Positions 1 through 45,156 of a stretch of 45,156 bases of DNA are shown in pieces. The notes beneath the pieces are model-generated. The model worked only from the letters and a program-made list of their open reading frames with translations, had not been told where the DNA came from and did no database searches. The stretch comes from a virus. The position numbers and the translations under genes were made by a program. The first letter of the stretch is position 1; every line of letters begins with the position of its first letter. The DNA is taken from the IMG/VR virus record IMGVR_UViG_3300036390_000004, positions 1 to 45,156 of that record, one strand, 5' to 3'.

Positions 1-61
1 GGTCACCAGCTGCGCAAAACCGCTTGGCTTGGAGGCAACGCTTTTGTATGGAGGAGGAAGT

Positions 62-138
62 GGTCCCGTAGCTCAGCAGGATAGAGCATCAGATTCCTAA
101 TCTGAGGGTCGCGCGTTCGAATCGCGCCGGGATCACCA
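62..138 (+). tRNA. tRNA-Arg (anticodon CCT), prophage attachment site
   Basis: A 77-base cloverleaf with encoded CCA. The acceptor GGTCCCG pairs with CGGGATC with one G-T. The anticodon stem TCAGA/TCTGA encloses loop TTCCTAA, giving anticodon CCT. The T stem GCGCG/CGCGC encloses TTCGAAT. The 3' half is repeated at the right end of the prophage, so the present 3' half probably came from the phage attP while the displaced host 3' half now lies at attR. Confidence 0.97.
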
Positions 139-139
139 T
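93..139 (+). repeat. attL core (3' part of tRNA-Arg)
   Basis: These 47 bases match 44547..44593 with only two differences, at 111 (G here, A at attR) and 127 (C here, T at attR). The two positions pair with each other at the base of the T stem, so tRNA folding is kept in both versions. The core begins inside the anticodon loop and runs past the CCA. Confidence 0.95.
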
Positions 140-176
140 CAAATTCAATCTGATAACCTGTCATGCTGTATGCCAA

Positions 177-205
177 CGTTCCTACGCGTTCCTACACGCG
201 TTCCC
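177..205 (+). repeat. CGTTCC repeats between attL and int (candidate integrase arm sites)
   Basis: CGTTCCTAC at 177..185 and 187..195, then CGTTCCC at 199..205, lie in the short gap between attL and the integrase stop. The same heptamer recurs beside attR at 44473..44480, and inverted at 44495..44502 and 44509..44515. Short repeats on both sides of the core at att sites are typical of arm-type integrase or excisionase binding. That function is inferred. Confidence 0.5.
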
Positions 206-208
206 GGA

Positions 209-1420
209 TCATGTTTCCGGAGTGTTCTTCGCGGTGCGGTGAGCGACTCGGAACTGCGCGACGGTCCGCGTTTTTTCGAGGGTTTTTCTGTTGTAGCGCT
301 GTGTCGTTGCCGAGTTCTGATGGTTCGCGTGATGCCTCAGATGCTCAAGATCTGCACCTGCATCCGAGCCTTCGGTGATGCCACCGGCGCGGCTGTCGCG
401 GTTCCATACCGACTTCGGAACGCCTGCTTCATCAGCACACATCCGCCACTGATCAGAGAAGTATCGCTGCCGGTATGGCAGCCCCGTCGCCTCTGACTTG
501 ATCATCGGGCCGATCCGCTTCTCCGGCGGCACCAGGTCGATGATCTCGCGCAGGAACGGATATTGCATGGTGTCGTGCTCGGCCGTGATCCCCTCGACCT
601 TGCTCGTGGGCTTGGTCAGTATGCCGTCGGCGTTGAGGTGAGCCCACAGCAGGCCATCCCGCCACCGCTGGCCGCGATCGGTGATGCCACCGTCTCTTGC
701 ATCGTCCATCTTCTCCCACCGCCCGATCACGTCGATCTGTCTGAGCGTGAGCTCGAACTGCAGCGCCTGGGCGAGCGCGATCGAGGTGAGGCCTTTCGAT
801 AGCGCAACTTCACAGACGGCCTGTGCTTGCTCGAAGGTGATCTGTTCCGTGCGCCCGCGGGGAACGTGGAAACGCATTTCTTCCAGCACGGTCTTGAGCC
901 TGAAGCAGTCAGTGATGTTGGCTACGACGCCGAACCCGACGACGATGCGCAGGAGCTGCATGCACTGGTAGGCTCGTCGGGTGCGTTCTTCGCCGTCTTC
1001 GGCTGCCGGTTCCTTGAAGTGATCGTACCAGGCGCGGATGTCGAGGCCGGTGACACGGGAGAGCCGGCGCATCCCGCAATCCTTCTCCAGCAGCGACAGG
1101 CTAAAGTTATACATCGCCCGAGTGTTGCTCTTCACCTCGAAATAGCCGGAGCCTTTGGTGTGCTGGTACATCCGGATTAGACTCTTCAGGGTGCCGTCAT
1201 ACTGAGCCGGGGCGCCGATGCCCTTCTGGGCGAGCCACTGCTTCAGTTCGGATGTGAGGACTTGGCAACGCTGGGTCACCTCCTCGATGTCGCCGTGAAC
1301 TCGCACAGTCTTCTGCGGGTAGTCCTTGGCGTGGCGGGACACTGCGGATGCCACCCAGTAATAGGCGGTGCTGCCGTCCTGCCTTGGCCGCTTTTTCAGG
1401 CCGATTTTTTCCGTCTCCAT
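209..1420 (-). CDS. int: Tyrosine recombinase integrase
   Basis: A site-specific tyrosine recombinase that should integrate and excise the phage at the adjacent tRNA-Arg. The 403-residue length is normal for phage integrases. The N-terminal third carries the arm/core-binding part. The catalytic domain shows the first arginine in LRQID (R227), a probable lysine near 274, the box II arginine in NRDSRAGG (R344), histidines at 363/364 and the nucleophile tyrosine in TTQRYNR (Y376). The RDSRAGG version of box II, without the usual HxLR, belongs to a subfamily frequent in Rhizobiales. It is the last gene of the leftward operon, overlaps the upstream HTH gene by 25 bases, and lies 70 bases from attL. 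Confidence 0.95.
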   Translation of the reverse strand: METEKIGLKKRPRQDGSTAYYWVASAVSRHAKDYPQKTVRVHGDIEEVTQRCQVLTSELKQWLAQKGIGAPAQYDGTLKSLIRMYQHTKGSGYFEVKSNTRAMYNFSLSLLEKDCGMRRLSRVTGLDIRAWYDHFKEPAAEDGEERTRRAYQCMQLLRIVVGFGVVANITDCFRLKTVLEEMRFHVPRGRTEQITFEQAQAVCEVALSKGLTSIALAQALQFELTLRQIDVIGRWEKMDDARDGGITDRGQRWRDGLLWAHLNADGILTKPTSKVEGITAEHDTMQYPFLREIIDLVPPEKRIGPMIKSEATGLPYRQRYFSDQWRMCADEAGVPKSVWNRDSRAGGITEGSDAGADLEHLRHHANHQNSATTQRYNRKTLEKTRTVAQFRVAHRTAKNTPET

Positions 1421-1650
1421 GGTTCTTCCTCATCAAGGCCGGGATTGGCCTGCGGCGATGATGATGCGAGTCCGTACCGGCGATCAAGGAAAGCCTGACA
1501 TGCGGGCCAGTATCGGCGCTCGGCGAACAGCGCATCGGGGCGGGGAAACCCTTCCTTCAGAAGGGCCGGAAGCGCGGTCTTGAACTGCTCCGTATCGAGG
1601 CCAAGCCGCTTTGCGATTTCGCCGTCTGTGAGGAACAGCGTGTCCTTCAT
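1396..1650 (-). CDS. Small HTH protein, excisionase candidate
   Basis: An 84-residue protein starting MKDTLFLTDGEIAKRLGL, which reads as a helix-turn-helix of the excisionase/AlpA/MerR-like type (TDGEIAKRLGLDTEQFKTAL), followed by a short wing-like stretch and a charged tail. A strong GGAGG lies about 6 bases before the ATG at 1650, which decides this start over longer open frames. It overlaps the integrase start, the usual place for an excisionase or directionality factor. The DNA-binding fold is seen from sequence; the excision role is inferred from position. Confidence 0.7.
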   Translation of the reverse strand: MKDTLFLTDGEIAKRLGLDTEQFKTALPALLKEGFPRPDALFAERRYWPACQAFLDRRYGLASSSPQANPGLDEEEPWRRKKSA

Positions 1651-1874
1651 CCCCCCACCTCCCTCGGTTGGGGCGATGGGGTGCGGCGGTTCCACGAAGC
1701 GAGGCGGCGTTTGTCGTCCTCGCGGTCGGAGACGGGGACGCGGATGGAGCTGGCAATGCACTCTTCATCCTCATCAGCGTGTGGATGGACAAAGTAGGCG
1801 GTCGAGCGATTAGAGAATGTTTCGCTCTTCTCCAGTTCGCATCCGCAGAAAGGGCATGGGGCTATCGTGGTCAT
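1647..1874 (-). CDS. Lar-like restriction alleviation zinc protein
   Basis: A 75-residue protein with an N-terminal CPFCG knuckle, an internal His/Cys-containing stretch (VHPHADEDEEC) and a C-terminal WNRR. This is the pattern of Lar family (restriction alleviation) proteins common in prophages. Lar of the Rac prophage modulates type I restriction-modification in E. coli. Here only the zinc-ribbon-like layout supports that function. The start MTTIAPCPFCG at 1874 is chosen because it overlaps the preceding stop as ATGA. It would act early, when incoming DNA is exposed to host restriction. Confidence 0.65.
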   Translation of the reverse strand: MTTIAPCPFCGCELEKSETFSNRSTAYFVHPHADEDEECIASSIRVPVSDREDDKRRLASWNRRTPSPQPREVGG

Positions 1875-2644
1875 GCTGCCTCGCAATCATCAGCAATGGT
1901 CGCCTCGGCCGCGTGGCACAGGAGCGAGCATTCAATATTTGGTTCTTCGTCGTGGTTGCCGCGATTGGGGTCCAGAGCATCCAAGCTGATGCGCTCTTTC
2001 GTCTTCCTCTCGCGCCAGAAGTAGGAGCCTGGGCCAAGCTCACGTTGCAGCGCGGCCATCCTCTCGAAAACTTCAGGGAAGTCGCGCCTGATCTTATTCC
2101 AGTAGCCCATGCCGCCTTTGACGCAGCCGATGCAGTTATTGTTGTGGTAGCCAAGGCGATACATGATTGGCAGATCAATCCCGGCACGTTCGACCATAGC
2201 GAGGCAATCCGCCTTGGTCAGGCCGGCATCGATCAATGGGGTCAGGAGTGTCTGCTCAAAGTTTTGCTCGCGGAACCACTTGGCACGGTCGGTTTCTTCG
2301 GCGGTGTAGCCAAAGACGAGAATGTCTCCCGGCTGCTGGAATTCGTAAGTAGGGGCGCGCTTCAAGACGCCCGTGCACTTCGCACCGTTTTGGCCGACGA
2401 GGAACCGCTCCTTCTCGAAGACGTCCCATGTGTCGAGGTACTCAGTGGATCGCAGTGTCTCGATCGGATGATTGAACCATCGCTGGCAATCAGCGAGAAA
2501 GCGCTTGTTGTCCGGGTGTTCGCTGCCTGGGTCGCTGTAGGTGATGGCGATCCTGTCGCGGTCGAACTGTGCCAAGATCAGTTTGGTGGCGACAGCCGAG
2601 GCCGCGCCGCAGGAGAACCGGCAGACGATGCGGGGTTCCGTCAT
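1871..2644 (-). CDS. PP-loop (PAPS reductase-like) ATP pyrophosphatase
   Basis: A 257-residue protein of the adenine nucleotide alpha-hydrolase fold. The PP-loop reads FSCGAASAVA at residues 10-19. A later NNNCIGCVKGG segment gives a CxxC with a third cysteine earlier (KCTG), a layout seen in PAPS reductase/DndC-like proteins that may hold a metal or iron-sulfur cluster. Phages often carry this family, but the substrate is usually unknown; sulfur transfer to DNA or nucleotide activation are possibilities. It starts four bases inside the upstream gene. A second, divergent PP-loop gene lies at 13640..14470. Confidence 0.75.
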   Translation of the reverse strand: MTEPRIVCRFSCGAASAVATKLILAQFDRDRIAITYSDPGSEHPDNKRFLADCQRWFNHPIETLRSTEYLDTWDVFEKERFLVGQNGAKCTGVLKRAPTYEFQQPGDILVFGYTAEETDRAKWFREQNFEQTLLTPLIDAGLTKADCLAMVERAGIDLPIMYRLGYHNNNCIGCVKGGMGYWNKIRRDFPEVFERMAALQRELGPGSYFWRERKTKERISLDALDPNRGNHDEEPNIECSLLCHAAEATIADDCEAA

Positions 2645-3096
2645 TCGGTCGAGCCCTCCGTGGTGTCGAAGAGCGGGCGCAATTCGTCCAGCTTCTTGGT
2701 GACGCCCGCTCGATTGCAGAGCGAAAGGATGCGGGCCAGCGCTTTGGGAACGGGCATGTGGCCGGGAGCGCCAGCAGTGCAGGCGAGATACTTGATCTCT
2801 TCCAGAGCCGACAAATCCGCTTCGGGCTGCTCATTGCCGTTGAACTCGCCGTCCTCCGTTGAAAGGAACTGCGGCACCACATGTGATGAGGGTGGTGGGG
2901 GGCAGCGTCCGGCGCTGCGGTCGCAAAGCTGCAGCGCGGCAGCCGGATAAATCTGAACAGGACCATCCTCCCAGCCGAAAAGCTGAACAGCAACGCCGTC
3001 TTCGGTTTGTTGCGTGCCGTAGTGGCCAACGACGACACCTTCCCAGAAAGCGCCAGTGTGTTTGCAGACGTAGGCGCCCAGCGCGAACTCACTCAT
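2641..3096 (-). CDS. R67/DfrB-like (type II dihydrofolate reductase-like) protein
   Basis: A 151-residue protein. Residues 7-57 closely follow the SH3-like fold of type II dihydrofolate reductase (plasmid R67, DfrB). GAYVCKHTGAFW aligns with the R67 segment around K32 to W38, then GVVVGHY, then the active-site motif VQIYPAAAL at 47-55. K12, W18, Y26 and V47-Q48-I49-Y50 correspond to R67 K32, W38, Y46 and V66-Q67-I68-Y69. R67 works as a homotetramer with one pore and is insensitive to trimethoprim. The 90-residue C-terminal extension is absent from R67 and is unrecognised. The start MSEFALG at 3096 overlaps the ATPase stop. Homology is strong by eye; enzyme activity is inferred. Confidence 0.75.
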   Translation of the reverse strand: MSEFALGAYVCKHTGAFWEGVVVGHYGTQQTEDGVAVQLFGWEDGPVQIYPAAALQLCDRSAGRCPPPPSSHVVPQFLSTEDGEFNGNEQPEADLSALEEIKYLACTAGAPGHMPVPKALARILSLCNRAGVTKKLDELRPLFDTTEGSTE

Positions 3097-4177
3097 TGAT
3101 GAAGCCCTCCGCGTACTCAGCAGCGCCGTCGGCATCCAGCTCGCCACGGAGGCGGGCATTGTGGACGCCGAGGATCTTTTTCGCAGTCTCGATACTGTCC
3201 GCGCCGATCCGCGCCTTGAAGCCGTTGTGCGCGTCCTTCAGCCCGTCAGCATCGATCTCGGAAGCCAACGTCTTGTGATACTCGCGCAACATCTCGCGAT
3301 CATGGGCGGGGGCCGACTCTTGGGAGGAGGAGAGCGAGTCGGCCCCCTGCTCGTCGTGCCTGGGAGGAGGAGTGGCAGGACGAGATTGGGTGGTGGTGGA
3401 TTCGCCCCGGGCCCATGCGCGCAGCTTGCGGCCGCATTCGGCTGAGACGCGCTGGCCCGGCGGGAAGAACGGTAGATGCTGGCTCTGGATCTTGCCGTAG
3501 ACCGCCTGGCCGTTCTCGATCATCGGAACGCCCGGATTGTCCGGCGTCACCGTGAAGCTCATAGTCATCTCGAACATAAAGCGCTTCTCGCAGATCGGCA
3601 CCCAGCCGGCGGACTCGATCGCCGTTTTCTCGCGGTTCGAGCGCTCGTCGAAGACCTTCACGAACTTGATCTTCTCCTCGGCTCGTAGGCAGAAGATGAT
3701 GTAGGCGCGCACCTGGCGCAGCGGAGACATCAGCCGCGTCTTGTGGCGGGTCTTCGGCACTTTCCAAGCTGGAGCATTGAACTTGTCGATCTCCCAGCCT
3801 TCGAGCTTGTCGTAAGGCTTGCGGGCGAGGCGCGACACTTCCTCGTCGTGCATCTCCTGTAGCCCACCGACGCCCTCATACTCGTCCGAGGTGCTGTCGA
3901 TGATGATGACCTTCGCCCCTGCCCGCTCCGCCTTCTGGATTGCCTCGATGTAGGCCTCCGGTGTGAAGGGCGGGCGCATGTCCATGTGCTTGAACTTGAA
4001 CTGGTCGGCATAGTGCAGCATGCGCTTCGCCTCGGTGTCGATGGCATAGATCGGCTCGCCCTGGGCAAGGCCGGTGGCCATCGTGAGGGCGGAAAACGTC
4101 TTGCCCGATCCGGAAGCGCCGGCGATGGCGATAAGCAGGCTGGTGTCGTCGCGAGTGGCGTCGGTGAATTCGGTCAT
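3089..4177 (-). CDS. RecA-fold/AAA_24-type phage ATPase (Sak4-like)
   Basis: A 362-residue ATPase with Walker A GASGSGKT at residues 20-27 and a Walker B-like KVIIIDST at 89-96. The next 180 residues form a RecA-like core, and the C-terminal 110 residues are low-complexity and charged. Such proteins in phages act as single-strand annealing or recombination ATPases (Sak4 type) or helicase-like factors, often beside a PD-(D/E)XK nuclease as here (5362..6378). The start MTEFTDATRD at 4177 has GAGGAA about 8 bases upstream and overlaps the CtrA-like gene's stop as ATGA. A recombination role is inferred from the fold and neighbours. Confidence 0.75.
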   Translation of the reverse strand: MTEFTDATRDDTSLLIAIAGASGSGKTFSALTMATGLAQGEPIYAIDTEAKRMLHYADQFKFKHMDMRPPFTPEAYIEAIQKAERAGAKVIIIDSTSDEYEGVGGLQEMHDEEVSRLARKPYDKLEGWEIDKFNAPAWKVPKTRHKTRLMSPLRQVRAYIIFCLRAEEKIKFVKVFDERSNREKTAIESAGWVPICEKRFMFEMTMSFTVTPDNPGVPMIENGQAVYGKIQSQHLPFFPPGQRVSAECGRKLRAWARGESTTTQSRPATPPPRHDEQGADSLSSSQESAPAHDREMLREYHKTLASEIDADGLKDAHNGFKARIGADSIETAKKILGVHNARLRGELDADGAAEYAEGFINE

Positions 4178-4527
4178 GCTGCTTTCCTCGAGAAGTGTGA
4201 TCGATCCGCCAAGCCGTAGCCCTGCCCCCAGACTGTGTTGATCTGGATGCCGAAGGGACGCAGCTTCTTCCGGAGCTTGCAGACGAACACGTCGACGATT
4301 TTTGGCTCGACTTCGTCCTTCAGCTGATCGCTGTAGAGCGCAGCCATGATGGACTCTTTGGTCGCTACATCTCGCGTCATGAGGTGGGAAAAGACCCTCG
4401 ACTCGGAGGCTGTTAGGCGCCACTCCACGGGCGCATTCCATACGGGTGCCAGCGCGTTTTCCAGTTGTCTCACGCGCTCTTCCAGCAGAGCCACGCGATC
4501 ACGAAGCATTTCAACCATCTCATCCAT
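4174..4527 (-). CDS. CtrA-like winged-helix DNA-binding protein lacking a receiver domain
   Basis: A 117-residue protein. Residues 1-27 form a predicted coiled coil (VEMLRDRVALLEERVRQLEN). Residues 36-108 are an OmpR/PhoB-type winged helix whose recognition region, PKIVDVFVCKLRKKL then NTVWGQGYGL, is strikingly like the DNA-binding domain of CtrA, the alphaproteobacterial cell-cycle regulator. The phospho-receiver domain is absent and is replaced by the coiled coil, so DNA binding would not depend on phosphorylation and dimerisation could be constitutive. It could occupy host or phage CtrA sites (TTAA-type). Similarity to CtrA is seen; the regulatory role is inferred. Confidence 0.8.
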   Translation of the reverse strand: MDEMVEMLRDRVALLEERVRQLENALAPVWNAPVEWRLTASESRVFSHLMTRDVATKESIMAALYSDQLKDEVEPKIVDVFVCKLRKKLRPFGIQINTVWGQGYGLADRSHFSRKAA

Positions 4528-5362
4528 TGCGCGGCTTCCTTCGGTTCATGAAGATCACCGAAGCGTAGGCCCTCCAGTACGCGACCTTCCGTTCGACCGA
4601 GAATCGCTCTGCCTCAGCCTCAAGCGACTCGCCTTTGGCGCTGATTACGAGCGCAATTCGCTCGCCATCGATTTCGCCCTGATACTCCTTCTCGAACAGC
4701 AACCGCTCCACGGCCTTGATCATGTGGGCAGGAACGGGGGCCGCGTTGGTGGCGCGGCACACATCAAGAACCTTACGAGCACCAGCGGCGTGCCGTCGGT
4801 TCACAAGCGCCTTGATAGTGCTGACCGCCAGCGTCTCGCCGGGCTTGAACTTCGCCATCTGCGGCGGGTTGCGCAGAATGATGATGCCGGCGCGATCGCA
4901 GACTTGAGCAATCGTCATCGCGTCTTCGTCCCCGGCCGCCACCATTGCGTTGTGGAGCTGGGTTGCCGTCACCTGGATGCGGTCGCGGTTGTGGCGGACG
5001 AACGCGCTTGCTCTCGTCTCGTGGCTAGCGGCCTGAACGACGAGCACCGGCAGCAGATCTATCCCGCCGTGGGTGGCCGCACCAATCGCGGTGTGCTGGC
5101 CGTCGATGACTTCAAGACGGTCTTCAACTTCAACGACGACGGGCGGTTTGAATGCTGTCCATGACCACTCGCCGACGATCTTGCGAATGAGACGGACCGA
5201 CCTTTCCGAGAGGCCGCGCTGATATCTCTCATCGACATAGAGCATTGCCGGGGAAACCAGTCGCAGCTCCGGCGGTGCCGTCTTGATGTCGGCTGGCTTT
5301 ACATCCGGCAGCACGAGAGCCGATATCGGACGCTTATTTGATGCACTCTCAATCGCATTCAT
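4520..5362 (-). CDS. ParB/sulfiredoxin-fold protein (DUF6551-like)
   Basis: A 280-residue protein whose residues 30-120 read as a ParB-type N-terminal domain: an ERSVRLIRKIV segment, a strand pair and VIDGQHTAIGA (the DGQH box of ParB/Srx folds), followed by an all-helical C-terminal half. Such proteins in phage recombination operons are usually annotated as ParB-like or DUF6551 proteins of unknown function. The start MNAIESAS at 5362 overlaps the nuclease stop as TGATG; an ATG two codons upstream (5368) is an alternative. No partitioning partner (ParA) is present, so plasmid-style segregation is unlikely. Confidence 0.65.
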   Translation of the reverse strand: MNAIESASNKRPISALVLPDVKPADIKTAPPELRLVSPAMLYVDERYQRGLSERSVRLIRKIVGEWSWTAFKPPVVVEVEDRLEVIDGQHTAIGAATHGGIDLLPVLVVQAASHETRASAFVRHNRDRIQVTATQLHNAMVAAGDEDAMTIAQVCDRAGIIILRNPPQMAKFKPGETLAVSTIKALVNRRHAAGARKVLDVCRATNAAPVPAHMIKAVERLLFEKEYQGEIDGERIALVISAKGESLEAEAERFSVERKVAYWRAYASVIFMNRRKPRNG

Positions 5363-6378
5363 CAGCATGGCCCCGCGATCTGGATTGGCTTGTAGGGTCG
5401 GGTTTCGTAGAGAGGCATCGGATCGTGTCCGAGGCCTTGCAGGCGCGGATCCTCGATCTCGCGGGACGTCCAGCGCGTGTCGATGTACGGCGGCATCTCC
5501 GCCTCGACGATGTCGCCGGGGTAGCCGGGCCAGTCGTTCTCGGCCATGCACTTCCGCCACAGCAGGAAGGCGGCGCTCACCATCTTCTCGGCGATGACGC
5601 GGCCGGCATTGTCGACGCGGGCCACCGTGATCTCGAAAGGCGGCTGCTGCTCCTGCAGGATGAAGAGGAAGTCGAGGCGCAGCTCGTGCTGGTCGATGCC
5701 TGGCAGCAGGTGCCGGACACCGCGTCGATAGAACGCATCCTGGAAATGGTAGTTGTTGTTATAGATGGCCCGGGCCACCGACTGCGGCTCGACGCTGAGC
5801 TCGGTGGTCTTGTAGTCGAGGATGGTGATCTGCCGGCCGGCAATGTTCAGCCGGTCCATGCGCTGGCGGGCCCAGCGGTCGCCGCAACGGTCTTTCCAGA
5901 CGGCGGTGACCTCATTGTAGGCAAAAGCGTCACCCAGCTCGACGATCGAGCGGATGGCAGCATGCTCGCTGGTGGCAAGCTTTGCCCTCGCCTTCTCGAC
6001 CATCTCCTGCACGGTCTCGCGGTCCTTCTTCAGCAGCGGGATCGCACCACGTGACTGAGCCTCTGAGCGCTCCTCCTGTGCCGCCTTCTTCTTGAAGTCG
6101 TCGAAGTCGAGCACGGCAATCTCGGTTGGCTGGCCCAGCAGCAGGGCATGCGCTGCCGATCCGATATCACGGGCGCGGCTGTTCTTCTCCTCTTCCTCGT
6201 CCTGCTTCGTGAGGCGGGGATGGGCAGCGTGGGCATGTCGCGGCGATTCAAGGATCAGCTTCTCGGCGATCGAGCGGCTGAGGCTGGGCTCCACTGCTGG
6301 ATCTGCGTGATAGGCTGCTTCCGACATGGTGTAGAAGCCCGGGCGGTCAGCGATCTCGGCTTTGATGAGGTCGATCAT
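5362..6378 (-). CDS. PD-(D/E)XK exonuclease (RecE/YqaJ-like, DUF3799)
   Basis: A 338-residue nuclease. Motifs in order: an IGSAAHALL helix with H77, E156 in NEVTAVW, D175 in RQRMDRL, and the core LDYKTT (D188, K190). This is the layout of the PD-(D/E)XK family that includes RecE C-terminal and DUF3799 phage nucleases, which resect double-stranded ends for recombination. It is paired with a RecA-fold ATPase (3089..4177), which supports a phage recombination module. Only one base separates it from the upstream nucleotidyltransferase stop, and no good Shine-Dalgarno is seen, so translation may be coupled. Confidence 0.85.
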   Translation of the reverse strand: MIDLIKAEIADRPGFYTMSEAAYHADPAVEPSLSRSIAEKLILESPRHAHAAHPRLTKQDEEEEKNSRARDIGSAAHALLLGQPTEIAVLDFDDFKKKAAQEERSEAQSRGAIPLLKKDRETVQEMVEKARAKLATSEHAAIRSIVELGDAFAYNEVTAVWKDRCGDRWARQRMDRLNIAGRQITILDYKTTELSVEPQSVARAIYNNNYHFQDAFYRRGVRHLLPGIDQHELRLDFLFILQEQQPPFEITVARVDNAGRVIAEKMVSAAFLLWRKCMAENDWPGYPGDIVEAEMPPYIDTRWTSREIEDPRLQGLGHDPMPLYETRPYKPIQIAGPC

Positions 6379-6379
6379 G

Positions 6380-7318
6380 TCAAAACATCCGATCGATGAT
6401 CTCGACGAGGTATGCGGAGTTGACCTTGTCGGGGTCCTTCTCCTTCACCTTCGAGACGAGTTGCACGAAGTATGCGGCATCGACGCCGGTCAACTGATCC
6501 TGCAGGACGGCATGGTCCTTGAGGTCAAGTTCGCTGATCTGCAGCATCATCTTGAGGATCTGGCCGGCATTGACCGTCCAGCCACGCTTGATGAACTTCC
6601 GCAGGCGGATCACTGAGCAGATCGGGTACTTGCTACCGACGTACCGCAACTCCTTTGCCAGCAGGCTCTCCAGCGCCGGCTGCCGCAGCACCAGTTCGTC
6701 ATCCTTGCTGGTCCAATAGTTGGTGCAATGCACGTAGTCATAGTTCTCGTGGATCGTGTCGGCGCTGCCGTAGAACCGCAGGACAATCTGCACCTTGTGG
6801 CTCAGTGTGATGGCATTGGTGGAGAGGAAGACAGGCCGATACCTCGGCTTGCCATCATCGACAGCGAGCGCTGCCTCGGTGGTCTCTTCCAGCGCTTCTT
6901 CAATGTCGCCGGCGTCGCCAAGAACCTCGCCAACGTACCGGCCCGCCTCGTCGTCTGGGCGGCCCTCGAAATACTGGTATGGAGCTTCCGCCCCCTCTTC
7001 GCTCGCAACGCCGGCAGATTTGACGACGATCCTGACGCGCTCGCCTTCGTCGTCTACAGAAATTGGGACTTCAATCCCTGATTTGTTCTTCGACGAGAAG
7101 CGGCTGACGTAGTACTTCGCCACGGCAACGGCCGTCTCTTTGTTCGTGAAGTAGATGTCGAAGTCGTTGACCGGCTCCTTGAGGAGCATCGAGGCGATAC
7201 AGCCCCCGGTCACCACCGTGTTCTTCGAGGCCATCTCACGGACGCGCTCGTCTTCGATCGAGGCTAGCCAGTCGTCGACCTTGGTCTTGATTACCTTCTT
7301 GATCGTTTTCGCTTTCAT
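6380..7318 (-). CDS. Pol-beta-fold nucleotidyltransferase
   Basis: A 312-residue protein. VTGGCIASMLL at 36-46 followed by NDFDIYFTN at 51-59 gives the GG and DxD signature of the pol-beta nucleotidyltransferase superfamily (CCA-adding, MNT, kanamycin nucleotidyltransferase). A third acidic strand is plausible after LRFYG. The C-terminal part is helical. Phage members of this family are known only as nucleotidyltransferases of unknown substrate; tRNA, protein or small-molecule targets are all possible. The gene lies mid-operon, overlapping the next upstream gene by four bases. Confidence 0.7.
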   Translation of the reverse strand: MKAKTIKKVIKTKVDDWLASIEDERVREMASKNTVVTGGCIASMLLKEPVNDFDIYFTNKETAVAVAKYYVSRFSSKNKSGIEVPISVDDEGERVRIVVKSAGVASEEGAEAPYQYFEGRPDDEAGRYVGEVLGDAGDIEEALEETTEAALAVDDGKPRYRPVFLSTNAITLSHKVQIVLRFYGSADTIHENYDYVHCTNYWTSKDDELVLRQPALESLLAKELRYVGSKYPICSVIRLRKFIKRGWTVNAGQILKMMLQISELDLKDHAVLQDQLTGVDAAYFVQLVSKVKEKDPDKVNSAYLVEIIDRMF

Positions 7319-7545
7319 TCCGCTGCCTCCGGTACTGCTGCAGGCTGTCTGACCTTCTCGACGCGATAGCCGAGCAGAGCCGCGATTTCGTTGAATGCTT
7401 CGATGATGTGAGTGTCTTGGGTGCCTACGCCGATGGCGCCCTCATCTTCCTGGCTGCGCAGCCAGTAGGCAGCGTTTCCAGCATTCGCGAGCTTGTTGCC
7501 TTGGTAGGTCAGGCCGACGTAGTCGACGGTTTGCTTGACGATCAT
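7315..7545 (-). CDS. Small protein of unknown function
   Basis: A 76-residue protein starting MIVKQTVDYVGLTYQGNKLA, with no motif I recognise. It looks soluble, with a mid-region IIEAFNEIAALLGYRVEKV helix. It overlaps both neighbours by four bases (ATGA type), so it is translated as part of the leftward operon. Real coding is supported by this tight packing rather than by similarity. Confidence 0.65.
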   Translation of the reverse strand: MIVKQTVDYVGLTYQGNKLANAGNAAYWLRSQEDEGAIGVGTQDTHIIEAFNEIAALLGYRVEKVRQPAAVPEAAE

Positions 7546-7784
7546 GCGTCACCGCCTTTCGGGAGCAGGATGCGCGCTGGCGCCGGGCCGGTGATGTCGA
7601 TGGTGTATCCACCAGACCGGCCTTCGCCGCGACGGACGTTGACTGTGATGCCTGGGAGCTTCTTGCCATCGGCATCCAGTCCGCCGATCTGTTCGAGCAC
7701 TTCCCGCGCCATGCGCTGGCGGATATCGTCCTCGGAGACGGATGCACGAAAGCTGATGGTGTCGGGCTTGATGAGCTTGACCAT
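7542..7784 (-). CDS. Small protein of unknown function
   Basis: An 80-residue protein starting MVKLIKPDTISF at 7784, whose ATG overlaps the upstream stop as TGATG; a GTG one codon earlier is less likely. It has a charged helical first half (SEDDIRQRMAREVLEQI) and a beta-rich second half ending in a glycine-proline segment. I do not recognise the family. It is part of the leftward early operon. Confidence 0.65.
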   Translation of the reverse strand: MVKLIKPDTISFRASVSEDDIRQRMAREVLEQIGGLDADGKKLPGITVNVRRGEGRSGGYTIDITGPAPARILLPKGGDA

Positions 7785-8323
7785 CACGCGGCTCCTTCCA
7801 GAGCGGCCTTCCGCTCGGCTTCCTGCACACGCTGGATGTTGGTGAGGTAGTAGATTGCAGCCTCGATTTCTTCGGCTGTCAGATCAAACGGCGCGCGCGA
7901 CTGGCGGATGTCAGAGTTGACGCCGACGGCGAAGCAGATGCTGCCGTGACGAGGGCCATAGCCATACTCATGGTCACTGCGCTGCCCACTCCATGCGTCG
8001 TAGTTCTTTGTCCCCAAATAGGTCCGCCAGAGGTCGCTGGAGGTCTGCCGCGTGGGGACGCCGGTTGCAAGCTGGTTGATCGCGTCGGAGATCACGCTAT
8101 CCCTGTCACGGCCGCCCTTGGCATATTCGCCGCGAACGTAGACAACCTTCTTCGCCAGCTCGATCTTCTCCAGATCGAGACCCTTTTCAGAAGCTGCGAG
8201 AATACTCGCCCGCTCTTGGATCTGGCGGCGAAACTCTTCCTCGCCTTTCTTGGCGTCCGACAAGTGTTGATCCAGCTGCCGCCGAAGCTCCTGCATTTCC
8301 TGAACTGCTTGAGTGAGCTTCAT
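7784..8323 (-). CDS. Unknown early protein with N-terminal coiled coil
   Basis: A protein of about 179 residues. The first 70 residues are a predicted coiled coil (MKLTQAVQEMQELRRQLDQ onward). The rest is a compact domain with conserved-looking aromatic and glycine positions (LWRTYLGTKNYDAW, YGYGPRHGSICFAVGV). The C-terminal helix has LTAEEIEAAIYYLTNI. A GGAG eight bases before the ATG at 8323 favours this start; ATG 8329 directly overlaps the upstream stop and is the alternative. No function is assigned. Confidence 0.65.
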   Translation of the reverse strand: MKLTQAVQEMQELRRQLDQHLSDAKKGEEEFRRQIQERASILAASEKGLDLEKIELAKKVVYVRGEYAKGGRDRDSVISDAINQLATGVPTRQTSSDLWRTYLGTKNYDAWSGQRSDHEYGYGPRHGSICFAVGVNSDIRQSRAPFDLTAEEIEAAIYYLTNIQRVQEAERKAALEGAA

Positions 8324-8328
8324 CGCCA

Positions 8329-8643
8329 TCACTCCGCAGCCAGATCGGCCGCAGCAGCACCCTGCATGCGGATCGACAGCGCCGAATTGAGCATGGCTGA
8401 CTGGGCGCGCTCGCACTCGTCCTCGGCTGCTTTGAGCAGCGACGGCATCATGTTTGTGCGGGGCATGCGGCGGGATGCCAGTGCCTCGACAGCGGCGCAC
8501 AGTTCCTCATCGGGATGATCGACGACGAGGCGGATCCTGAAGTTGCCGCCCTGTGCGCTGAGCTGGCGGACGGCTTCGAGGGTGCGCTCGGCTGAGCGGA
8601 CATCATCGACGAGGTTCTGGAACTTGGTGCTGATGTGCTCCAT
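8329..8643 (-). CDS. Small helical protein of unknown function
   Basis: A 104-residue protein, largely helical and acidic, with a short beta segment FRIRLVVD in the middle. It sits second in the leftward operon, three bases after the small membrane protein. I do not recognise a family. The conserved operon position suggests an early takeover or regulatory protein, but nothing in the sequence shows that. Confidence 0.6.
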   Translation of the reverse strand: MEHISTKFQNLVDDVRSAERTLEAVRQLSAQGGNFRIRLVVDHPDEELCAAVEALASRRMPRTNMMPSLLKAAEDECERAQSAMLNSALSIRMQGAAAADLAAE

Positions 8644-8646
8644 CGG

Positions 8647-8823
8647 TCAGACCCTCGCCTGAAGCTCGAGCTGACGCTCAACGGCCTGAAGCTGGTTCAG
8701 AGTGATGAACCCAAAGATGCCCAGGCTGGCGATTGCACCGATGAGGATGTAGCCCTGAGCGCGCATCATCAGTGCGTGGACTGCTGCGTGACGCTCGGGT
8801 TTCTTGGATGCGATATGGGACAT
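8647..8823 (-). CDS. Small single-pass membrane protein, first gene of the leftward operon
   Basis: A 58-residue protein. A basic N-terminus (MSHIASKKPERHAAVHALM) is followed by one hydrophobic segment YILIGAIASLGIFGFITL and a charged amphipathic tail (NQLQAVERQLELQARV). A clear AGGAG lies six bases before the ATG at 8823. It directly follows the repressor-controlled leftward promoter, so it should be the first protein made leftward after induction or infection. Function is unknown. Confidence 0.75.
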   Translation of the reverse strand: MSHIASKKPERHAAVHALMMRAQGYILIGAIASLGIFGFITLNQLQAVERQLELQARV

Positions 8824-8845
8824 GGCGCTCTCCTTTGATGGAGAG

Positions 8846-8888
8846 ATTACACCATATGGTTTGGATTGTTGTCAACACCCTAAGGTGT
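8846..8888 (-). promoter_or_regulatory. Leftward early promoter with two repressor operators
   Basis: On the minus strand, TTGACA (8870..8875), an 18-base spacer and TGTAAT (8846..8851) form a good sigma-70 promoter. One palindrome, ACACCCTAAGGTGT (8875..8888), abuts the -35. A second, ACACCATATGGT (8849..8860), covers the -10. The same half-sites recur at 9910..9923 in front of the Cro-like gene, so the S24 repressor (9149..9850) is the likely ligand and would block the early leftward operon in the lysogen. Confidence 0.8.
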
Positions 8889-8899
8889 ATTTAATCCAT

Positions 8900-9145
8900 T
8901 CAGTGTCGAAGCCAGTAATAGACAGCAGCGGCGCCGATTGGCACCAGCCAAAATGCGAGTATGGCGACAATGACCGGCCAGTCCCACTTTGAGCGTCTAG
9001 CGGGAGCAAAGAGAGGGTGCGTCTCATAGAGGTGGGACAGCTGGAGCTTCGCCTTATAAGCAAGAACAGCAGTTACGATCAGAGTGCACAGGAGCGCGTA
9101 GATCACCAATCCCGACCAAAGATATTCGAGGATCTCGCGCTTCAT
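8900..9145 (-). CDS. Two-pass membrane protein co-transcribed with the repressor
   Basis: An 81-residue protein with hydrophobic segments at about residues 10-30 and 58-78, joined by a basic loop (HPLFAPARRSKWDW). It starts three bases after the repressor stop, so it should be expressed from the repressor promoter in the lysogen. Such a position suits a superinfection-exclusion or lysogenic-conversion protein, though no family is recognised. Its end at 8900 is followed directly by the leftward operator region. Confidence 0.7.
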   Translation of the reverse strand: MKREILEYLWSGLVIYALLCTLIVTAVLAYKAKLQLSHLYETHPLFAPARRSKWDWPVIVAILAFWLVPIGAAAVYYWLRH

Positions 9146-9148
9146 GTC

Positions 9149-9850
9149 TTAACGCCGCCGGTAATTCCCGACCACCAGATGGCACACCGGCCATTCGCGT
9201 CGGTCGAGGGTGAATTCTCGCTCCTCACCAGGCCCGGGATTGTACTGACGAAGATACCATTTGTCAGCGGTCGCCCGAACCAGTTGCTTGATCAGAGCAT
9301 AAAACTCTCCGTCCGCATCGACTGAGCAAACCACCACCTCATCCCCGGCTTTAGGAGGGAGATTGGGGTGGATAAGGGCGAGATCTCCTTGCCTGTAAGC
9401 CGGCTCCATAGAGTCGCCCATGACATAGAGACCATAGCCGTTTCTGGCTCGCTGCAGCGGCTCTGGTCGCCGCACGTAGTCGATTGCGTCAGGAGAAACA
9501 AGGACGGAATCGGTGAAGCTTCCCGCGCGAACGGCCGAATAGATGGGCAAGTCCTTTTCGCCAACGAGCTGATCCCCAGGCACTGACTTTGCCTCGATGG
9601 CCAGCAGTCTTTGCTTCCCATCAACCAGAGCATAGTCCACTCCTACACGCTTCTCTGAAGAGACCAGCATATCGAGCGGCAGCCCCAAGGCGCCGAATAT
9701 CTTTGGGAGGAACCTGGAGTTCAGAGTCTTCCGGTTTTCTATCTTCTCAATGGTCGTCTGCGACGTCCCCACCATCTCGGCGAGAGCATCTTGAGACAGG
9801 TCGAGCTCGTCACGGCGGCTCTTGATGATGGCTGCGATATCAAATTCCAT
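9149..9850 (-). CDS. LexA-like (S24) phage repressor
   Basis: A 233-residue cI-type repressor. Residues 5-60 form an XRE helix-turn-helix (SQDALAEMVGTSQTTIEKIE). The C-terminal half is a peptidase S24 domain with catalytic serine S147 in VMGDSMEP and lysine K188 in YALIKQL. The Ala-Gly of SAVRAGSF (109/110) is a likely self-cleavage site, so induction by the host SOS response is expected. It is transcribed divergently from the Cro-like gene. A TAAGAT hexamer ends six bases before the ATG and no Shine-Dalgarno is evident, so the mRNA may be leaderless as for lambda cI. Confidence 0.93.
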   Translation of the reverse strand: MEFDIAAIIKSRRDELDLSQDALAEMVGTSQTTIEKIENRKTLNSRFLPKIFGALGLPLDMLVSSEKRVGVDYALVDGKQRLLAIEAKSVPGDQLVGEKDLPIYSAVRAGSFTDSVLVSPDAIDYVRRPEPLQRARNGYGLYVMGDSMEPAYRQGDLALIHPNLPPKAGDEVVVCSVDADGEFYALIKQLVRATADKWYLRQYNPGPGEEREFTLDRREWPVCHLVVGNYRRR

Positions 9851-9859
9851 AAGTACATC

Positions 9860-9929
9860 TTACCCTTATTGGGGTAAATCCGCTTCACGCTTTACGGTGT
9901 TGACGAATTACACCCTATAGTGTCATTAT
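9860..9929 (+). promoter_or_regulatory. Immunity control region: rightward early promoter and operators
   Basis: On the plus strand TTGACG (9900..9905), an 18-base spacer and CATTAT (9924..9929) form the rightward promoter. The operator ACACCCTATAGTGT (9910..9923) fills the spacer. A second palindrome TTACCC-N6-GGGTAA (9860..9877) lies just upstream of the repressor gene and overlaps its TAAGAT -10 candidate (9857..9862, minus). Extra half-sites GGTGT (9896..9900) and GGGTGT (9930..9935) flank it. This matches a lambda-like genetic switch. Confidence 0.75.
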
Positions 9930-9936
9930 GGGTGTT

Positions 9937-10179
9937 ATGAGCGACACACCCGAAAACCCACTGATCCGTGCCGCGATCGATATCGCTGGCAGTCAAGCAA
10001 AATTGGCGGACGCCGTCGGCGTTCGTCAGCAGACCATTTCGAAGCTCCTTCTGAACCAGAGAGAGAAGATCTCTGGAGAGATTGCTGTTGGCATCCACCA
10101 AGCAACAGGCGGGGCAGTGCCCAAGTGGCAGATCCGGCCGGACCTCTTTGAAGCACCTGCTTCGGTCGAGGTGGCCTGA
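9937..10179 (+). CDS. Cro/YdaS-like transcription regulator
   Basis: An 80-residue helix-turn-helix protein (IAGSQAKLADAVGVRQQTISKLL) of the Cro/YdaS type, transcribed divergently from the repressor. I choose ATG 9937 (MSDTPENP) over ATG 9928 because the latter lies inside the -10 hexamer. The promoter would start transcription at about 9936-9937, so the mRNA is probably leaderless. It should compete with the S24 repressor for the ACACC operators and commit the phage to early expression. Confidence 0.85.
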   Translation: MSDTPENPLIRAAIDIAGSQAKLADAVGVRQQTISKLLLNQREKISGEIAVGIHQATGGAVPKWQIRPDLFEAPASVEVA

Positions 10180-10550
10180 TGTCAGCACAATCCTCCTTTT
10201 TCTCGGACTCGGGATTCTCGAAGTCCGGTAAGCGGATTCCCCCTGTGGAGGCCGTTTGCGCCATGGCGCGCCGTCTCTGGCCGTCGAAGACAGCGATCAA
10301 TCTCGCCTCTCGTGCCGCGATATCTGAGCGTGCTGCCAAGTTGTGGCTCGAAGGCCGAACCGAACCGGGCGCCGACGCTCTGGTCAACCTTCTCCGCTCC
10401 GACGCCGGGTTCGAACTGCTGCAATCCATCATGCAGGGCAGCGGCACACGCTGGTGGAAGGACTTTCACCGCGGCGTCCACATCGCCGAGCTCGAAGAAA
10501 AGCAGGAGTTCCTGCGCCAACAGCTCGACGCGCTGAAGGAGCTGAAGTGA
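10179..10550 (+). CDS. HTH-like regulatory protein of unknown target
   Basis: A 123-residue protein. The middle ([37 protein letters not shown]) looks like a helix-turn-helix unit of a kind frequent in Rhizobiales prophages directly after cro. The C-terminal 30 residues form a coiled coil ([20 protein letters not shown]). The ATG overlaps the Cro-like stop. A regulatory function is inferred from the fold and position. Confidence 0.65.
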
Positions 10551-10675
10551 TGCGGGGTTTCATCGCCGACAAGCTGCTGATGCTTTCCAGCTTTTTCCAC
10601 TGGGCCTCGGTCAAGACGAAGGACGGCGCGCTCTACGTGCTGACCTTTGGTCGCCGCACTCGTCGGGGGCGCTGA
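10550..10675 (+). CDS. Small basic protein
   Basis: A 41-residue protein ([20 protein letters not shown] onward), hydrophobic at the N-terminus with a very basic tail (FGRRTRRGR). Its ATG overlaps the preceding stop as TGATG, and another small gene starts one base after its stop. Packing supports translation. Function is unknown; peripheral membrane association is possible. Confidence 0.55.
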
Positions 10676-10676
10676 G

Positions 10677-10784
10677 ATGGAGATCGTCTCCGGCCTCCTG
10701 GCCTTCACCATCATTGTCACCTTCCTCGTCCTCGAACTGTGCGCCCTCGTCGGCAGCCGCAAACGCAACAGGAAGATTTTCTGA
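10677..10784 (+). CDS. Tiny single-pass membrane protein
   Basis: A 35-residue protein: [20 protein letters not shown] is one membrane span, followed by a basic cytoplasmic tail ([10 protein letters not shown]). It fits exactly between its neighbours and its stop overlaps the next ATG. Function is unknown. Confidence 0.55.
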
Positions 10785-10984
10785 TGTCCGCCCTTCGCCG
10801 CCTCAACATCTGCCCCGACTGCGATGCCGTGCTGAACGCCGGCCGTGTCTGCGAGGTCTGCGGCGTCGTGCCGGCTCAAACCGATCTCGATTGCCAGCAG
10901 GCGGTCGAGCATGTCCGCGGCGCACCGCGCTTCGTGCGCCCGGTCACTCTCAACCCTTCGAAGCGCTGGAGCGATGGAAAATGA
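10784..10984 (+). CDS. Zinc-ribbon protein
   Basis: A 66-residue protein with two CxxC knuckles, CPDC (10-13) and CEVC (23-26), spaced as a zinc ribbon, followed by an acidic then basic tail. The ATG overlaps the preceding stop, and its own end overlaps the gapR start by four bases. It may bind nucleic acid or a protein partner; no family is assigned. Confidence 0.65.
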
Positions 10985-11250
10985 CTGATGCAGCCCATGG
11001 TGTGGCGCGGGACCAACTCCGCGCGTTCGTCGAGCGGATCGAACGGCTCGAAGAGGAGAAGAAGACGATCGTCGACGACATCAAGGATGTCTACGGCGAA
11101 GCGAAGTCCATGGGCTTCGATACGGCCATCCTGAAGAAGGTCATCGCTCTTCGGAAGAAGGACGATCAGGAGCGCATGGAAGAAGATCTGATCCTCGACA
11201 CCTACCTTCATGCGCTCGGGATGATCGAAGCGCCAGCGGACCAGGAGTAG
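10981..11250 (+). CDS. gapR: GapR-like (DUF2312) nucleoid protein
   Basis: An 89-residue protein matching the GapR/DUF2312 family along its length: [17 protein letters not shown], then [17 protein letters not shown] and a [10 protein letters not shown] helix, ending in LDTYLHALG. In Caulobacter GapR is an essential protein that encircles overtwisted, AT-rich DNA ahead of polymerases and assists type II topoisomerases. A phage copy next to replication genes could protect or redirect replication and transcription on phage DNA. Family assignment is confident; the role in this phage is inferred. Confidence 0.9.
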
Positions 11251-11256
11251 GCGTCG

Positions 11257-11697
11257 ATGACGGCGCGGATCAAGTTCATCATCCCCGGCGATGTGGTGCC
11301 ATGGGCGCGAGCTGGCGGCGGCAAGACCGTTGCCAAGTTCACCCCGGCCAAGCAGCGCAACTACATGGGCATGATCCGCGCCGAAGCTCACCAGCAGATG
11401 GCGGACTTTCCCGGCCCGCTGACTGGCCCTCTGAAGCTGTCGATCGTTGCCGTTTATCTCTGGCCGAAAGCCACCACAAAGGCGCGTCTCGCTGCCTTGG
11501 ACGGCGCCTGGAAGACGACGAAGCCTGACAGCGACAACATCACCAAGATCGTCAAGGACGCGCTCAACACGATCGCCTTCGTCGACGACGCGCAAGTCTC
11601 CTTTTCCTGCTGCTGGAAGCTCCTCGGCCCCAAGGCCGGGCTGATCGTCGAGGTGGAAAGCCTCGAAGGCGTCGCAGCACCCACCATCAAACTGTGA
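11257..11697 (+). CDS. rusA: RusA-type Holliday junction resolvase
   Basis: A 146-residue crossover-junction endodeoxyribonuclease of the RusA family. The core motif is KPDSDNITKIVKDALN (89-104) with D91 and D93, followed by FVDDAQV (D110, D111), the standard RusA catalytic acids. The N-terminal PGDVVPWARA strand is also typical. It would resolve Holliday junctions or replication branches before packaging. It lies between gapR and gcrA in the rightward early operon. Confidence 0.93.
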   Translation: MTARIKFIIPGDVVPWARAGGGKTVAKFTPAKQRNYMGMIRAEAHQQMADFPGPLTGPLKLSIVAVYLWPKATTKARLAALDGAWKTTKPDSDNITKIVKDALNTIAFVDDAQVSFSCCWKLLGPKAGLIVEVESLEGVAAPTIKL

Positions 11698-11704
11698 GGG
11701 CACC

Positions 11705-12181
11705 ATGAACGCGACCTGGACCGATACCGACATTTCGATGCTTCAGCGGCTCTGGAAAGAGGGGCATTCGGCAAGCGAGATCGGCAAACGCATGCGCCGG
11801 AGCCGGAATGCCGTCATGGGCAAGATCCATCGGCTGGCCGTTCAGGAAGCTGCCGGCGGCAAGCTGGTAAAGGCTCCCCGCGCAAATCTGCAGCGGCCAC
11901 CAGCGCCTCCGCGTAAGCCGAAAATGAAGCTGGTGCCTCCCGCGCCAAAGCCTGCCCTGCCTTCGGTGCAGCTCGTCGACGACAGCATCGTCAAGCCTCG
12001 TCCCCTGCTCATGAAGCTGTTCGACCTCGACAACAACGATTGCCGTTGGCCGGTCGAGGGCGAAAAGGCAAACACGCTATTTTGCGGTCACAACACGCAC
12101 GAGGGCAAGGTCTACTGCGCCTATCACTGCCGCACGGCCTATGCGCCGCGCGAGGTGAAGAGCGAGCGGAGGGCTGCCTGA
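11705..12181 (+). CDS. gcrA: GcrA-like cell-cycle regulator
   Basis: A 158-residue GcrA family protein. The N-terminal DNA-binding part is TWTDTDISMLQRLWKEGHSA followed by GKIHRLA. A proline- and lysine-rich linker follows (about 55-85). The C-terminal sigma-70-interacting domain has NDCRWPV, LFCG and VYCAYHCRTAY. In Caulobacter GcrA binds sigma-70 region 2 and activates promoters with methylated GANTC sites. A phage copy could redirect host RNA polymerase to host cell-cycle or phage genes. The gene is directly upstream of, and overlaps, a methyltransferase-like gene. Confidence 0.92.
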   Translation: MNATWTDTDISMLQRLWKEGHSASEIGKRMRRSRNAVMGKIHRLAVQEAAGGKLVKAPRANLQRPPAPPRKPKMKLVPPAPKPALPSVQLVDDSIVKPRPLLMKLFDLDNNDCRWPVEGEKANTLFCGHNTHEGKVYCAYHCRTAYAPREVKSERRAA

Positions 12182-12702
12182 TGGGCAAATACTCCAACTT
12201 CGAGCGCATCGGCCGGGACGCTTATCAGACCATCGATCCTCGCGCCGTCGACAAGCTGATGCCGCATCTTCGCGGCGTGAAGACCTTTGCCGAGCCTTGC
12301 GCTGGTGAGGGTTACCTCGTCGGCCAGCTGCAGGCTCAAGGCCTCACCTGTGTCTACGAGGGCGACATCGACAGCGGCTTCGATGCGCTGACCTATCCCT
12401 TCGACGAGGACGCCACGTTCGACGCCATCATCAGCAACGTCCCTTGGCGCCGCGACATCCTGCACGCGATGATCTTGCGCTTTCAGGCGATGGCTCCGAC
12501 CTGGCTGCTTTTTGATGCAGCATGGGCTCACACCAAGCAGTCGGCACCCTTCATCGACCAGTGCAGCCACATCGTGGCCGTTGGCCGGCTCAAGTGGATC
12601 CCCGACACCAAAATGACCGGCAAGGAAGACGCGAGCTGGTATCGCTTCCACTCCCAGCATGTTGGCGGGCCCCGCTTCATCGGCAGGGAGGTGGCGGCAT
12701 GA
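12181..12702 (+). CDS. SAM-dependent methyltransferase-like protein
   Basis: A 173-residue protein of the class I methyltransferase fold, common in phages. Motif I is FAEPCAGEGYL (37-46 region), an acidic EGDID follows, and a motif IV-like SNVPW lies at 85-89. Amino-methyltransferases have (N/D)PP(Y/F/W) there, so the second position (V) is unusual and activity is uncertain. No target recognition domain is present at this length. The start overlaps the gcrA stop (TGATG). Adenine methylation linked to GcrA is an attractive but unproven idea. Confidence 0.7.
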   Translation: MGKYSNFERIGRDAYQTIDPRAVDKLMPHLRGVKTFAEPCAGEGYLVGQLQAQGLTCVYEGDIDSGFDALTYPFDEDATFDAIISNVPWRRDILHAMILRFQAMAPTWLLFDAAWAHTKQSAPFIDQCSHIVAVGRLKWIPDTKMTGKEDASWYRFHSQHVGGPRFIGREVAA

Positions 12703-12893
12703 CGCATAAGCTCATTCCTCCCGCCCTGAAGGTTTGCGAAGCGCTGCACGCACAGTCCGATCTGAGGCTCGAAAACGAGCTTTTGGTTCTGGACCCCAAC
12801 ACTGTTGCTATCGTCGTCGACATCGATGGTGTCGACTACATCATGACCATGATGCGCGTGCCGAAGCAGCGGCCGCGCCCGACAGAACAGTGA
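12699..12893 (+). CDS. Small protein of unknown function
   Basis: A 64-residue protein starting MTHKLIPPALKVCEAL, with a central beta hairpin (TVAIVVDIDGVDYIMTMMRV) and a basic C-terminus. Its ATG overlaps the methyltransferase stop as ATGA. No family is recognised. Confidence 0.6.
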   Translation: MTHKLIPPALKVCEALHAQSDLRLENELLVLDPNTVAIVVDIDGVDYIMTMMRVPKQRPRPTEQ

Positions 12894-12901
12894 GGTGCGC
12901 C

Positions 12902-13219
12902 ATGAAATGCACTTTCACCGTCGGGCAGCGCGTCGTCTGCATCAACGACGAATGGCCGGAGTGGGCGATCCTCAACGGAACGCCTCTCATCGTGCCTGGG
13001 GCAGTTCGTGTGCCTATGCTCAACGAAGTTCTGACGATCCGCGAGATCGTCGCCTGCTGGTCGACTCTCTTCGCAGATCAGCCAATCGCTCTCAAGTTTC
13101 ACGAGATACAGGGCGGCTGGATCCACACGCACTTCCGCGCGCTGATCGAGAAAAAGACCGACATCGCCATCTTCAAGGCCATGCTCACGCCGGCAGGGAG
13201 GATCCCCGTCGATGTCTAA
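12902..13219 (+). CDS. Conserved-looking phage protein of unknown function
   Basis: A 105-residue protein (MKCTFTVGQRVVCINDEWPE onward). The pattern GQRVVCI, then GTPLIVPG, LTIREIV, QGGWIHTHFRAL and the terminal IAIFKAMLTPAGR resembles a small SH3-like barrel protein widespread in Rhizobiales prophages, where it is hypothetical. It overlaps the next gene by eight bases. Confidence 0.65.
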   Translation: MKCTFTVGQRVVCINDEWPEWAILNGTPLIVPGAVRVPMLNEVLTIREIVACWSTLFADQPIALKFHEIQGGWIHTHFRALIEKKTDIAIFKAMLTPAGRIPVDV

Positions 13220-13640
13220 GCACGTCTCTCACCACGCCGTCATCCGCTACGTCGAGCGCGTCCTCGGGCACGACGTCGAGCCGTGGCTCGTCGGCATGGA
13301 CATGGCCAAGGAAGAGGATAGGGCATCTCACTGCTGCATCATGGCAGGCGTGCACCTGGCTGCGGTCCGCGAGCTGATCCTGTGCCCGCCTGTGCGCACT
13401 GCCTGTGCCGCCGGCTTCAAGAACGTCACCGTGCGCTTCGAGGGGTTCGCCTACGTCATCCTCGACGGCAAGGTGGTCACCATCCTCACCGAGGACATGC
13501 GCGACCAGCAGTTCAAGGCTGACAAGAAGCTGCGCCACTTCTCCCGCGACGAGATGCGCCGCGAATTCCTGCGCAACAACAAGCGGCTCAAGGGCAAGAA
13601 CAAGGCCCGCGATCGGCGCCGTCTGGCGGAGGTGCAGTGA
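13212..13640 (+). CDS. Unknown protein with basic C-terminus
   Basis: A 142-residue protein. The first two thirds are mixed alpha/beta (HHAVIRYVERVLGHDVE, then VTVRFEGFAYVILDGKVVTIL). The C-terminal third is strongly basic (RREFLRNNKRLKGKNKARD), which suggests nucleic acid contact. A GGAGG lies about 10 bases before the ATG. The C-terminal beta hairpin with a stated start of decay at the basic tail gives no clear family. Confidence 0.6.
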   Translation: MSKHVSHHAVIRYVERVLGHDVEPWLVGMDMAKEEDRASHCCIMAGVHLAAVRELILCPPVRTACAAGFKNVTVRFEGFAYVILDGKVVTILTEDMRDQQFKADKKLRHFSRDEMRREFLRNNKRLKGKNKARDRRRLAEVQ

Positions 13641-14470
13641 TGCAGCAGCTCGACCTCCTCCGACAGCAGGGCACGAATGCGCCGATCAGGTTTGTTATCT
13701 TTGCCAGCTACGGGAATGACAGCATTGCACTCATACAGTGGGCGCATGAGAACAATCTTCATGGTGTCGCTGTCGTATTTACAGACACCGGATGGATGGC
13801 TGACGGCTGGGCCGAGCGCGTCGATCGCTGCGAGGATTGGGTACGGTCTCTGCTGTTTACGCCTTACCGCGCCAAAAGCATCGGCTTCCGCAGACTGGCG
13901 CATGACAAGTCGGGTTTCCCGACCCAGCAGTTTCAGTGGTGCAGTTACATCCTGAAGATCCTTCCCGGCAAGCAGTGGCTTGAACAGCATGACCCAGACG
14001 CTCGCGCAATATGCGTGGTGGGTGTCCGCCGGGATGAGAGCGAAGAACGAAAAGGCTTTCCGGAATACCTAGCCAACAGTGAAAATCATGGCGGCCGCTT
14101 CATGCTGGCGCCGTTTGCCACTTGGTCCGCAGAGGATCGCAACTCCCTTATCAAACGCGCTGGCTTCGATGTCCTACCGACACGATCGAGGGAATGTCGA
14201 TGCATCAACAGCAATCGCCAGGACATGCGACAGTTCACCGACAGAGACTGGAAGGCCATCAAAGACCTAGAGCAAGAGGTCGGTAAAACGATGTACCGAC
14301 CACACCGCCATATGGGCGCCGCCGGCGCAGATGAGGTCAGGAAATGGGCTGAGAGTGAGAAGGGTCAATACGTCCCGCCGGTTCCGGTCGAAGGAGCTGT
14401 TGAGCTTGAGGACGCCGAACAGGAGTTTGATTTCATGGGCACGGAATGCGCTGGGGCTTGCGGAGCATGA
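13640..14470 (+). CDS. PP-loop (PAPS reductase-like) protein, second copy
   Basis: A 276-residue protein of the adenine nucleotide alpha-hydrolase fold with PP-loop FASYGNDSIAL at 21-31. Further motifs are VVFTDTGW, a CSYILKILPG segment and CVVGVRRDES, the order seen in PAPS reductase-like phage proteins. It shares the fold but not obvious close identity with the product of 1871..2644. The ATG at 13640 overlaps the previous stop; a GTG one codon earlier is possible. The substrate is unknown. Confidence 0.8.
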   Translation: MQQLDLLRQQGTNAPIRFVIFASYGNDSIALIQWAHENNLHGVAVVFTDTGWMADGWAERVDRCEDWVRSLLFTPYRAKSIGFRRLAHDKSGFPTQQFQWCSYILKILPGKQWLEQHDPDARAICVVGVRRDESEERKGFPEYLANSENHGGRFMLAPFATWSAEDRNSLIKRAGFDVLPTRSRECRCINSNRQDMRQFTDRDWKAIKDLEQEVGKTMYRPHRHMGAAGADEVRKWAESEKGQYVPPVPVEGAVELEDAEQEFDFMGTECAGACGA

Positions 14471-15153
14471 CCATATCAGCCGCCGTCCTCGATGCCATGG
14501 TCGCCGCTGGCTGCACCGCTGAGCAGATCGCTGCTGTCGTGAAAGCCGACATGGCTGCGAACGATGACAGGCGTGCGGACAAGCGGGCCAAGGATGCAGA
14601 ACGGCAGCGTCGTCATCGCGCACGTAATGCGGAGTCACAGCCTGTCACGCGTGACACATGTGACACCCTTCCTCCTTCCCCTGTCCCCCTTTCTTCCCCC
14701 CCCACACCCCCCCCTATAATCCCCCAAACCCCATCCACCATCCCCGCAACAAAACGCGCGAGCAGGCTTTCGCCCGATTGGGCTTTGCCGGCGGCATGGG
14801 GGCGGTGGGCGGTGGAGCAAGGCCATTCCGAAGCCTTCGTCCGGCTCGAAGCCGAGAAGTTCCGGGATTTCTGGTGCTCGAAGTCCGGCAAGGACGCCAC
14901 CAAGCTCGATTGGGAAGCGACCTGGCGGAACTGGATCCGCAACAGCGGCGGGAAGGCCGCATCTCGCGGCCCACCTTCCCGGCCCTCGATGACGCCGCAC
15001 CAGCAGCGGCACCACGACGCGAAAGCAGAAATCGAGAAATTCCTGAACCGAGGCCAGCGCCATGACCCAGACCCTCCCGGCCACCACGCAACTCTCGACC
15101 TTGACCCGCGAGATTTCCGAGCTGAACGACCAGCTGGCGCCGAGCCGAGATGA
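14467..15153 (+). CDS. Phage replication protein (initiator/replisome organiser type)
   Basis: A 228-residue protein. The N-terminal 60 residues are helical and basic (DDRRADKRAKDAERQRRHR). Residues about 62-95 are a proline-serine-threonine linker encoded by C-rich DNA. The C-terminal domain (WGRWAVEQGHSEAFVRLEAE, then WEATWRNWIRNS) is the segment found at the end of many phage DnaT/replication-initiator-like proteins. An origin-like iteron cluster lies inside the gene (14634..14664), as in lambda O. Its last 92 bases overlap the next gene. Confidence 0.7.
   Translation: MTISAAVLDAMVAAGCTAEQIAAVVKADMAANDDRRADKRAKDAERQRRHRARNAESQPVTRDTCDTLPPSPVPLSSPPTPPPIIPQTPSTIPATKRASRLSPDWALPAAWGRWAVEQGHSEAFVRLEAEKFRDFWCSKSGKDATKLDWEATWRNWIRNSGGKAASRGPPSRPSMTPHQQRHHDAKAEIEKFLNRGQRHDPDPPGHHATLDLDPRDFRAERPAGAEPR
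14634..14725 (+). other. Candidate replication origin: four GTCAC half-sites and a C-rich tract
   Basis: GTCAC at 14634..14638 and 14644..14648 is followed by inverted GTGAC at 14651..14655 and 14660..14664. The inner pair forms the perfect palindrome TGTCACGCGTGACA (14643..14656). A pyrimidine-rich tract then runs to about 14725, with two C8 runs (14696..14703 and 14707..14714) whose minus strand is G-run rich. It lies inside the replication protein gene. Origin function is inferred from the lambda-like arrangement. Confidence 0.5.
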
Positions 15154-15748
15154 CGAGATCGCTTCCGTCATCGGCTTCCTCATCGATGCCGGGCTGTCTT
15201 ACCCCTCGACGATCGACATCAGCAAGGCGGTCTCGATCTACTGCTTCGCGCTTTCCGGCGTGCCTGCCTTCGGCCTGCGCCGCGCCATGGAGAAGCTCAT
15301 CAAGGGCGAGATCGAGGGCATCCCGCTTGGCATGATCCCTCGTCCGCCTGAGCTTGCAGCGATCGCCCGAGGTGAAGCCAAGCACCTGCAGTCAGCCCGC
15401 ATCCAGGCACAGGAGAAGCGCAAGACGATCGAAGAGACCCAGCGGGCAGTTTCCGACCGTGACACCCCTGAGCGGGCAGCCCAGCGCGAACGGGTGAAGC
15501 AGCTCAGGCAGTCGTTTCTGCGCCAGCACAAGGAGCAGAAGGCAGCGGTCAAAGGCGTCCAGCACGAGCCCATGGACGCGGATCAAGCGGCCCACTGGGA
15601 GAAGATCGCGTCGCTGCCTGATGCACCTCGCATGCATGCCGAGCAGGCGGCTTTCCGTCGCAAGATCCTGTCCGATGTAGCCGCAGCGAAGGCGGCAGAG
15701 GTTCCTGTCTCGGAGCCAGAACCCCAGCCGATGGATGTCGACTGGTGA
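15062..15748 (+). CDS. Replication-associated protein of unknown function
   Basis: A 228-residue protein overlapping the replication gene by 92 bases. The first 110 residues look globular and helical (DDEIASVIGFLIDAG, then FGLRRAMEKLIKGEIEG and RPPELAAIAR). The rest is a long charged helix rich in Gln, Arg and Lys and an acidic proline-rich tail. The position after an initiator suggests a helicase loader or similar accessory protein, but no Walker motif is present. Both overlapping frames look codon-rich; I keep both. Confidence 0.6.
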   Translation: MTQTLPATTQLSTLTREISELNDQLAPSRDDEIASVIGFLIDAGLSYPSTIDISKAVSIYCFALSGVPAFGLRRAMEKLIKGEIEGIPLGMIPRPPELAAIARGEAKHLQSARIQAQEKRKTIEETQRAVSDRDTPERAAQRERVKQLRQSFLRQHKEQKAAVKGVQHEPMDADQAAHWEKIASLPDAPRMHAEQAAFRRKILSDVAAAKAAEVPVSEPEPQPMDVDW

Positions 15749-15791
15749 CGTCGATTTTCGGGCTTTGTCGGGGATTGTCATAGGGGCGCAC

Positions 15792-16280
15792 ATGGGCACG
15801 TTGCAGAAAATCGATTACCACATGGACATCAGCGAGGTCGCCGAGCGCTACGGCAAGACCATCCGCACCATCGAGCGCTGGCTGGCTGATGAGAAGCTCG
15901 GGTTCCCGAAACCCATCGTCATCAAAAAGCGCCGCTTCTTCCGCGCCAGCGAGCTGCAGCAGTTCGATTCCCACGCTGCCGGCCGCGATCTCAACGAACC
16001 GGATAAAGCGCTCGGGCTGCCGATCGTCTCCGGCGTCATCCAGACCTATGACGAGTTCGTCCAGGCGATGCGCCAGCGCCGCAATGACATCGCGCTGAGC
16101 ACAAGCGAGGCCGAAGCTAAGTCAGGCCTGCAGGAAGGCTACATTCCGAAGCTGGAAAACCCCGGCAAGAAGTATGGGCGCGGGGTTGGTCCGGACACAC
16201 TTCCTTTGTGGCTGGGTGGGCTGCGCGTCGGCATCGTACTCGTGGATCTACCGCGGCGGCCGAGGAAGGCCAAGGCCTGA
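15792..16280 (+). CDS. Two-domain DNA-binding regulator
   Basis: A 162-residue protein. The N-terminal part (MDISEVAERYGKTIRTIERW) is an excisionase/AlpA-like HTH. The C-terminal part (STSEAEAKSGLQEGYIPKLE, then LPLWLGGLRVGIVLVD) looks like a small XRE-like domain found alone in many Rhizobiales phage regulators. The start at 15792 follows AGGGGCG; ATG 15735 and 15822 are alternatives. As the last gene of the rightward early operon it may be an activator or late switch, including of the late promoter family described here. That role is speculative. Confidence 0.65.
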   Translation: MGTLQKIDYHMDISEVAERYGKTIRTIERWLADEKLGFPKPIVIKKRRFFRASELQQFDSHAAGRDLNEPDKALGLPIVSGVIQTYDEFVQAMRQRRNDIALSTSEAEAKSGLQEGYIPKLENPGKKYGRGVGPDTLPLWLGGLRVGIVLVDLPRRPRKAKA

Positions 16281-16409
16281 TCATCTGCGCCGCTGTCGCA
16301 CGGCGCAAACCACGAGCACGATGGCAAACAGCACGACGATCGCGACCGTGCCATTCGCTTCGGCCTGTAGGCCCCACAGGTTGAGCTTGAGTATGTCGGG
16401 AGACTGCAT
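16281..16409 (-). CDS. Small single-pass membrane protein
   Basis: A 42-residue protein: a soluble start (MQSPDILKLNLWGLQAE), one span (VAIVVLFAIVLVVCAV) and a basic end (RQRRR). GAAAGGTG precedes the ATG at 16409 by about seven bases. The gene converges with 15792..16280, the two stops being adjacent. Function is unknown. Confidence 0.6.
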   Translation of the reverse strand: MQSPDILKLNLWGLQAEANGTVAIVVLFAIVLVVCAVRQRRR

Positions 16410-16534
16410 GGGCGCACCTTTCACCAAAAATGAATCGGTGCTGCCTGCTGCCGCATTAGAGCGCGGCCCGGTGGAAAAGCAAACCCATAGGGCTCTGAAT
16501 CAACGTAAATCGTCCATTATCCCGCGGCGAGGGG
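16410..16534. other. Short intergenic region inside the leftward block
   Basis: No gene is seen here. It carries the ribosome-binding site of the small membrane protein and one GANTC (GAATC near 16496), the CcrM target that GcrA-dependent promoters use. I could not place a convincing promoter. Confidence 0.4.
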
Positions 16535-16807
16535 TCAATAATCAGGGATATCGCCGGCGACATAGCCGAACTGCAGGTGAGCATCCTTGGCACCGCATTT
16601 GCTGCATCTCAGCAGCTTCGCCACCTCGCTGATCCTCATCATGCTGGTCTGCTTCGTGCGGATCTTCTCGTCTGGTACCAGCACCATCTCTCCGCACGCC
16701 ATGCACGTCACCAGCGCCTCGTTGTGCGACGGGATCACGTTGATGGCGTTATCGTGCCATTGCTGGGGAACGAACCTGGTGCCATCGGGCAGGACGATCG
16801 TGCTCAT
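16535..16807 (-). CDS. Zinc-binding protein
   Basis: A 90-residue protein with two CxxC pairs, CMAC (35-38) and CSKC (68-71), separated by about 30 residues, forming a likely zinc ribbon. The start MSTIVLPDG at 16807 overlaps the stop of the upstream mini-gene (ATGA), so longer upstream frames are rejected. Function is unknown. Confidence 0.65.
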   Translation of the reverse strand: MSTIVLPDGTRFVPQQWHDNAINVIPSHNEALVTCMACGEMVLVPDEKIRTKQTSMMRISEVAKLLRCSKCGAKDAHLQFGYVAGDIPDY

Positions 16808-16890
16808 CGCAGCGCCTGCCAGACCATGCCGGCCGTTGAGGCTAGCGTGGTGAGAATCAGCAGAGCCATCAGCAGGATCTCCCACCTCAT
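16804..16890 (-). CDS. Tiny membrane protein
   Basis: A 28-residue protein (MRWEILLMALLILTTLASTA onward), almost entirely one hydrophobic span. It is kept because its stop overlaps the next ATG exactly and it fills the gap after the SieB-like gene. The ribosome-binding site is weak. Confidence 0.4.
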   Translation of the reverse strand: MRWEILLMALLILTTLASTAGMVWQALR

Positions 16891-16945
16891 GTCTCAACAG
16901 CCTCAAGCTGCCTGCCCATTGGCGCTTCCGATCGTTCGGTCATCT

Positions 16946-17461
16946 CTATCGATGGCGCTCCCTCATACGTGTCTCCAGCACGCGGATCAGCCGTTCTCGA
17001 TCATCCCAGACTGGGTCGACGATTTCGTAGACACCGGAGCGGGCGTCTCCTGCCAACCTGATGATGTTCTTCTTGTAGAGCTGGTACACCTCCATATCAG
17101 AGATGCGCTGTTCGCCTCTCAGCAGCAACTGCCGCAGCAATGCCGCGTTGCTCCCTGTTAGGATCTCGGCGCTTCTCACGGCATCCTCTTCAGCTTTCCG
17201 CGCGCCTATCGCCTTAGCCTTCTCGGCTCGCTTGTTTTGCAATGCTCCCCAAACCTCTGCACCAGCGGAAACCAAGAGGATCATCGCACCCGAAACAGCT
17301 GAAAGCCAGAACAAGGCCAGCCAACCCGCGGCGATCTCATCTTTAGAAATTGCCCCTAGATGCACGAGAGTAAGCATGGCGCTGCCGATCAGCAGGAAGA
17401 TCCAGCCCTGTCTGGGTGACAAGTCGAGCAGAGAACGCAGGTAGGCGATGAGCGCTTCCAT
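16946..17461 (-). CDS. SieB-like superinfection exclusion protein
   Basis: A 171-residue protein with two N-terminal membrane spans (about 18-38 and 45-67) and a soluble C-terminal domain that begins with a charged helix (NKRAEKAKAIGARKAEED) and ends with a compact segment (YKKNIIRLAGDARSGVYEI). This layout and the C-terminal pattern resemble the superinfection exclusion B family, which in P22 and lambda aborts infection by other phages. Placement in a leftward block separate from early and late operons suits expression in the lysogen. Family assignment is tentative. Confidence 0.5.
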   Translation of the reverse strand: MEALIAYLRSLLDLSPRQGWIFLLIGSAMLTLVHLGAISKDEIAAGWLALFWLSAVSGAMILLVSAGAEVWGALQNKRAEKAKAIGARKAEEDAVRSAEILTGSNAALLRQLLLRGEQRISDMEVYQLYKKNIIRLAGDARSGVYEIVDPVWDDRERLIRVLETRMRERHR

Positions 17462-17721
17462 CAGCTTTTCACATATAGGCTTTGCAGGAGGCCATCACGC
17501 GACCAGGCTGAAGTGCAGTCATCGATCTGCCGGCCAGCGCCTCGACACTCGTCCAGCCACATCTGCAGGCCAGCCTCGTAAGCTGCTCGCTGAGCATCTC
17601 TGGCCTTCGTATCGGCGACCACGGCATACAAGGCGAAACCCATCATCGCGGCGAACATCACCCCGGCGATGCGAGGATGCTCATCAGCAGTTTCAAGTGA
17701 TGCTCCGATAGGTCCAAACAT
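17461..17721 (-). CDS. Membrane-anchored small protein
   Basis: An 86-residue protein with one hydrophobic segment (IAGVMFAAMMGFALYAVVAD) near residue 18, followed by a soluble part with two cysteines (DECRGAGRQIDDC) that may form a disulfide if exported. AAGGAGG lies seven bases before ATG 17721, which favours this over a GTG six bases upstream. It overlaps the SieB-like start. Function is unknown. Confidence 0.6.
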   Translation of the reverse strand: MFGPIGASLETADEHPRIAGVMFAAMMGFALYAVVADTKARDAQRAAYEAGLQMWLDECRGAGRQIDDCTSAWSRDGLLQSLYVKS

Positions 17722-17723
17722 GG

Positions 17724-18014
17724 TCACGCCTCCTTCGTCTGTCCGCTGTCGATCGTGATGGTGATCGGTCGGGCAATCCTGAGTGATTCATGCAGCCAGT
17801 CAAACTGAATGCCCATGGCAACCGCAGCGCATGCCATCCGGTACCGCTGGCGAGCTGCTGGGTCTATTTCCTTTGTCGCGCTCTCGAAGTCTCGGATCGC
17901 GGACACGCTGAAGCCGGTGAGACCGGCCAACTGCTCGCGTGTGATCTCCATCAGATCGTTGCGCCACCAGCGGCATTTGACATGCTCGGGGGCGTCGGGA
18001 TCCGGTCTTTTCAT
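17724..18014 (-). CDS. XRE-like HTH regulator
   Basis: A 96-residue protein. Residues 14-45 (WWRNDLMEITREQLAGLTGF, then VSAIRDFE) form a Cro/XRE-type helix-turn-helix, and the tail is hydrophobic then polar. AGGA lies about 10 bases before ATG 18014; ATG 18077 in the same frame would add 21 residues. It is a natural candidate to control the leftward block and the divergent region at 18911..19349, but this is inference. Confidence 0.65.
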   Translation of the reverse strand: MKRPDPDAPEHVKCRWWRNDLMEITREQLAGLTGFSVSAIRDFESATKEIDPAARQRYRMACAAVAMGIQFDWLHESLRIARPITITIDSGQTKEA

Positions 18015-18145
18015 TGGGGTGCATTCCTGGGCGCTGGCAATCCCGGCACCATGCAGATTTTCGGTTAGCGTGTCCATTGCTGGCCTGTGTCGGTGCGTGG
18101 TAGAAATGGGGCGTCCTTGTGAGTGAGGATCGCCCGAAAGGGTGT

Positions 18146-18176
18146 GGCCGGGCGCTGGCAATTCGCCCGGCCTTTT
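18146..18176 (+). terminator. Intrinsic terminator on the plus strand
   Basis: A perfect 9-bp stem GGCCGGGCG/CGCCCGGCC (18146..18154 and 18164..18172) is followed by TTTT on the plus strand only. It lies inside a block whose genes read the other way. It may stop rightward early transcription before the late region or end an antisense RNA. Confidence 0.6.
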
Positions 18177-18180
18177 CGTG

Positions 18181-18702
18181 TCAGGCCGCTGCCTCGCCGC
18201 GCACAGCTTCCAGATGCCGCTCAGCAACCAGGCGCTTCGCAACGTCTGTCCAGTATCGCAGGCCCTTTCCCTTCCACTGACCTCCCGGCCCAATGCTGTA
18301 GTCATCACCGAACCGGCCGAGGAACTGCTCGCCGTAGAACAGGGAAACCTCTCCCTGCGTGGCGCTGAAGCGGTGTTCTTCCATGCGAAACAGCGAGCCA
18401 TCAAAGGGCGGGCACTGCTCGATGTAGGGGGTCTTGGTCTTGTTGATTTCGATCTCTGCCGTCAGCGCTGCAATCAGCTCGGGATCGTCCGTCGCGATGC
18501 GGAACACGTGGCTGTAGGTGTGGAAGTTGCCAAAGAAGCAGACGAAGCCAGCGCCATAGATGCGCTCGATGTCCGGCCCGCGCTGAACGAAATTGCCATA
18601 GGCTTCGAAGGTGCGGTCGAGCGTGTCTGTCAGCAGCCGGTCAAAGAGTGCCTCGATAGGCTGAGCATTGCCGCCGCCGTTGCTGTGAATGATCGTGGTC
18701 AT
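18181..18702 (-). CDS. Unknown soluble protein
   Basis: A 173-residue protein with no recognised family. The central part is beta-rich (GAGFVCFFGNFHTYSHVFRI, then VSLFYGEQFLGRFGDDYSIG), ending with a lysine-arginine helix. The plus-strand terminator hairpin lies just after its stop. It belongs to the leftward accessory block together with the next upstream membrane protein. Confidence 0.6.
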   Translation of the reverse strand: MTTIIHSNGGGNAQPIEALFDRLLTDTLDRTFEAYGNFVQRGPDIERIYGAGFVCFFGNFHTYSHVFRIATDDPELIAALTAEIEINKTKTPYIEQCPPFDGSLFRMEEHRFSATQGEVSLFYGEQFLGRFGDDYSIGPGGQWKGKGLRYWTDVAKRLVAERHLEAVRGEAAA

Positions 18703-18715
18703 GGTCTCACCTCCC

Positions 18716-18910
18716 TCAAGCTACGAGCGAGATCAGGAGACGAGCAAACGGGCCAACCTTCTCAGGCATGGCAAGCGTCTCACCGACGAGTGCAACAGCC
18801 ACCAGCACAAAAGGAGCAGTGGTGAGAATGGCAGCAGAGATGCCGGCGACCTTGAGAGCGTCAGTGCGGGCCTTCATCTGGCGACGGGATTTGCGGGTAG
18901 AGCGGATCAT
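18716..18910 (-). CDS. Small membrane protein, first gene of the leftward block
   Basis: A 64-residue protein with a very basic N-terminus (MIRSTRKSRRQMKARTD) followed by one long hydrophobic segment (ISAAILTTAPFVLVAVALVG) and a short tail. AGGA precedes the ATG at 18910. It faces the divergent control region and is probably the first gene expressed leftward from it. Function is unknown. Confidence 0.6.
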   Translation of the reverse strand: MIRSTRKSRRQMKARTDALKVAGISAAILTTAPFVLVAVALVGETLAMPEKVGPFARLLISLVA

Positions 18911-19077
18911 TGGATGTGTCCTTGTCTGTGAGTGAGTGAGAACCGGCTGGCAACCGGTATACATAGACTTGCACACTCCCTGTCACCTCGTCAACCCCGC
19001 ACTTACATTAAATGTCTCTAACTGCGTCATTCACTGACATTTACCGACCGACTCACACGCAGGCATAACCGGGCGAA

Positions 19078-19106
19078 CTGACATTAAATGTAAGTAACAT
19101 TATAAC
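19078..19106 (+). promoter_or_regulatory. Sigma-70 promoter overlapped by operator, towards the terminase
   Basis: CTGACA (19078..19083), a 17-base spacer and TATAAC (19101..19106) give a good promoter with start near 19113. The operator-like ACATTAAATGT (19081..19091) overlaps its -35, so a repressor bound there should block it. Confidence 0.65.
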
Positions 19107-19155
19107 GCCCGTTTTCGGCCGTTTTCTAACCCATTGATCCGCCTCACCTTTCGAC

Positions 19156-19191
19156 CTGTGCTTTGACAAGAGTTCTCCACAGATGCTTACA
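19156..19191 (+). promoter_or_regulatory. Late box copy 1 (upstream of terS)
   Basis: CTGTGCTTTGA (19156..19166); here the -35 register reads exactly TTGACA (19163..19168). A CTTACA hexamer follows after 17 bases (19186..19191). It lies about 160 bases before the small terminase gene. Confidence 0.65.
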
Positions 19192-19349
19192 TCGCGCGGC
19201 TCACCCCTCGCTTCCCCACCCGCCGACCTCGTCTCAACACGACGCGACAGCAGGAAGCGGACACAGCAACGCAAGTCGGCGCGGCGCAGCGAAGTCCCCA
19301 CAGAGCGCAGCAGCGACGGGCCGACGAACCACAGGGAACGACGGCAGCG

Positions 19350-19883
19350 ATGGCCTTCCCCAGCAAGCAGACCAGACAAGCTCTCGCTCCAGCAGCGCAG
19401 AAAGCAGCAGCCCTCCTCCGCAAAGAAAAAAAAGCGATCGCCGTCACCGACAAGCAGCGGGCAGCGATACACGCCATGGTCTTCGAGGGCCTGAAGCGAC
19501 CAGACGCCGCGAAAGCCGCAGGAATGCACGACGAGAGCCTCCGCGTCGCCCTCACCAAGCCCCACGTTCTCGCTTACCTGAATGAGCAGATAGAGGTGTT
19601 GCGAACCAGCGGCCGCCCACGGGCGCTACACACGATGATCGAACTGCTCGAAAGCAAGAACGACAGCACGAAGTTCAAAGCCGCTGAATACCTTGACGGA
19701 ATGAACCGCAGTAGCCATCAGGTCGGCGCCACTCAGGTGAACGTGCAGGTCAACAACACGGTGAACGTGACGCCTGGTTACGTGCTGGATCTGAGGCCGG
19801 AAGACGGCCAGCAGATAGAGCATCTGGAGCAGCATGGACCTAACGGCTTACCATATAAGGCCGACGTTCCCGAGGACGATTGA
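19350..19883 (+). CDS. Terminase small subunit-like protein
   Basis: A 177-residue protein. Residues 30-80 (VTDKQRAAIHAMVFEGLKRP, then DAAKAAGMHDESLRVALTKP) are a helix-turn-helix of the terminase small subunit type, which binds the packaging site. The next part is helical (IELLESKNDSTKFKAAEYLDG) and the C-terminus has a beta/asparagine-rich stretch likely for oligomerisation. It is the first gene of the late region and precedes the large terminase by 1.6 kb. The ATG has only a weak purine-rich upstream region. Confidence 0.75.
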   Translation: MAFPSKQTRQALAPAAQKAAALLRKEKKAIAVTDKQRAAIHAMVFEGLKRPDAAKAAGMHDESLRVALTKPHVLAYLNEQIEVLRTSGRPRALHTMIELLESKNDSTKFKAAEYLDGMNRSSHQVGATQVNVQVNNTVNVTPGYVLDLRPEDGQQIEHLEQHGPNGLPYKADVPEDD

Positions 19884-20044
19884 GGAACGCGGGGCCGTAC
19901 CGGGTTCGTTCTCGATTGAGGGCCGTTCAGGCGGGGGTGGGGGCAAAAACCGGCGCGACTCTTCCAGTTCGTCCCTCACCCAATATTCGCCCCACTCAGA
20001 CAATTCGGGACGCAGAAATTTTTCACCCATCAGGAAAACGGCTG

Positions 20045-20080
20045 CTGTGCTTTGTCGGTAGGTGTGATGAGCGGTTTGAT
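20045..20080 (+). promoter_or_regulatory. Late box copy 2 (upstream of the 20122 gene)
   Basis: CTGTGCTTTGT (20045..20055) with TTTGAT at 20075..20080 after the same spacing. The downstream ATG at 20122 has its own AAAGG ribosome-binding site. Confidence 0.65.
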
Positions 20081-20121
20081 GGCCTCGCTGAAGCTTCATC
20101 AACCTTTCGAAAGGTACGGCA

Positions 20122-20517
20122 ATGAATAAACGAAGTTTGCTCCTCTGCGGCCTCGCGCTGCTTGCATGTGTCGCTGGCGCAGCCGCGCTGACTGTGGCGC
20201 CCCTCGTGGTCGCTCCCCTGCCCATTGCGGTTGCGATCGGCTGCGCGCTGCTGGTGCAGCTGATGATCACGGCGCCGTCGCTGCGGTTCAAGTCGGTTCT
20301 GCGGGTCGACGGGATCCAGAAGCATCTGCGACTGTTCCGGCTGATGTGGGAACGTGGAACGCCCGGGGTGCCGGGAGGCGGTTATTCGGCGAAACTGGCG
20401 ATCGGTTTGCGACCCCGGCTCTTCGAGCGGGAGCGCGAATACGGCAAGGCCTTTCTGATCACGATCCTCGGCCTCCGCATCCACTACAGTCGAAGTTACG
20501 GCGGCATCTTCGCCTGA
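20122..20517 (+). CDS. Membrane protein of unknown function
   Basis: A 131-residue protein with two hydrophobic segments at about 5-27 and 28-52 and a basic soluble domain after them (DGIQKHLRLFRLMWERG). It stands alone between a late box and an intrinsic terminator, so it is probably its own transcription unit. Lysis or envelope roles are possible; no family is recognised. AAAGG lies eight bases before the ATG. Confidence 0.65.
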   Translation: MNKRSLLLCGLALLACVAGAAALTVAPLVVAPLPIAVAIGCALLVQLMITAPSLRFKSVLRVDGIQKHLRLFRLMWERGTPGVPGGGYSAKLAIGLRPRLFEREREYGKAFLITILGLRIHYSRSYGGIFA

Positions 20518-20532
20518 ACCTTTGATCTCAGA

Positions 20533-20559
20533 AGCCCTGGTTCGCGCCGGGGCTTTTTT
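20533..20559 (+). terminator. Intrinsic terminator directly before a late box
   Basis: An 8-bp stem AGCCCTGG/CCGGGGCT (one G-T pair) with loop TTCGCG and a following T run. The next late box begins 13 bases later, so termination and re-initiation are back to back. Confidence 0.85.
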
Positions 20560-20571
20560 ATGCCTGCTCGC

Positions 20572-20607
20572 CTGTGCTTTGCCGCGTCCCACCTCCCCAC
20601 CGATGAT
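20572..20607 (+). promoter_or_regulatory. Late box copy 3 (upstream of the 20636 gene and terL)
   Basis: CTGTGCTTTGC (20572..20582) and GATGAT (20602..20607). It follows a terminator. The downstream start at 20636 has GGAGA five bases before it. Confidence 0.7.
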
Positions 20608-20635
20608 GCCGCCATCTCAAGCGATGGAGAGCGAT

Positions 20636-21526
20636 ATGCGAGCACGACGTTGGAGCGACAACGACAGGTACTTTGGGCCGTTCACTTTTTCCCGTGACAG
20701 CAAGCACTACCGGCCAATTGCGGTGGTTCTGGCATCTGCCGACGATGAGGACGAGGGCTGCGAGCTTCGTATCTCCGCTTTTGGTCTCACGTTGATCACG
20801 GCACTTCCCCCGATCGTGCGGCCATATCGCGAGAAGGTATTCGCGAAGAGCTGGGACGCCGCGACGGTCGAGCGCCTGGGCCGTGACTGGTACTATCAGG
20901 TCGATCAGCGGAAATTCGGGTTCTCCTGCAGCGATGGGTTCCTTCAGATCTTTCGCGGGCGGTCCACCGGTGACAGCACGACCGACCGGACTTCTGGCTG
21001 GTTCCTGCCGTGGACGCAGTTTCGGTTCATCCGACACAGCATGTTCGATCTCGAAGGGAAGCATTTCTGGACACAGTTCGAGGCATCCCGGCTTGGCGGC
21101 AAAGGCTTTGACGAGATGTGGGCTGCTCAAGAGCAGTGCCCGAAGATGGTGTTTCTGTTCGAAGACTTCGACGGCGAGCGCATCACGGCAACCACAAACA
21201 TTGAGGAGCGCGAATGGCGTTTCGGGACGGGCAGCTTCAAGTGGCTGTCCCTATTCCGGCGCCCGCGCATTAACCGCTCGCTGAACATTCAGTTCTCGCA
21301 CGAAACAGGACAGCGCAAGGGCTCATGGAAGGGCGGCACGGTCGGTCACTCAATCGACATGATCGACGGCTCCGAGCTGCATGCTGCTGCCTTTGCCCGC
21401 TACTGCGAGCAGCATCGGATGAAGTTCCTGGGCGTCGTCGAGGCGACTTCAGATGATCCGGCGGGCAAGCAGCAGGCTCGCGTTGGCGACCGCTGGTATG
21501 TGCTCGGGGAAAAAGCGGGGCTCTGA
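20636..21526 (+). CDS. Unknown protein upstream of terminase
   Basis: A 296-residue protein. It starts MRARRWSDNDRYFGPF at 20636, chosen for its GGAGA and because the longer open frame would read through the terminator and promoter. Residues 90-260 contain WYYQVDQRKFGFS and tryptophan-rich beta segments (WSLFRR-like, TGQRKGSWKGGTVGHSIDM), a pattern seen in phage proteins of unknown function that sit just before the large terminase. The tail may help packaging or be a maturation factor. The stop overlaps the terL start (TGATG). Confidence 0.65.
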   Translation: MRARRWSDNDRYFGPFTFSRDSKHYRPIAVVLASADDEDEGCELRISAFGLTLITALPPIVRPYREKVFAKSWDAATVERLGRDWYYQVDQRKFGFSCSDGFLQIFRGRSTGDSTTDRTSGWFLPWTQFRFIRHSMFDLEGKHFWTQFEASRLGGKGFDEMWAAQEQCPKMVFLFEDFDGERITATTNIEEREWRFGTGSFKWLSLFRRPRINRSLNIQFSHETGQRKGSWKGGTVGHSIDMIDGSELHAAAFARYCEQHRMKFLGVVEATSDDPAGKQQARVGDRWYVLGEKAGL

Positions 21527-23118
21527 TGCAAGTCATCGAGCCTCCCCGCCCCGCTTCACTGCCGACGATCCAGCTCGACGCTCAGGGGCGCAAGATCTAC
21601 AGGCCCGATGGTGAGGTGCTGCGGCAGTATCTGCGGTGCCGGAAGCATGTGAGCATCATCCGCGGTTCCATCGGGTCGGGCACTTCCACCGCCTGCATCA
21701 TGAAGATGTGGATGATTTCCTGCGAGCAGCGGCCGAACCCGGATGGGGTCCGGAAGACGCGCTGGGCGGTCTGCCGCAACACCTTCCCGGATCTCAAGAA
21801 CACGACGGTTAAGACCTGGCTGGATTGGTTCCCCGAGGACATGTACGGCCGGTTTTACTGGGATCGGCCGTTCAAGCACATCATCCGGATCGGCGATGTC
21901 GACATGGAGATCATCTTTCTCGCGCTCGACAGCGAGGATGATATCCGCAAGCTGCGTTCCTTCGAGTTCACCGGGATATGGTTCAACGAGCTCGAATTCA
22001 TCGAGAAGGCCATCCTCGACGAGGCGGAGTCCCGAACAGGCCGTTATCCGGCAGTGAAGGATGGCGGCGCGACTTGGGACGGCGTGATCGCCGACATGAA
22101 CGCTCCGCGCGAGGATCATTTCATACCGCTGATGATGGGAGAGGTTCCGCTTCCCGACGACTGGTCGGAAGAGGAGCGGATGGCCTACCAGAAGCCGGAC
22201 AACTGGGGCTACCACGTGCAGCCGCCGGCCATGCTGGAAATCAAGGACGCCGCCGGCACGCTGATCGGGTACGAGATGAACCCGAAAGCGGAGAACACGA
22301 AGTGGCTGAAACCCGGCTACTACGCGGAAAAGATCAAGGGCAAGTCGAAGAAGTGGATCGACAGCCGCGTCCTCAACAAGATCACCGTCTTCGTCGATGG
22401 GAAACCGGTCTGGGAGCAGTTCAGCGAGGACACCCATGTCTCGAAGACGCCCCTTGAGCCTATCCCGGGCTGGCCGGTCTATGTCGGCCTCGACTTCGGG
22501 CGCAATCCGGCCTGTGTCGTCGGGCAGCTCGTCAACAATCGCTGGCGCGTCTTCGCGGAAGTCACTGCTCGCGGGGTGGGGGCCACCATCTTCGCGCCTT
22601 TAGTGAAGCAGCTGCTCGATCGGCGGCTTGGGGTCTGGGGTGTTGCCTCCCGGCATGGTGCTTCCGAGGGCTTTCAGGTCGAGTTCTTCGGCGATCCGAA
22701 GGGCGACGACGGCACCCAGGCGGATGAAACGACGGCTTACGACGTCTTCCGGCAGTTCGGCATGCCTGTGAGGGCAGCCCCGGTGAAGAACAATCACATC
22801 CAGACCCGCATCGAGGCCGTCGAATACGCGATGGTGACGATGGTGAACGGGCTTCCGCGCCTGCTGGTGTGCGGGACTTCATGCCGGACGCTGAAGGTGG
22901 CGATGGCCGGCGGCTATCACTTCAAGCGCATCAAGGGCACCGCCCAGCACGAGGAAAAGCCCTTCAAGGACAAGTATTCCGACATCGCGGACGCCTGCCA
23001 GTACATGGTTTTGGGCGGTGGCGAGGGCCGCGCGGTCGTCGGGCAGGACCGGACCGGCCGGAAAGGGCCTGTCGACATCAAGATTCACAAAAAATCGAGG
23101 CGACGCGGTGGATTCTAG
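21526..23118 (+). CDS. terL: Terminase large subunit
   Basis: A 530-residue packaging motor. The ATPase half has a Walker A-like GSIGSGTST at 47-55 and a Walker B region around FTGIWFNELEFI. The nuclease half begins YVGLDFGRNPACV and has the later acidic KDKYSDIADACQYM. The Walker A lysine position reads T53 (codon ACT) rather than K, which may be a lineage trait or a real change. Otherwise length and order are normal for podovirus TerL. It pumps DNA into the prohead through the portal (23740..25338). Confidence 0.93.
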   Translation: MQVIEPPRPASLPTIQLDAQGRKIYRPDGEVLRQYLRCRKHVSIIRGSIGSGTSTACIMKMWMISCEQRPNPDGVRKTRWAVCRNTFPDLKNTTVKTWLDWFPEDMYGRFYWDRPFKHIIRIGDVDMEIIFLALDSEDDIRKLRSFEFTGIWFNELEFIEKAILDEAESRTGRYPAVKDGGATWDGVIADMNAPREDHFIPLMMGEVPLPDDWSEEERMAYQKPDNWGYHVQPPAMLEIKDAAGTLIGYEMNPKAENTKWLKPGYYAEKIKGKSKKWIDSRVLNKITVFVDGKPVWEQFSEDTHVSKTPLEPIPGWPVYVGLDFGRNPACVVGQLVNNRWRVFAEVTARGVGATIFAPLVKQLLDRRLGVWGVASRHGASEGFQVEFFGDPKGDDGTQADETTAYDVFRQFGMPVRAAPVKNNHIQTRIEAVEYAMVTMVNGLPRLLVCGTSCRTLKVAMAGGYHFKRIKGTAQHEEKPFKDKYSDIADACQYMVLGGGEGRAVVGQDRTGRKGPVDIKIHKKSRRRGGF

Positions 23119-23653
23119 CGATTTAAGCGGCTCTTTGCCGCTGGCTCAGTGCGAACCGAAGGAATGGTTCGTCGTCTTCCACGAAGAGACTGACAAGTGG
23201 TGGATCAACGCGCTCGCCTGCGGGCGCTTCAAGCATGTCAGCGTTTTCGGCAAGGTCGAACGGTCCGGATCGTGGGTCTTCTACGATTTTCACTCCGATC
23301 GGGCGCACATCATGGTGGTCGGCGACTGGGAGGCCGATATCGCCATCGCCTATTACTCCCAGTGCGGGCCGATCGTCAGATTCCCGCGTCTCCTCGCGGA
23401 TGCTCCAAAGACGATGCTGCGGCCCGGGCTGTGGTGCGTCCCGGCCATTGCGCACCTCATCGGCCTGCGTACGTGTGCTTTGCGGCCCGACGCCCTTTAC
23501 CGCCAATGTCTGGCCAAGGGTGGCGAGCTCATAGGCACTGGAAGGCAGGACGATGAAATCTCCGAAGATGGAAAAGGACCCCGAGCTGGAGCGCCAGAAG
23601 CAGGCGGCCGCGACGGAGAAGGTCAACGCGATTCAGGATCGGCTCGGCACTGA
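23108..23653 (+). CDS. Unknown late protein
   Basis: A 181-residue protein starting with GTG at 23108, overlapping the terL end by 11 bases and preceded by GAGG. It has tryptophan-rich strands (KEWFVVFHEETDKWWINALA, then GSWVFYDFHSDR) and a helical middle. Its C-terminal 34 codons overlap the next gene and look low-complexity. The fourth late box lies inside it. No family is recognised. Confidence 0.6.
   Translation: MDSSDLSGSLPLAQCEPKEWFVVFHEETDKWWINALACGRFKHVSVFGKVERSGSWVFYDFHSDRAHIMVVGDWEADIAIAYYSQCGPIVRFPRLLADAPKTMLRPGLWCVPAIAHLIGLRTCALRPDALYRQCLAKGGELIGTGRQDDEISEDGKGPRAGAPEAGGRDGEGQRDSGSARH
23473..23508 (+). promoter_or_regulatory. Late box copy 4 (inside a gene, upstream of the portal)
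   Basis: GTGTGCTTTGC (23473..23483) and CCAATG (23503..23508) or CAATGT one base later. It is embedded in the preceding coding sequence. The gene at 23553 follows with AGGCAGGA before its ATG. It is the least regular copy. Confidence 0.5.
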
Positions 23654-23735
23654 GACTGATGCCGCCTTGCGCTATTTCGGCAGCCGACAGGCGCTGATCG
23701 GTAGCGGCTCAACGCGCAGCTTCCGGGCAATGTGA
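23553..23735 (+). CDS. Small protein before the portal
   Basis: A 60-residue protein: a helical charged first half (PELERQKQAAATEKVNAIQD), then ALRYFGSRQALIGSGSTRSF. Short proteins with this build lie just before the portal in BPP-1-like podoviruses. It overlaps the previous gene by 101 bases and is followed four bases later by the portal. A good AAGGCAGGA precedes the ATG. Confidence 0.75.
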   Translation: MKSPKMEKDPELERQKQAAATEKVNAIQDRLGTETDAALRYFGSRQALIGSGSTRSFRAM

Positions 23736-23739
23736 TCGC

Positions 23740-25338
23740 ATGGCATTGGCTCCCAAAGGTAAGAAGGCTCAGGCGCCGGCGCAGGATATGAAGGCCTGGT
23801 CCGAAGAGGCCGTATCTCGCCTGAAGGATGCCCGGGCGCAGAAGACTGACGCCGAAAAAGACCTGCAGGAAGCCTATTTCTTCACGCGCCCGCGGCTGAG
23901 CTATCAAGTCTCGTCGACGGTGCGAAAGGCCCCGAAGCGCGACGAGGTGCAGGAAGACCTGGCAACGGGCATCGGCTCGGAGGTCTCCGAAGACTTCGCC
24001 ACGGAAGCCACTGCCGCGTTCTTTCCACAAGGCACGGAATGGGTGGGCTCAGAGATCGATGCTTCTGAGGCCCAGGAGCTGGAAGCTGCGGATCTCGACG
24101 ATCTCAAGAAAGATGCCGCCGAGCGCAACGGACTGATTTTCGCGGCGATCAGGGCATCTAACTTCGAGGCAGAGCTCGGCACCGTGCTGGATCCACATCT
24201 GGCCGTCGGGACCGTTGCCTGGTGGATCGACAAGCCCTTCAACACTCGCCCCGTGAACTGCTCCCACGTGCCGCCGCGCGAGCTGGAATTCAACGTCGAG
24301 GCCGATGGCTCCGTCGGCGACCGTTTCCGGGTGCGCTGGGTCAAGGGCAGCAAGCTCAAGTCTGTGATCCCGGATGTGAAGCTGCCGGAGAAGGTCGAGA
24401 AGAAGATCCGCGACGAGAAAAACTGCACCATCGAAGTGGTGTGGGCTTTCTGGCGCGACTGGTCGAACCCTGAAAACGACCTCTGGAACCATGTCATCCT
24501 AATCGACAAGATGGCGGCTCATCACCAGGTGCTTGAGGGTGAGGGCTGCCTGCCTCTCATCATCGCCCGGATGTCGCCTGACGTCGAATATTCGTGGGGC
24601 TTCGGCCCTTCCATCAAGTCGCTGCAGGAATACCGCGTCCTCGACGTCATCACCGCCGCGACACAGGACCGCGTCGACATCGCAATCTCCCCGCCGATCG
24701 GTTATCCGGACGATGGCGTCATGGACTTCGAAGGCGGCATCGAGGGCGGCAAGGCCTATCCGATGCGCCCGGGCTCCGGCAAGGATATCCAGCCGCTCTA
24801 TTTCGAGGGCAATCCGGATCTGGGCTTCTACACGGCAACCGATCTGGAGCGCCGCATTCGTCGCAAGCATTTTGCCGACTATCCCGAGCAGAAGGGCGAC
24901 ACACCTCCGACGGCCACGCAATGGGTCGACGAGATGGTCAAGGCCCAGCGCCGCATTGGCACGCCGGGCAAGAAGTTCTGGCGGGAAGGCCCGTATCAGG
25001 TCTATCGCCGCTTCGAGTGGCTGCTCACGAAGGACGGCAAGATCAAGGATCTGCAGGTGAACGGTCGCAAGATCGCACTGGTGCCGAACAACCCGGCCAC
25101 GCAGGCCGCCGATAACCAGAAGATGCAGACCGGCATTCAGGTTCTCAGCATCGCCAAGAACTATTTCCCCGAGACGGCCGCGGCGGCGATCGACGAGCGC
25201 GCCACGATCGAGAACCTCAAGAACCTAGCCAAGGACGAGGTCGTAGTGTTGCGCGACGCAACGCAGACAGCCGAGCTGCTCAACACTGTCCTCGGTGCAG
25301 CGCAGCAGGCTGGAATGGTCCCCGGAGGTGAGCAGTGA
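23740..25338 (+). CDS. Portal (head-tail connector) protein
   Basis: A 532-residue T7/BPP-1-type head-tail connecting protein. It starts with a helical segment (AVSRLKDARAQKTDAEKDLQ), has the wing-domain segment VEVVWAFWRDWSN, the conserved GFGPSIKSLQEYRVLDVITA and a long helical C-terminal stem and crown. The dodecamer forms the DNA channel at one head vertex and docks the terminase and tail-tube protein. Length fits the family. Confidence 0.92.
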   Translation: MALAPKGKKAQAPAQDMKAWSEEAVSRLKDARAQKTDAEKDLQEAYFFTRPRLSYQVSSTVRKAPKRDEVQEDLATGIGSEVSEDFATEATAAFFPQGTEWVGSEIDASEAQELEAADLDDLKKDAAERNGLIFAAIRASNFEAELGTVLDPHLAVGTVAWWIDKPFNTRPVNCSHVPPRELEFNVEADGSVGDRFRVRWVKGSKLKSVIPDVKLPEKVEKKIRDEKNCTIEVVWAFWRDWSNPENDLWNHVILIDKMAAHHQVLEGEGCLPLIIARMSPDVEYSWGFGPSIKSLQEYRVLDVITAATQDRVDIAISPPIGYPDDGVMDFEGGIEGGKAYPMRPGSGKDIQPLYFEGNPDLGFYTATDLERRIRRKHFADYPEQKGDTPPTATQWVDEMVKAQRRIGTPGKKFWREGPYQVYRRFEWLLTKDGKIKDLQVNGRKIALVPNNPATQAADNQKMQTGIQVLSIAKNYFPETAAAAIDERATIENLKNLAKDEVVVLRDATQTAELLNTVLGAAQQAGMVPGGEQ

Positions 25339-25628
25339 GCCGCATCAAGCTTACCGACGAGGAAGTCCAGCACTCGGTTCGATGGTTCTCCAAGCAGCCC
25401 GAGAGCGCGCCATTCTTTGCCGCGCTCCAGGGCATCATCGAGGAGATAGCCGGTCCTCAGGACACCTGTGCTTTGCACCGTCATGACGAGCGCCGCAAAT
25501 TTGCGGCCGATCTGATGGCGATGGCAGAGGCAGAAACGAGCGATGGACCACACGAACAAGCCGACCGACGAAATGGCAGCAAGCACCTCCCACGAAAGAC
25601 GCTCCGGCGCGGCCCAGCAGGGCGCTAG
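25335..25628 (+). CDS. Unknown protein between portal and scaffold
   Basis: A 97-residue protein starting MSRIKLTDEEVQHSVRWFSK. It is helical, with a short basic tail in the region that overlaps the scaffold gene by 86 bases. The ATG overlaps the portal stop. The fifth late box lies inside it. Function is unknown; a small head-completion role is possible by position. Confidence 0.6.
   Translation: MSRIKLTDEEVQHSVRWFSKQPESAPFFAALQGIIEEIAGPQDTCALHRHDERRKFAADLMAMAEAETSDGPHEQADRRNGSKHLPRKTLRRGPAGR
25466..25501 (+). promoter_or_regulatory. Late box copy 5 (upstream of the scaffold and capsid)
   Basis: CTGTGCTTTGC (25466..25476) and CAAATT (25496..25501), embedded in the preceding gene, 41 bases before the scaffold ATG. 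It is placed to boost scaffold and major capsid transcription. Confidence 0.65.
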
Positions 25629-26436
25629 CTTCGGCGCGTTCGTGGCTTCCGGCATCGGCCCCCGCATCATGTTCGCCCCCGAGGGCGGAGCCGGTGGCGG
25701 TGACGGCGGTACCGGTGGTGCTGGTGGCGAAGGCGGCGGCTCCGGCGGTGGTGAAGGTAAAGGCGGCGGAGAGGGCGGAGCTGGCGGCGAGCAGAAGCTG
25801 CAGCGCCCCGATTACATCCCCGAGAACTGGTGGGACGCCGACAAGGGCTTCAAGACCGAAGACTTCAACGCACTGGTCGCCTTCAAGGCTGAGCACGACG
25901 CGAACCGGGCTCAGGTCCCGGAGAAGCCTGACGGTTACAAGCCCGCCCTGCCGAAGAGTTTCAAGCTCCCTGAGGGCATTCAAGTGCCTGAAGGCGAGAG
26001 CCTGATCGACGAGAGCGACCCCCGCATTGCCGCAGCTCGCGAATTCGCTCACGGCAAAGGCATGAGCCAGGCCGACTTCGAAGAGCTGATCGCGTTTGGC
26101 GTCAACCTCGATCTGAACGAACAGAGCTCTCTCAAGGAGGCTGTGACGAAGCAGAAGGAGCTGCTTGGCGGCAAGGCCGAGGAGCGCATCGGCGCGGTGA
26201 AGACATGGGTCGCGGCGAAGCTGCCGGCAGACCAGGCTGAAGCCCTGACATCGATGATGTTCACGGCCAAGCAGATCGAAGCTTTTGAGGCGCTGATGCG
26301 GCTCAACAGAGGTGCGGTTCCGGGTAACCCCGGGGCCGGTCGCGATTCAGGAAAGACCGAACTGTCCGATGAGGAGTGGGGCAAAATGTCCGCCTCCGAA
26401 CGGATCAACTATGCCCGCCAGAACTCGAAGAAGTGA
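25543..26436 (+). CDS. Capsid scaffolding protein
   Basis: A 297-residue acidic protein. Residues 47-85 are a glycine-rich tract (GGAGGGDGGTGGAGGEGGGS). After it come YIPENWWDADKGFKTEDFNA, a helical middle and a short basic C-terminus (INYARQNSKK), which in scaffolds contacts the coat protein. Position between portal and capsid fits. The start at 25543 is retained; internal ATGs at 25573 and 25669 are alternatives that would reduce the overlap with the previous gene. Confidence 0.8.
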   Translation: MDHTNKPTDEMAASTSHERRSGAAQQGASFGAFVASGIGPRIMFAPEGGAGGGDGGTGGAGGEGGGSGGGEGKGGGEGGAGGEQKLQRPDYIPENWWDADKGFKTEDFNALVAFKAEHDANRAQVPEKPDGYKPALPKSFKLPEGIQVPEGESLIDESDPRIAAAREFAHGKGMSQADFEELIAFGVNLDLNEQSSLKEAVTKQKELLGGKAEERIGAVKTWVAAKLPADQAEALTSMMFTAKQIEAFEALMRLNRGAVPGNPGAGRDSGKTELSDEEWGKMSASERINYARQNSKK

Positions 26437-26455
26437 CGGCTGAAGGAGACCCTCA

Positions 26456-27397
26456 ATGCCCGAAGTGATGACGCTTCCTGAATACGCAAAAGGCCTGGAA
26501 AAGACCTCGATCGAGCGTCCGCTTATCGAGACCTTCGCGGCCGAATCCGACATCCTCCAGATGCTGCCGTTCGCCGGCTTCTCCGGCGCTGCCTATGAAG
26601 GCTACCGTGAGACCGACATCGGCACCGCCGGCTTCCGCGCCATCAACGAAGGCGCCGGCTCTTCCAAGGGCAAGATCGCTCCCTTCCAGGAAACGAGCTT
26701 CCCGATCGACACCATCCTGAAGGTCGACAAGGCCATCCTTCTCCGCCACGGCGAAAGCCGCCGCGCGAAGGAAGAGGCCATGCAGATGAAGGCTCAGTCG
26801 AAGCTCTTCACCAACACCTTCCTCTCCGGCGACAACACGTCGAACCCGAAGGAGTTCAATGGCCTGAAGGCGCGCTGCACCGCCGCCAATGGCCGCCTCC
26901 TGCACAATTCGGCCGTTTCTGGTGGCGCTGCCTTGTCGCTCTACAACCTCGACAAGGCTATCATGAATACGCGCAATGCGAACGTGATCATCGCTTCGCT
27001 CGACCTGATGCCGCGCTTCATCCAGGCTGCTCGCGACACTACGATCTCCGGTTTCGTAATCCAGTCCTGGGACGAGGTCGGCATGCCGAAGATGTCCTAT
27101 GCCGGCAAGAAGATTCTGTTCGGCTACCAGAAGGACCGCCACGGCTCCATCCTGCCGTTCACGGAAGTGGCCTCGGGCGGCGGCGCTGCGGTTACCACCT
27201 CGCTATTCGTCGCGAACTTCGCCGAGGACGGCCTGCACGGCATCCAGTTGAAGAACATGGAAGCCCGCGACATGGGTCTGCTCGAAGATGCGGTGAACTA
27301 CGGCACCAACGTCTCCTGGGATGTGGGTCTCGTCGACGAAGCCGACTACTGCGTGACCCGCCTCACCTCGATCACCGACGCACCGTTTGTGAAGTGA
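26456..27397 (+). CDS. Major capsid protein (HK97 fold)
   Basis: A 313-residue coat protein. Features include an N-terminal arm and TDIGTAGFRAINEG, an E-loop-like FQETSFPIDTILKVDKAILL and A-domain segments NVIIASLDLMPRFIQAARDT and KKILFGYQKD. AGGAG precedes the ATG by eight bases. Position between scaffold and the Bbp16-like cement protein supports the call. Many copies build the icosahedral head. No separate protease gene is seen. Confidence 0.88.
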   Translation: MPEVMTLPEYAKGLEKTSIERPLIETFAAESDILQMLPFAGFSGAAYEGYRETDIGTAGFRAINEGAGSSKGKIAPFQETSFPIDTILKVDKAILLRHGESRRAKEEAMQMKAQSKLFTNTFLSGDNTSNPKEFNGLKARCTAANGRLLHNSAVSGGAALSLYNLDKAIMNTRNANVIIASLDLMPRFIQAARDTTISGFVIQSWDEVGMPKMSYAGKKILFGYQKDRHGSILPFTEVASGGGAAVTTSLFVANFAEDGLHGIQLKNMEARDMGLLEDAVNYGTNVSWDVGLVDEADYCVTRLTSITDAPFVK

Positions 27398-27403
27398 CGG
27401 ATC

Positions 27404-27422
27404 GGCCCGGTTGATCCGGGCC
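27404..27422 (+). terminator. Hairpin after the capsid gene
   Basis: A 7-bp perfect stem GGCCCGG/CCGGGCC with loop TTGAT directly follows the capsid stop. Only a weak pyrimidine run (CTTCC) follows, so it may attenuate or stabilise the capsid mRNA end rather than fully terminate. Confidence 0.45.
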
Positions 27423-27459
27423 CTTCCACCTTCCCGGCATTTCTACAGGAGCTAGACCA

Positions 27460-27891
27460 ATGGGTCAGAGAGTTTACAATCAGGATCTGGAACTGATCCT
27501 TGCCGATGGTGCTGCAGCCGTTACCGCTGACGGCGCTTCTCAGGTCGGTGGCGCCGCTGCAGCCAAGCAGCTCGGTCCCGGCCGCTTCGAAGGCGTGCTG
27601 ATCATCGACGTTTCTGCGATCGATGTGTCTTCGGCTGACGAAGTCTATCACTTCTGCCTGCAGGGCGGTCCGACGAACGCGTTCGCGACCAAGGAAAACC
27701 TTGCTCAGATCTCGCTCGGGCACACCTCGGCGCGCCCTGGCGCTCCGGTGACCTCGGTCATTGGCCGCTACGAGATCCCGTTCATCACTGAACAGCATGA
27801 CACGGTCTATGACTGGGTTCGGCTGTACGTAGATGTTGCCGGCACCACCCCCTCCGTAACCTTCAAGGCATGGATCGCCGAGCGCTACTAA
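27460..27891 (+). CDS. Bbp16-like capsid cement protein
   Basis: A 143-residue beta-rich protein that resembles Bbp16, the jellyroll cement protein of Bordetella phage BPP-1, which stabilises the capsid. It contains FEGVLIIDVSAIDVSSADEV, a FCLQGG turn and a C-terminal VRLYVDVAGTTPSVTFKAWI. AGGAG lies nine bases before the ATG. Immediate placement after the capsid gene is as in BPP-1. Confidence 0.8.
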   Translation: MGQRVYNQDLELILADGAAAVTADGASQVGGAAAAKQLGPGRFEGVLIIDVSAIDVSSADEVYHFCLQGGPTNAFATKENLAQISLGHTSARPGAPVTSVIGRYEIPFITEQHDTVYDWVRLYVDVAGTTPSVTFKAWIAERY

Positions 27892-27929
27892 GCGCTCGGT
27901 TCTAGCCCGCACCTGCGATGGAGCTGTAA

Positions 27930-28388
27930 ATGCCCGAAAAAATGACCCTTCACTTCAAGGACGGCTCGACCACCAGCATGGATGCGATCGACGCCCGTCA
28001 TGTTCTGCGCCAGCACCCGCAGGAGTGGGCCACGTCGCCATTCCCGGAAGATGTGCAGAAGGAAGCTCAGGCCGAGGCGGCTGCTCTCCGCGATCTCCTC
28101 GCCAACATGCGCGCGGACGGCAAGAACGAACACGAGGTCGAGAAGGCCCGCATCAACTGGCCCGAGACCTGGAAGGCTATCAAGGCCAAGTCCTCTGCTC
28201 CCGCAGCCGACGCCCAGCCAGCCGGTCCCTTCGAGGGCCGTGACAAGGGCGCCGGCTGGTGGGGCATCTTCGATTCCACTGGCAAGCAGATCGGCGGCAA
28301 CATCCGCAAGCCAGAGGCCGAGTCCTTCAACGGCCTGCCCGACGAGGATAAGGCTGAGTGGGTAAAGTCGGAGCTGGCCAAGAGCTAA
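27930..28388 (+). CDS. Unknown head-region protein
   Basis: A 152-residue protein. The first 55 residues have a beta hairpin (KMTLHFKDGSTTSMDAIDAR) and a short helix. A lysine/alanine-rich region follows, then GAGWWGIFDSTGKQIGGNIR, a small beta unit. GGAG precedes the ATG. It ends the head operon, followed by a strong terminator. The family is not recognised; a head-completion role is likely by position. Confidence 0.65.
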   Translation: MPEKMTLHFKDGSTTSMDAIDARHVLRQHPQEWATSPFPEDVQKEAQAEAAALRDLLANMRADGKNEHEVEKARINWPETWKAIKAKSSAPAADAQPAGPFEGRDKGAGWWGIFDSTGKQIGGNIRKPEAESFNGLPDEDKAEWVKSELAKS

Positions 28389-28426
28389 GCGGCCCGCTCA
28401 TTCCATCGCGACCGGGCGGCTGAGAG

Positions 28427-28458
28427 AACCGGGGGTGCTCGTTACACCCCCGGTTTTT
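28427..28458 (+). terminator. Strong intrinsic terminator before the tail genes
   Basis: A perfect 11-bp stem AACCGGGGGTG/CACCCCCGGTT with a 7-base loop and a T run. A late box begins 13 bases after it, repeating the terminator-box arrangement at 20533..20582, including the shared TATGCCTGC between them. Confidence 0.92.
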
Positions 28459-28470
28459 CTATGCCTGCCT

Positions 28471-28506
28471 CTGTGCTTTGCCGGCCCTTCTCGATGCTCG
28501 CATTCT
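28471..28506 (+). promoter_or_regulatory. Late box copy 6 (tail operon), predicted leaderless start
   Basis: CTGTGCTTTGC (28471..28481) and CATTCT (28501..28506). The ATG of the tail tubular A gene begins seven bases after the hexamer's last base, so transcription would start at the A of ATG. No Shine-Dalgarno is present, which fits. Confidence 0.7.
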
Positions 28507-28512
28507 GGGGCC

Positions 28513-29097
28513 ATGGAAAAGCTCGAGATCCTCAATAACGCGCTGCGCGCCACCGGCAACAACACGGTGAATGTGCTGAATGATCCATCTGATGAGTATC
28601 GGGTGGCCAATGGTGCATTCGAACGCGCCCTGCGCTTCCTGACCGCTCGGCATTCCTGGCCGTTCGCCAGCACGATCGAACTTCTCACGCGCGTGCCGGA
28701 TAGCGATAACAAGTCGCGGAGATATCCAAAGAACGGCTTCCGTTTGCCGATCAATGCGCTCCACGTGAAGGAGGTGTTCTGGGACACCACGCCTCTCACA
28801 GATTACGAGATCATCGGCGATGTTCTCTCCTGCCGATACGATTCCGCCATCTACGTGAACGTGGTCAAGCAGACCTCGGAAGAGAAGATCCACCCGATGG
28901 CTGAGGAGATCCTCACGCTCTTCGTCGAGGCTGGCTGCCTCCGGGGTCTCAATGAAGACTTCACTGAAGCGATGCGGCGCGAGCAGCGGGCGGAGGGGTT
29001 GCTTGAAGAGACCCGCACCCATGTCGACCAGCAGAACCCGGCCCGCAACGTCTACAAGTCGAAGATTGCGGCAGCCCGGACGAGGCGCCGCGTATGA
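28513..29097 (+). CDS. Tail tubular protein A-like (gp11-like adaptor)
   Basis: A 194-residue protein with the conserved MEKLEILNNALRATGNN start and RALRFLTARHSWPFAS segment found in T7 gp11/BPP-1-type tail tube adaptors. It forms the ring between portal and nozzle. The start at 28513 is chosen over a longer frame that would read through the late box. The C-terminus is basic. It overlaps the next gene by four bases. Confidence 0.85.
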   Translation: MEKLEILNNALRATGNNTVNVLNDPSDEYRVANGAFERALRFLTARHSWPFASTIELLTRVPDSDNKSRRYPKNGFRLPINALHVKEVFWDTTPLTDYEIIGDVLSCRYDSAIYVNVVKQTSEEKIHPMAEEILTLFVEAGCLRGLNEDFTEAMRREQRAEGLLEETRTHVDQQNPARNVYKSKIAAARTRRRV

Positions 29098-31268
29098 GCC
29101 TCAACGAGCAGATCATCCGGCAGCGCGACTTTTCCAGCGGCGAGATCGACCCCGACGCGATCCGTCGCGATGATGTCGAGGCGCTGAAGTTTGCCGTCCG
29201 CCACGCCCGCAATGTCGTGAGCACCCACACTGGCGCCATCGTCCGTCGCCCTGGCCGTCGCCTGCTGTTCGAGGATTACGGCGTGGTTATGGATTTCAAG
29301 CCGTTCGACAACGCGACCTACAGCGTCGTGTTCATCGATGGCGGAGTGAAGGTCAGAACGCTCACTGGTGCCCTGGTCGCTTCACTGGTCGCGCCCTGGG
29401 GCGAGGATGACCTCGACACGCTGGTATTCGAGGCCATGGACAATGAGATCTTCGTTGCCTGGTCTGGCCGCACCAAGGTGATCAAGGTGTTCGAAGGCAC
29501 CTATGCATGGGCGATCGGTGATTTTGAATTCGCGGTGGGCCTCGACGCCTCGATCCGCATGCCTTTCTACCGCTTTGAGGTGACCCAAAATATCGCGATG
29601 CGGCCGTCGGCACGTACCGGAAACATCACGATCACCTTCTCCGCCCCCGTACTGAACAGCCAGCATAAGGGCGTGGTCTTTCGGTATGCCGGGCGGCAGC
29701 TCCGCATCACGGCCGTGAACAGCGCCACGGTTGCGACGGCGACGGTGATCGAAGAGCTTCCTCCCTCTTTCGCCGTTACGGTCAATAGCGCAGTGGGCTT
29801 CTCCGTCGGGCAGATCGTCGAGACCGACACCATCAACGCGAAGGGCGAGATCTTCGCTGTGGCGGGCAATGTTGTGTCGATCGTTGCCGTCGACAAGCTG
29901 ACCACGCCTCAGGTCGGCGAAACCCTGGTCGGGCCTAGTGCCTCATCCAAGATCACTGCCGTGGCCGGCGTTTCTCCGGGTGCCGCTGTTCAGTGGGATG
30001 AGCAGTTCATCTCTGACTATCGCGGCTGGCCGAGGTCCGTCTCGAAGGACCGCGAGCGCCTGATCATGACCAATTTTACCCAGAAGAAGAACGCCGTCTT
30101 CTGGCTGTCGACTGGCAACAATCGCGACGGCTCGATCGGAGCTGAGGCAGACAATGCCATGCTCGAATTCATCACGGCAGAGTGCCAGGTCTTTCATGTC
30201 GTCGGGGGCTATGACGAGTTCGCAGTCACAGACAAGGGCGTGTTCTATATCCCGATCTCGGTTGGCTCGCCGCTACAGCCGGGATCAGTCGAGTTTCGGC
30301 CGATCTTCTCCAGCGAGCTTTCCGAAATCCGTCCTGTCGAGGTGACCGAGGGTCTGATCTTCGTCGACAAGTCCAAGACCGGGATCTACGTCATCTCAGC
30401 GACCGGGCAGACGGCGCGGCCGTATGTGGCGACCGAGATCAACCGCCTGCACCGCCACCTCTTCGAAGATGTGAAGTCCATCGGGGCGACATCGGCGACC
30501 CCTGAATTCCCTTCCCGTCAGATCTATGTCGTCAACGGGGATGGCAGCTATGTCGTCGGTCAGTTCAATCCCGATCGGGAGTATATCGGCTGGCTCAAGC
30601 AGGAAGGCGCCGGCCGTGTTCTGAGCGTCGCCGGAGCTTACGGCAAAGTCATCTTCATGTCGGCCTACACCTTTGACGGTGTGGAGTACGGGGTGGCCGA
30701 AGAGCTGGACTATTCACTGCTCTGCGACTGCGCGACAACCTTCGACGGTTCCGCCTCCGACTTCCTGCAGTTCGATGATGGCAGCCCGCTGCTCATGGAA
30801 GACGGAAGCAAGCTTCTGCTCGATGGCACCATCGTCAGCTTCCATGCCGGGAAGGAGGTCTCGGTCTTCGCCGATGGCTTCTACTTCGGTCCCGTCATGG
30901 TGCCTGAGGACGGCATCTTGCCGGGCTTCAGTGACTACAGCGAGGTGACGCTCGGCATCGATTTCGCATGGTCGCTGAAGCCGCTGTTCGTCAACTTCGA
31001 GGGTGGTCAGCCTGTGGGGCAGGGGGAACAGCGCCGCAAGATCGCGAACATGAACATCGCGGTTCGCGGGACACAAGAGTTCCAGGTGGGGAGCCGATAC
31101 TTCGGCAGCTACGAGGCAGGCGAAGACATGTCGCTACCCGTCCCCAAGCGGGACGCCACTTACCGGTATCGGGAAACCGGGCGCTCCTTTGACCCTGAGG
31201 TGGAGTTCCGAAGCACCTTTCCCGGCTCCTTCAAAATGATCGAACTGACCACAAGGATTACGGTCTGA
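29094..31268 (+). CDS. Tail tubular protein B-like nozzle protein
   Basis: A 724-residue protein like T7 gp12/phage stabilisation proteins. It begins with the typical RQRDFSSGEIDPDAIRRDDV and NVVSTHTGAIVRRPGRR, and is beta-rich throughout (beta-propeller nozzle), with SKDRERLIMTNFTQKKNAVF and a C-terminal SLPVPKRDATYRYRETGR. It forms the distal tail nozzle on which fibres assemble. Length fits. Confidence 0.87.
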   Translation: MSLNEQIIRQRDFSSGEIDPDAIRRDDVEALKFAVRHARNVVSTHTGAIVRRPGRRLLFEDYGVVMDFKPFDNATYSVVFIDGGVKVRTLTGALVASLVAPWGEDDLDTLVFEAMDNEIFVAWSGRTKVIKVFEGTYAWAIGDFEFAVGLDASIRMPFYRFEVTQNIAMRPSARTGNITITFSAPVLNSQHKGVVFRYAGRQLRITAVNSATVATATVIEELPPSFAVTVNSAVGFSVGQIVETDTINAKGEIFAVAGNVVSIVAVDKLTTPQVGETLVGPSASSKITAVAGVSPGAAVQWDEQFISDYRGWPRSVSKDRERLIMTNFTQKKNAVFWLSTGNNRDGSIGAEADNAMLEFITAECQVFHVVGGYDEFAVTDKGVFYIPISVGSPLQPGSVEFRPIFSSELSEIRPVEVTEGLIFVDKSKTGIYVISATGQTARPYVATEINRLHRHLFEDVKSIGATSATPEFPSRQIYVVNGDGSYVVGQFNPDREYIGWLKQEGAGRVLSVAGAYGKVIFMSAYTFDGVEYGVAEELDYSLLCDCATTFDGSASDFLQFDDGSPLLMEDGSKLLLDGTIVSFHAGKEVSVFADGFYFGPVMVPEDGILPGFSDYSEVTLGIDFAWSLKPLFVNFEGGQPVGQGEQRRKIANMNIAVRGTQEFQVGSRYFGSYEAGEDMSLPVPKRDATYRYRETGRSFDPEVEFRSTFPGSFKMIELTTRITV

Positions 31269-31687
31269 TGCAAGCACCTATTGTAGCGGCCCTGTCAGGC
31301 ATCATGTCCGGCGTCTCCGGTGTCATCGGTGCGGTCGGCGCTTCGAACGCTCAGAAGTGGGAGGGCGAGAAAGCCAAACGCGCCGCCGAGGTTGGCCGCG
31401 TGCGGGCCGATCAGATCGACGCCACGTACCGCGACGAGCTCAACTCAACGATCGCGAACATCCGCGCGATACGCTCCTCTTCCGGCGCCAGCGTCAACAG
31501 CCCGACCGGCATGGCGATCGAGCAGGATCAGCAACGGATCAGCGACCGCGATCGGAAGATTGAGGTCGGCAATCAGCGCATGCAGGCGAACCAGGACGAA
31601 GCCGACGCGCGGTTTCGTAAATCTGCCGCCAGCGCCGCCTTGTTCGGCGGCGTCGCAAAGTCCCTGCCCTACTTCTTTGGAGCGTGA
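31268..31687 (+). CDS. Internal virion protein, gp14-like
   Basis: A 139-residue protein. The N-terminus is hydrophobic (ALSGIMSGVSGVIGAVGASN), followed by a long alanine- and arginine-rich helical part with SSGASVNSPTGMAIEQDQQR and a hydrophobic C-terminus (ALFGGVAKSLPYFFGA). This is the build of small internal virion proteins that exit first and form a pore in the outer membrane. Its ATG overlaps the nozzle gene stop. Confidence 0.75.
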   Translation: MQAPIVAALSGIMSGVSGVIGAVGASNAQKWEGEKAKRAAEVGRVRADQIDATYRDELNSTIANIRAIRSSSGASVNSPTGMAIEQDQQRISDRDRKIEVGNQRMQANQDEADARFRKSAASAALFGGVAKSLPYFFGA

Positions 31688-31690
31688 TCC

Positions 31691-34600
31691 ATGGCCAAGC
31701 TTCCTTTGCTGCAGCCTCGCGGCGCTACCATTCGCGGCGCGGTTTCCTCGATCAGCGGGCAGGACGTCGCCAACCCATACCAGCAGGTTGCCGATGCGCT
31801 CGGCACCATGGGCCAAGCTCTCGAAGCGAAGGCCATGGAAGACGCCCAGATGGAGGGACAGAACGCGGTCTATCGCGACGAGAACGGCGCCCTGCAGGTT
31901 GACCGCAAATCCAGCTTCTCCGCCACGGGGCGAGCCTATAACCGAGCTGCGCAGCAGGGTTACATGGCGCGCCTGGCCGGCGACATCCGGTCTCGCGGGG
32001 CTTCCTTGGCTGAGGAAGCAAAGGGCAACGTCGATGTCTTCAACAGTTCGTGGAAGGCGTTTCAGGACCAGACGCTGATCGACGTTCCGAAGGAATACCG
32101 CGGTGCCGTCCGCACCATGCTCGAAACCAGTGGGCCGGAACTGGCATTGGGCGTCTCGGAGCGGAAGCGCAAGGCTGATCTTCAGGAGTTCGAAGGCAAT
32201 ATCAAAGCGGAGATCAAGTTCCTAGACGATGACATGTCCGCGCTTGCCCGCGCCGGCGGAACGACGACAGAGGCATACAAGGCAAAGCAGTCGCAGCTCA
32301 CCACACTTTGGAACGAGCTGGCCGAAAATCCTGATTTCGTCGTCGGCTCAAAAGAGGCTCAGATCGCACTGAAGCAAATGGAGTCCCGGCATATGTCGGA
32401 GGCTATGCTCGGCACGGTCGAGAAGGCGCTTGAGACGGGCGGCATTGCGGAAGCCCGCGCGATCGGCTCGCGCATCCTGACGGACGAGAACCTGGCGCTT
32501 TCGCCGCAGGAGCGGCGGCAGTACTCGGGCATGATCAATGAGCGGATCAACGGCTATGTCGCACAGCGGAAGGTGGACCTGAAGCCGATACAGGACAAGT
32601 CTACCCAGATCCAAGAGCGGCTGAAAACGGGCGTCGGTCTCGATAGCCCTGATGTCGACGAAGTCGCGCGGCAGCTTGCCTCCGGCGGCGATCTGTCTGG
32701 TGCCATGGAGCTCTACAATCAGCGCGCTTTGCAGCGCACGCTCACCTCGATCCGCCTCGCCGACAACCCGACACAGGTTCGGATGGCAGAAGCTGCGTTT
32801 TCGTTGGCTAACGGTGGCGATGGCATCCTCGCGGCGATCCAAGGCGTTGAGAGTGAAGGAAACCCGATGGCGGAATCCGAGGACGGCGCTTCCGGTCTCA
32901 TGCAGGTCATGCCGGCCACGGGAGCGGAGATCGCGGGAGAACTCGGCGATGCCGCTTTCCCGCTCGGCGGCACAGAAGCGGAGCAGAAGGCTTATCTCAA
33001 GGATCCGGAAGTCTCCCGGCGTTACGGCACCCACTACTTCAACAAAATGATGACGCGCTATGGCGGTGATCGCGAGGCGGCGCTCATTGCATACAACGGC
33101 GGTGCACAGCGTGCGGACGCCTGGCTGCGCGCCGGCCGGGATGACAGCGTCATCCCGAGGGAATCTGCTGACTATTACAAGAAGGTTCTGGCCCGCACGG
33201 AGAGCGGGCGCGCGGCATCACCTGAGGAAGTCACTGCCGCCAAGAGCTTCCTGATGGCGCGCACTGACAAGGACGCCAGCCACATCGACGGCATGGACAA
33301 CAACTTCGCTGTCAAGATCGCCCGCCTCTTCGAGGCGGCCCCACCCGGCATCAAGGAAAAGCTCGGCATCTACTCCGGCGCCCGCTCAGTCGATCGTCAG
33401 CAGGAACTTTGGGATGAAGCTGTCAGGAAGTACGGGTCCGAGGCTGAGGCCCGGAAGTGGGTCGCGCCGCCGGGTAAGTCCTACCACAACCATGGTACCG
33501 CTGCGGACCTCTCCTATGAGGGCGCATCTCTCAAGAACGCGCCGAGGGAAGTTGTCGACTGGCTGCACAGCAACGCCGGCAAGTTCGGCCTCAAGTTCCC
33601 GCTCTCCAATGAGAACTGGCACATCGAGGATGATGGCACCCGGGGCGGGCAGGGCACGACTGTGGTGCCCCCGGAAGTTATCAAGGAATACCGGACGGAG
33701 ATGACGGCCGATGCGAAGAGCCTGTTCGAGGACATCAAGGCCGGCACCGACAAGGGCTTCTCGCCAGCGATCAGCGACATCAATCTGCTGACACGGCAGC
33801 TTACCGTGGTCGACGATCAGGACTTCCGGCGCGAGGTTGCCGACTACTTCACCAGCCAATCGGCAATCACCGCCATGCAGGGGATGGCACCGGCACAAGT
33901 CGAGGGTCTCATGTCCTCCCTGCTGGCAGATGCCAGCGGTGGTGCAACGGTCGCACAGCAGCAGATCATCACAGGTATGCAGCAGGCAGAGGAAGCGCGG
34001 CAGAAAGCCCTGTCTACCGATCCCATCGGTTATGCGGCGCAGCGCGGCGTGATCCCCGCTCCGCCCCCGCTCGATCTGCAGCAGCCCGACACCTGGGGAG
34101 CTACCTTCCAGAGCCTTCAGCGTGGCGTCGACATCATGCAGGCGCGGGGCGAGGTCGGGAACATCCCGGCCCTTCGCCCGGAGATGATGACACAGGTTTC
34201 CCGCATGCTGGAAACAGCCACCCCGGCGGATGCTATGGGCATGCTCAGCGCGATGTCGCAGAACCTTCGGCCAGAGACCTACAAGGCGACACTCTCGAAG
34301 ATCTACGCCAGCGGACAGGGCAAAGCGGCGGCTGTCGCCGGAGCTTTGGCCCCCCACAATCCGGCGGCTGCCGAGGGCGTCCTTCGCGGCCAGCTGTTGC
34401 TCACTGAGAACCCGCTCCTTGCTCCTCGCAAGACCGACGATAATCGCGTCGCCATCGACGAGCTCCTGCCGCCGTCGGCCGTGGCGCCAGGCTTCGAGGC
34501 TTCTCGGCAGTTCCTCCTGGAATCGGCCACCGCTCGTTATGCTGACCTCTCGCACCAGGCAGGCGACACCAGCGGCGAGCTCAATGACGAACGCATGCAG

Positions 34601-34921
34601 CGCGCGATCACGGAAGTCACCGGCGGCCTCGTCGACATGAACGGGGCGGACACCATTGCGCCGCGCTATGGCATGACACAGGACGAGTTCGACAAGGTTA
34701 TGTCCGGCATCACCGATGATGACCTGGCCGGCGCCATTACCTCTTCAGGGCAGCGTGTCACGGCGCGTGATCTGATGGCAGGTGGCAGGCTGCGGGCGAT
34801 TGCCGACGGGCAGTACCTGCTGGAGTTTGGCAGGCCTGATGCCCCGACCTATGTCCTGAGGCAGCCATCTCCCGGCACCTATCGGCAGTCGTCGTTTGTG
34901 CTCGATCTGAGGGGGCGCTGA
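31691..34921 (+). CDS. Internal virion protein with transglycosylase and M15 peptidase domains
   Basis: A 1076-residue ejected protein with two peptidoglycan-degrading domains. Residues 375-490 form a lytic transglycosylase (VESEGNP with E387, ASGLMQVMPATG, AYNGG). Residues 540-650 form an M15/VanY-like D,D- or L,D-peptidase with SYHNHGTAADL (H599, D606) and NWHIED (H644), the usual zinc ligands. The flanks are helical and probably build the trans-envelope channel. T7 gp16 has only the transglycosylase, so this protein could cut both glycan strands and peptide bridges. Confidence 0.88.
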   Translation: MAKLPLLQPRGATIRGAVSSISGQDVANPYQQVADALGTMGQALEAKAMEDAQMEGQNAVYRDENGALQVDRKSSFSATGRAYNRAAQQGYMARLAGDIRSRGASLAEEAKGNVDVFNSSWKAFQDQTLIDVPKEYRGAVRTMLETSGPELALGVSERKRKADLQEFEGNIKAEIKFLDDDMSALARAGGTTTEAYKAKQSQLTTLWNELAENPDFVVGSKEAQIALKQMESRHMSEAMLGTVEKALETGGIAEARAIGSRILTDENLALSPQERRQYSGMINERINGYVAQRKVDLKPIQDKSTQIQERLKTGVGLDSPDVDEVARQLASGGDLSGAMELYNQRALQRTLTSIRLADNPTQVRMAEAAFSLANGGDGILAAIQGVESEGNPMAESEDGASGLMQVMPATGAEIAGELGDAAFPLGGTEAEQKAYLKDPEVSRRYGTHYFNKMMTRYGGDREAALIAYNGGAQRADAWLRAGRDDSVIPRESADYYKKVLARTESGRAASPEEVTAAKSFLMARTDKDASHIDGMDNNFAVKIARLFEAAPPGIKEKLGIYSGARSVDRQQELWDEAVRKYGSEAEARKWVAPPGKSYHNHGTAADLSYEGASLKNAPREVVDWLHSNAGKFGLKFPLSNENWHIEDDGTRGGQGTTVVPPEVIKEYRTEMTADAKSLFEDIKAGTDKGFSPAISDINLLTRQLTVVDDQDFRREVADYFTSQSAITAMQGMAPAQVEGLMSSLLADASGGATVAQQQIITGMQQAEEARQKALSTDPIGYAAQRGVIPAPPPLDLQQPDTWGATFQSLQRGVDIMQARGEVGNIPALRPEMMTQVSRMLETATPADAMGMLSAMSQNLRPETYKATLSKIYASGQGKAAAVAGALAPHNPAAAEGVLRGQLLLTENPLLAPRKTDDNRVAIDELLPPSAVAPGFEASRQFLLESATARYADLSHQAGDTSGELNDERMQRAITEVTGGLVDMNGADTIAPRYGMTQDEFDKVMSGITDDDLAGAITSSGQRVTARDLMAGGRLRAIADGQYLLEFGRPDAPTYVLRQPSPGTYRQSSFVLDLRGR

Positions 34922-37224
34922 TGCCTCTCATCCCGGACGAGCGCGAAATCAACACGGCGCTGCAGCTCGCGGCACAGTCACCATTTGAGGGGCCGGACCC
35001 GGGCTTCATCGAGCGGTTCAAGGCTGACATCGACGCGATGCAGAGCTTTTCGAACTCCAACGCTCAGCACCGAAACGCGCTCGAGGTGCAGGCAGAGTTC
35101 CAGACCCAGTTCTATAAGGCCAGCGGCCAGCGCCTCGGTGGCTGGGTCGATGACATGACCTACAATGCCATGGACAGGGCAAAGAAGCAGTTCGATCAGT
35201 GGAAGGCCGACAATCCGGACAGCGATCTGGAATTCCCGACTCCTGAGGTGCTGCAGCGGCGCGCAGATGAGAAAGCGGCAACCTCACGGCGGCGCTCCGA
35301 GGATCTGGCGCGTCGATCGACAAGCCTCAGTTCTGGCATCGGTGGCTTCACCGGGACCGTCGCCGGTGCGCTGACGGACCCGATCAACCTCATGAGCATG
35401 GGCTTCGGCGCGGGACCGTCTGCAGGTATCGTTCGGACCGCGCTTGTCGAGGGTGCTCTCGGTGTCACGTCGGAAGCGGCAATCCAAGGCCTGTCCTTGC
35501 AGCGAAAACAGCGCATCGACCCCACCTTCGGCGTCGACGATGCGCTCTATGAGGTGGCTGCTGCCGGCGTCGGTGGTGCTGTTCTCGGCGGCGGCATCAA
35601 GGCTCTAGCCGATGTCTGGCATCGCGCTAAAACAGGGCAGTGGCCGTCTCACATCCGCGATGCCGCGAACGTCGTCATGCGTGAGGCTGCAATCCCTCCG
35701 AGCCGGTTCGAACGCTCAATGCGAGGTGAGACGGCGCACCAGGCGGCACTGGTAAAGTCGCTCGACGATCTGGCGCGCGGCCGTCCTGTGGAACTGCCAT
35801 CCGAAACCTTCCTCGAAGCGGGCGTGCGCCCTGGTCGCGTCTACGATGCGGATGGTCGCAGCGTCGGTGTGCGCTACGAGGTAGTAGAGGCCGATGACCT
35901 CATCACGTCCCAGCTCGATAACATGCAGACGAACCCTGCCTTTCCTCAGGAGCTGCAGCCGCGCGATCGGTCTCGCGCCATCTCGCAGGAGCAAATTGCA
36001 GGCATCGCCGGAAACCTTCAGCCAGAGCGCCTAGGCTTTTCTCCGGATGCTTCCACAGGTGCGCCGATCGTTGGGCCCGATGGCCTCGTCGAATCGGGCA
36101 ACGGCCGTGTCCTGGCGCTGCGCCGCGCGCTGCAGGAAGGTGGGGTCGCCGCCGACAATTACCGCAACTATCTGCGCTCGCAGAACTTCGACGTCGACGG
36201 CTTACGCAATCCTGTGCTGGTCGCGCGCCGCATCACAGATCTTGAAGACCGCGTCGCCTTCGTCACAGCTGCAAACCGTTCGATGACGCTGCGCATGGGT
36301 GCAGCTGAGCAGGCCATGGCTGACGCTAGACTGCTCGACGGTGACCTTCTTGAGCGGCTCTCCGGATCCGACATCACCTCTGCTGACAATCAGGCATTTG
36401 CCCGCGGCTTCATGAGTAAGCTTCCTCGCGCCGAGCAGGGCAACCTCGTCGACAAGGACGGCTTTCTTTCGCAAGAGGGACAGCGGCGCATGACGGCTGC
36501 GCTCATGGGCCGTGCCTACGGGGAGCCGGTGCTGCTGGGTCGTGCGCTCGAAGACACCGACAATAACATCCGCTCGATCGCCGGCGCTTTGTCGGACTCT
36601 TCCGCTCCGTGGGCTCGCATGCGCGACGCCGTGGCGCGTGGCGAGATCCCGGCCGGGATGGACATCACCGGCGATCTGCTGAACGCGGTCCGCCTCGTGA
36701 TGAAGGCGCGCGACGAGGGCAAGGCCGTCAAGGATCTCGTCAACCAGGCGGAGATATTTGGCGGTCCAGACGAGCTGTCGAAGATAGTTGCCCGCGCGAT
36801 GTTCTCCGATGCTGAGCTCAAGCGGCCGATCAGCCGCGCCAAGCTGGCGGCCTTCCTCGACGACTACGCACGCGAGGCTATGAAGAACGATGCGGGTCCG
36901 CGTCTGTTCGGCGAGGCACTGCAAGCGCCGGACATCCTCAAGAGCAGCCTGGAGCGCGTCGGCCGCAATGACCTCTATCGCATGGCCGAGGAGCGCCTCA
37001 CGCCTGAGCGCGTGGAGGAGCTTGCTGCTGCACCTGATGTGCAGGAGGTGGCCATCATGGATGCTCAGCGCCTGCGCGCCGAGCGCCCCGGAATCATGGT
37101 AGATCTCGGCGACGGCCAGGGTGCTCGATCGCTCGATGACATCCTCGACGAGGCGGACGAAGAGATTGCCGCCGCCGGGGAGATCGAGGCCTGTGCCCTC
37201 GGACGTGAACTGAATGCGCAGTGA
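34921..37224 (+). CDS. Internal virion protein with DdrB-like ParB domain
   Basis: A 767-residue virion protein. Helical N-terminal 250 residues include a glycine/alanine hydrophobic stretch (about 140-200) that may insert in membranes. Residues about 355-640 contain the signature VESGNGRVLALRRALQEGG (390-408) and VARRITDLEDRVAFVTAANR, matching the DdrB-like ParB superfamily domain found in large phage and mobile-element proteins. The N394-G-R box is the ParB-like active core. It is likely ejected with DNA. Its ATG overlaps the previous stop. Confidence 0.8.
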   Translation: MPLIPDEREINTALQLAAQSPFEGPDPGFIERFKADIDAMQSFSNSNAQHRNALEVQAEFQTQFYKASGQRLGGWVDDMTYNAMDRAKKQFDQWKADNPDSDLEFPTPEVLQRRADEKAATSRRRSEDLARRSTSLSSGIGGFTGTVAGALTDPINLMSMGFGAGPSAGIVRTALVEGALGVTSEAAIQGLSLQRKQRIDPTFGVDDALYEVAAAGVGGAVLGGGIKALADVWHRAKTGQWPSHIRDAANVVMREAAIPPSRFERSMRGETAHQAALVKSLDDLARGRPVELPSETFLEAGVRPGRVYDADGRSVGVRYEVVEADDLITSQLDNMQTNPAFPQELQPRDRSRAISQEQIAGIAGNLQPERLGFSPDASTGAPIVGPDGLVESGNGRVLALRRALQEGGVAADNYRNYLRSQNFDVDGLRNPVLVARRITDLEDRVAFVTAANRSMTLRMGAAEQAMADARLLDGDLLERLSGSDITSADNQAFARGFMSKLPRAEQGNLVDKDGFLSQEGQRRMTAALMGRAYGEPVLLGRALEDTDNNIRSIAGALSDSSAPWARMRDAVARGEIPAGMDITGDLLNAVRLVMKARDEGKAVKDLVNQAEIFGGPDELSKIVARAMFSDAELKRPISRAKLAAFLDDYAREAMKNDAGPRLFGEALQAPDILKSSLERVGRNDLYRMAEERLTPERVEELAAAPDVQEVAIMDAQRLRAERPGIMVDLGDGQGARSLDDILDEADEEIAAAGEIEACALGRELNAQ

Positions 37225-37399
37225 TCCCCGTGACCACTACTGCCAGCATCCGGGATGCACTCGCTGGGGGTGCTTTGGCTACATCGGCGGGAAGTGGTTC
37301 TGTGGCGAGCACCGGCCGGAAAGGATGAAGGATGTCGATCGCAAACTGCCTAACGAAACTGGTGGCTGCCAAGCGGATCACGCAGAAGCAGGCCGATGA
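37214..37399 (+). CDS. Small zinc-binding phage protein
   Basis: A 61-residue protein with HYCQHPGCTRWGCFGYIGGK followed by WFCGEHRPE, a Cys/His pattern of small zinc proteins common in Rhizobiales phages. The conserved part ends near residue 38; the tail overlaps the next gene by 68 bases. It overlaps the end of the previous gene by 11 bases. It may bind a nucleic acid or a virion protein. Confidence 0.65.
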   Translation: MRSDPRDHYCQHPGCTRWGCFGYIGGKWFCGEHRPERMKDVDRKLPNETGGCQADHAEAGR

Positions 37400-39764
37400 T
37401 GCGCTCGCCCTGCACGAAGGCATTCAGGGTCGACTCTACCCCACGATGGGACCGGCATCTGCCGAGGCCGCGAGCGCGCTGGAAGCAGCCCGCGCCATGG
37501 CTGAATCCGCGAAAGAGCGGAAGCTCATGGCGGCGAAACAGGCGATCCGGAAGGCGGAGATAGCTGACCGGATCGCGCGCCATCCGAAAGGCAAGTCTGC
37601 AGGCCTCATGTCCGTCCTCGTTCGTGACAACTGGGAAGCCGGAGCCCAGATGGGCGATGCATTGAACATCGAAAGCCATTCGGAGGGCGTGGCGAAAAAG
37701 CTTCTCAAGTTTATCGACGGCGCAATGGCGCCCTACCAGTCCAAGCTGGCCGGACTCAGCCAGGACACGGAGTCCATCTGGAATGTCGTCGACGAGCTCT
37801 TCGGGGTGGACACCGGCGACACGGCGGCAAAGGCGGCGGCAAAGGGTTTCGCCGATGCCACGAAGTACGCTGTTGATCGGGTAAAACAGGGTGGGAAACC
37901 GCTGGCTGTCCTCGAAGACTGGCGGCTTCCCCAGATGTGGGACACGAACCGGCTCCGGAAATTCTCTGAGCGGGAATTCCTCGACGATCTGATGGCGGAG
38001 ATCAATGCCGGCAACATGCGTGTGATGGATGCCGAAGGCTGGGGCGAGGCACCCCGCGCTGCGATACCGGGCATCATCCAGAACGCTTACAAGGAGATCA
38101 CCCTCGGCCGCGCTCAAGGCTCTGGTGCCGGCGGCTTCTCGAACCAGCTCCGCGTCTTCCGCTTCGACAGCCCAGAAACCTACAAGCGGCTGATGAAGAA
38201 ATACGGCGTCGGCGACGGTGGCCTGTTCAATACCATGATGGGCCATGTGCAGGGGATGGCGAAGGAGATTGCATTCGTCGAGGTCCTCGGGCCGCGCTAC
38301 CAGCAGAACTTCGACACGCTGCTGGCCGATGCGGTCGCCGATGACACAGTTCGAGCTTCCGGCGCGCTTGCGAAGCTCCAGCGATCGATCACCATGAACA
38401 GCCCGGCGGCGGTGAAGCGCACCTATGACAGCCTGGTCGGCAACCTCGGCGTGGCCCAGAGCGAGCTTATTGCAGCGATCGGCGGCGGCATGCGCAACAT
38501 CCAGACGGCTGCCCGGCTGGGTTCGGCCACTATCGCGGCCCTTCCCGGCGACAGCATGACTTCCGTGCTCGCCTCGAACTACAACGGTATTCCGGCATCT
38601 GCCGTTCTGGCGCGCCTGGTCAAGGATCTCACTGTCGACCGCGAAGGGGCTGAGCAGATCGCTCGGCAGCTCAATCTGACGGCGGCAACCGTCCTTGATA
38701 CCGCGATCGGCACCAAGCGCTTCGACGATGAGGTGATCGGGCAAGGCATCACTGGCCGCGTGGCTGACGGTCTGATGAGGGTGACCGGCATCAACGTGTG
38801 GACCGAGGGCCTCAAGCGAGCCTTCTCCATGGAGTTCATGGGGCTCATCGCGCGGCAGGCCGATAATACCTTCGACAAGGTTGATCCTGTCTTTCGCGGC
38901 TTTCTTACCCGCTATGGCTTCACGCCCCAGGACTGGGACAAGCTGCGCGCCTCGCCCCAGCTGGAGGCGGAGGGCGCGAAGTTCTTCGATGTGAACGCCG
39001 TCGAGGACCAGCGGCTCGCCGATCGGCTGATGTCGGCAGTCATCGACGAACGCCACTTCGCCGTGGTCGAGCCGGATTCGCGCATACGTGGGGCGATGGC
39101 CGCAGGGCAGCAGCGAGGGACTATCGTCGGCGAGGCAATCCGCTCGATGACCCAGTTCAAGAGCTTCCCCATGACGTACATGATGACCCACCTGATGCGG
39201 TCCATGACGCAAGGAAACATGTCGAACCGCGCCTACCGCACGACACAGCTCGTCCTGACGATGACCTTCGCCGGCGCTGCCATGTCGCAGATGCAGAGCC
39301 TTATCGCGGGCCGAGACCCGCAAGACATGGGCGAAGGCGAGTTCTGGCTGCAGGCATTCATCCGCGGCGGTGGCGGTGGCATGCTCGGTGACTTCGTCTA
39401 TTCGTCGACGACACGTGGCAAGGAAGGCATCACTCAGTTCGTCACCGGTCCGGCTCCTGGCGCGGTCATCGCGGCGGGTGGCGATCTCATGCAGGCCATC
39501 GCGGGCAACAAAGAGGTGAAGGGCAAAATGCTCGCCGATCACCTCAAGGCTTGGACGCCTGGCTCATCGCTCTGGTACACGAAGATGGCGACCGACCGCA
39601 TCATCTTTGACAACATCCAGGCAATGATCGATCCGGACTATCGGCAGTCGTTCGCGCGGTACGAGCGGCGGATGAAGAAGGAGTTCGGTCAGTCCTTCTG
39701 GTGGGGTCCGGGCGAAAGCCTGCCGACACGTGCGCCTGACTTCGGGAACGCTGTCGGGCAATAG
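37332..39764 (+). CDS. Large internal virion protein
   Basis: An 810-residue, mainly helical protein. It follows the two other ejected proteins and ends the tail operon. Recognisable stretches are the N-terminal AKRITQKQADDALALHEGIQ, a central GGGMRNIQTAARLGSATIAA and FKSFPMTYMMTHLMRSMTQG, the last being typical of T7-like gp15/gp16-type or BPP-1 internal proteins. A hydrophobic region around 640-690 may insert in the inner membrane. The start MSIANCLTKLVAAKRI follows AAGGATGAAGG. Confidence 0.78.
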   Translation: MSIANCLTKLVAAKRITQKQADDALALHEGIQGRLYPTMGPASAEAASALEAARAMAESAKERKLMAAKQAIRKAEIADRIARHPKGKSAGLMSVLVRDNWEAGAQMGDALNIESHSEGVAKKLLKFIDGAMAPYQSKLAGLSQDTESIWNVVDELFGVDTGDTAAKAAAKGFADATKYAVDRVKQGGKPLAVLEDWRLPQMWDTNRLRKFSEREFLDDLMAEINAGNMRVMDAEGWGEAPRAAIPGIIQNAYKEITLGRAQGSGAGGFSNQLRVFRFDSPETYKRLMKKYGVGDGGLFNTMMGHVQGMAKEIAFVEVLGPRYQQNFDTLLADAVADDTVRASGALAKLQRSITMNSPAAVKRTYDSLVGNLGVAQSELIAAIGGGMRNIQTAARLGSATIAALPGDSMTSVLASNYNGIPASAVLARLVKDLTVDREGAEQIARQLNLTAATVLDTAIGTKRFDDEVIGQGITGRVADGLMRVTGINVWTEGLKRAFSMEFMGLIARQADNTFDKVDPVFRGFLTRYGFTPQDWDKLRASPQLEAEGAKFFDVNAVEDQRLADRLMSAVIDERHFAVVEPDSRIRGAMAAGQQRGTIVGEAIRSMTQFKSFPMTYMMTHLMRSMTQGNMSNRAYRTTQLVLTMTFAGAAMSQMQSLIAGRDPQDMGEGEFWLQAFIRGGGGGMLGDFVYSSTTRGKEGITQFVTGPAPGAVIAAGGDLMQAIAGNKEVKGKMLADHLKAWTPGSSLWYTKMATDRIIFDNIQAMIDPDYRQSFARYERRMKKEFGQSFWWGPGESLPTRAPDFGNAVGQ

Positions 39765-39766
39765 TC

Positions 39767-39802
39767 CTGTGCTTTGCGGGCGATGCCGCCGACCGGCATC
39801 CT
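39767..39802 (+). promoter_or_regulatory. Late box copy 7 (fibre genes), predicted leaderless start
   Basis: CTGTGCTTTGC (39767..39777) and CATCCT (39797..39802) lie right after a stop codon. The fibre ATG at 39809 is seven bases after the hexamer's last base, the same geometry as copy 6, and again there is no Shine-Dalgarno. Confidence 0.7.
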
Positions 39803-39808
39803 CGCCTC

Positions 39809-40555
39809 ATGAGCACGACCACCGTCGACGATCGCATCACCGCCTATAGCCCTTTGGTCGCGACCACCGAGTTCGCGGCCGACTTCGCCGTCTTCGATAA
39901 TGCGGATTTGATCGTCATCCACGACGGCGTTAAGCGGACCGATTTCACTGTTTCAGCGACATATGTCGAAGGAATCGCAACCGACGCCAAGGCGATCTTT
40001 TCCCCCGGCATCATCGGTGAAGTTCTGGTCGTTGGAGCCCGGTCGCCGCGTCGCGTCTCCCGGTTCACCAACGGCGCTCCCATTCCGACGTGGCAGCAGA
40101 ACCTAGTGGCGGACATCCTCACCGCGCAAGCTCAGGAACGCCAGCGAGATCTTGATCGAGCGGTGTTGGTGCCCGTCGGATCGGCGGGGTACGCAATCGA
40201 GGCTGGTATCGACGAAGGCAAGCTTCTCGTCATGGGCGCCGGCGGACGCGTAGAAGGCGGCCCGTCCTACGAGGGTGTCACCGAGGCAGTCTCGGACGCG
40301 CAAAACGCTGCAGCGGCAGCTGCGCTCTCTGAACAGCAGGCCCTCCAGCACAAGAGCGACGCACAAGGATTCTCAGTAGCTGCAGCAAACTCGGCAGTTG
40401 CGGCCGCCTCCTCGCAGGGGCAAGCGCAGAACCTCGTGAACGCGGCACAAGCAGCCTATGTCGGCTTCCAACCCGGCACATTCTACGACCTTGGGCGCGT
40501 CACTGACAGCCTCGAACTTTTCCCCAGCGACCTAGGTCGCGTTTCCGATATCTGA
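39809..40555 (+). CDS. Tail fibre protein (virion-binding part)
   Basis: A 248-residue protein. The N-terminal 120 residues are beta-rich (LVATTEFAADFAVFDNADLI onward) and resemble the virion-attachment domain of T7-like/BPP-1 fibres. Residues 150-225 form an alanine-rich coiled coil (AQNAAAAAALSEQQALQHKS). The C-terminus repeats DLGRVTD and DLGRVSD. It probably links the nozzle with the receptor-binding protein encoded next. The predicted mRNA is leaderless. Confidence 0.8.
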   Translation: MSTTTVDDRITAYSPLVATTEFAADFAVFDNADLIVIHDGVKRTDFTVSATYVEGIATDAKAIFSPGIIGEVLVVGARSPRRVSRFTNGAPIPTWQQNLVADILTAQAQERQRDLDRAVLVPVGSAGYAIEAGIDEGKLLVMGAGGRVEGGPSYEGVTEAVSDAQNAAAAAALSEQQALQHKSDAQGFSVAAANSAVAAASSQGQAQNLVNAAQAAYVGFQPGTFYDLGRVTDSLELFPSDLGRVSDI

Positions 40556-40564
40556 GGGCATGCC

Positions 40565-41770
40565 ATGGCTTCCATCATTCAACAGCTAAAAGGCACTGCC
40601 GCAGAGGTCGCAGCCAAAACCTATGCTGTCGGTGTGCTGGTCTGGAACGAGACCGCAAAGCGATGGCACGGTGGAGATGGCGTGACAGTCGGCGGCATCG
40701 CCATGGCCCGATATGACGAGCGCAACGACGGTTCTCTTGGTGACACTCAGCGTGTGGAAACGGCAGCGAGTAACGCTGTTACTGTGGCCGACATGGGTAA
40801 AGCCATCGTTGGCAATCGAGCAACTGCGATCGCGTTCAACCTGGATCCAGCGGCTAGTTTGTCCAGTAAGTTCGTCGCTATGTTCAAGAACATAGGGGCC
40901 GGCGCGATGACCGTCGTTCCGAACGGCACGGAACTGATCGACGGCGCCAACGCTGCTGTTGTTATACCGACAGGCGCGTCTGTGGTCATCAAAGGTGACG
41001 GGACAAGCTTCCGCACGTTCCTGAGCAACGGCGACGTGACCGGAAACGCCATCAACAACGCCGCAGCCCTTACCGGTGCCAACCTGGCCGACAACGACAA
41101 GCTCGGCGTCTATGACGTCTCAGCGGCTTCGCTCGTTGGCATTGTGATTTCCGAGCTTGTAGCCGGGATCTTCAAAACCGCGCGCAAGATTGCGAACGGG
41201 TACTTCCTCTCAAGCTTCCGGATTTGGGACGCGACGGACAACACCAAGGGTCTCGGGTTTGATCTGACCGGCATCAGCACCGGTCAGGCTCGCATACTCC
41301 GGATGGCTGATAGGAATGTCGACCTCAGCAGGCTCCCCCTCCTGGCGATTTTGCAAGATCAAAAATCTGCGGGCACAAGTGGGGGTACCCCCACGACAGG
41401 AAGCTGGCAGGTGCACACTCTGAACACGGAACTCCGTGACCCTGATGGGATCGTCTCTCTTTCAGGAAATAGCTTCACAACCACGGTGCCGTGCGTGGTG
41501 AGGGCGTCGGCTTCATTTTACCAGGCCGGCAATGTTGGGCTGCGGATCTACGACACGATCGGAGCTGTTGAGGTGGCCCGCGCGCCGCAGCAGGCTACCA
41601 GCGTGTCCTCTGGCTCTGGTGCGACGCCTGTCGTTGAGGCCTTCCTCCCTGCTGGAACCTATCAGCTTCAATACTTCTGCACGACGTCCTCAGCCGGCGG
41701 GCTTGGCCCGGCTCTTACCGCCGGTCCCGAGGTATATGCAGAAGTCACTTTACAGGGGATTGTCACATGA
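40565..41770 (+). CDS. Receptor-binding tail protein
   Basis: A 401-residue protein. The first 60 residues (YAVGVLVWNETAKRWHGGDG) resemble the small head-binding domain of phage tip proteins such as Mtd. The middle is beta-rich. From residue about 262, the C-terminal module LAILQDQKSAGTSGGTPTTG, NTELRDPDG and later SFTTTVPCVVRASASFYQAG is a jellyroll-like tip domain shared by many unrelated phages. A perfect 16-base palindrome (41379..41394) lies at the start of that module. It overlaps the next gene by four bases. Confidence 0.78.
   Translation: MASIIQQLKGTAAEVAAKTYAVGVLVWNETAKRWHGGDGVTVGGIAMARYDERNDGSLGDTQRVETAASNAVTVADMGKAIVGNRATAIAFNLDPAASLSSKFVAMFKNIGAGAMTVVPNGTELIDGANAAVVIPTGASVVIKGDGTSFRTFLSNGDVTGNAINNAAALTGANLADNDKLGVYDVSAASLVGIVISELVAGIFKTARKIANGYFLSSFRIWDATDNTKGLGFDLTGISTGQARILRMADRNVDLSRLPLLAILQDQKSAGTSGGTPTTGSWQVHTLNTELRDPDGIVSLSGNSFTTTVPCVVRASASFYQAGNVGLRIYDTIGAVEVARAPQQATSVSSGSGATPVVEAFLPAGTYQLQYFCTTSSAGGLGPALTAGPEVYAEVTLQGIVT
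41379..41394. repeat. Perfect 16-base palindrome inside the receptor-binding gene
   Basis: GTGGGGGTACCCCCAC lies at the junction where the widely shared tip domain begins. It could be a recombination-prone joint or an mRNA hairpin. Confidence 0.6.
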
Positions 41771-42285
41771 CCAAGTACGCGATCGTTAAGAACGGTGTTG
41801 TCGACGTGATTTCGTTCGATCCGGATCGAGAAAAAGTCAGCGAGTTCGAGGAGATGGATGGCCAGATTGTGGAGGTGGGATGGCATTGGGGGGACGTAGC
41901 ATCGCCATGGGTTCCCGTACCTGAAGACGTTTTCGCCGGGTTCATCGCGGGCCCGGATAATACCTGGCTCCCGCCAGAGCCCCACTCTGTTGAAGAGGCG
42001 CTGCCTTTTGAAGTTAGTGACCGACAGTTTTTTCAGCAATTGGCGGTGGATGGGATCATCACAGAAGAAGAGGCTTTGCTAGCCGTGGGGCCGGGGACGA
42101 TTCCATCAGCCATGCTTTCGCTAATTCAGCAGCTTCCGTCAGACATGCGCTTCGATGCGAAGATGAAGGTGACTGGGGCCACCCGCTTCGAGCCGCTGAA
42201 CAGCCTATCTCTTACAATCCAGCAGCTTTTCGGCTGGGATGAAGCGCAGGCAAAGCAGTTCTGGATAGCAGCGTCTAAGCTCTGA
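41767..42285 (+). CDS. Tail fibre assembly/chaperone-like protein
   Basis: A 172-residue protein. The first 70 residues (MTKYAIVKNGVVDVISFDPD onward, with WVPVP) match the start of many small proteins encoded after fibre genes. The C-terminal part is helical with LSLIQQLPSDMRFDAKMKV. It may be a chaperone or a short tip protein. The stop is followed six bases later by the eighth late box. The ATG overlaps the fibre stop. Confidence 0.65.
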   Translation: MTKYAIVKNGVVDVISFDPDREKVSEFEEMDGQIVEVGWHWGDVASPWVPVPEDVFAGFIAGPDNTWLPPEPHSVEEALPFEVSDRQFFQQLAVDGIITEEEALLAVGPGTIPSAMLSLIQQLPSDMRFDAKMKVTGATRFEPLNSLSLTIQQLFGWDEAQAKQFWIAASKL

Positions 42286-42288
42286 TCT

Positions 42289-42324
42289 CTGTGCTTTGCG
42301 CCGGGACGCTCGGACACCGATGAT
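42289..42324 (+). promoter_or_regulatory. Late box copy 8 (lysis genes)
   Basis: CTGTGCTTTGC (42289..42299) and GATGAT (42319..42324), directly after the preceding stop. The endolysin ATG at 42348 has AAGAGG before it. Confidence 0.7.
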
Positions 42325-42347
42325 CGCCTCAACCAAAGAGGCTCGCG

Positions 42348-43103
42348 ATGTCAGACCGTTTCCCCATTTGCCATGAGATCACCGCCAAATGGGAAGGCGG
42401 CTGGAGTGACCACAAGGCCGACCCTGGCGGCAAGACCATGTACGGCATCACGGAGGCCGTCTATCACGCCTGGTTGAAAGGCCGAGGCCTCAGTGTAAAG
42501 CCCGTCCGCAACATCAGCCTCTCAGAAGCCAAGCTGATCTACCGTGAGCAGTACTGGCGCCCGACTGCTGAGAAGCTGAACCTGTTCCCAGGCGTGGATC
42601 TGGCCGTCTACGATGCGGCCGTCAACTCCGGGGTCTCACGCGGCCTGAAGTGGCTGAAGGCGGCGGCCGGATCGAACGACCACAGCGTCACGGTGAAGCG
42701 CATCTGCCGCGCTCGCCTCTCCTTCATGCAGTCGCTCAAGATCTGGAAAACCTTCGGCAAAGGCTGGGGGCGTCGCGTGGCCGATATCGAGGCTCGCGGC
42801 GTGGTCATGGCTGTCGCGGCCATGGGCGCATCCACCGCTGCAGTGAAGACCATCATCGAAGACAACAAGGTCGAGGCGAAAAAATCGGCCGCTACCAGCG
42901 ACAAGGTCGCGAAAGCCACTGGCACCGGCGCTGCTGCCTCTGGGGGCGCTCCGGCGACCGTCGACGCATCCACACTCGACGGCTCGACGATGTGGCTGCT
43001 AGGCGCGTTCTGTGTCGTTTTGCTCGTCGTCGCTGTCGTAGCGCTCGCGAAGAAGAAGCAGGCCAAGGCTCGCGAAGAAGCATACGCACAGGTGCTGGCA
43101 TGA
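42348..43103 (+). CDS. GH108-type endolysin with C-terminal membrane segment
   Basis: A 251-residue muramidase-like lysis enzyme of glycoside hydrolase family 108 (TtsA/secretion lysozyme type). Catalytic E16 lies in KWEGGWSD, followed by DPGGKTMYGITEAVY and IYREQYWRP; the second half of the catalytic domain has VDLAVYDAAVNSG and KWLKAA. An alanine-rich linker leads to a membrane span at 215-234 (MWLLGAFCVVLLVVAVVALA) and a basic end. The C-terminal span is unusual for a soluble endolysin and suggests membrane tethering. It overlaps the holin-like gene by four bases. Confidence 0.88.
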   Translation: MSDRFPICHEITAKWEGGWSDHKADPGGKTMYGITEAVYHAWLKGRGLSVKPVRNISLSEAKLIYREQYWRPTAEKLNLFPGVDLAVYDAAVNSGVSRGLKWLKAAAGSNDHSVTVKRICRARLSFMQSLKIWKTFGKGWGRRVADIEARGVVMAVAAMGASTAAVKTIIEDNKVEAKKSAATSDKVAKATGTGAAASGGAPATVDASTLDGSTMWLLGAFCVVLLVVAVVALAKKKQAKAREEAYAQVLA

Positions 43104-43618
43104 CCGTGATCGCTTCAGTTCTCGTCGGCGTCGCGGCAAAGGTCGGCGCCCCGATCGTCAAGAGCCTGCTCGAGCAACACCTCGGCGGCACCGCAAGCCA
43201 GGTGGGTGGCGCGGTAATTGACGCCATCGCAGAACGCGCTGGTGTCCCAGTCGAGAAACTCCCGGACCTACCCGAGCACGAACTCGAAGACGCGGTAAAG
43301 TCGGTCGAGGCCGAAAGCCCTCAGCTCATCGACGCGCTTCTGGAGTCGCAGCGCGAGGCGAACAAGCTGATGCTGGCGGAGATGCAGAAGGAAAGCGCGT
43401 TCGGCTGGATGTGGCGCCCGGCCGGGATGTGGCTGCTGCTGCTGCTGCTAAGCTGGTTTGCGATGGGGCGCCCGGTCGTCAATGCGATCCTGTGGGCCTT
43501 CATGCCGGGGCTGCAGATCGAGGCGGGCATTGACTGGCCAACCTTCCTGGGCGTTTTCACCATCTACACCGGCCTCTACATGGGCGGCAATACGCTGCTC
43601 CGGACTGTCAAGAAATAG
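43100..43618 (+). CDS. 3TM-type holin-like protein
   Basis: A 172-residue protein resembling the three-TM holins of gene transfer agents and Rhizobiales phages. It starts MTVIASVLVGVAAKVGAPIV, has a soluble acidic middle (LPDLPEHELEDAVKSVEAES) and two C-terminal membrane spans around AGMWLLLLLLSWFAMG and LGVFTIYTGLYMGG. It would permeabilise the inner membrane at lysis. Start ATG 43100 overlaps the endolysin stop. Confidence 0.8.
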   Translation: MTVIASVLVGVAAKVGAPIVKSLLEQHLGGTASQVGGAVIDAIAERAGVPVEKLPDLPEHELEDAVKSVEAESPQLIDALLESQREANKLMLAEMQKESAFGWMWRPAGMWLLLLLLSWFAMGRPVVNAILWAFMPGLQIEAGIDWPTFLGVFTIYTGLYMGGNTLLRTVKK

Positions 43619-43627
43619 CGAGGCGGG

Positions 43628-43954
43628 ATGTCTTTTTTCGAATGGTTCTGGAGCGGCAAGGGCGAGATCGCATTGGCAGGGATTGCCGGCTCCGCGGTCT
43701 CGGTCGCAATGGAGTGGACCGGCTTCTGGTCAGGCCTCCGCCGCCTCGTCGTCGGCGCCCTGACCGCCTATTTCCTTGCCCCGATCGGGCTGCCCATTTT
43801 TCGCTGGGTGCTCGGCCAAATCGATGTTCCGGTTGAACAATCAGCCGGCGTTGGCGGTTTCATCCTTGGTATTGGTGGGGTGATCATCGTCGAGATCATC
43901 CTCAAGGCGTTCCGTTTGCGGCGCGCCGAACTGAAGGGTGGTCACAATGTCTAA
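43628..43954 (+). CDS. Small membrane protein of the lysis cassette
   Basis: A 108-residue protein with three hydrophobic segments, around LAGIAGSAVSVAMEW, VVGALTAYFLAPIGLPIF and VGGFILGIGGVIIVEIIL, and a basic C-terminus. It may be a second holin or an antiholin. It follows the holin by nine bases with GAGGCGGG before the ATG, and overlaps the next mini-gene by eight bases. Confidence 0.7.
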   Translation: MSFFEWFWSGKGEIALAGIAGSAVSVAMEWTGFWSGLRRLVVGALTAYFLAPIGLPIFRWVLGQIDVPVEQSAGVGGFILGIGGVIIVEIILKAFRLRRAELKGGHNV

Positions 43955-44060
43955 GCTCAAGGCGCGGCACGTAGCACAGGCAGCAAAGCCTCAGGGGCGT
44001 GTCGCAGCTGTTGCGCTTCTGATCGTAGTTGCCTGGCTCGTTTGGGCCGCAAACACCTGA
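43947..44060 (+). CDS. Tiny single-pass membrane protein
   Basis: A 37-residue protein: a basic N-terminus (MSKLKARHVAQAAKPQGR) then one span (VAAVALLIVVAWLVWAA). It sits in the lysis cassette, with an eight-base overlap with the previous gene. It may be a small spanin-like or holin-modulating protein; no lipobox is seen. Confidence 0.55.
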   Translation: MSKLKARHVAQAAKPQGRVAAVALLIVVAWLVWAANT

Positions 44061-44067
44061 GGGACCG

Positions 44068-44472
44068 ATGTCCAAGCTGACCGAGAAAAACGAGATCGAC
44101 GAGATCGCCGATGGCGACCTGTTCTATGTGCGGGATGCCAGTGCGCCCTCGGATCCGGACAAGAAGGTCCCCTTCTCCAAGGTGCGCCCCGCTGGTTCGA
44201 GGATCACGCACCACCACAGGTTCGCCGGCAATATCACTGTTCCTAGCATGGCCGCGGGAGTGGAAGCCGACGGGACGCTGACCGTCAACGGAGCGGTTGT
44301 CGGCGACCATGTTTCTTTCAACATGGAGCCGCCGGCGAACATCGCGATCCTAGCATGTTGGGTCTCGGCGAGCGACACAGTGAAGGTTCGTTTTCGCAAT
44401 AACCATGCCTCAACGGCTTACGTTTCGGCGGCTGTTGCCTGTGTCGCGCTGGTGTCTCGATCCATCGATTAA
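44068..44472 (+). CDS. Fibre-like protein at the end of the late region
   Basis: A 134-residue protein starting MSKLTEKNEIDEIADGDLFY, an N-terminal stretch seen in tail-fibre-associated proteins, followed by a beta-rich domain with VGDHVSFNMEPPANIAILAC and VRFRNNHASTAYVSAAVACV, a pattern of small receptor-tip or decoration domains. GAGGGA precedes the ATG at 44068. It is the last phage gene before attR. A virion surface role is likely but not certain. Confidence 0.65.
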   Translation: MSKLTEKNEIDEIADGDLFYVRDASAPSDPDKKVPFSKVRPAGSRITHHHRFAGNITVPSMAAGVEADGTLTVNGAVVGDHVSFNMEPPANIAILACWVSASDTVKVRFRNNHASTAYVSAAVACVALVSRSID

Positions 44473-44502
44473 CGTTCCCCGGCCGAAAGCAGCCGGGGAA
44501 CG
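44473..44502. repeat. Inverted repeat near attR (arm-site pair or terminator)
   Basis: A perfect 11-bp inverted repeat CGTTCCCCGGC/GCCGGGGAACG with an 8-base loop directly after the last phage gene. No T run follows on either strand, so a classic terminator is not complete. CGTTCC matches the repeats beside attL, and another inverted copy lies at 44509..44515. Confidence 0.6.
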
Positions 44503-44546
44503 CATTGTGGGAACGTCGAGATAATAATCCCAATGACTAGACACAC

Positions 44547-44593
44547 ATTCCTAATCTGAGGGTCACGCGTTCGAATCGCGTCGGGATCACCAT
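44547..44593 (+). repeat. attR core
   Basis: A 47-base copy of the 3' part of the tRNA-Arg gene. The two differences from attL, A at 44565 and T at 44581, form an A-T pair at the base of the T stem. The upstream half of the tRNA is absent, so this copy is not a functional tRNA. Confidence 0.95.
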
Positions 44594-44721
44594 TTTCTGC
44601 CGGTCAGATATCGCCCTTGCGAATCTAGGGTTGCATTGGAGCCGTTATGCGGCATGATGGTTCCATGCCACGCCGACGGGTGCTTACTCTTTTATCGTCG
44701 GCCTCGAACGGAGGGAATGCT

Positions 44722-44949
44722 ATGGCATCGAAGCCCCCCGGCAAGAACCATGACGAACATGCCATTGTCGAACGCGCCGTAAAGCGTCTTTACGGCCGGA
44801 CCCAGGCTGACGCACATGTCACAGAAAACACCGCACGGCTGGTCAGCTACCTCGTGAACAGCGGCATCCGCGATGAAGACGAGCTTGTCGAACTCGCCAA
44901 GATTGCCAACGGAAAACGCTACGACCCGACAAACGGCAGTTTCCTTTAA
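44722..44949 (+). CDS. Host hypothetical protein
   Basis: A 75-residue protein, the first host gene after the prophage. The start MASKPPGKNHDEHAIVERAV at 44722 follows GGAGGGA; ATG 44647 in the same frame would add 25 residues. Helical, with RTQADAHVTENTARLVSYLV and LVELAKIANGKRYDP. The family is not recognised. Confidence 0.6.
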   Translation: MASKPPGKNHDEHAIVERAVKRLYGRTQADAHVTENTARLVSYLVNSGIRDEDELVELAKIANGKRYDPTNGSFL

Positions 44950-44967
44950 CAGGACAATCCGGATCGC

Positions 44968-45156
44968 TCACTGGCGCCCGCCGAATGGTCGGGTGTCGGC
45001 GTTTTCGTCTTTCTGATAAAGTTCGTGGGTTGCAGCATCGCTATTGTGGCGCTCGCGGCTGCTCAGCCGACGCTGACGCATGATGGAGTAGAAGATTGCG
45101 CCGCCGAGTAGAACCGGTCCGAGCATGACAATGGCAAGCCAGAAGTAGTCGATCAT
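44968..45156 (-). CDS. Host small membrane protein (at window edge)
   Basis: A 62-residue protein reading MIDYFWLAIVMLGPVLLGGA, one membrane span, then a basic and polar tail. The ATG is at the last bases of the window, so the ribosome-binding site and any longer start cannot be seen. It is convergent with the previous host gene. Confidence 0.5.
   Translation of the reverse strand: MIDYFWLAIVMLGPVLLGGAIFYSIMRQRRLSSRERHNSDAATHELYQKDENADTRPFGGRQ

Follow-up and report, generated by a model that had tools for sequence, protein, structure and literature searches.

The gene described here lies near one end of a viral record of 45,156 nucleotides, which was analysed at its full length and is called the window below. 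The open reading frame spans positions 2641 to 3096 exactly as the initial annotation had placed it; that annotation omitted the strand, which is the minus one, the coding sequence (CDS) running from 3096 to 2644 and the stop codon occupying 2641–2643. Because a ribosome-binding site precedes the CDS and both flanking genes overlap it, we regard it as a real gene of a tight early operon, composed as follows.

1871–2644, minus strand: downstream PP-loop ATPase gene (phage PAPS-reductase-like; phrog_424, E 9e-52), whose ATG overlaps the CDS stop as ATGA
2641–3096, minus strand: CDS of 151 aa comprising a DfrB/R67-type domain, a disordered linker and a three-helix C-terminal module (from ORF reading, profiles and model)
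3089–4330, minus strand: upstream AAA ATPase gene (phrog_1366, E 1e-55), sharing 8 bp with the start of the CDS
3106–3110, minus strand: GGAGG ribosome-binding site, 9 bases upstream of the ATG at 3096

ParB-like and exonuclease-like proteins are encoded in the same neighbourhood as the AAA ATPase and the PP-loop protein, and the early-gene setting assumed at the outset is borne out by this operon. Several other features of the window deserve mention. The phage encodes two PP-loop PAPS-reductase-like proteins matching phrog_424, the second at 13637–14470 on the plus strand. At the left end of the window, a tRNA-Arg (CCT) gene at 62–138 adjoins an integrase gene at 209–1420, probably marking the prophage attachment site. 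A phage-encoded GcrA cell-cycle regulator is found at 11705–12181 (PF07750, E 1e-29); GcrA is typical of alphaproteobacterial hosts. Whole-phage DNA comparison, carried out to find the nearest relative, returned scattered short matches only.

Enzymes of the R67 type give very high trimethoprim resistance, and the protein bears on their origin and native role.

An R67-type barrel at the N-terminus

The sequence and model features on which the following discussion is based are listed in the order of the protein.

2926–3090, minus strand: R67/DfrB SH3-like barrel, residues 3–57 (PF06442, match to 1vie, model pLDDT about 92)
3061–3063, minus strand: codon of residue 12 (K12, equivalent to R67 K32; alignment to R67)
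3043–3045, minus strand: codon of W18 (R67 W38, at the dimer-dimer interface; placed by alignment, role from PMC9835603)
2944–2958, minus strand: VQIYP active-site motif, residues 47–51 (R67 66–70; alignment to R67)
2833–2871, minus strand: QFLSTEDGEFNGN, residues 76–88, the peptide found where the modules join, in a stretch predicted to be disordered (pLDDT < 50 at residues 70–90)
2659–2814, minus strand: predicted three-helix bundle, residues 95–146 (AlphaFold2, pLDDT about 59–86 by block)
2641–2872, minus strand: C-terminal cassette also present in contig L002, whose DNA is 85% identical over the whole stretch that starts at the joint motif and ends with the stop codon (DNA comparison)

Pfam family PF06442 (DHFR_2; R67/DfrB) matches residues 3–56 (E 1.1e-10, 41.6 bits against a curated cut-off of 25), a sequence search of the PDB retrieves the R67 chains (1vie) at E 8e-8, and the PHROG match is to phrog_31682 (E 1e-8), a family of unknown function. 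The barrel shares 48% identity with R67 over 52 residues; the alignment scores 109, a value reached by none of 5000 shuffles, among which the maximum was 60. The equivalences initially claimed are correct: K12, W18, Y26 and V47-Q48-I49-Y50-P51 align with R67 K32, W38, Y46 and V66-P70. Residue W45 of R67 is not kept, nor is it in the published active DfrB homologues (PMC9835603). The protein further diverges from R67 by a one-residue insertion before GPVQIYP and by the changes S65 to P and Y55 to V. Against NCBIfam NF000331 (trim_DfrB, the resistance DfrB), it scores 46 bits for a cut-off of 137; because of this low score, its length of 151 aa and its location in a phage early operon, the gene is not classed among the resistance dfrB genes.

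The AlphaFold2 single-chain model, built from 41 sequences, contains a confident barrel over residues 1–57 (pLDDT about 92). A structural comparison with the PDB gave seven matches at E < 0.001, all of them R67 entries (TM-score by target 0.88–0.91, rmsd 1.1–1.3 Å), and the predicted model superposes on 1vie with a TM-score of 0.89 and an rmsd of 1.2 Å. The structure prediction that had been advised as a check against R67 recovered, at the level of this model, the SH3-like five-stranded barrel. A search of BFVD with the same model also returned several uncharacterised phage proteins of 60–70 aa (TM 0.7–0.8, about 20% identity), including proteins of Lactobacillus phage P1 and Edwardsiella phage PEi20, which are possible distant relatives of the barrel.

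Membership in the DfrB/R67 (DHFR_2) family, together with the corresponding predicted fold, is virtually certain. The resemblance was originally noticed in an alignment made by eye only, which leaves room for a chance or wrong-frame match; the probability of such a match is negligible, as it is refuted by the Pfam score above the curated cut-off, the structural match, the shuffled alignments, the ribosome-binding site and the operon overlaps.

The C-terminal tail and its joint

In whole-protein scans against Pfam, PHROG and NCBIfam, nothing in the 94-residue tail scored above cut-off, in agreement with the unrecognised C-terminal extension, put at 90 residues, of the initial annotation. A whole-protein search found one contig, L002, whose 232-aa ORF matches residues 63–151 only and has an unrelated front half. 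In DNA, L002 and the window share 232 bp at 85% identity (2641–2872), extending from the QFL codons to the stop, and have nothing else in common. Eight more ORFs, from phages or prophages (L003, L004, L005, L006, L008, L010, L026 and L049), contain the 13-residue peptide [Q/S/K]FLxTEDGEFNGN, and their front and back parts differ; those with a named host genome all belong to the Hyphomicrobiales (Neorhizobium, Rhizobium, Pseudaminobacter and Phyllobacterium).

Ten phage copies of EDGEFNGN differ at the third position of every one of its eight codons, and a scan fixing only FLPTEDGE regained FNGN in the four copies that it recovered. The sequence is thus kept as a peptide, and a DNA-level site as the cause of the match is ruled out. 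Since the tail DNA recurs in L002 behind an unrelated front and the joint peptide itself recurs, the window protein is an in-frame mosaic with a clean DNA breakpoint, and its tail is not specific to DfrB. Module exchange is centred on the [Q/S/K]FLxTEDGEFNGN peptide. The search for homologues with the same extension, which had also been proposed, succeeded for the tail, found in L002, but not for the pairing of barrel and tail. Hyphomicrobiales genomes searched with the window protein contained the barrel in 4 out of 398 cases and the full architecture in none. We found no earlier description of a barrel combined with an EDGEFNGN tail and consider the protein a new, divergent member. The clean breakpoint shows that it is built from exchangeable modules.

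A second mosaic set (L061, L065, L074, L086 and L014) is characterized by recurring PAQTEQQP and APIAQTAPQ sequences and by a barrel at or near the C-terminus; these proteins are analogous to the EDGEFNGN proteins.

Phage relatives and their gene neighbourhood

Relatives were collected from IMG/VR with the pattern [EH]xG[SP]VQIYP, in which VQIYP is therefore pre-selected. The scan identified 224 contigs encoding the barrel, and 22 annotated phage records carry relatives as well, such genes being already labelled dihydrofolate reductase in public genomes. These numbers uphold the earlier proposal that phages are a reservoir of the fold. The loci read amount to 81 (80 from the pattern scan and one added) and represent 57 distinct domain sequences; equivalents of K32, W38 and Y46 are present in all 81 IMG/VR domains. 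Conservation of VQIYP was judged, not on the scan set, but on 18 homologues found without motif selection, and 17 of them keep it. The exception, L221, reads VQIYS and has lost the lysine. This Hyphomicrobiales DfrB-like gene (L221:1486–1956), devoid of the K32 equivalent, is fused to a common phage domain and constitutes a natural case of active-site loss. Among the phage relatives, the ligand-contacting K32 and Q67 vary no more than the structural glycines do. The near-invariance of the pore residues, seen in 17 of the 18 unselected homologues, argues for a native function of the pore. The survey indicates hundreds of phage DfrB domains with the pore residues kept, and no drug selection on them was evident.

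The barrel occurs either on its own, as a protein of 60–67 aa, or joined through its N- or C-terminus to diverse partners such as MazG-type pyrophosphatase (L133, L099), coiled-coil, zinc-ribbon and membrane-segment proteins. The MazG-type partner in L133:4111–4791 is identified by phrog_5658 (E 4e-58); the tail of L099:5419–6060 is similar by eye only. By percentage, the phage barrel of the set closest to R67 is that of L069, with 78% identity over 54 residues.

A gene for FolE, QueD, QueE or a TGT-like protein is located within 4.5 kb of DfrB in 43 of the 81 loci, near-duplicates included; the TGT-like gene was named by eye from its DSGGFQ motif, Pfam and PHROG tests having given nothing. 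On large contigs, the gap between DfrB and QueD often measures some tens or hundreds of bases (36 bp on two contigs, of 117 kb and 102 kb, and 705 bp on one of 367 kb), and the QueD proteins concerned are as little as 39% identical. Stand-alone DfrB genes of aquatic phages often stand directly beside QueD, FolE and QueE (L055–L135, e.g. L124, L106, L105, L075 and L088). The reverse association is rare: DfrB is near one of 80 close QueD loci, and this locus is once more that of contig L066. It is present in none of 50 QueD records, a set outside which L180 falls; this zero leans on the locus count, because the family was detected in none of the control genomes. These two counts do not support a fixed place for DfrB in the 7-deazaguanine cluster.

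Many metabolic genes are grouped in the DfrB-QueD region of these phages, and hot-spot insertion combined with lineage could explain the association, so that DfrB beside FolE, QueD and QueE in large aquatic phages represents a confounded but testable lead. An origin of the barrel in the FolE-QueD-QueE pathway to the 7-deazaguanine precursor, where it would have served phages as a pterin reductase or as a pterin-binding enzyme, is held to be improbable. Such an enzyme might, for example, have kept a tetrahydropterin intermediate reduced; the barrel would later have been carried as a module into mosaic proteins of phages, the window protein among them, and would separately have become the trimethoprim-resistance enzyme. 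A survey of 7-deazaguanine in phages has no mention of DHFR or R67 (PMC6884629), and the literature searched contained no paper that links DfrB with this pathway. The pterin genes FolE, QueD and QueE offer a concrete neighbourhood in which a native DfrB reaction could be tested.

Possible functions and known systems

The explanation that we favour, and hold to be probable, is that this early-operon gene of a temperate phage of Alphaproteobacteria encodes a mosaic protein, in which a true divergent DfrB barrel, probably tetrameric and capable of low-rate reduction, carries a swapped tail. The N-terminal 57 residues constitute this true, though divergent, R67-type barrel and would most likely assemble as R67 does, into a homotetramer around a single pore. 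This pore may bind a nicotinamide cofactor and a ligand of the reduced-pterin type, and would probably catalyse a slow, trimethoprim-insensitive reduction of dihydrofolate. An R67-like tetramer with some DHFR ability is, taken by itself, reasonably likely; the tail could hinder its assembly, and the divergence of the barrel from the resistance enzymes and the lack of resistance from DfrB-H3, described below, count against it. The C-terminal half is a separate module joined in frame at the recurring FLxTEDGEFNGN joint, and for this reason barrel and tail must have been united by recombination.

It had initially been suggested that the protein supplies tetrahydrofolate for phage DNA synthesis, and this is not supported. 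Profile searches of the record found no ThyA (PF00303), FolA (PF00186) or PTPS, which rules out a folate-DNA-synthesis gene set in this phage; a set of the T4 td-frd type, associating DHFR with a phage thymidylate synthase, is likewise absent from the window record. A dedicated phage dihydrofolate reductase providing tetrahydrofolate for dTMP and DNA synthesis, as T4 frd does with td, would be in keeping with the intact active-site residues, with the published DHFR activity of related proteins (PMC9835603) and with the absence of FolA-type DHFR from all 50 DfrB records, although the latter is rare (2/50) in QueD-phage records too. We consider it unlikely: not only does the window phage lack a thymidylate synthase, but ThyA is found in only 4 of the 50 DfrB phage records, many of which are fragments that make such absences weak evidence; DfrB-type enzymes are catalytically primitive (PMC9835603), and the CDS overlaps a PP-loop ATPase gene rather than nucleotide-synthesis genes. 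The barrel might instead be a non-catalytic scaffold for tetramerisation or ligand binding that multimerises or positions its tail, any DHFR activity being adventitious. Its fusion to many unrelated parts, of the MazG-type, coiled-coil, zinc-ribbon and membrane-segment kinds, fits this proposal, and an adventitious activity in DfrB ancestors has been put forward in the literature (PMC9835603). It is made doubtful by the many stand-alone phage copies of 60–67 aa, which have nothing to scaffold, and by the invariance of K32 and Q67.

Phage DfrB homologues with extra domains and resistance activity are already known, and the window protein is a new divergent member of this group. Lemay-St-Denis et al. 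(2023) reported two phage proteins in which extra domains accompany the barrel, DfrB-H3 (Pseudomonas phage) and DfrB-H4 (Vibrio phage). DfrB-H4 made Escherichia coli highly resistant to trimethoprim, and its isolated barrel also gives resistance; DfrB-H3 kept the motif but gave no resistance, which the authors attribute to a lack of soluble expression (PMC9835603). In the same study, DfrB-H5 from Methylobacterium is an active tetramer whose DHFR activity depends on the same residues, and the native function of distant DfrB homologues is stated to be unknown (PMC9835603). dfrB2-like genes were also reported in four freshwater viral contigs (Moon et al., PMC7265639), and eight dfrB in lytic phages in a 2025 study (PMC12466917).

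The window protein resembles DfrB-H3 and DfrB-H4 in being a phage barrel within a longer protein with unrelated extra parts, and in conserving VQIY, K32 and W38 but not W45 (PMC9835603); it differs from them by its N-terminal barrel, its EDGEFNGN tail module and its divergent GPVQIYP sub-group. With R67 (DfrB1, 1vie), it has in common the predicted barrel fold, the active-site residues and the sequence identity given above, whereas R67 is a stand-alone resistance enzyme of 78 aa lacking the inserted residue and the proline at position 65. The closest annotated phage relatives are 'dihydrofolate reductase protein' genes of Rhizobium phages (Schitoviridae, Demetervirinae), e.g. RHph_Y38 and RHph_N38, with about 45–56% identity and the same VQLxGxExGPVQIYP variant; unlike the window gene, they encode proteins of about 80–100 aa without the EDGEFNGN tail, belong to another phage family and are situated beside the virion RNA polymerase gene. 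The nearest barrel found, in L135 (IMGVR_UViG_2894228515), is 60–62% identical and shares the GPVQIYP variant, but forms the C-terminus of a different ORF.
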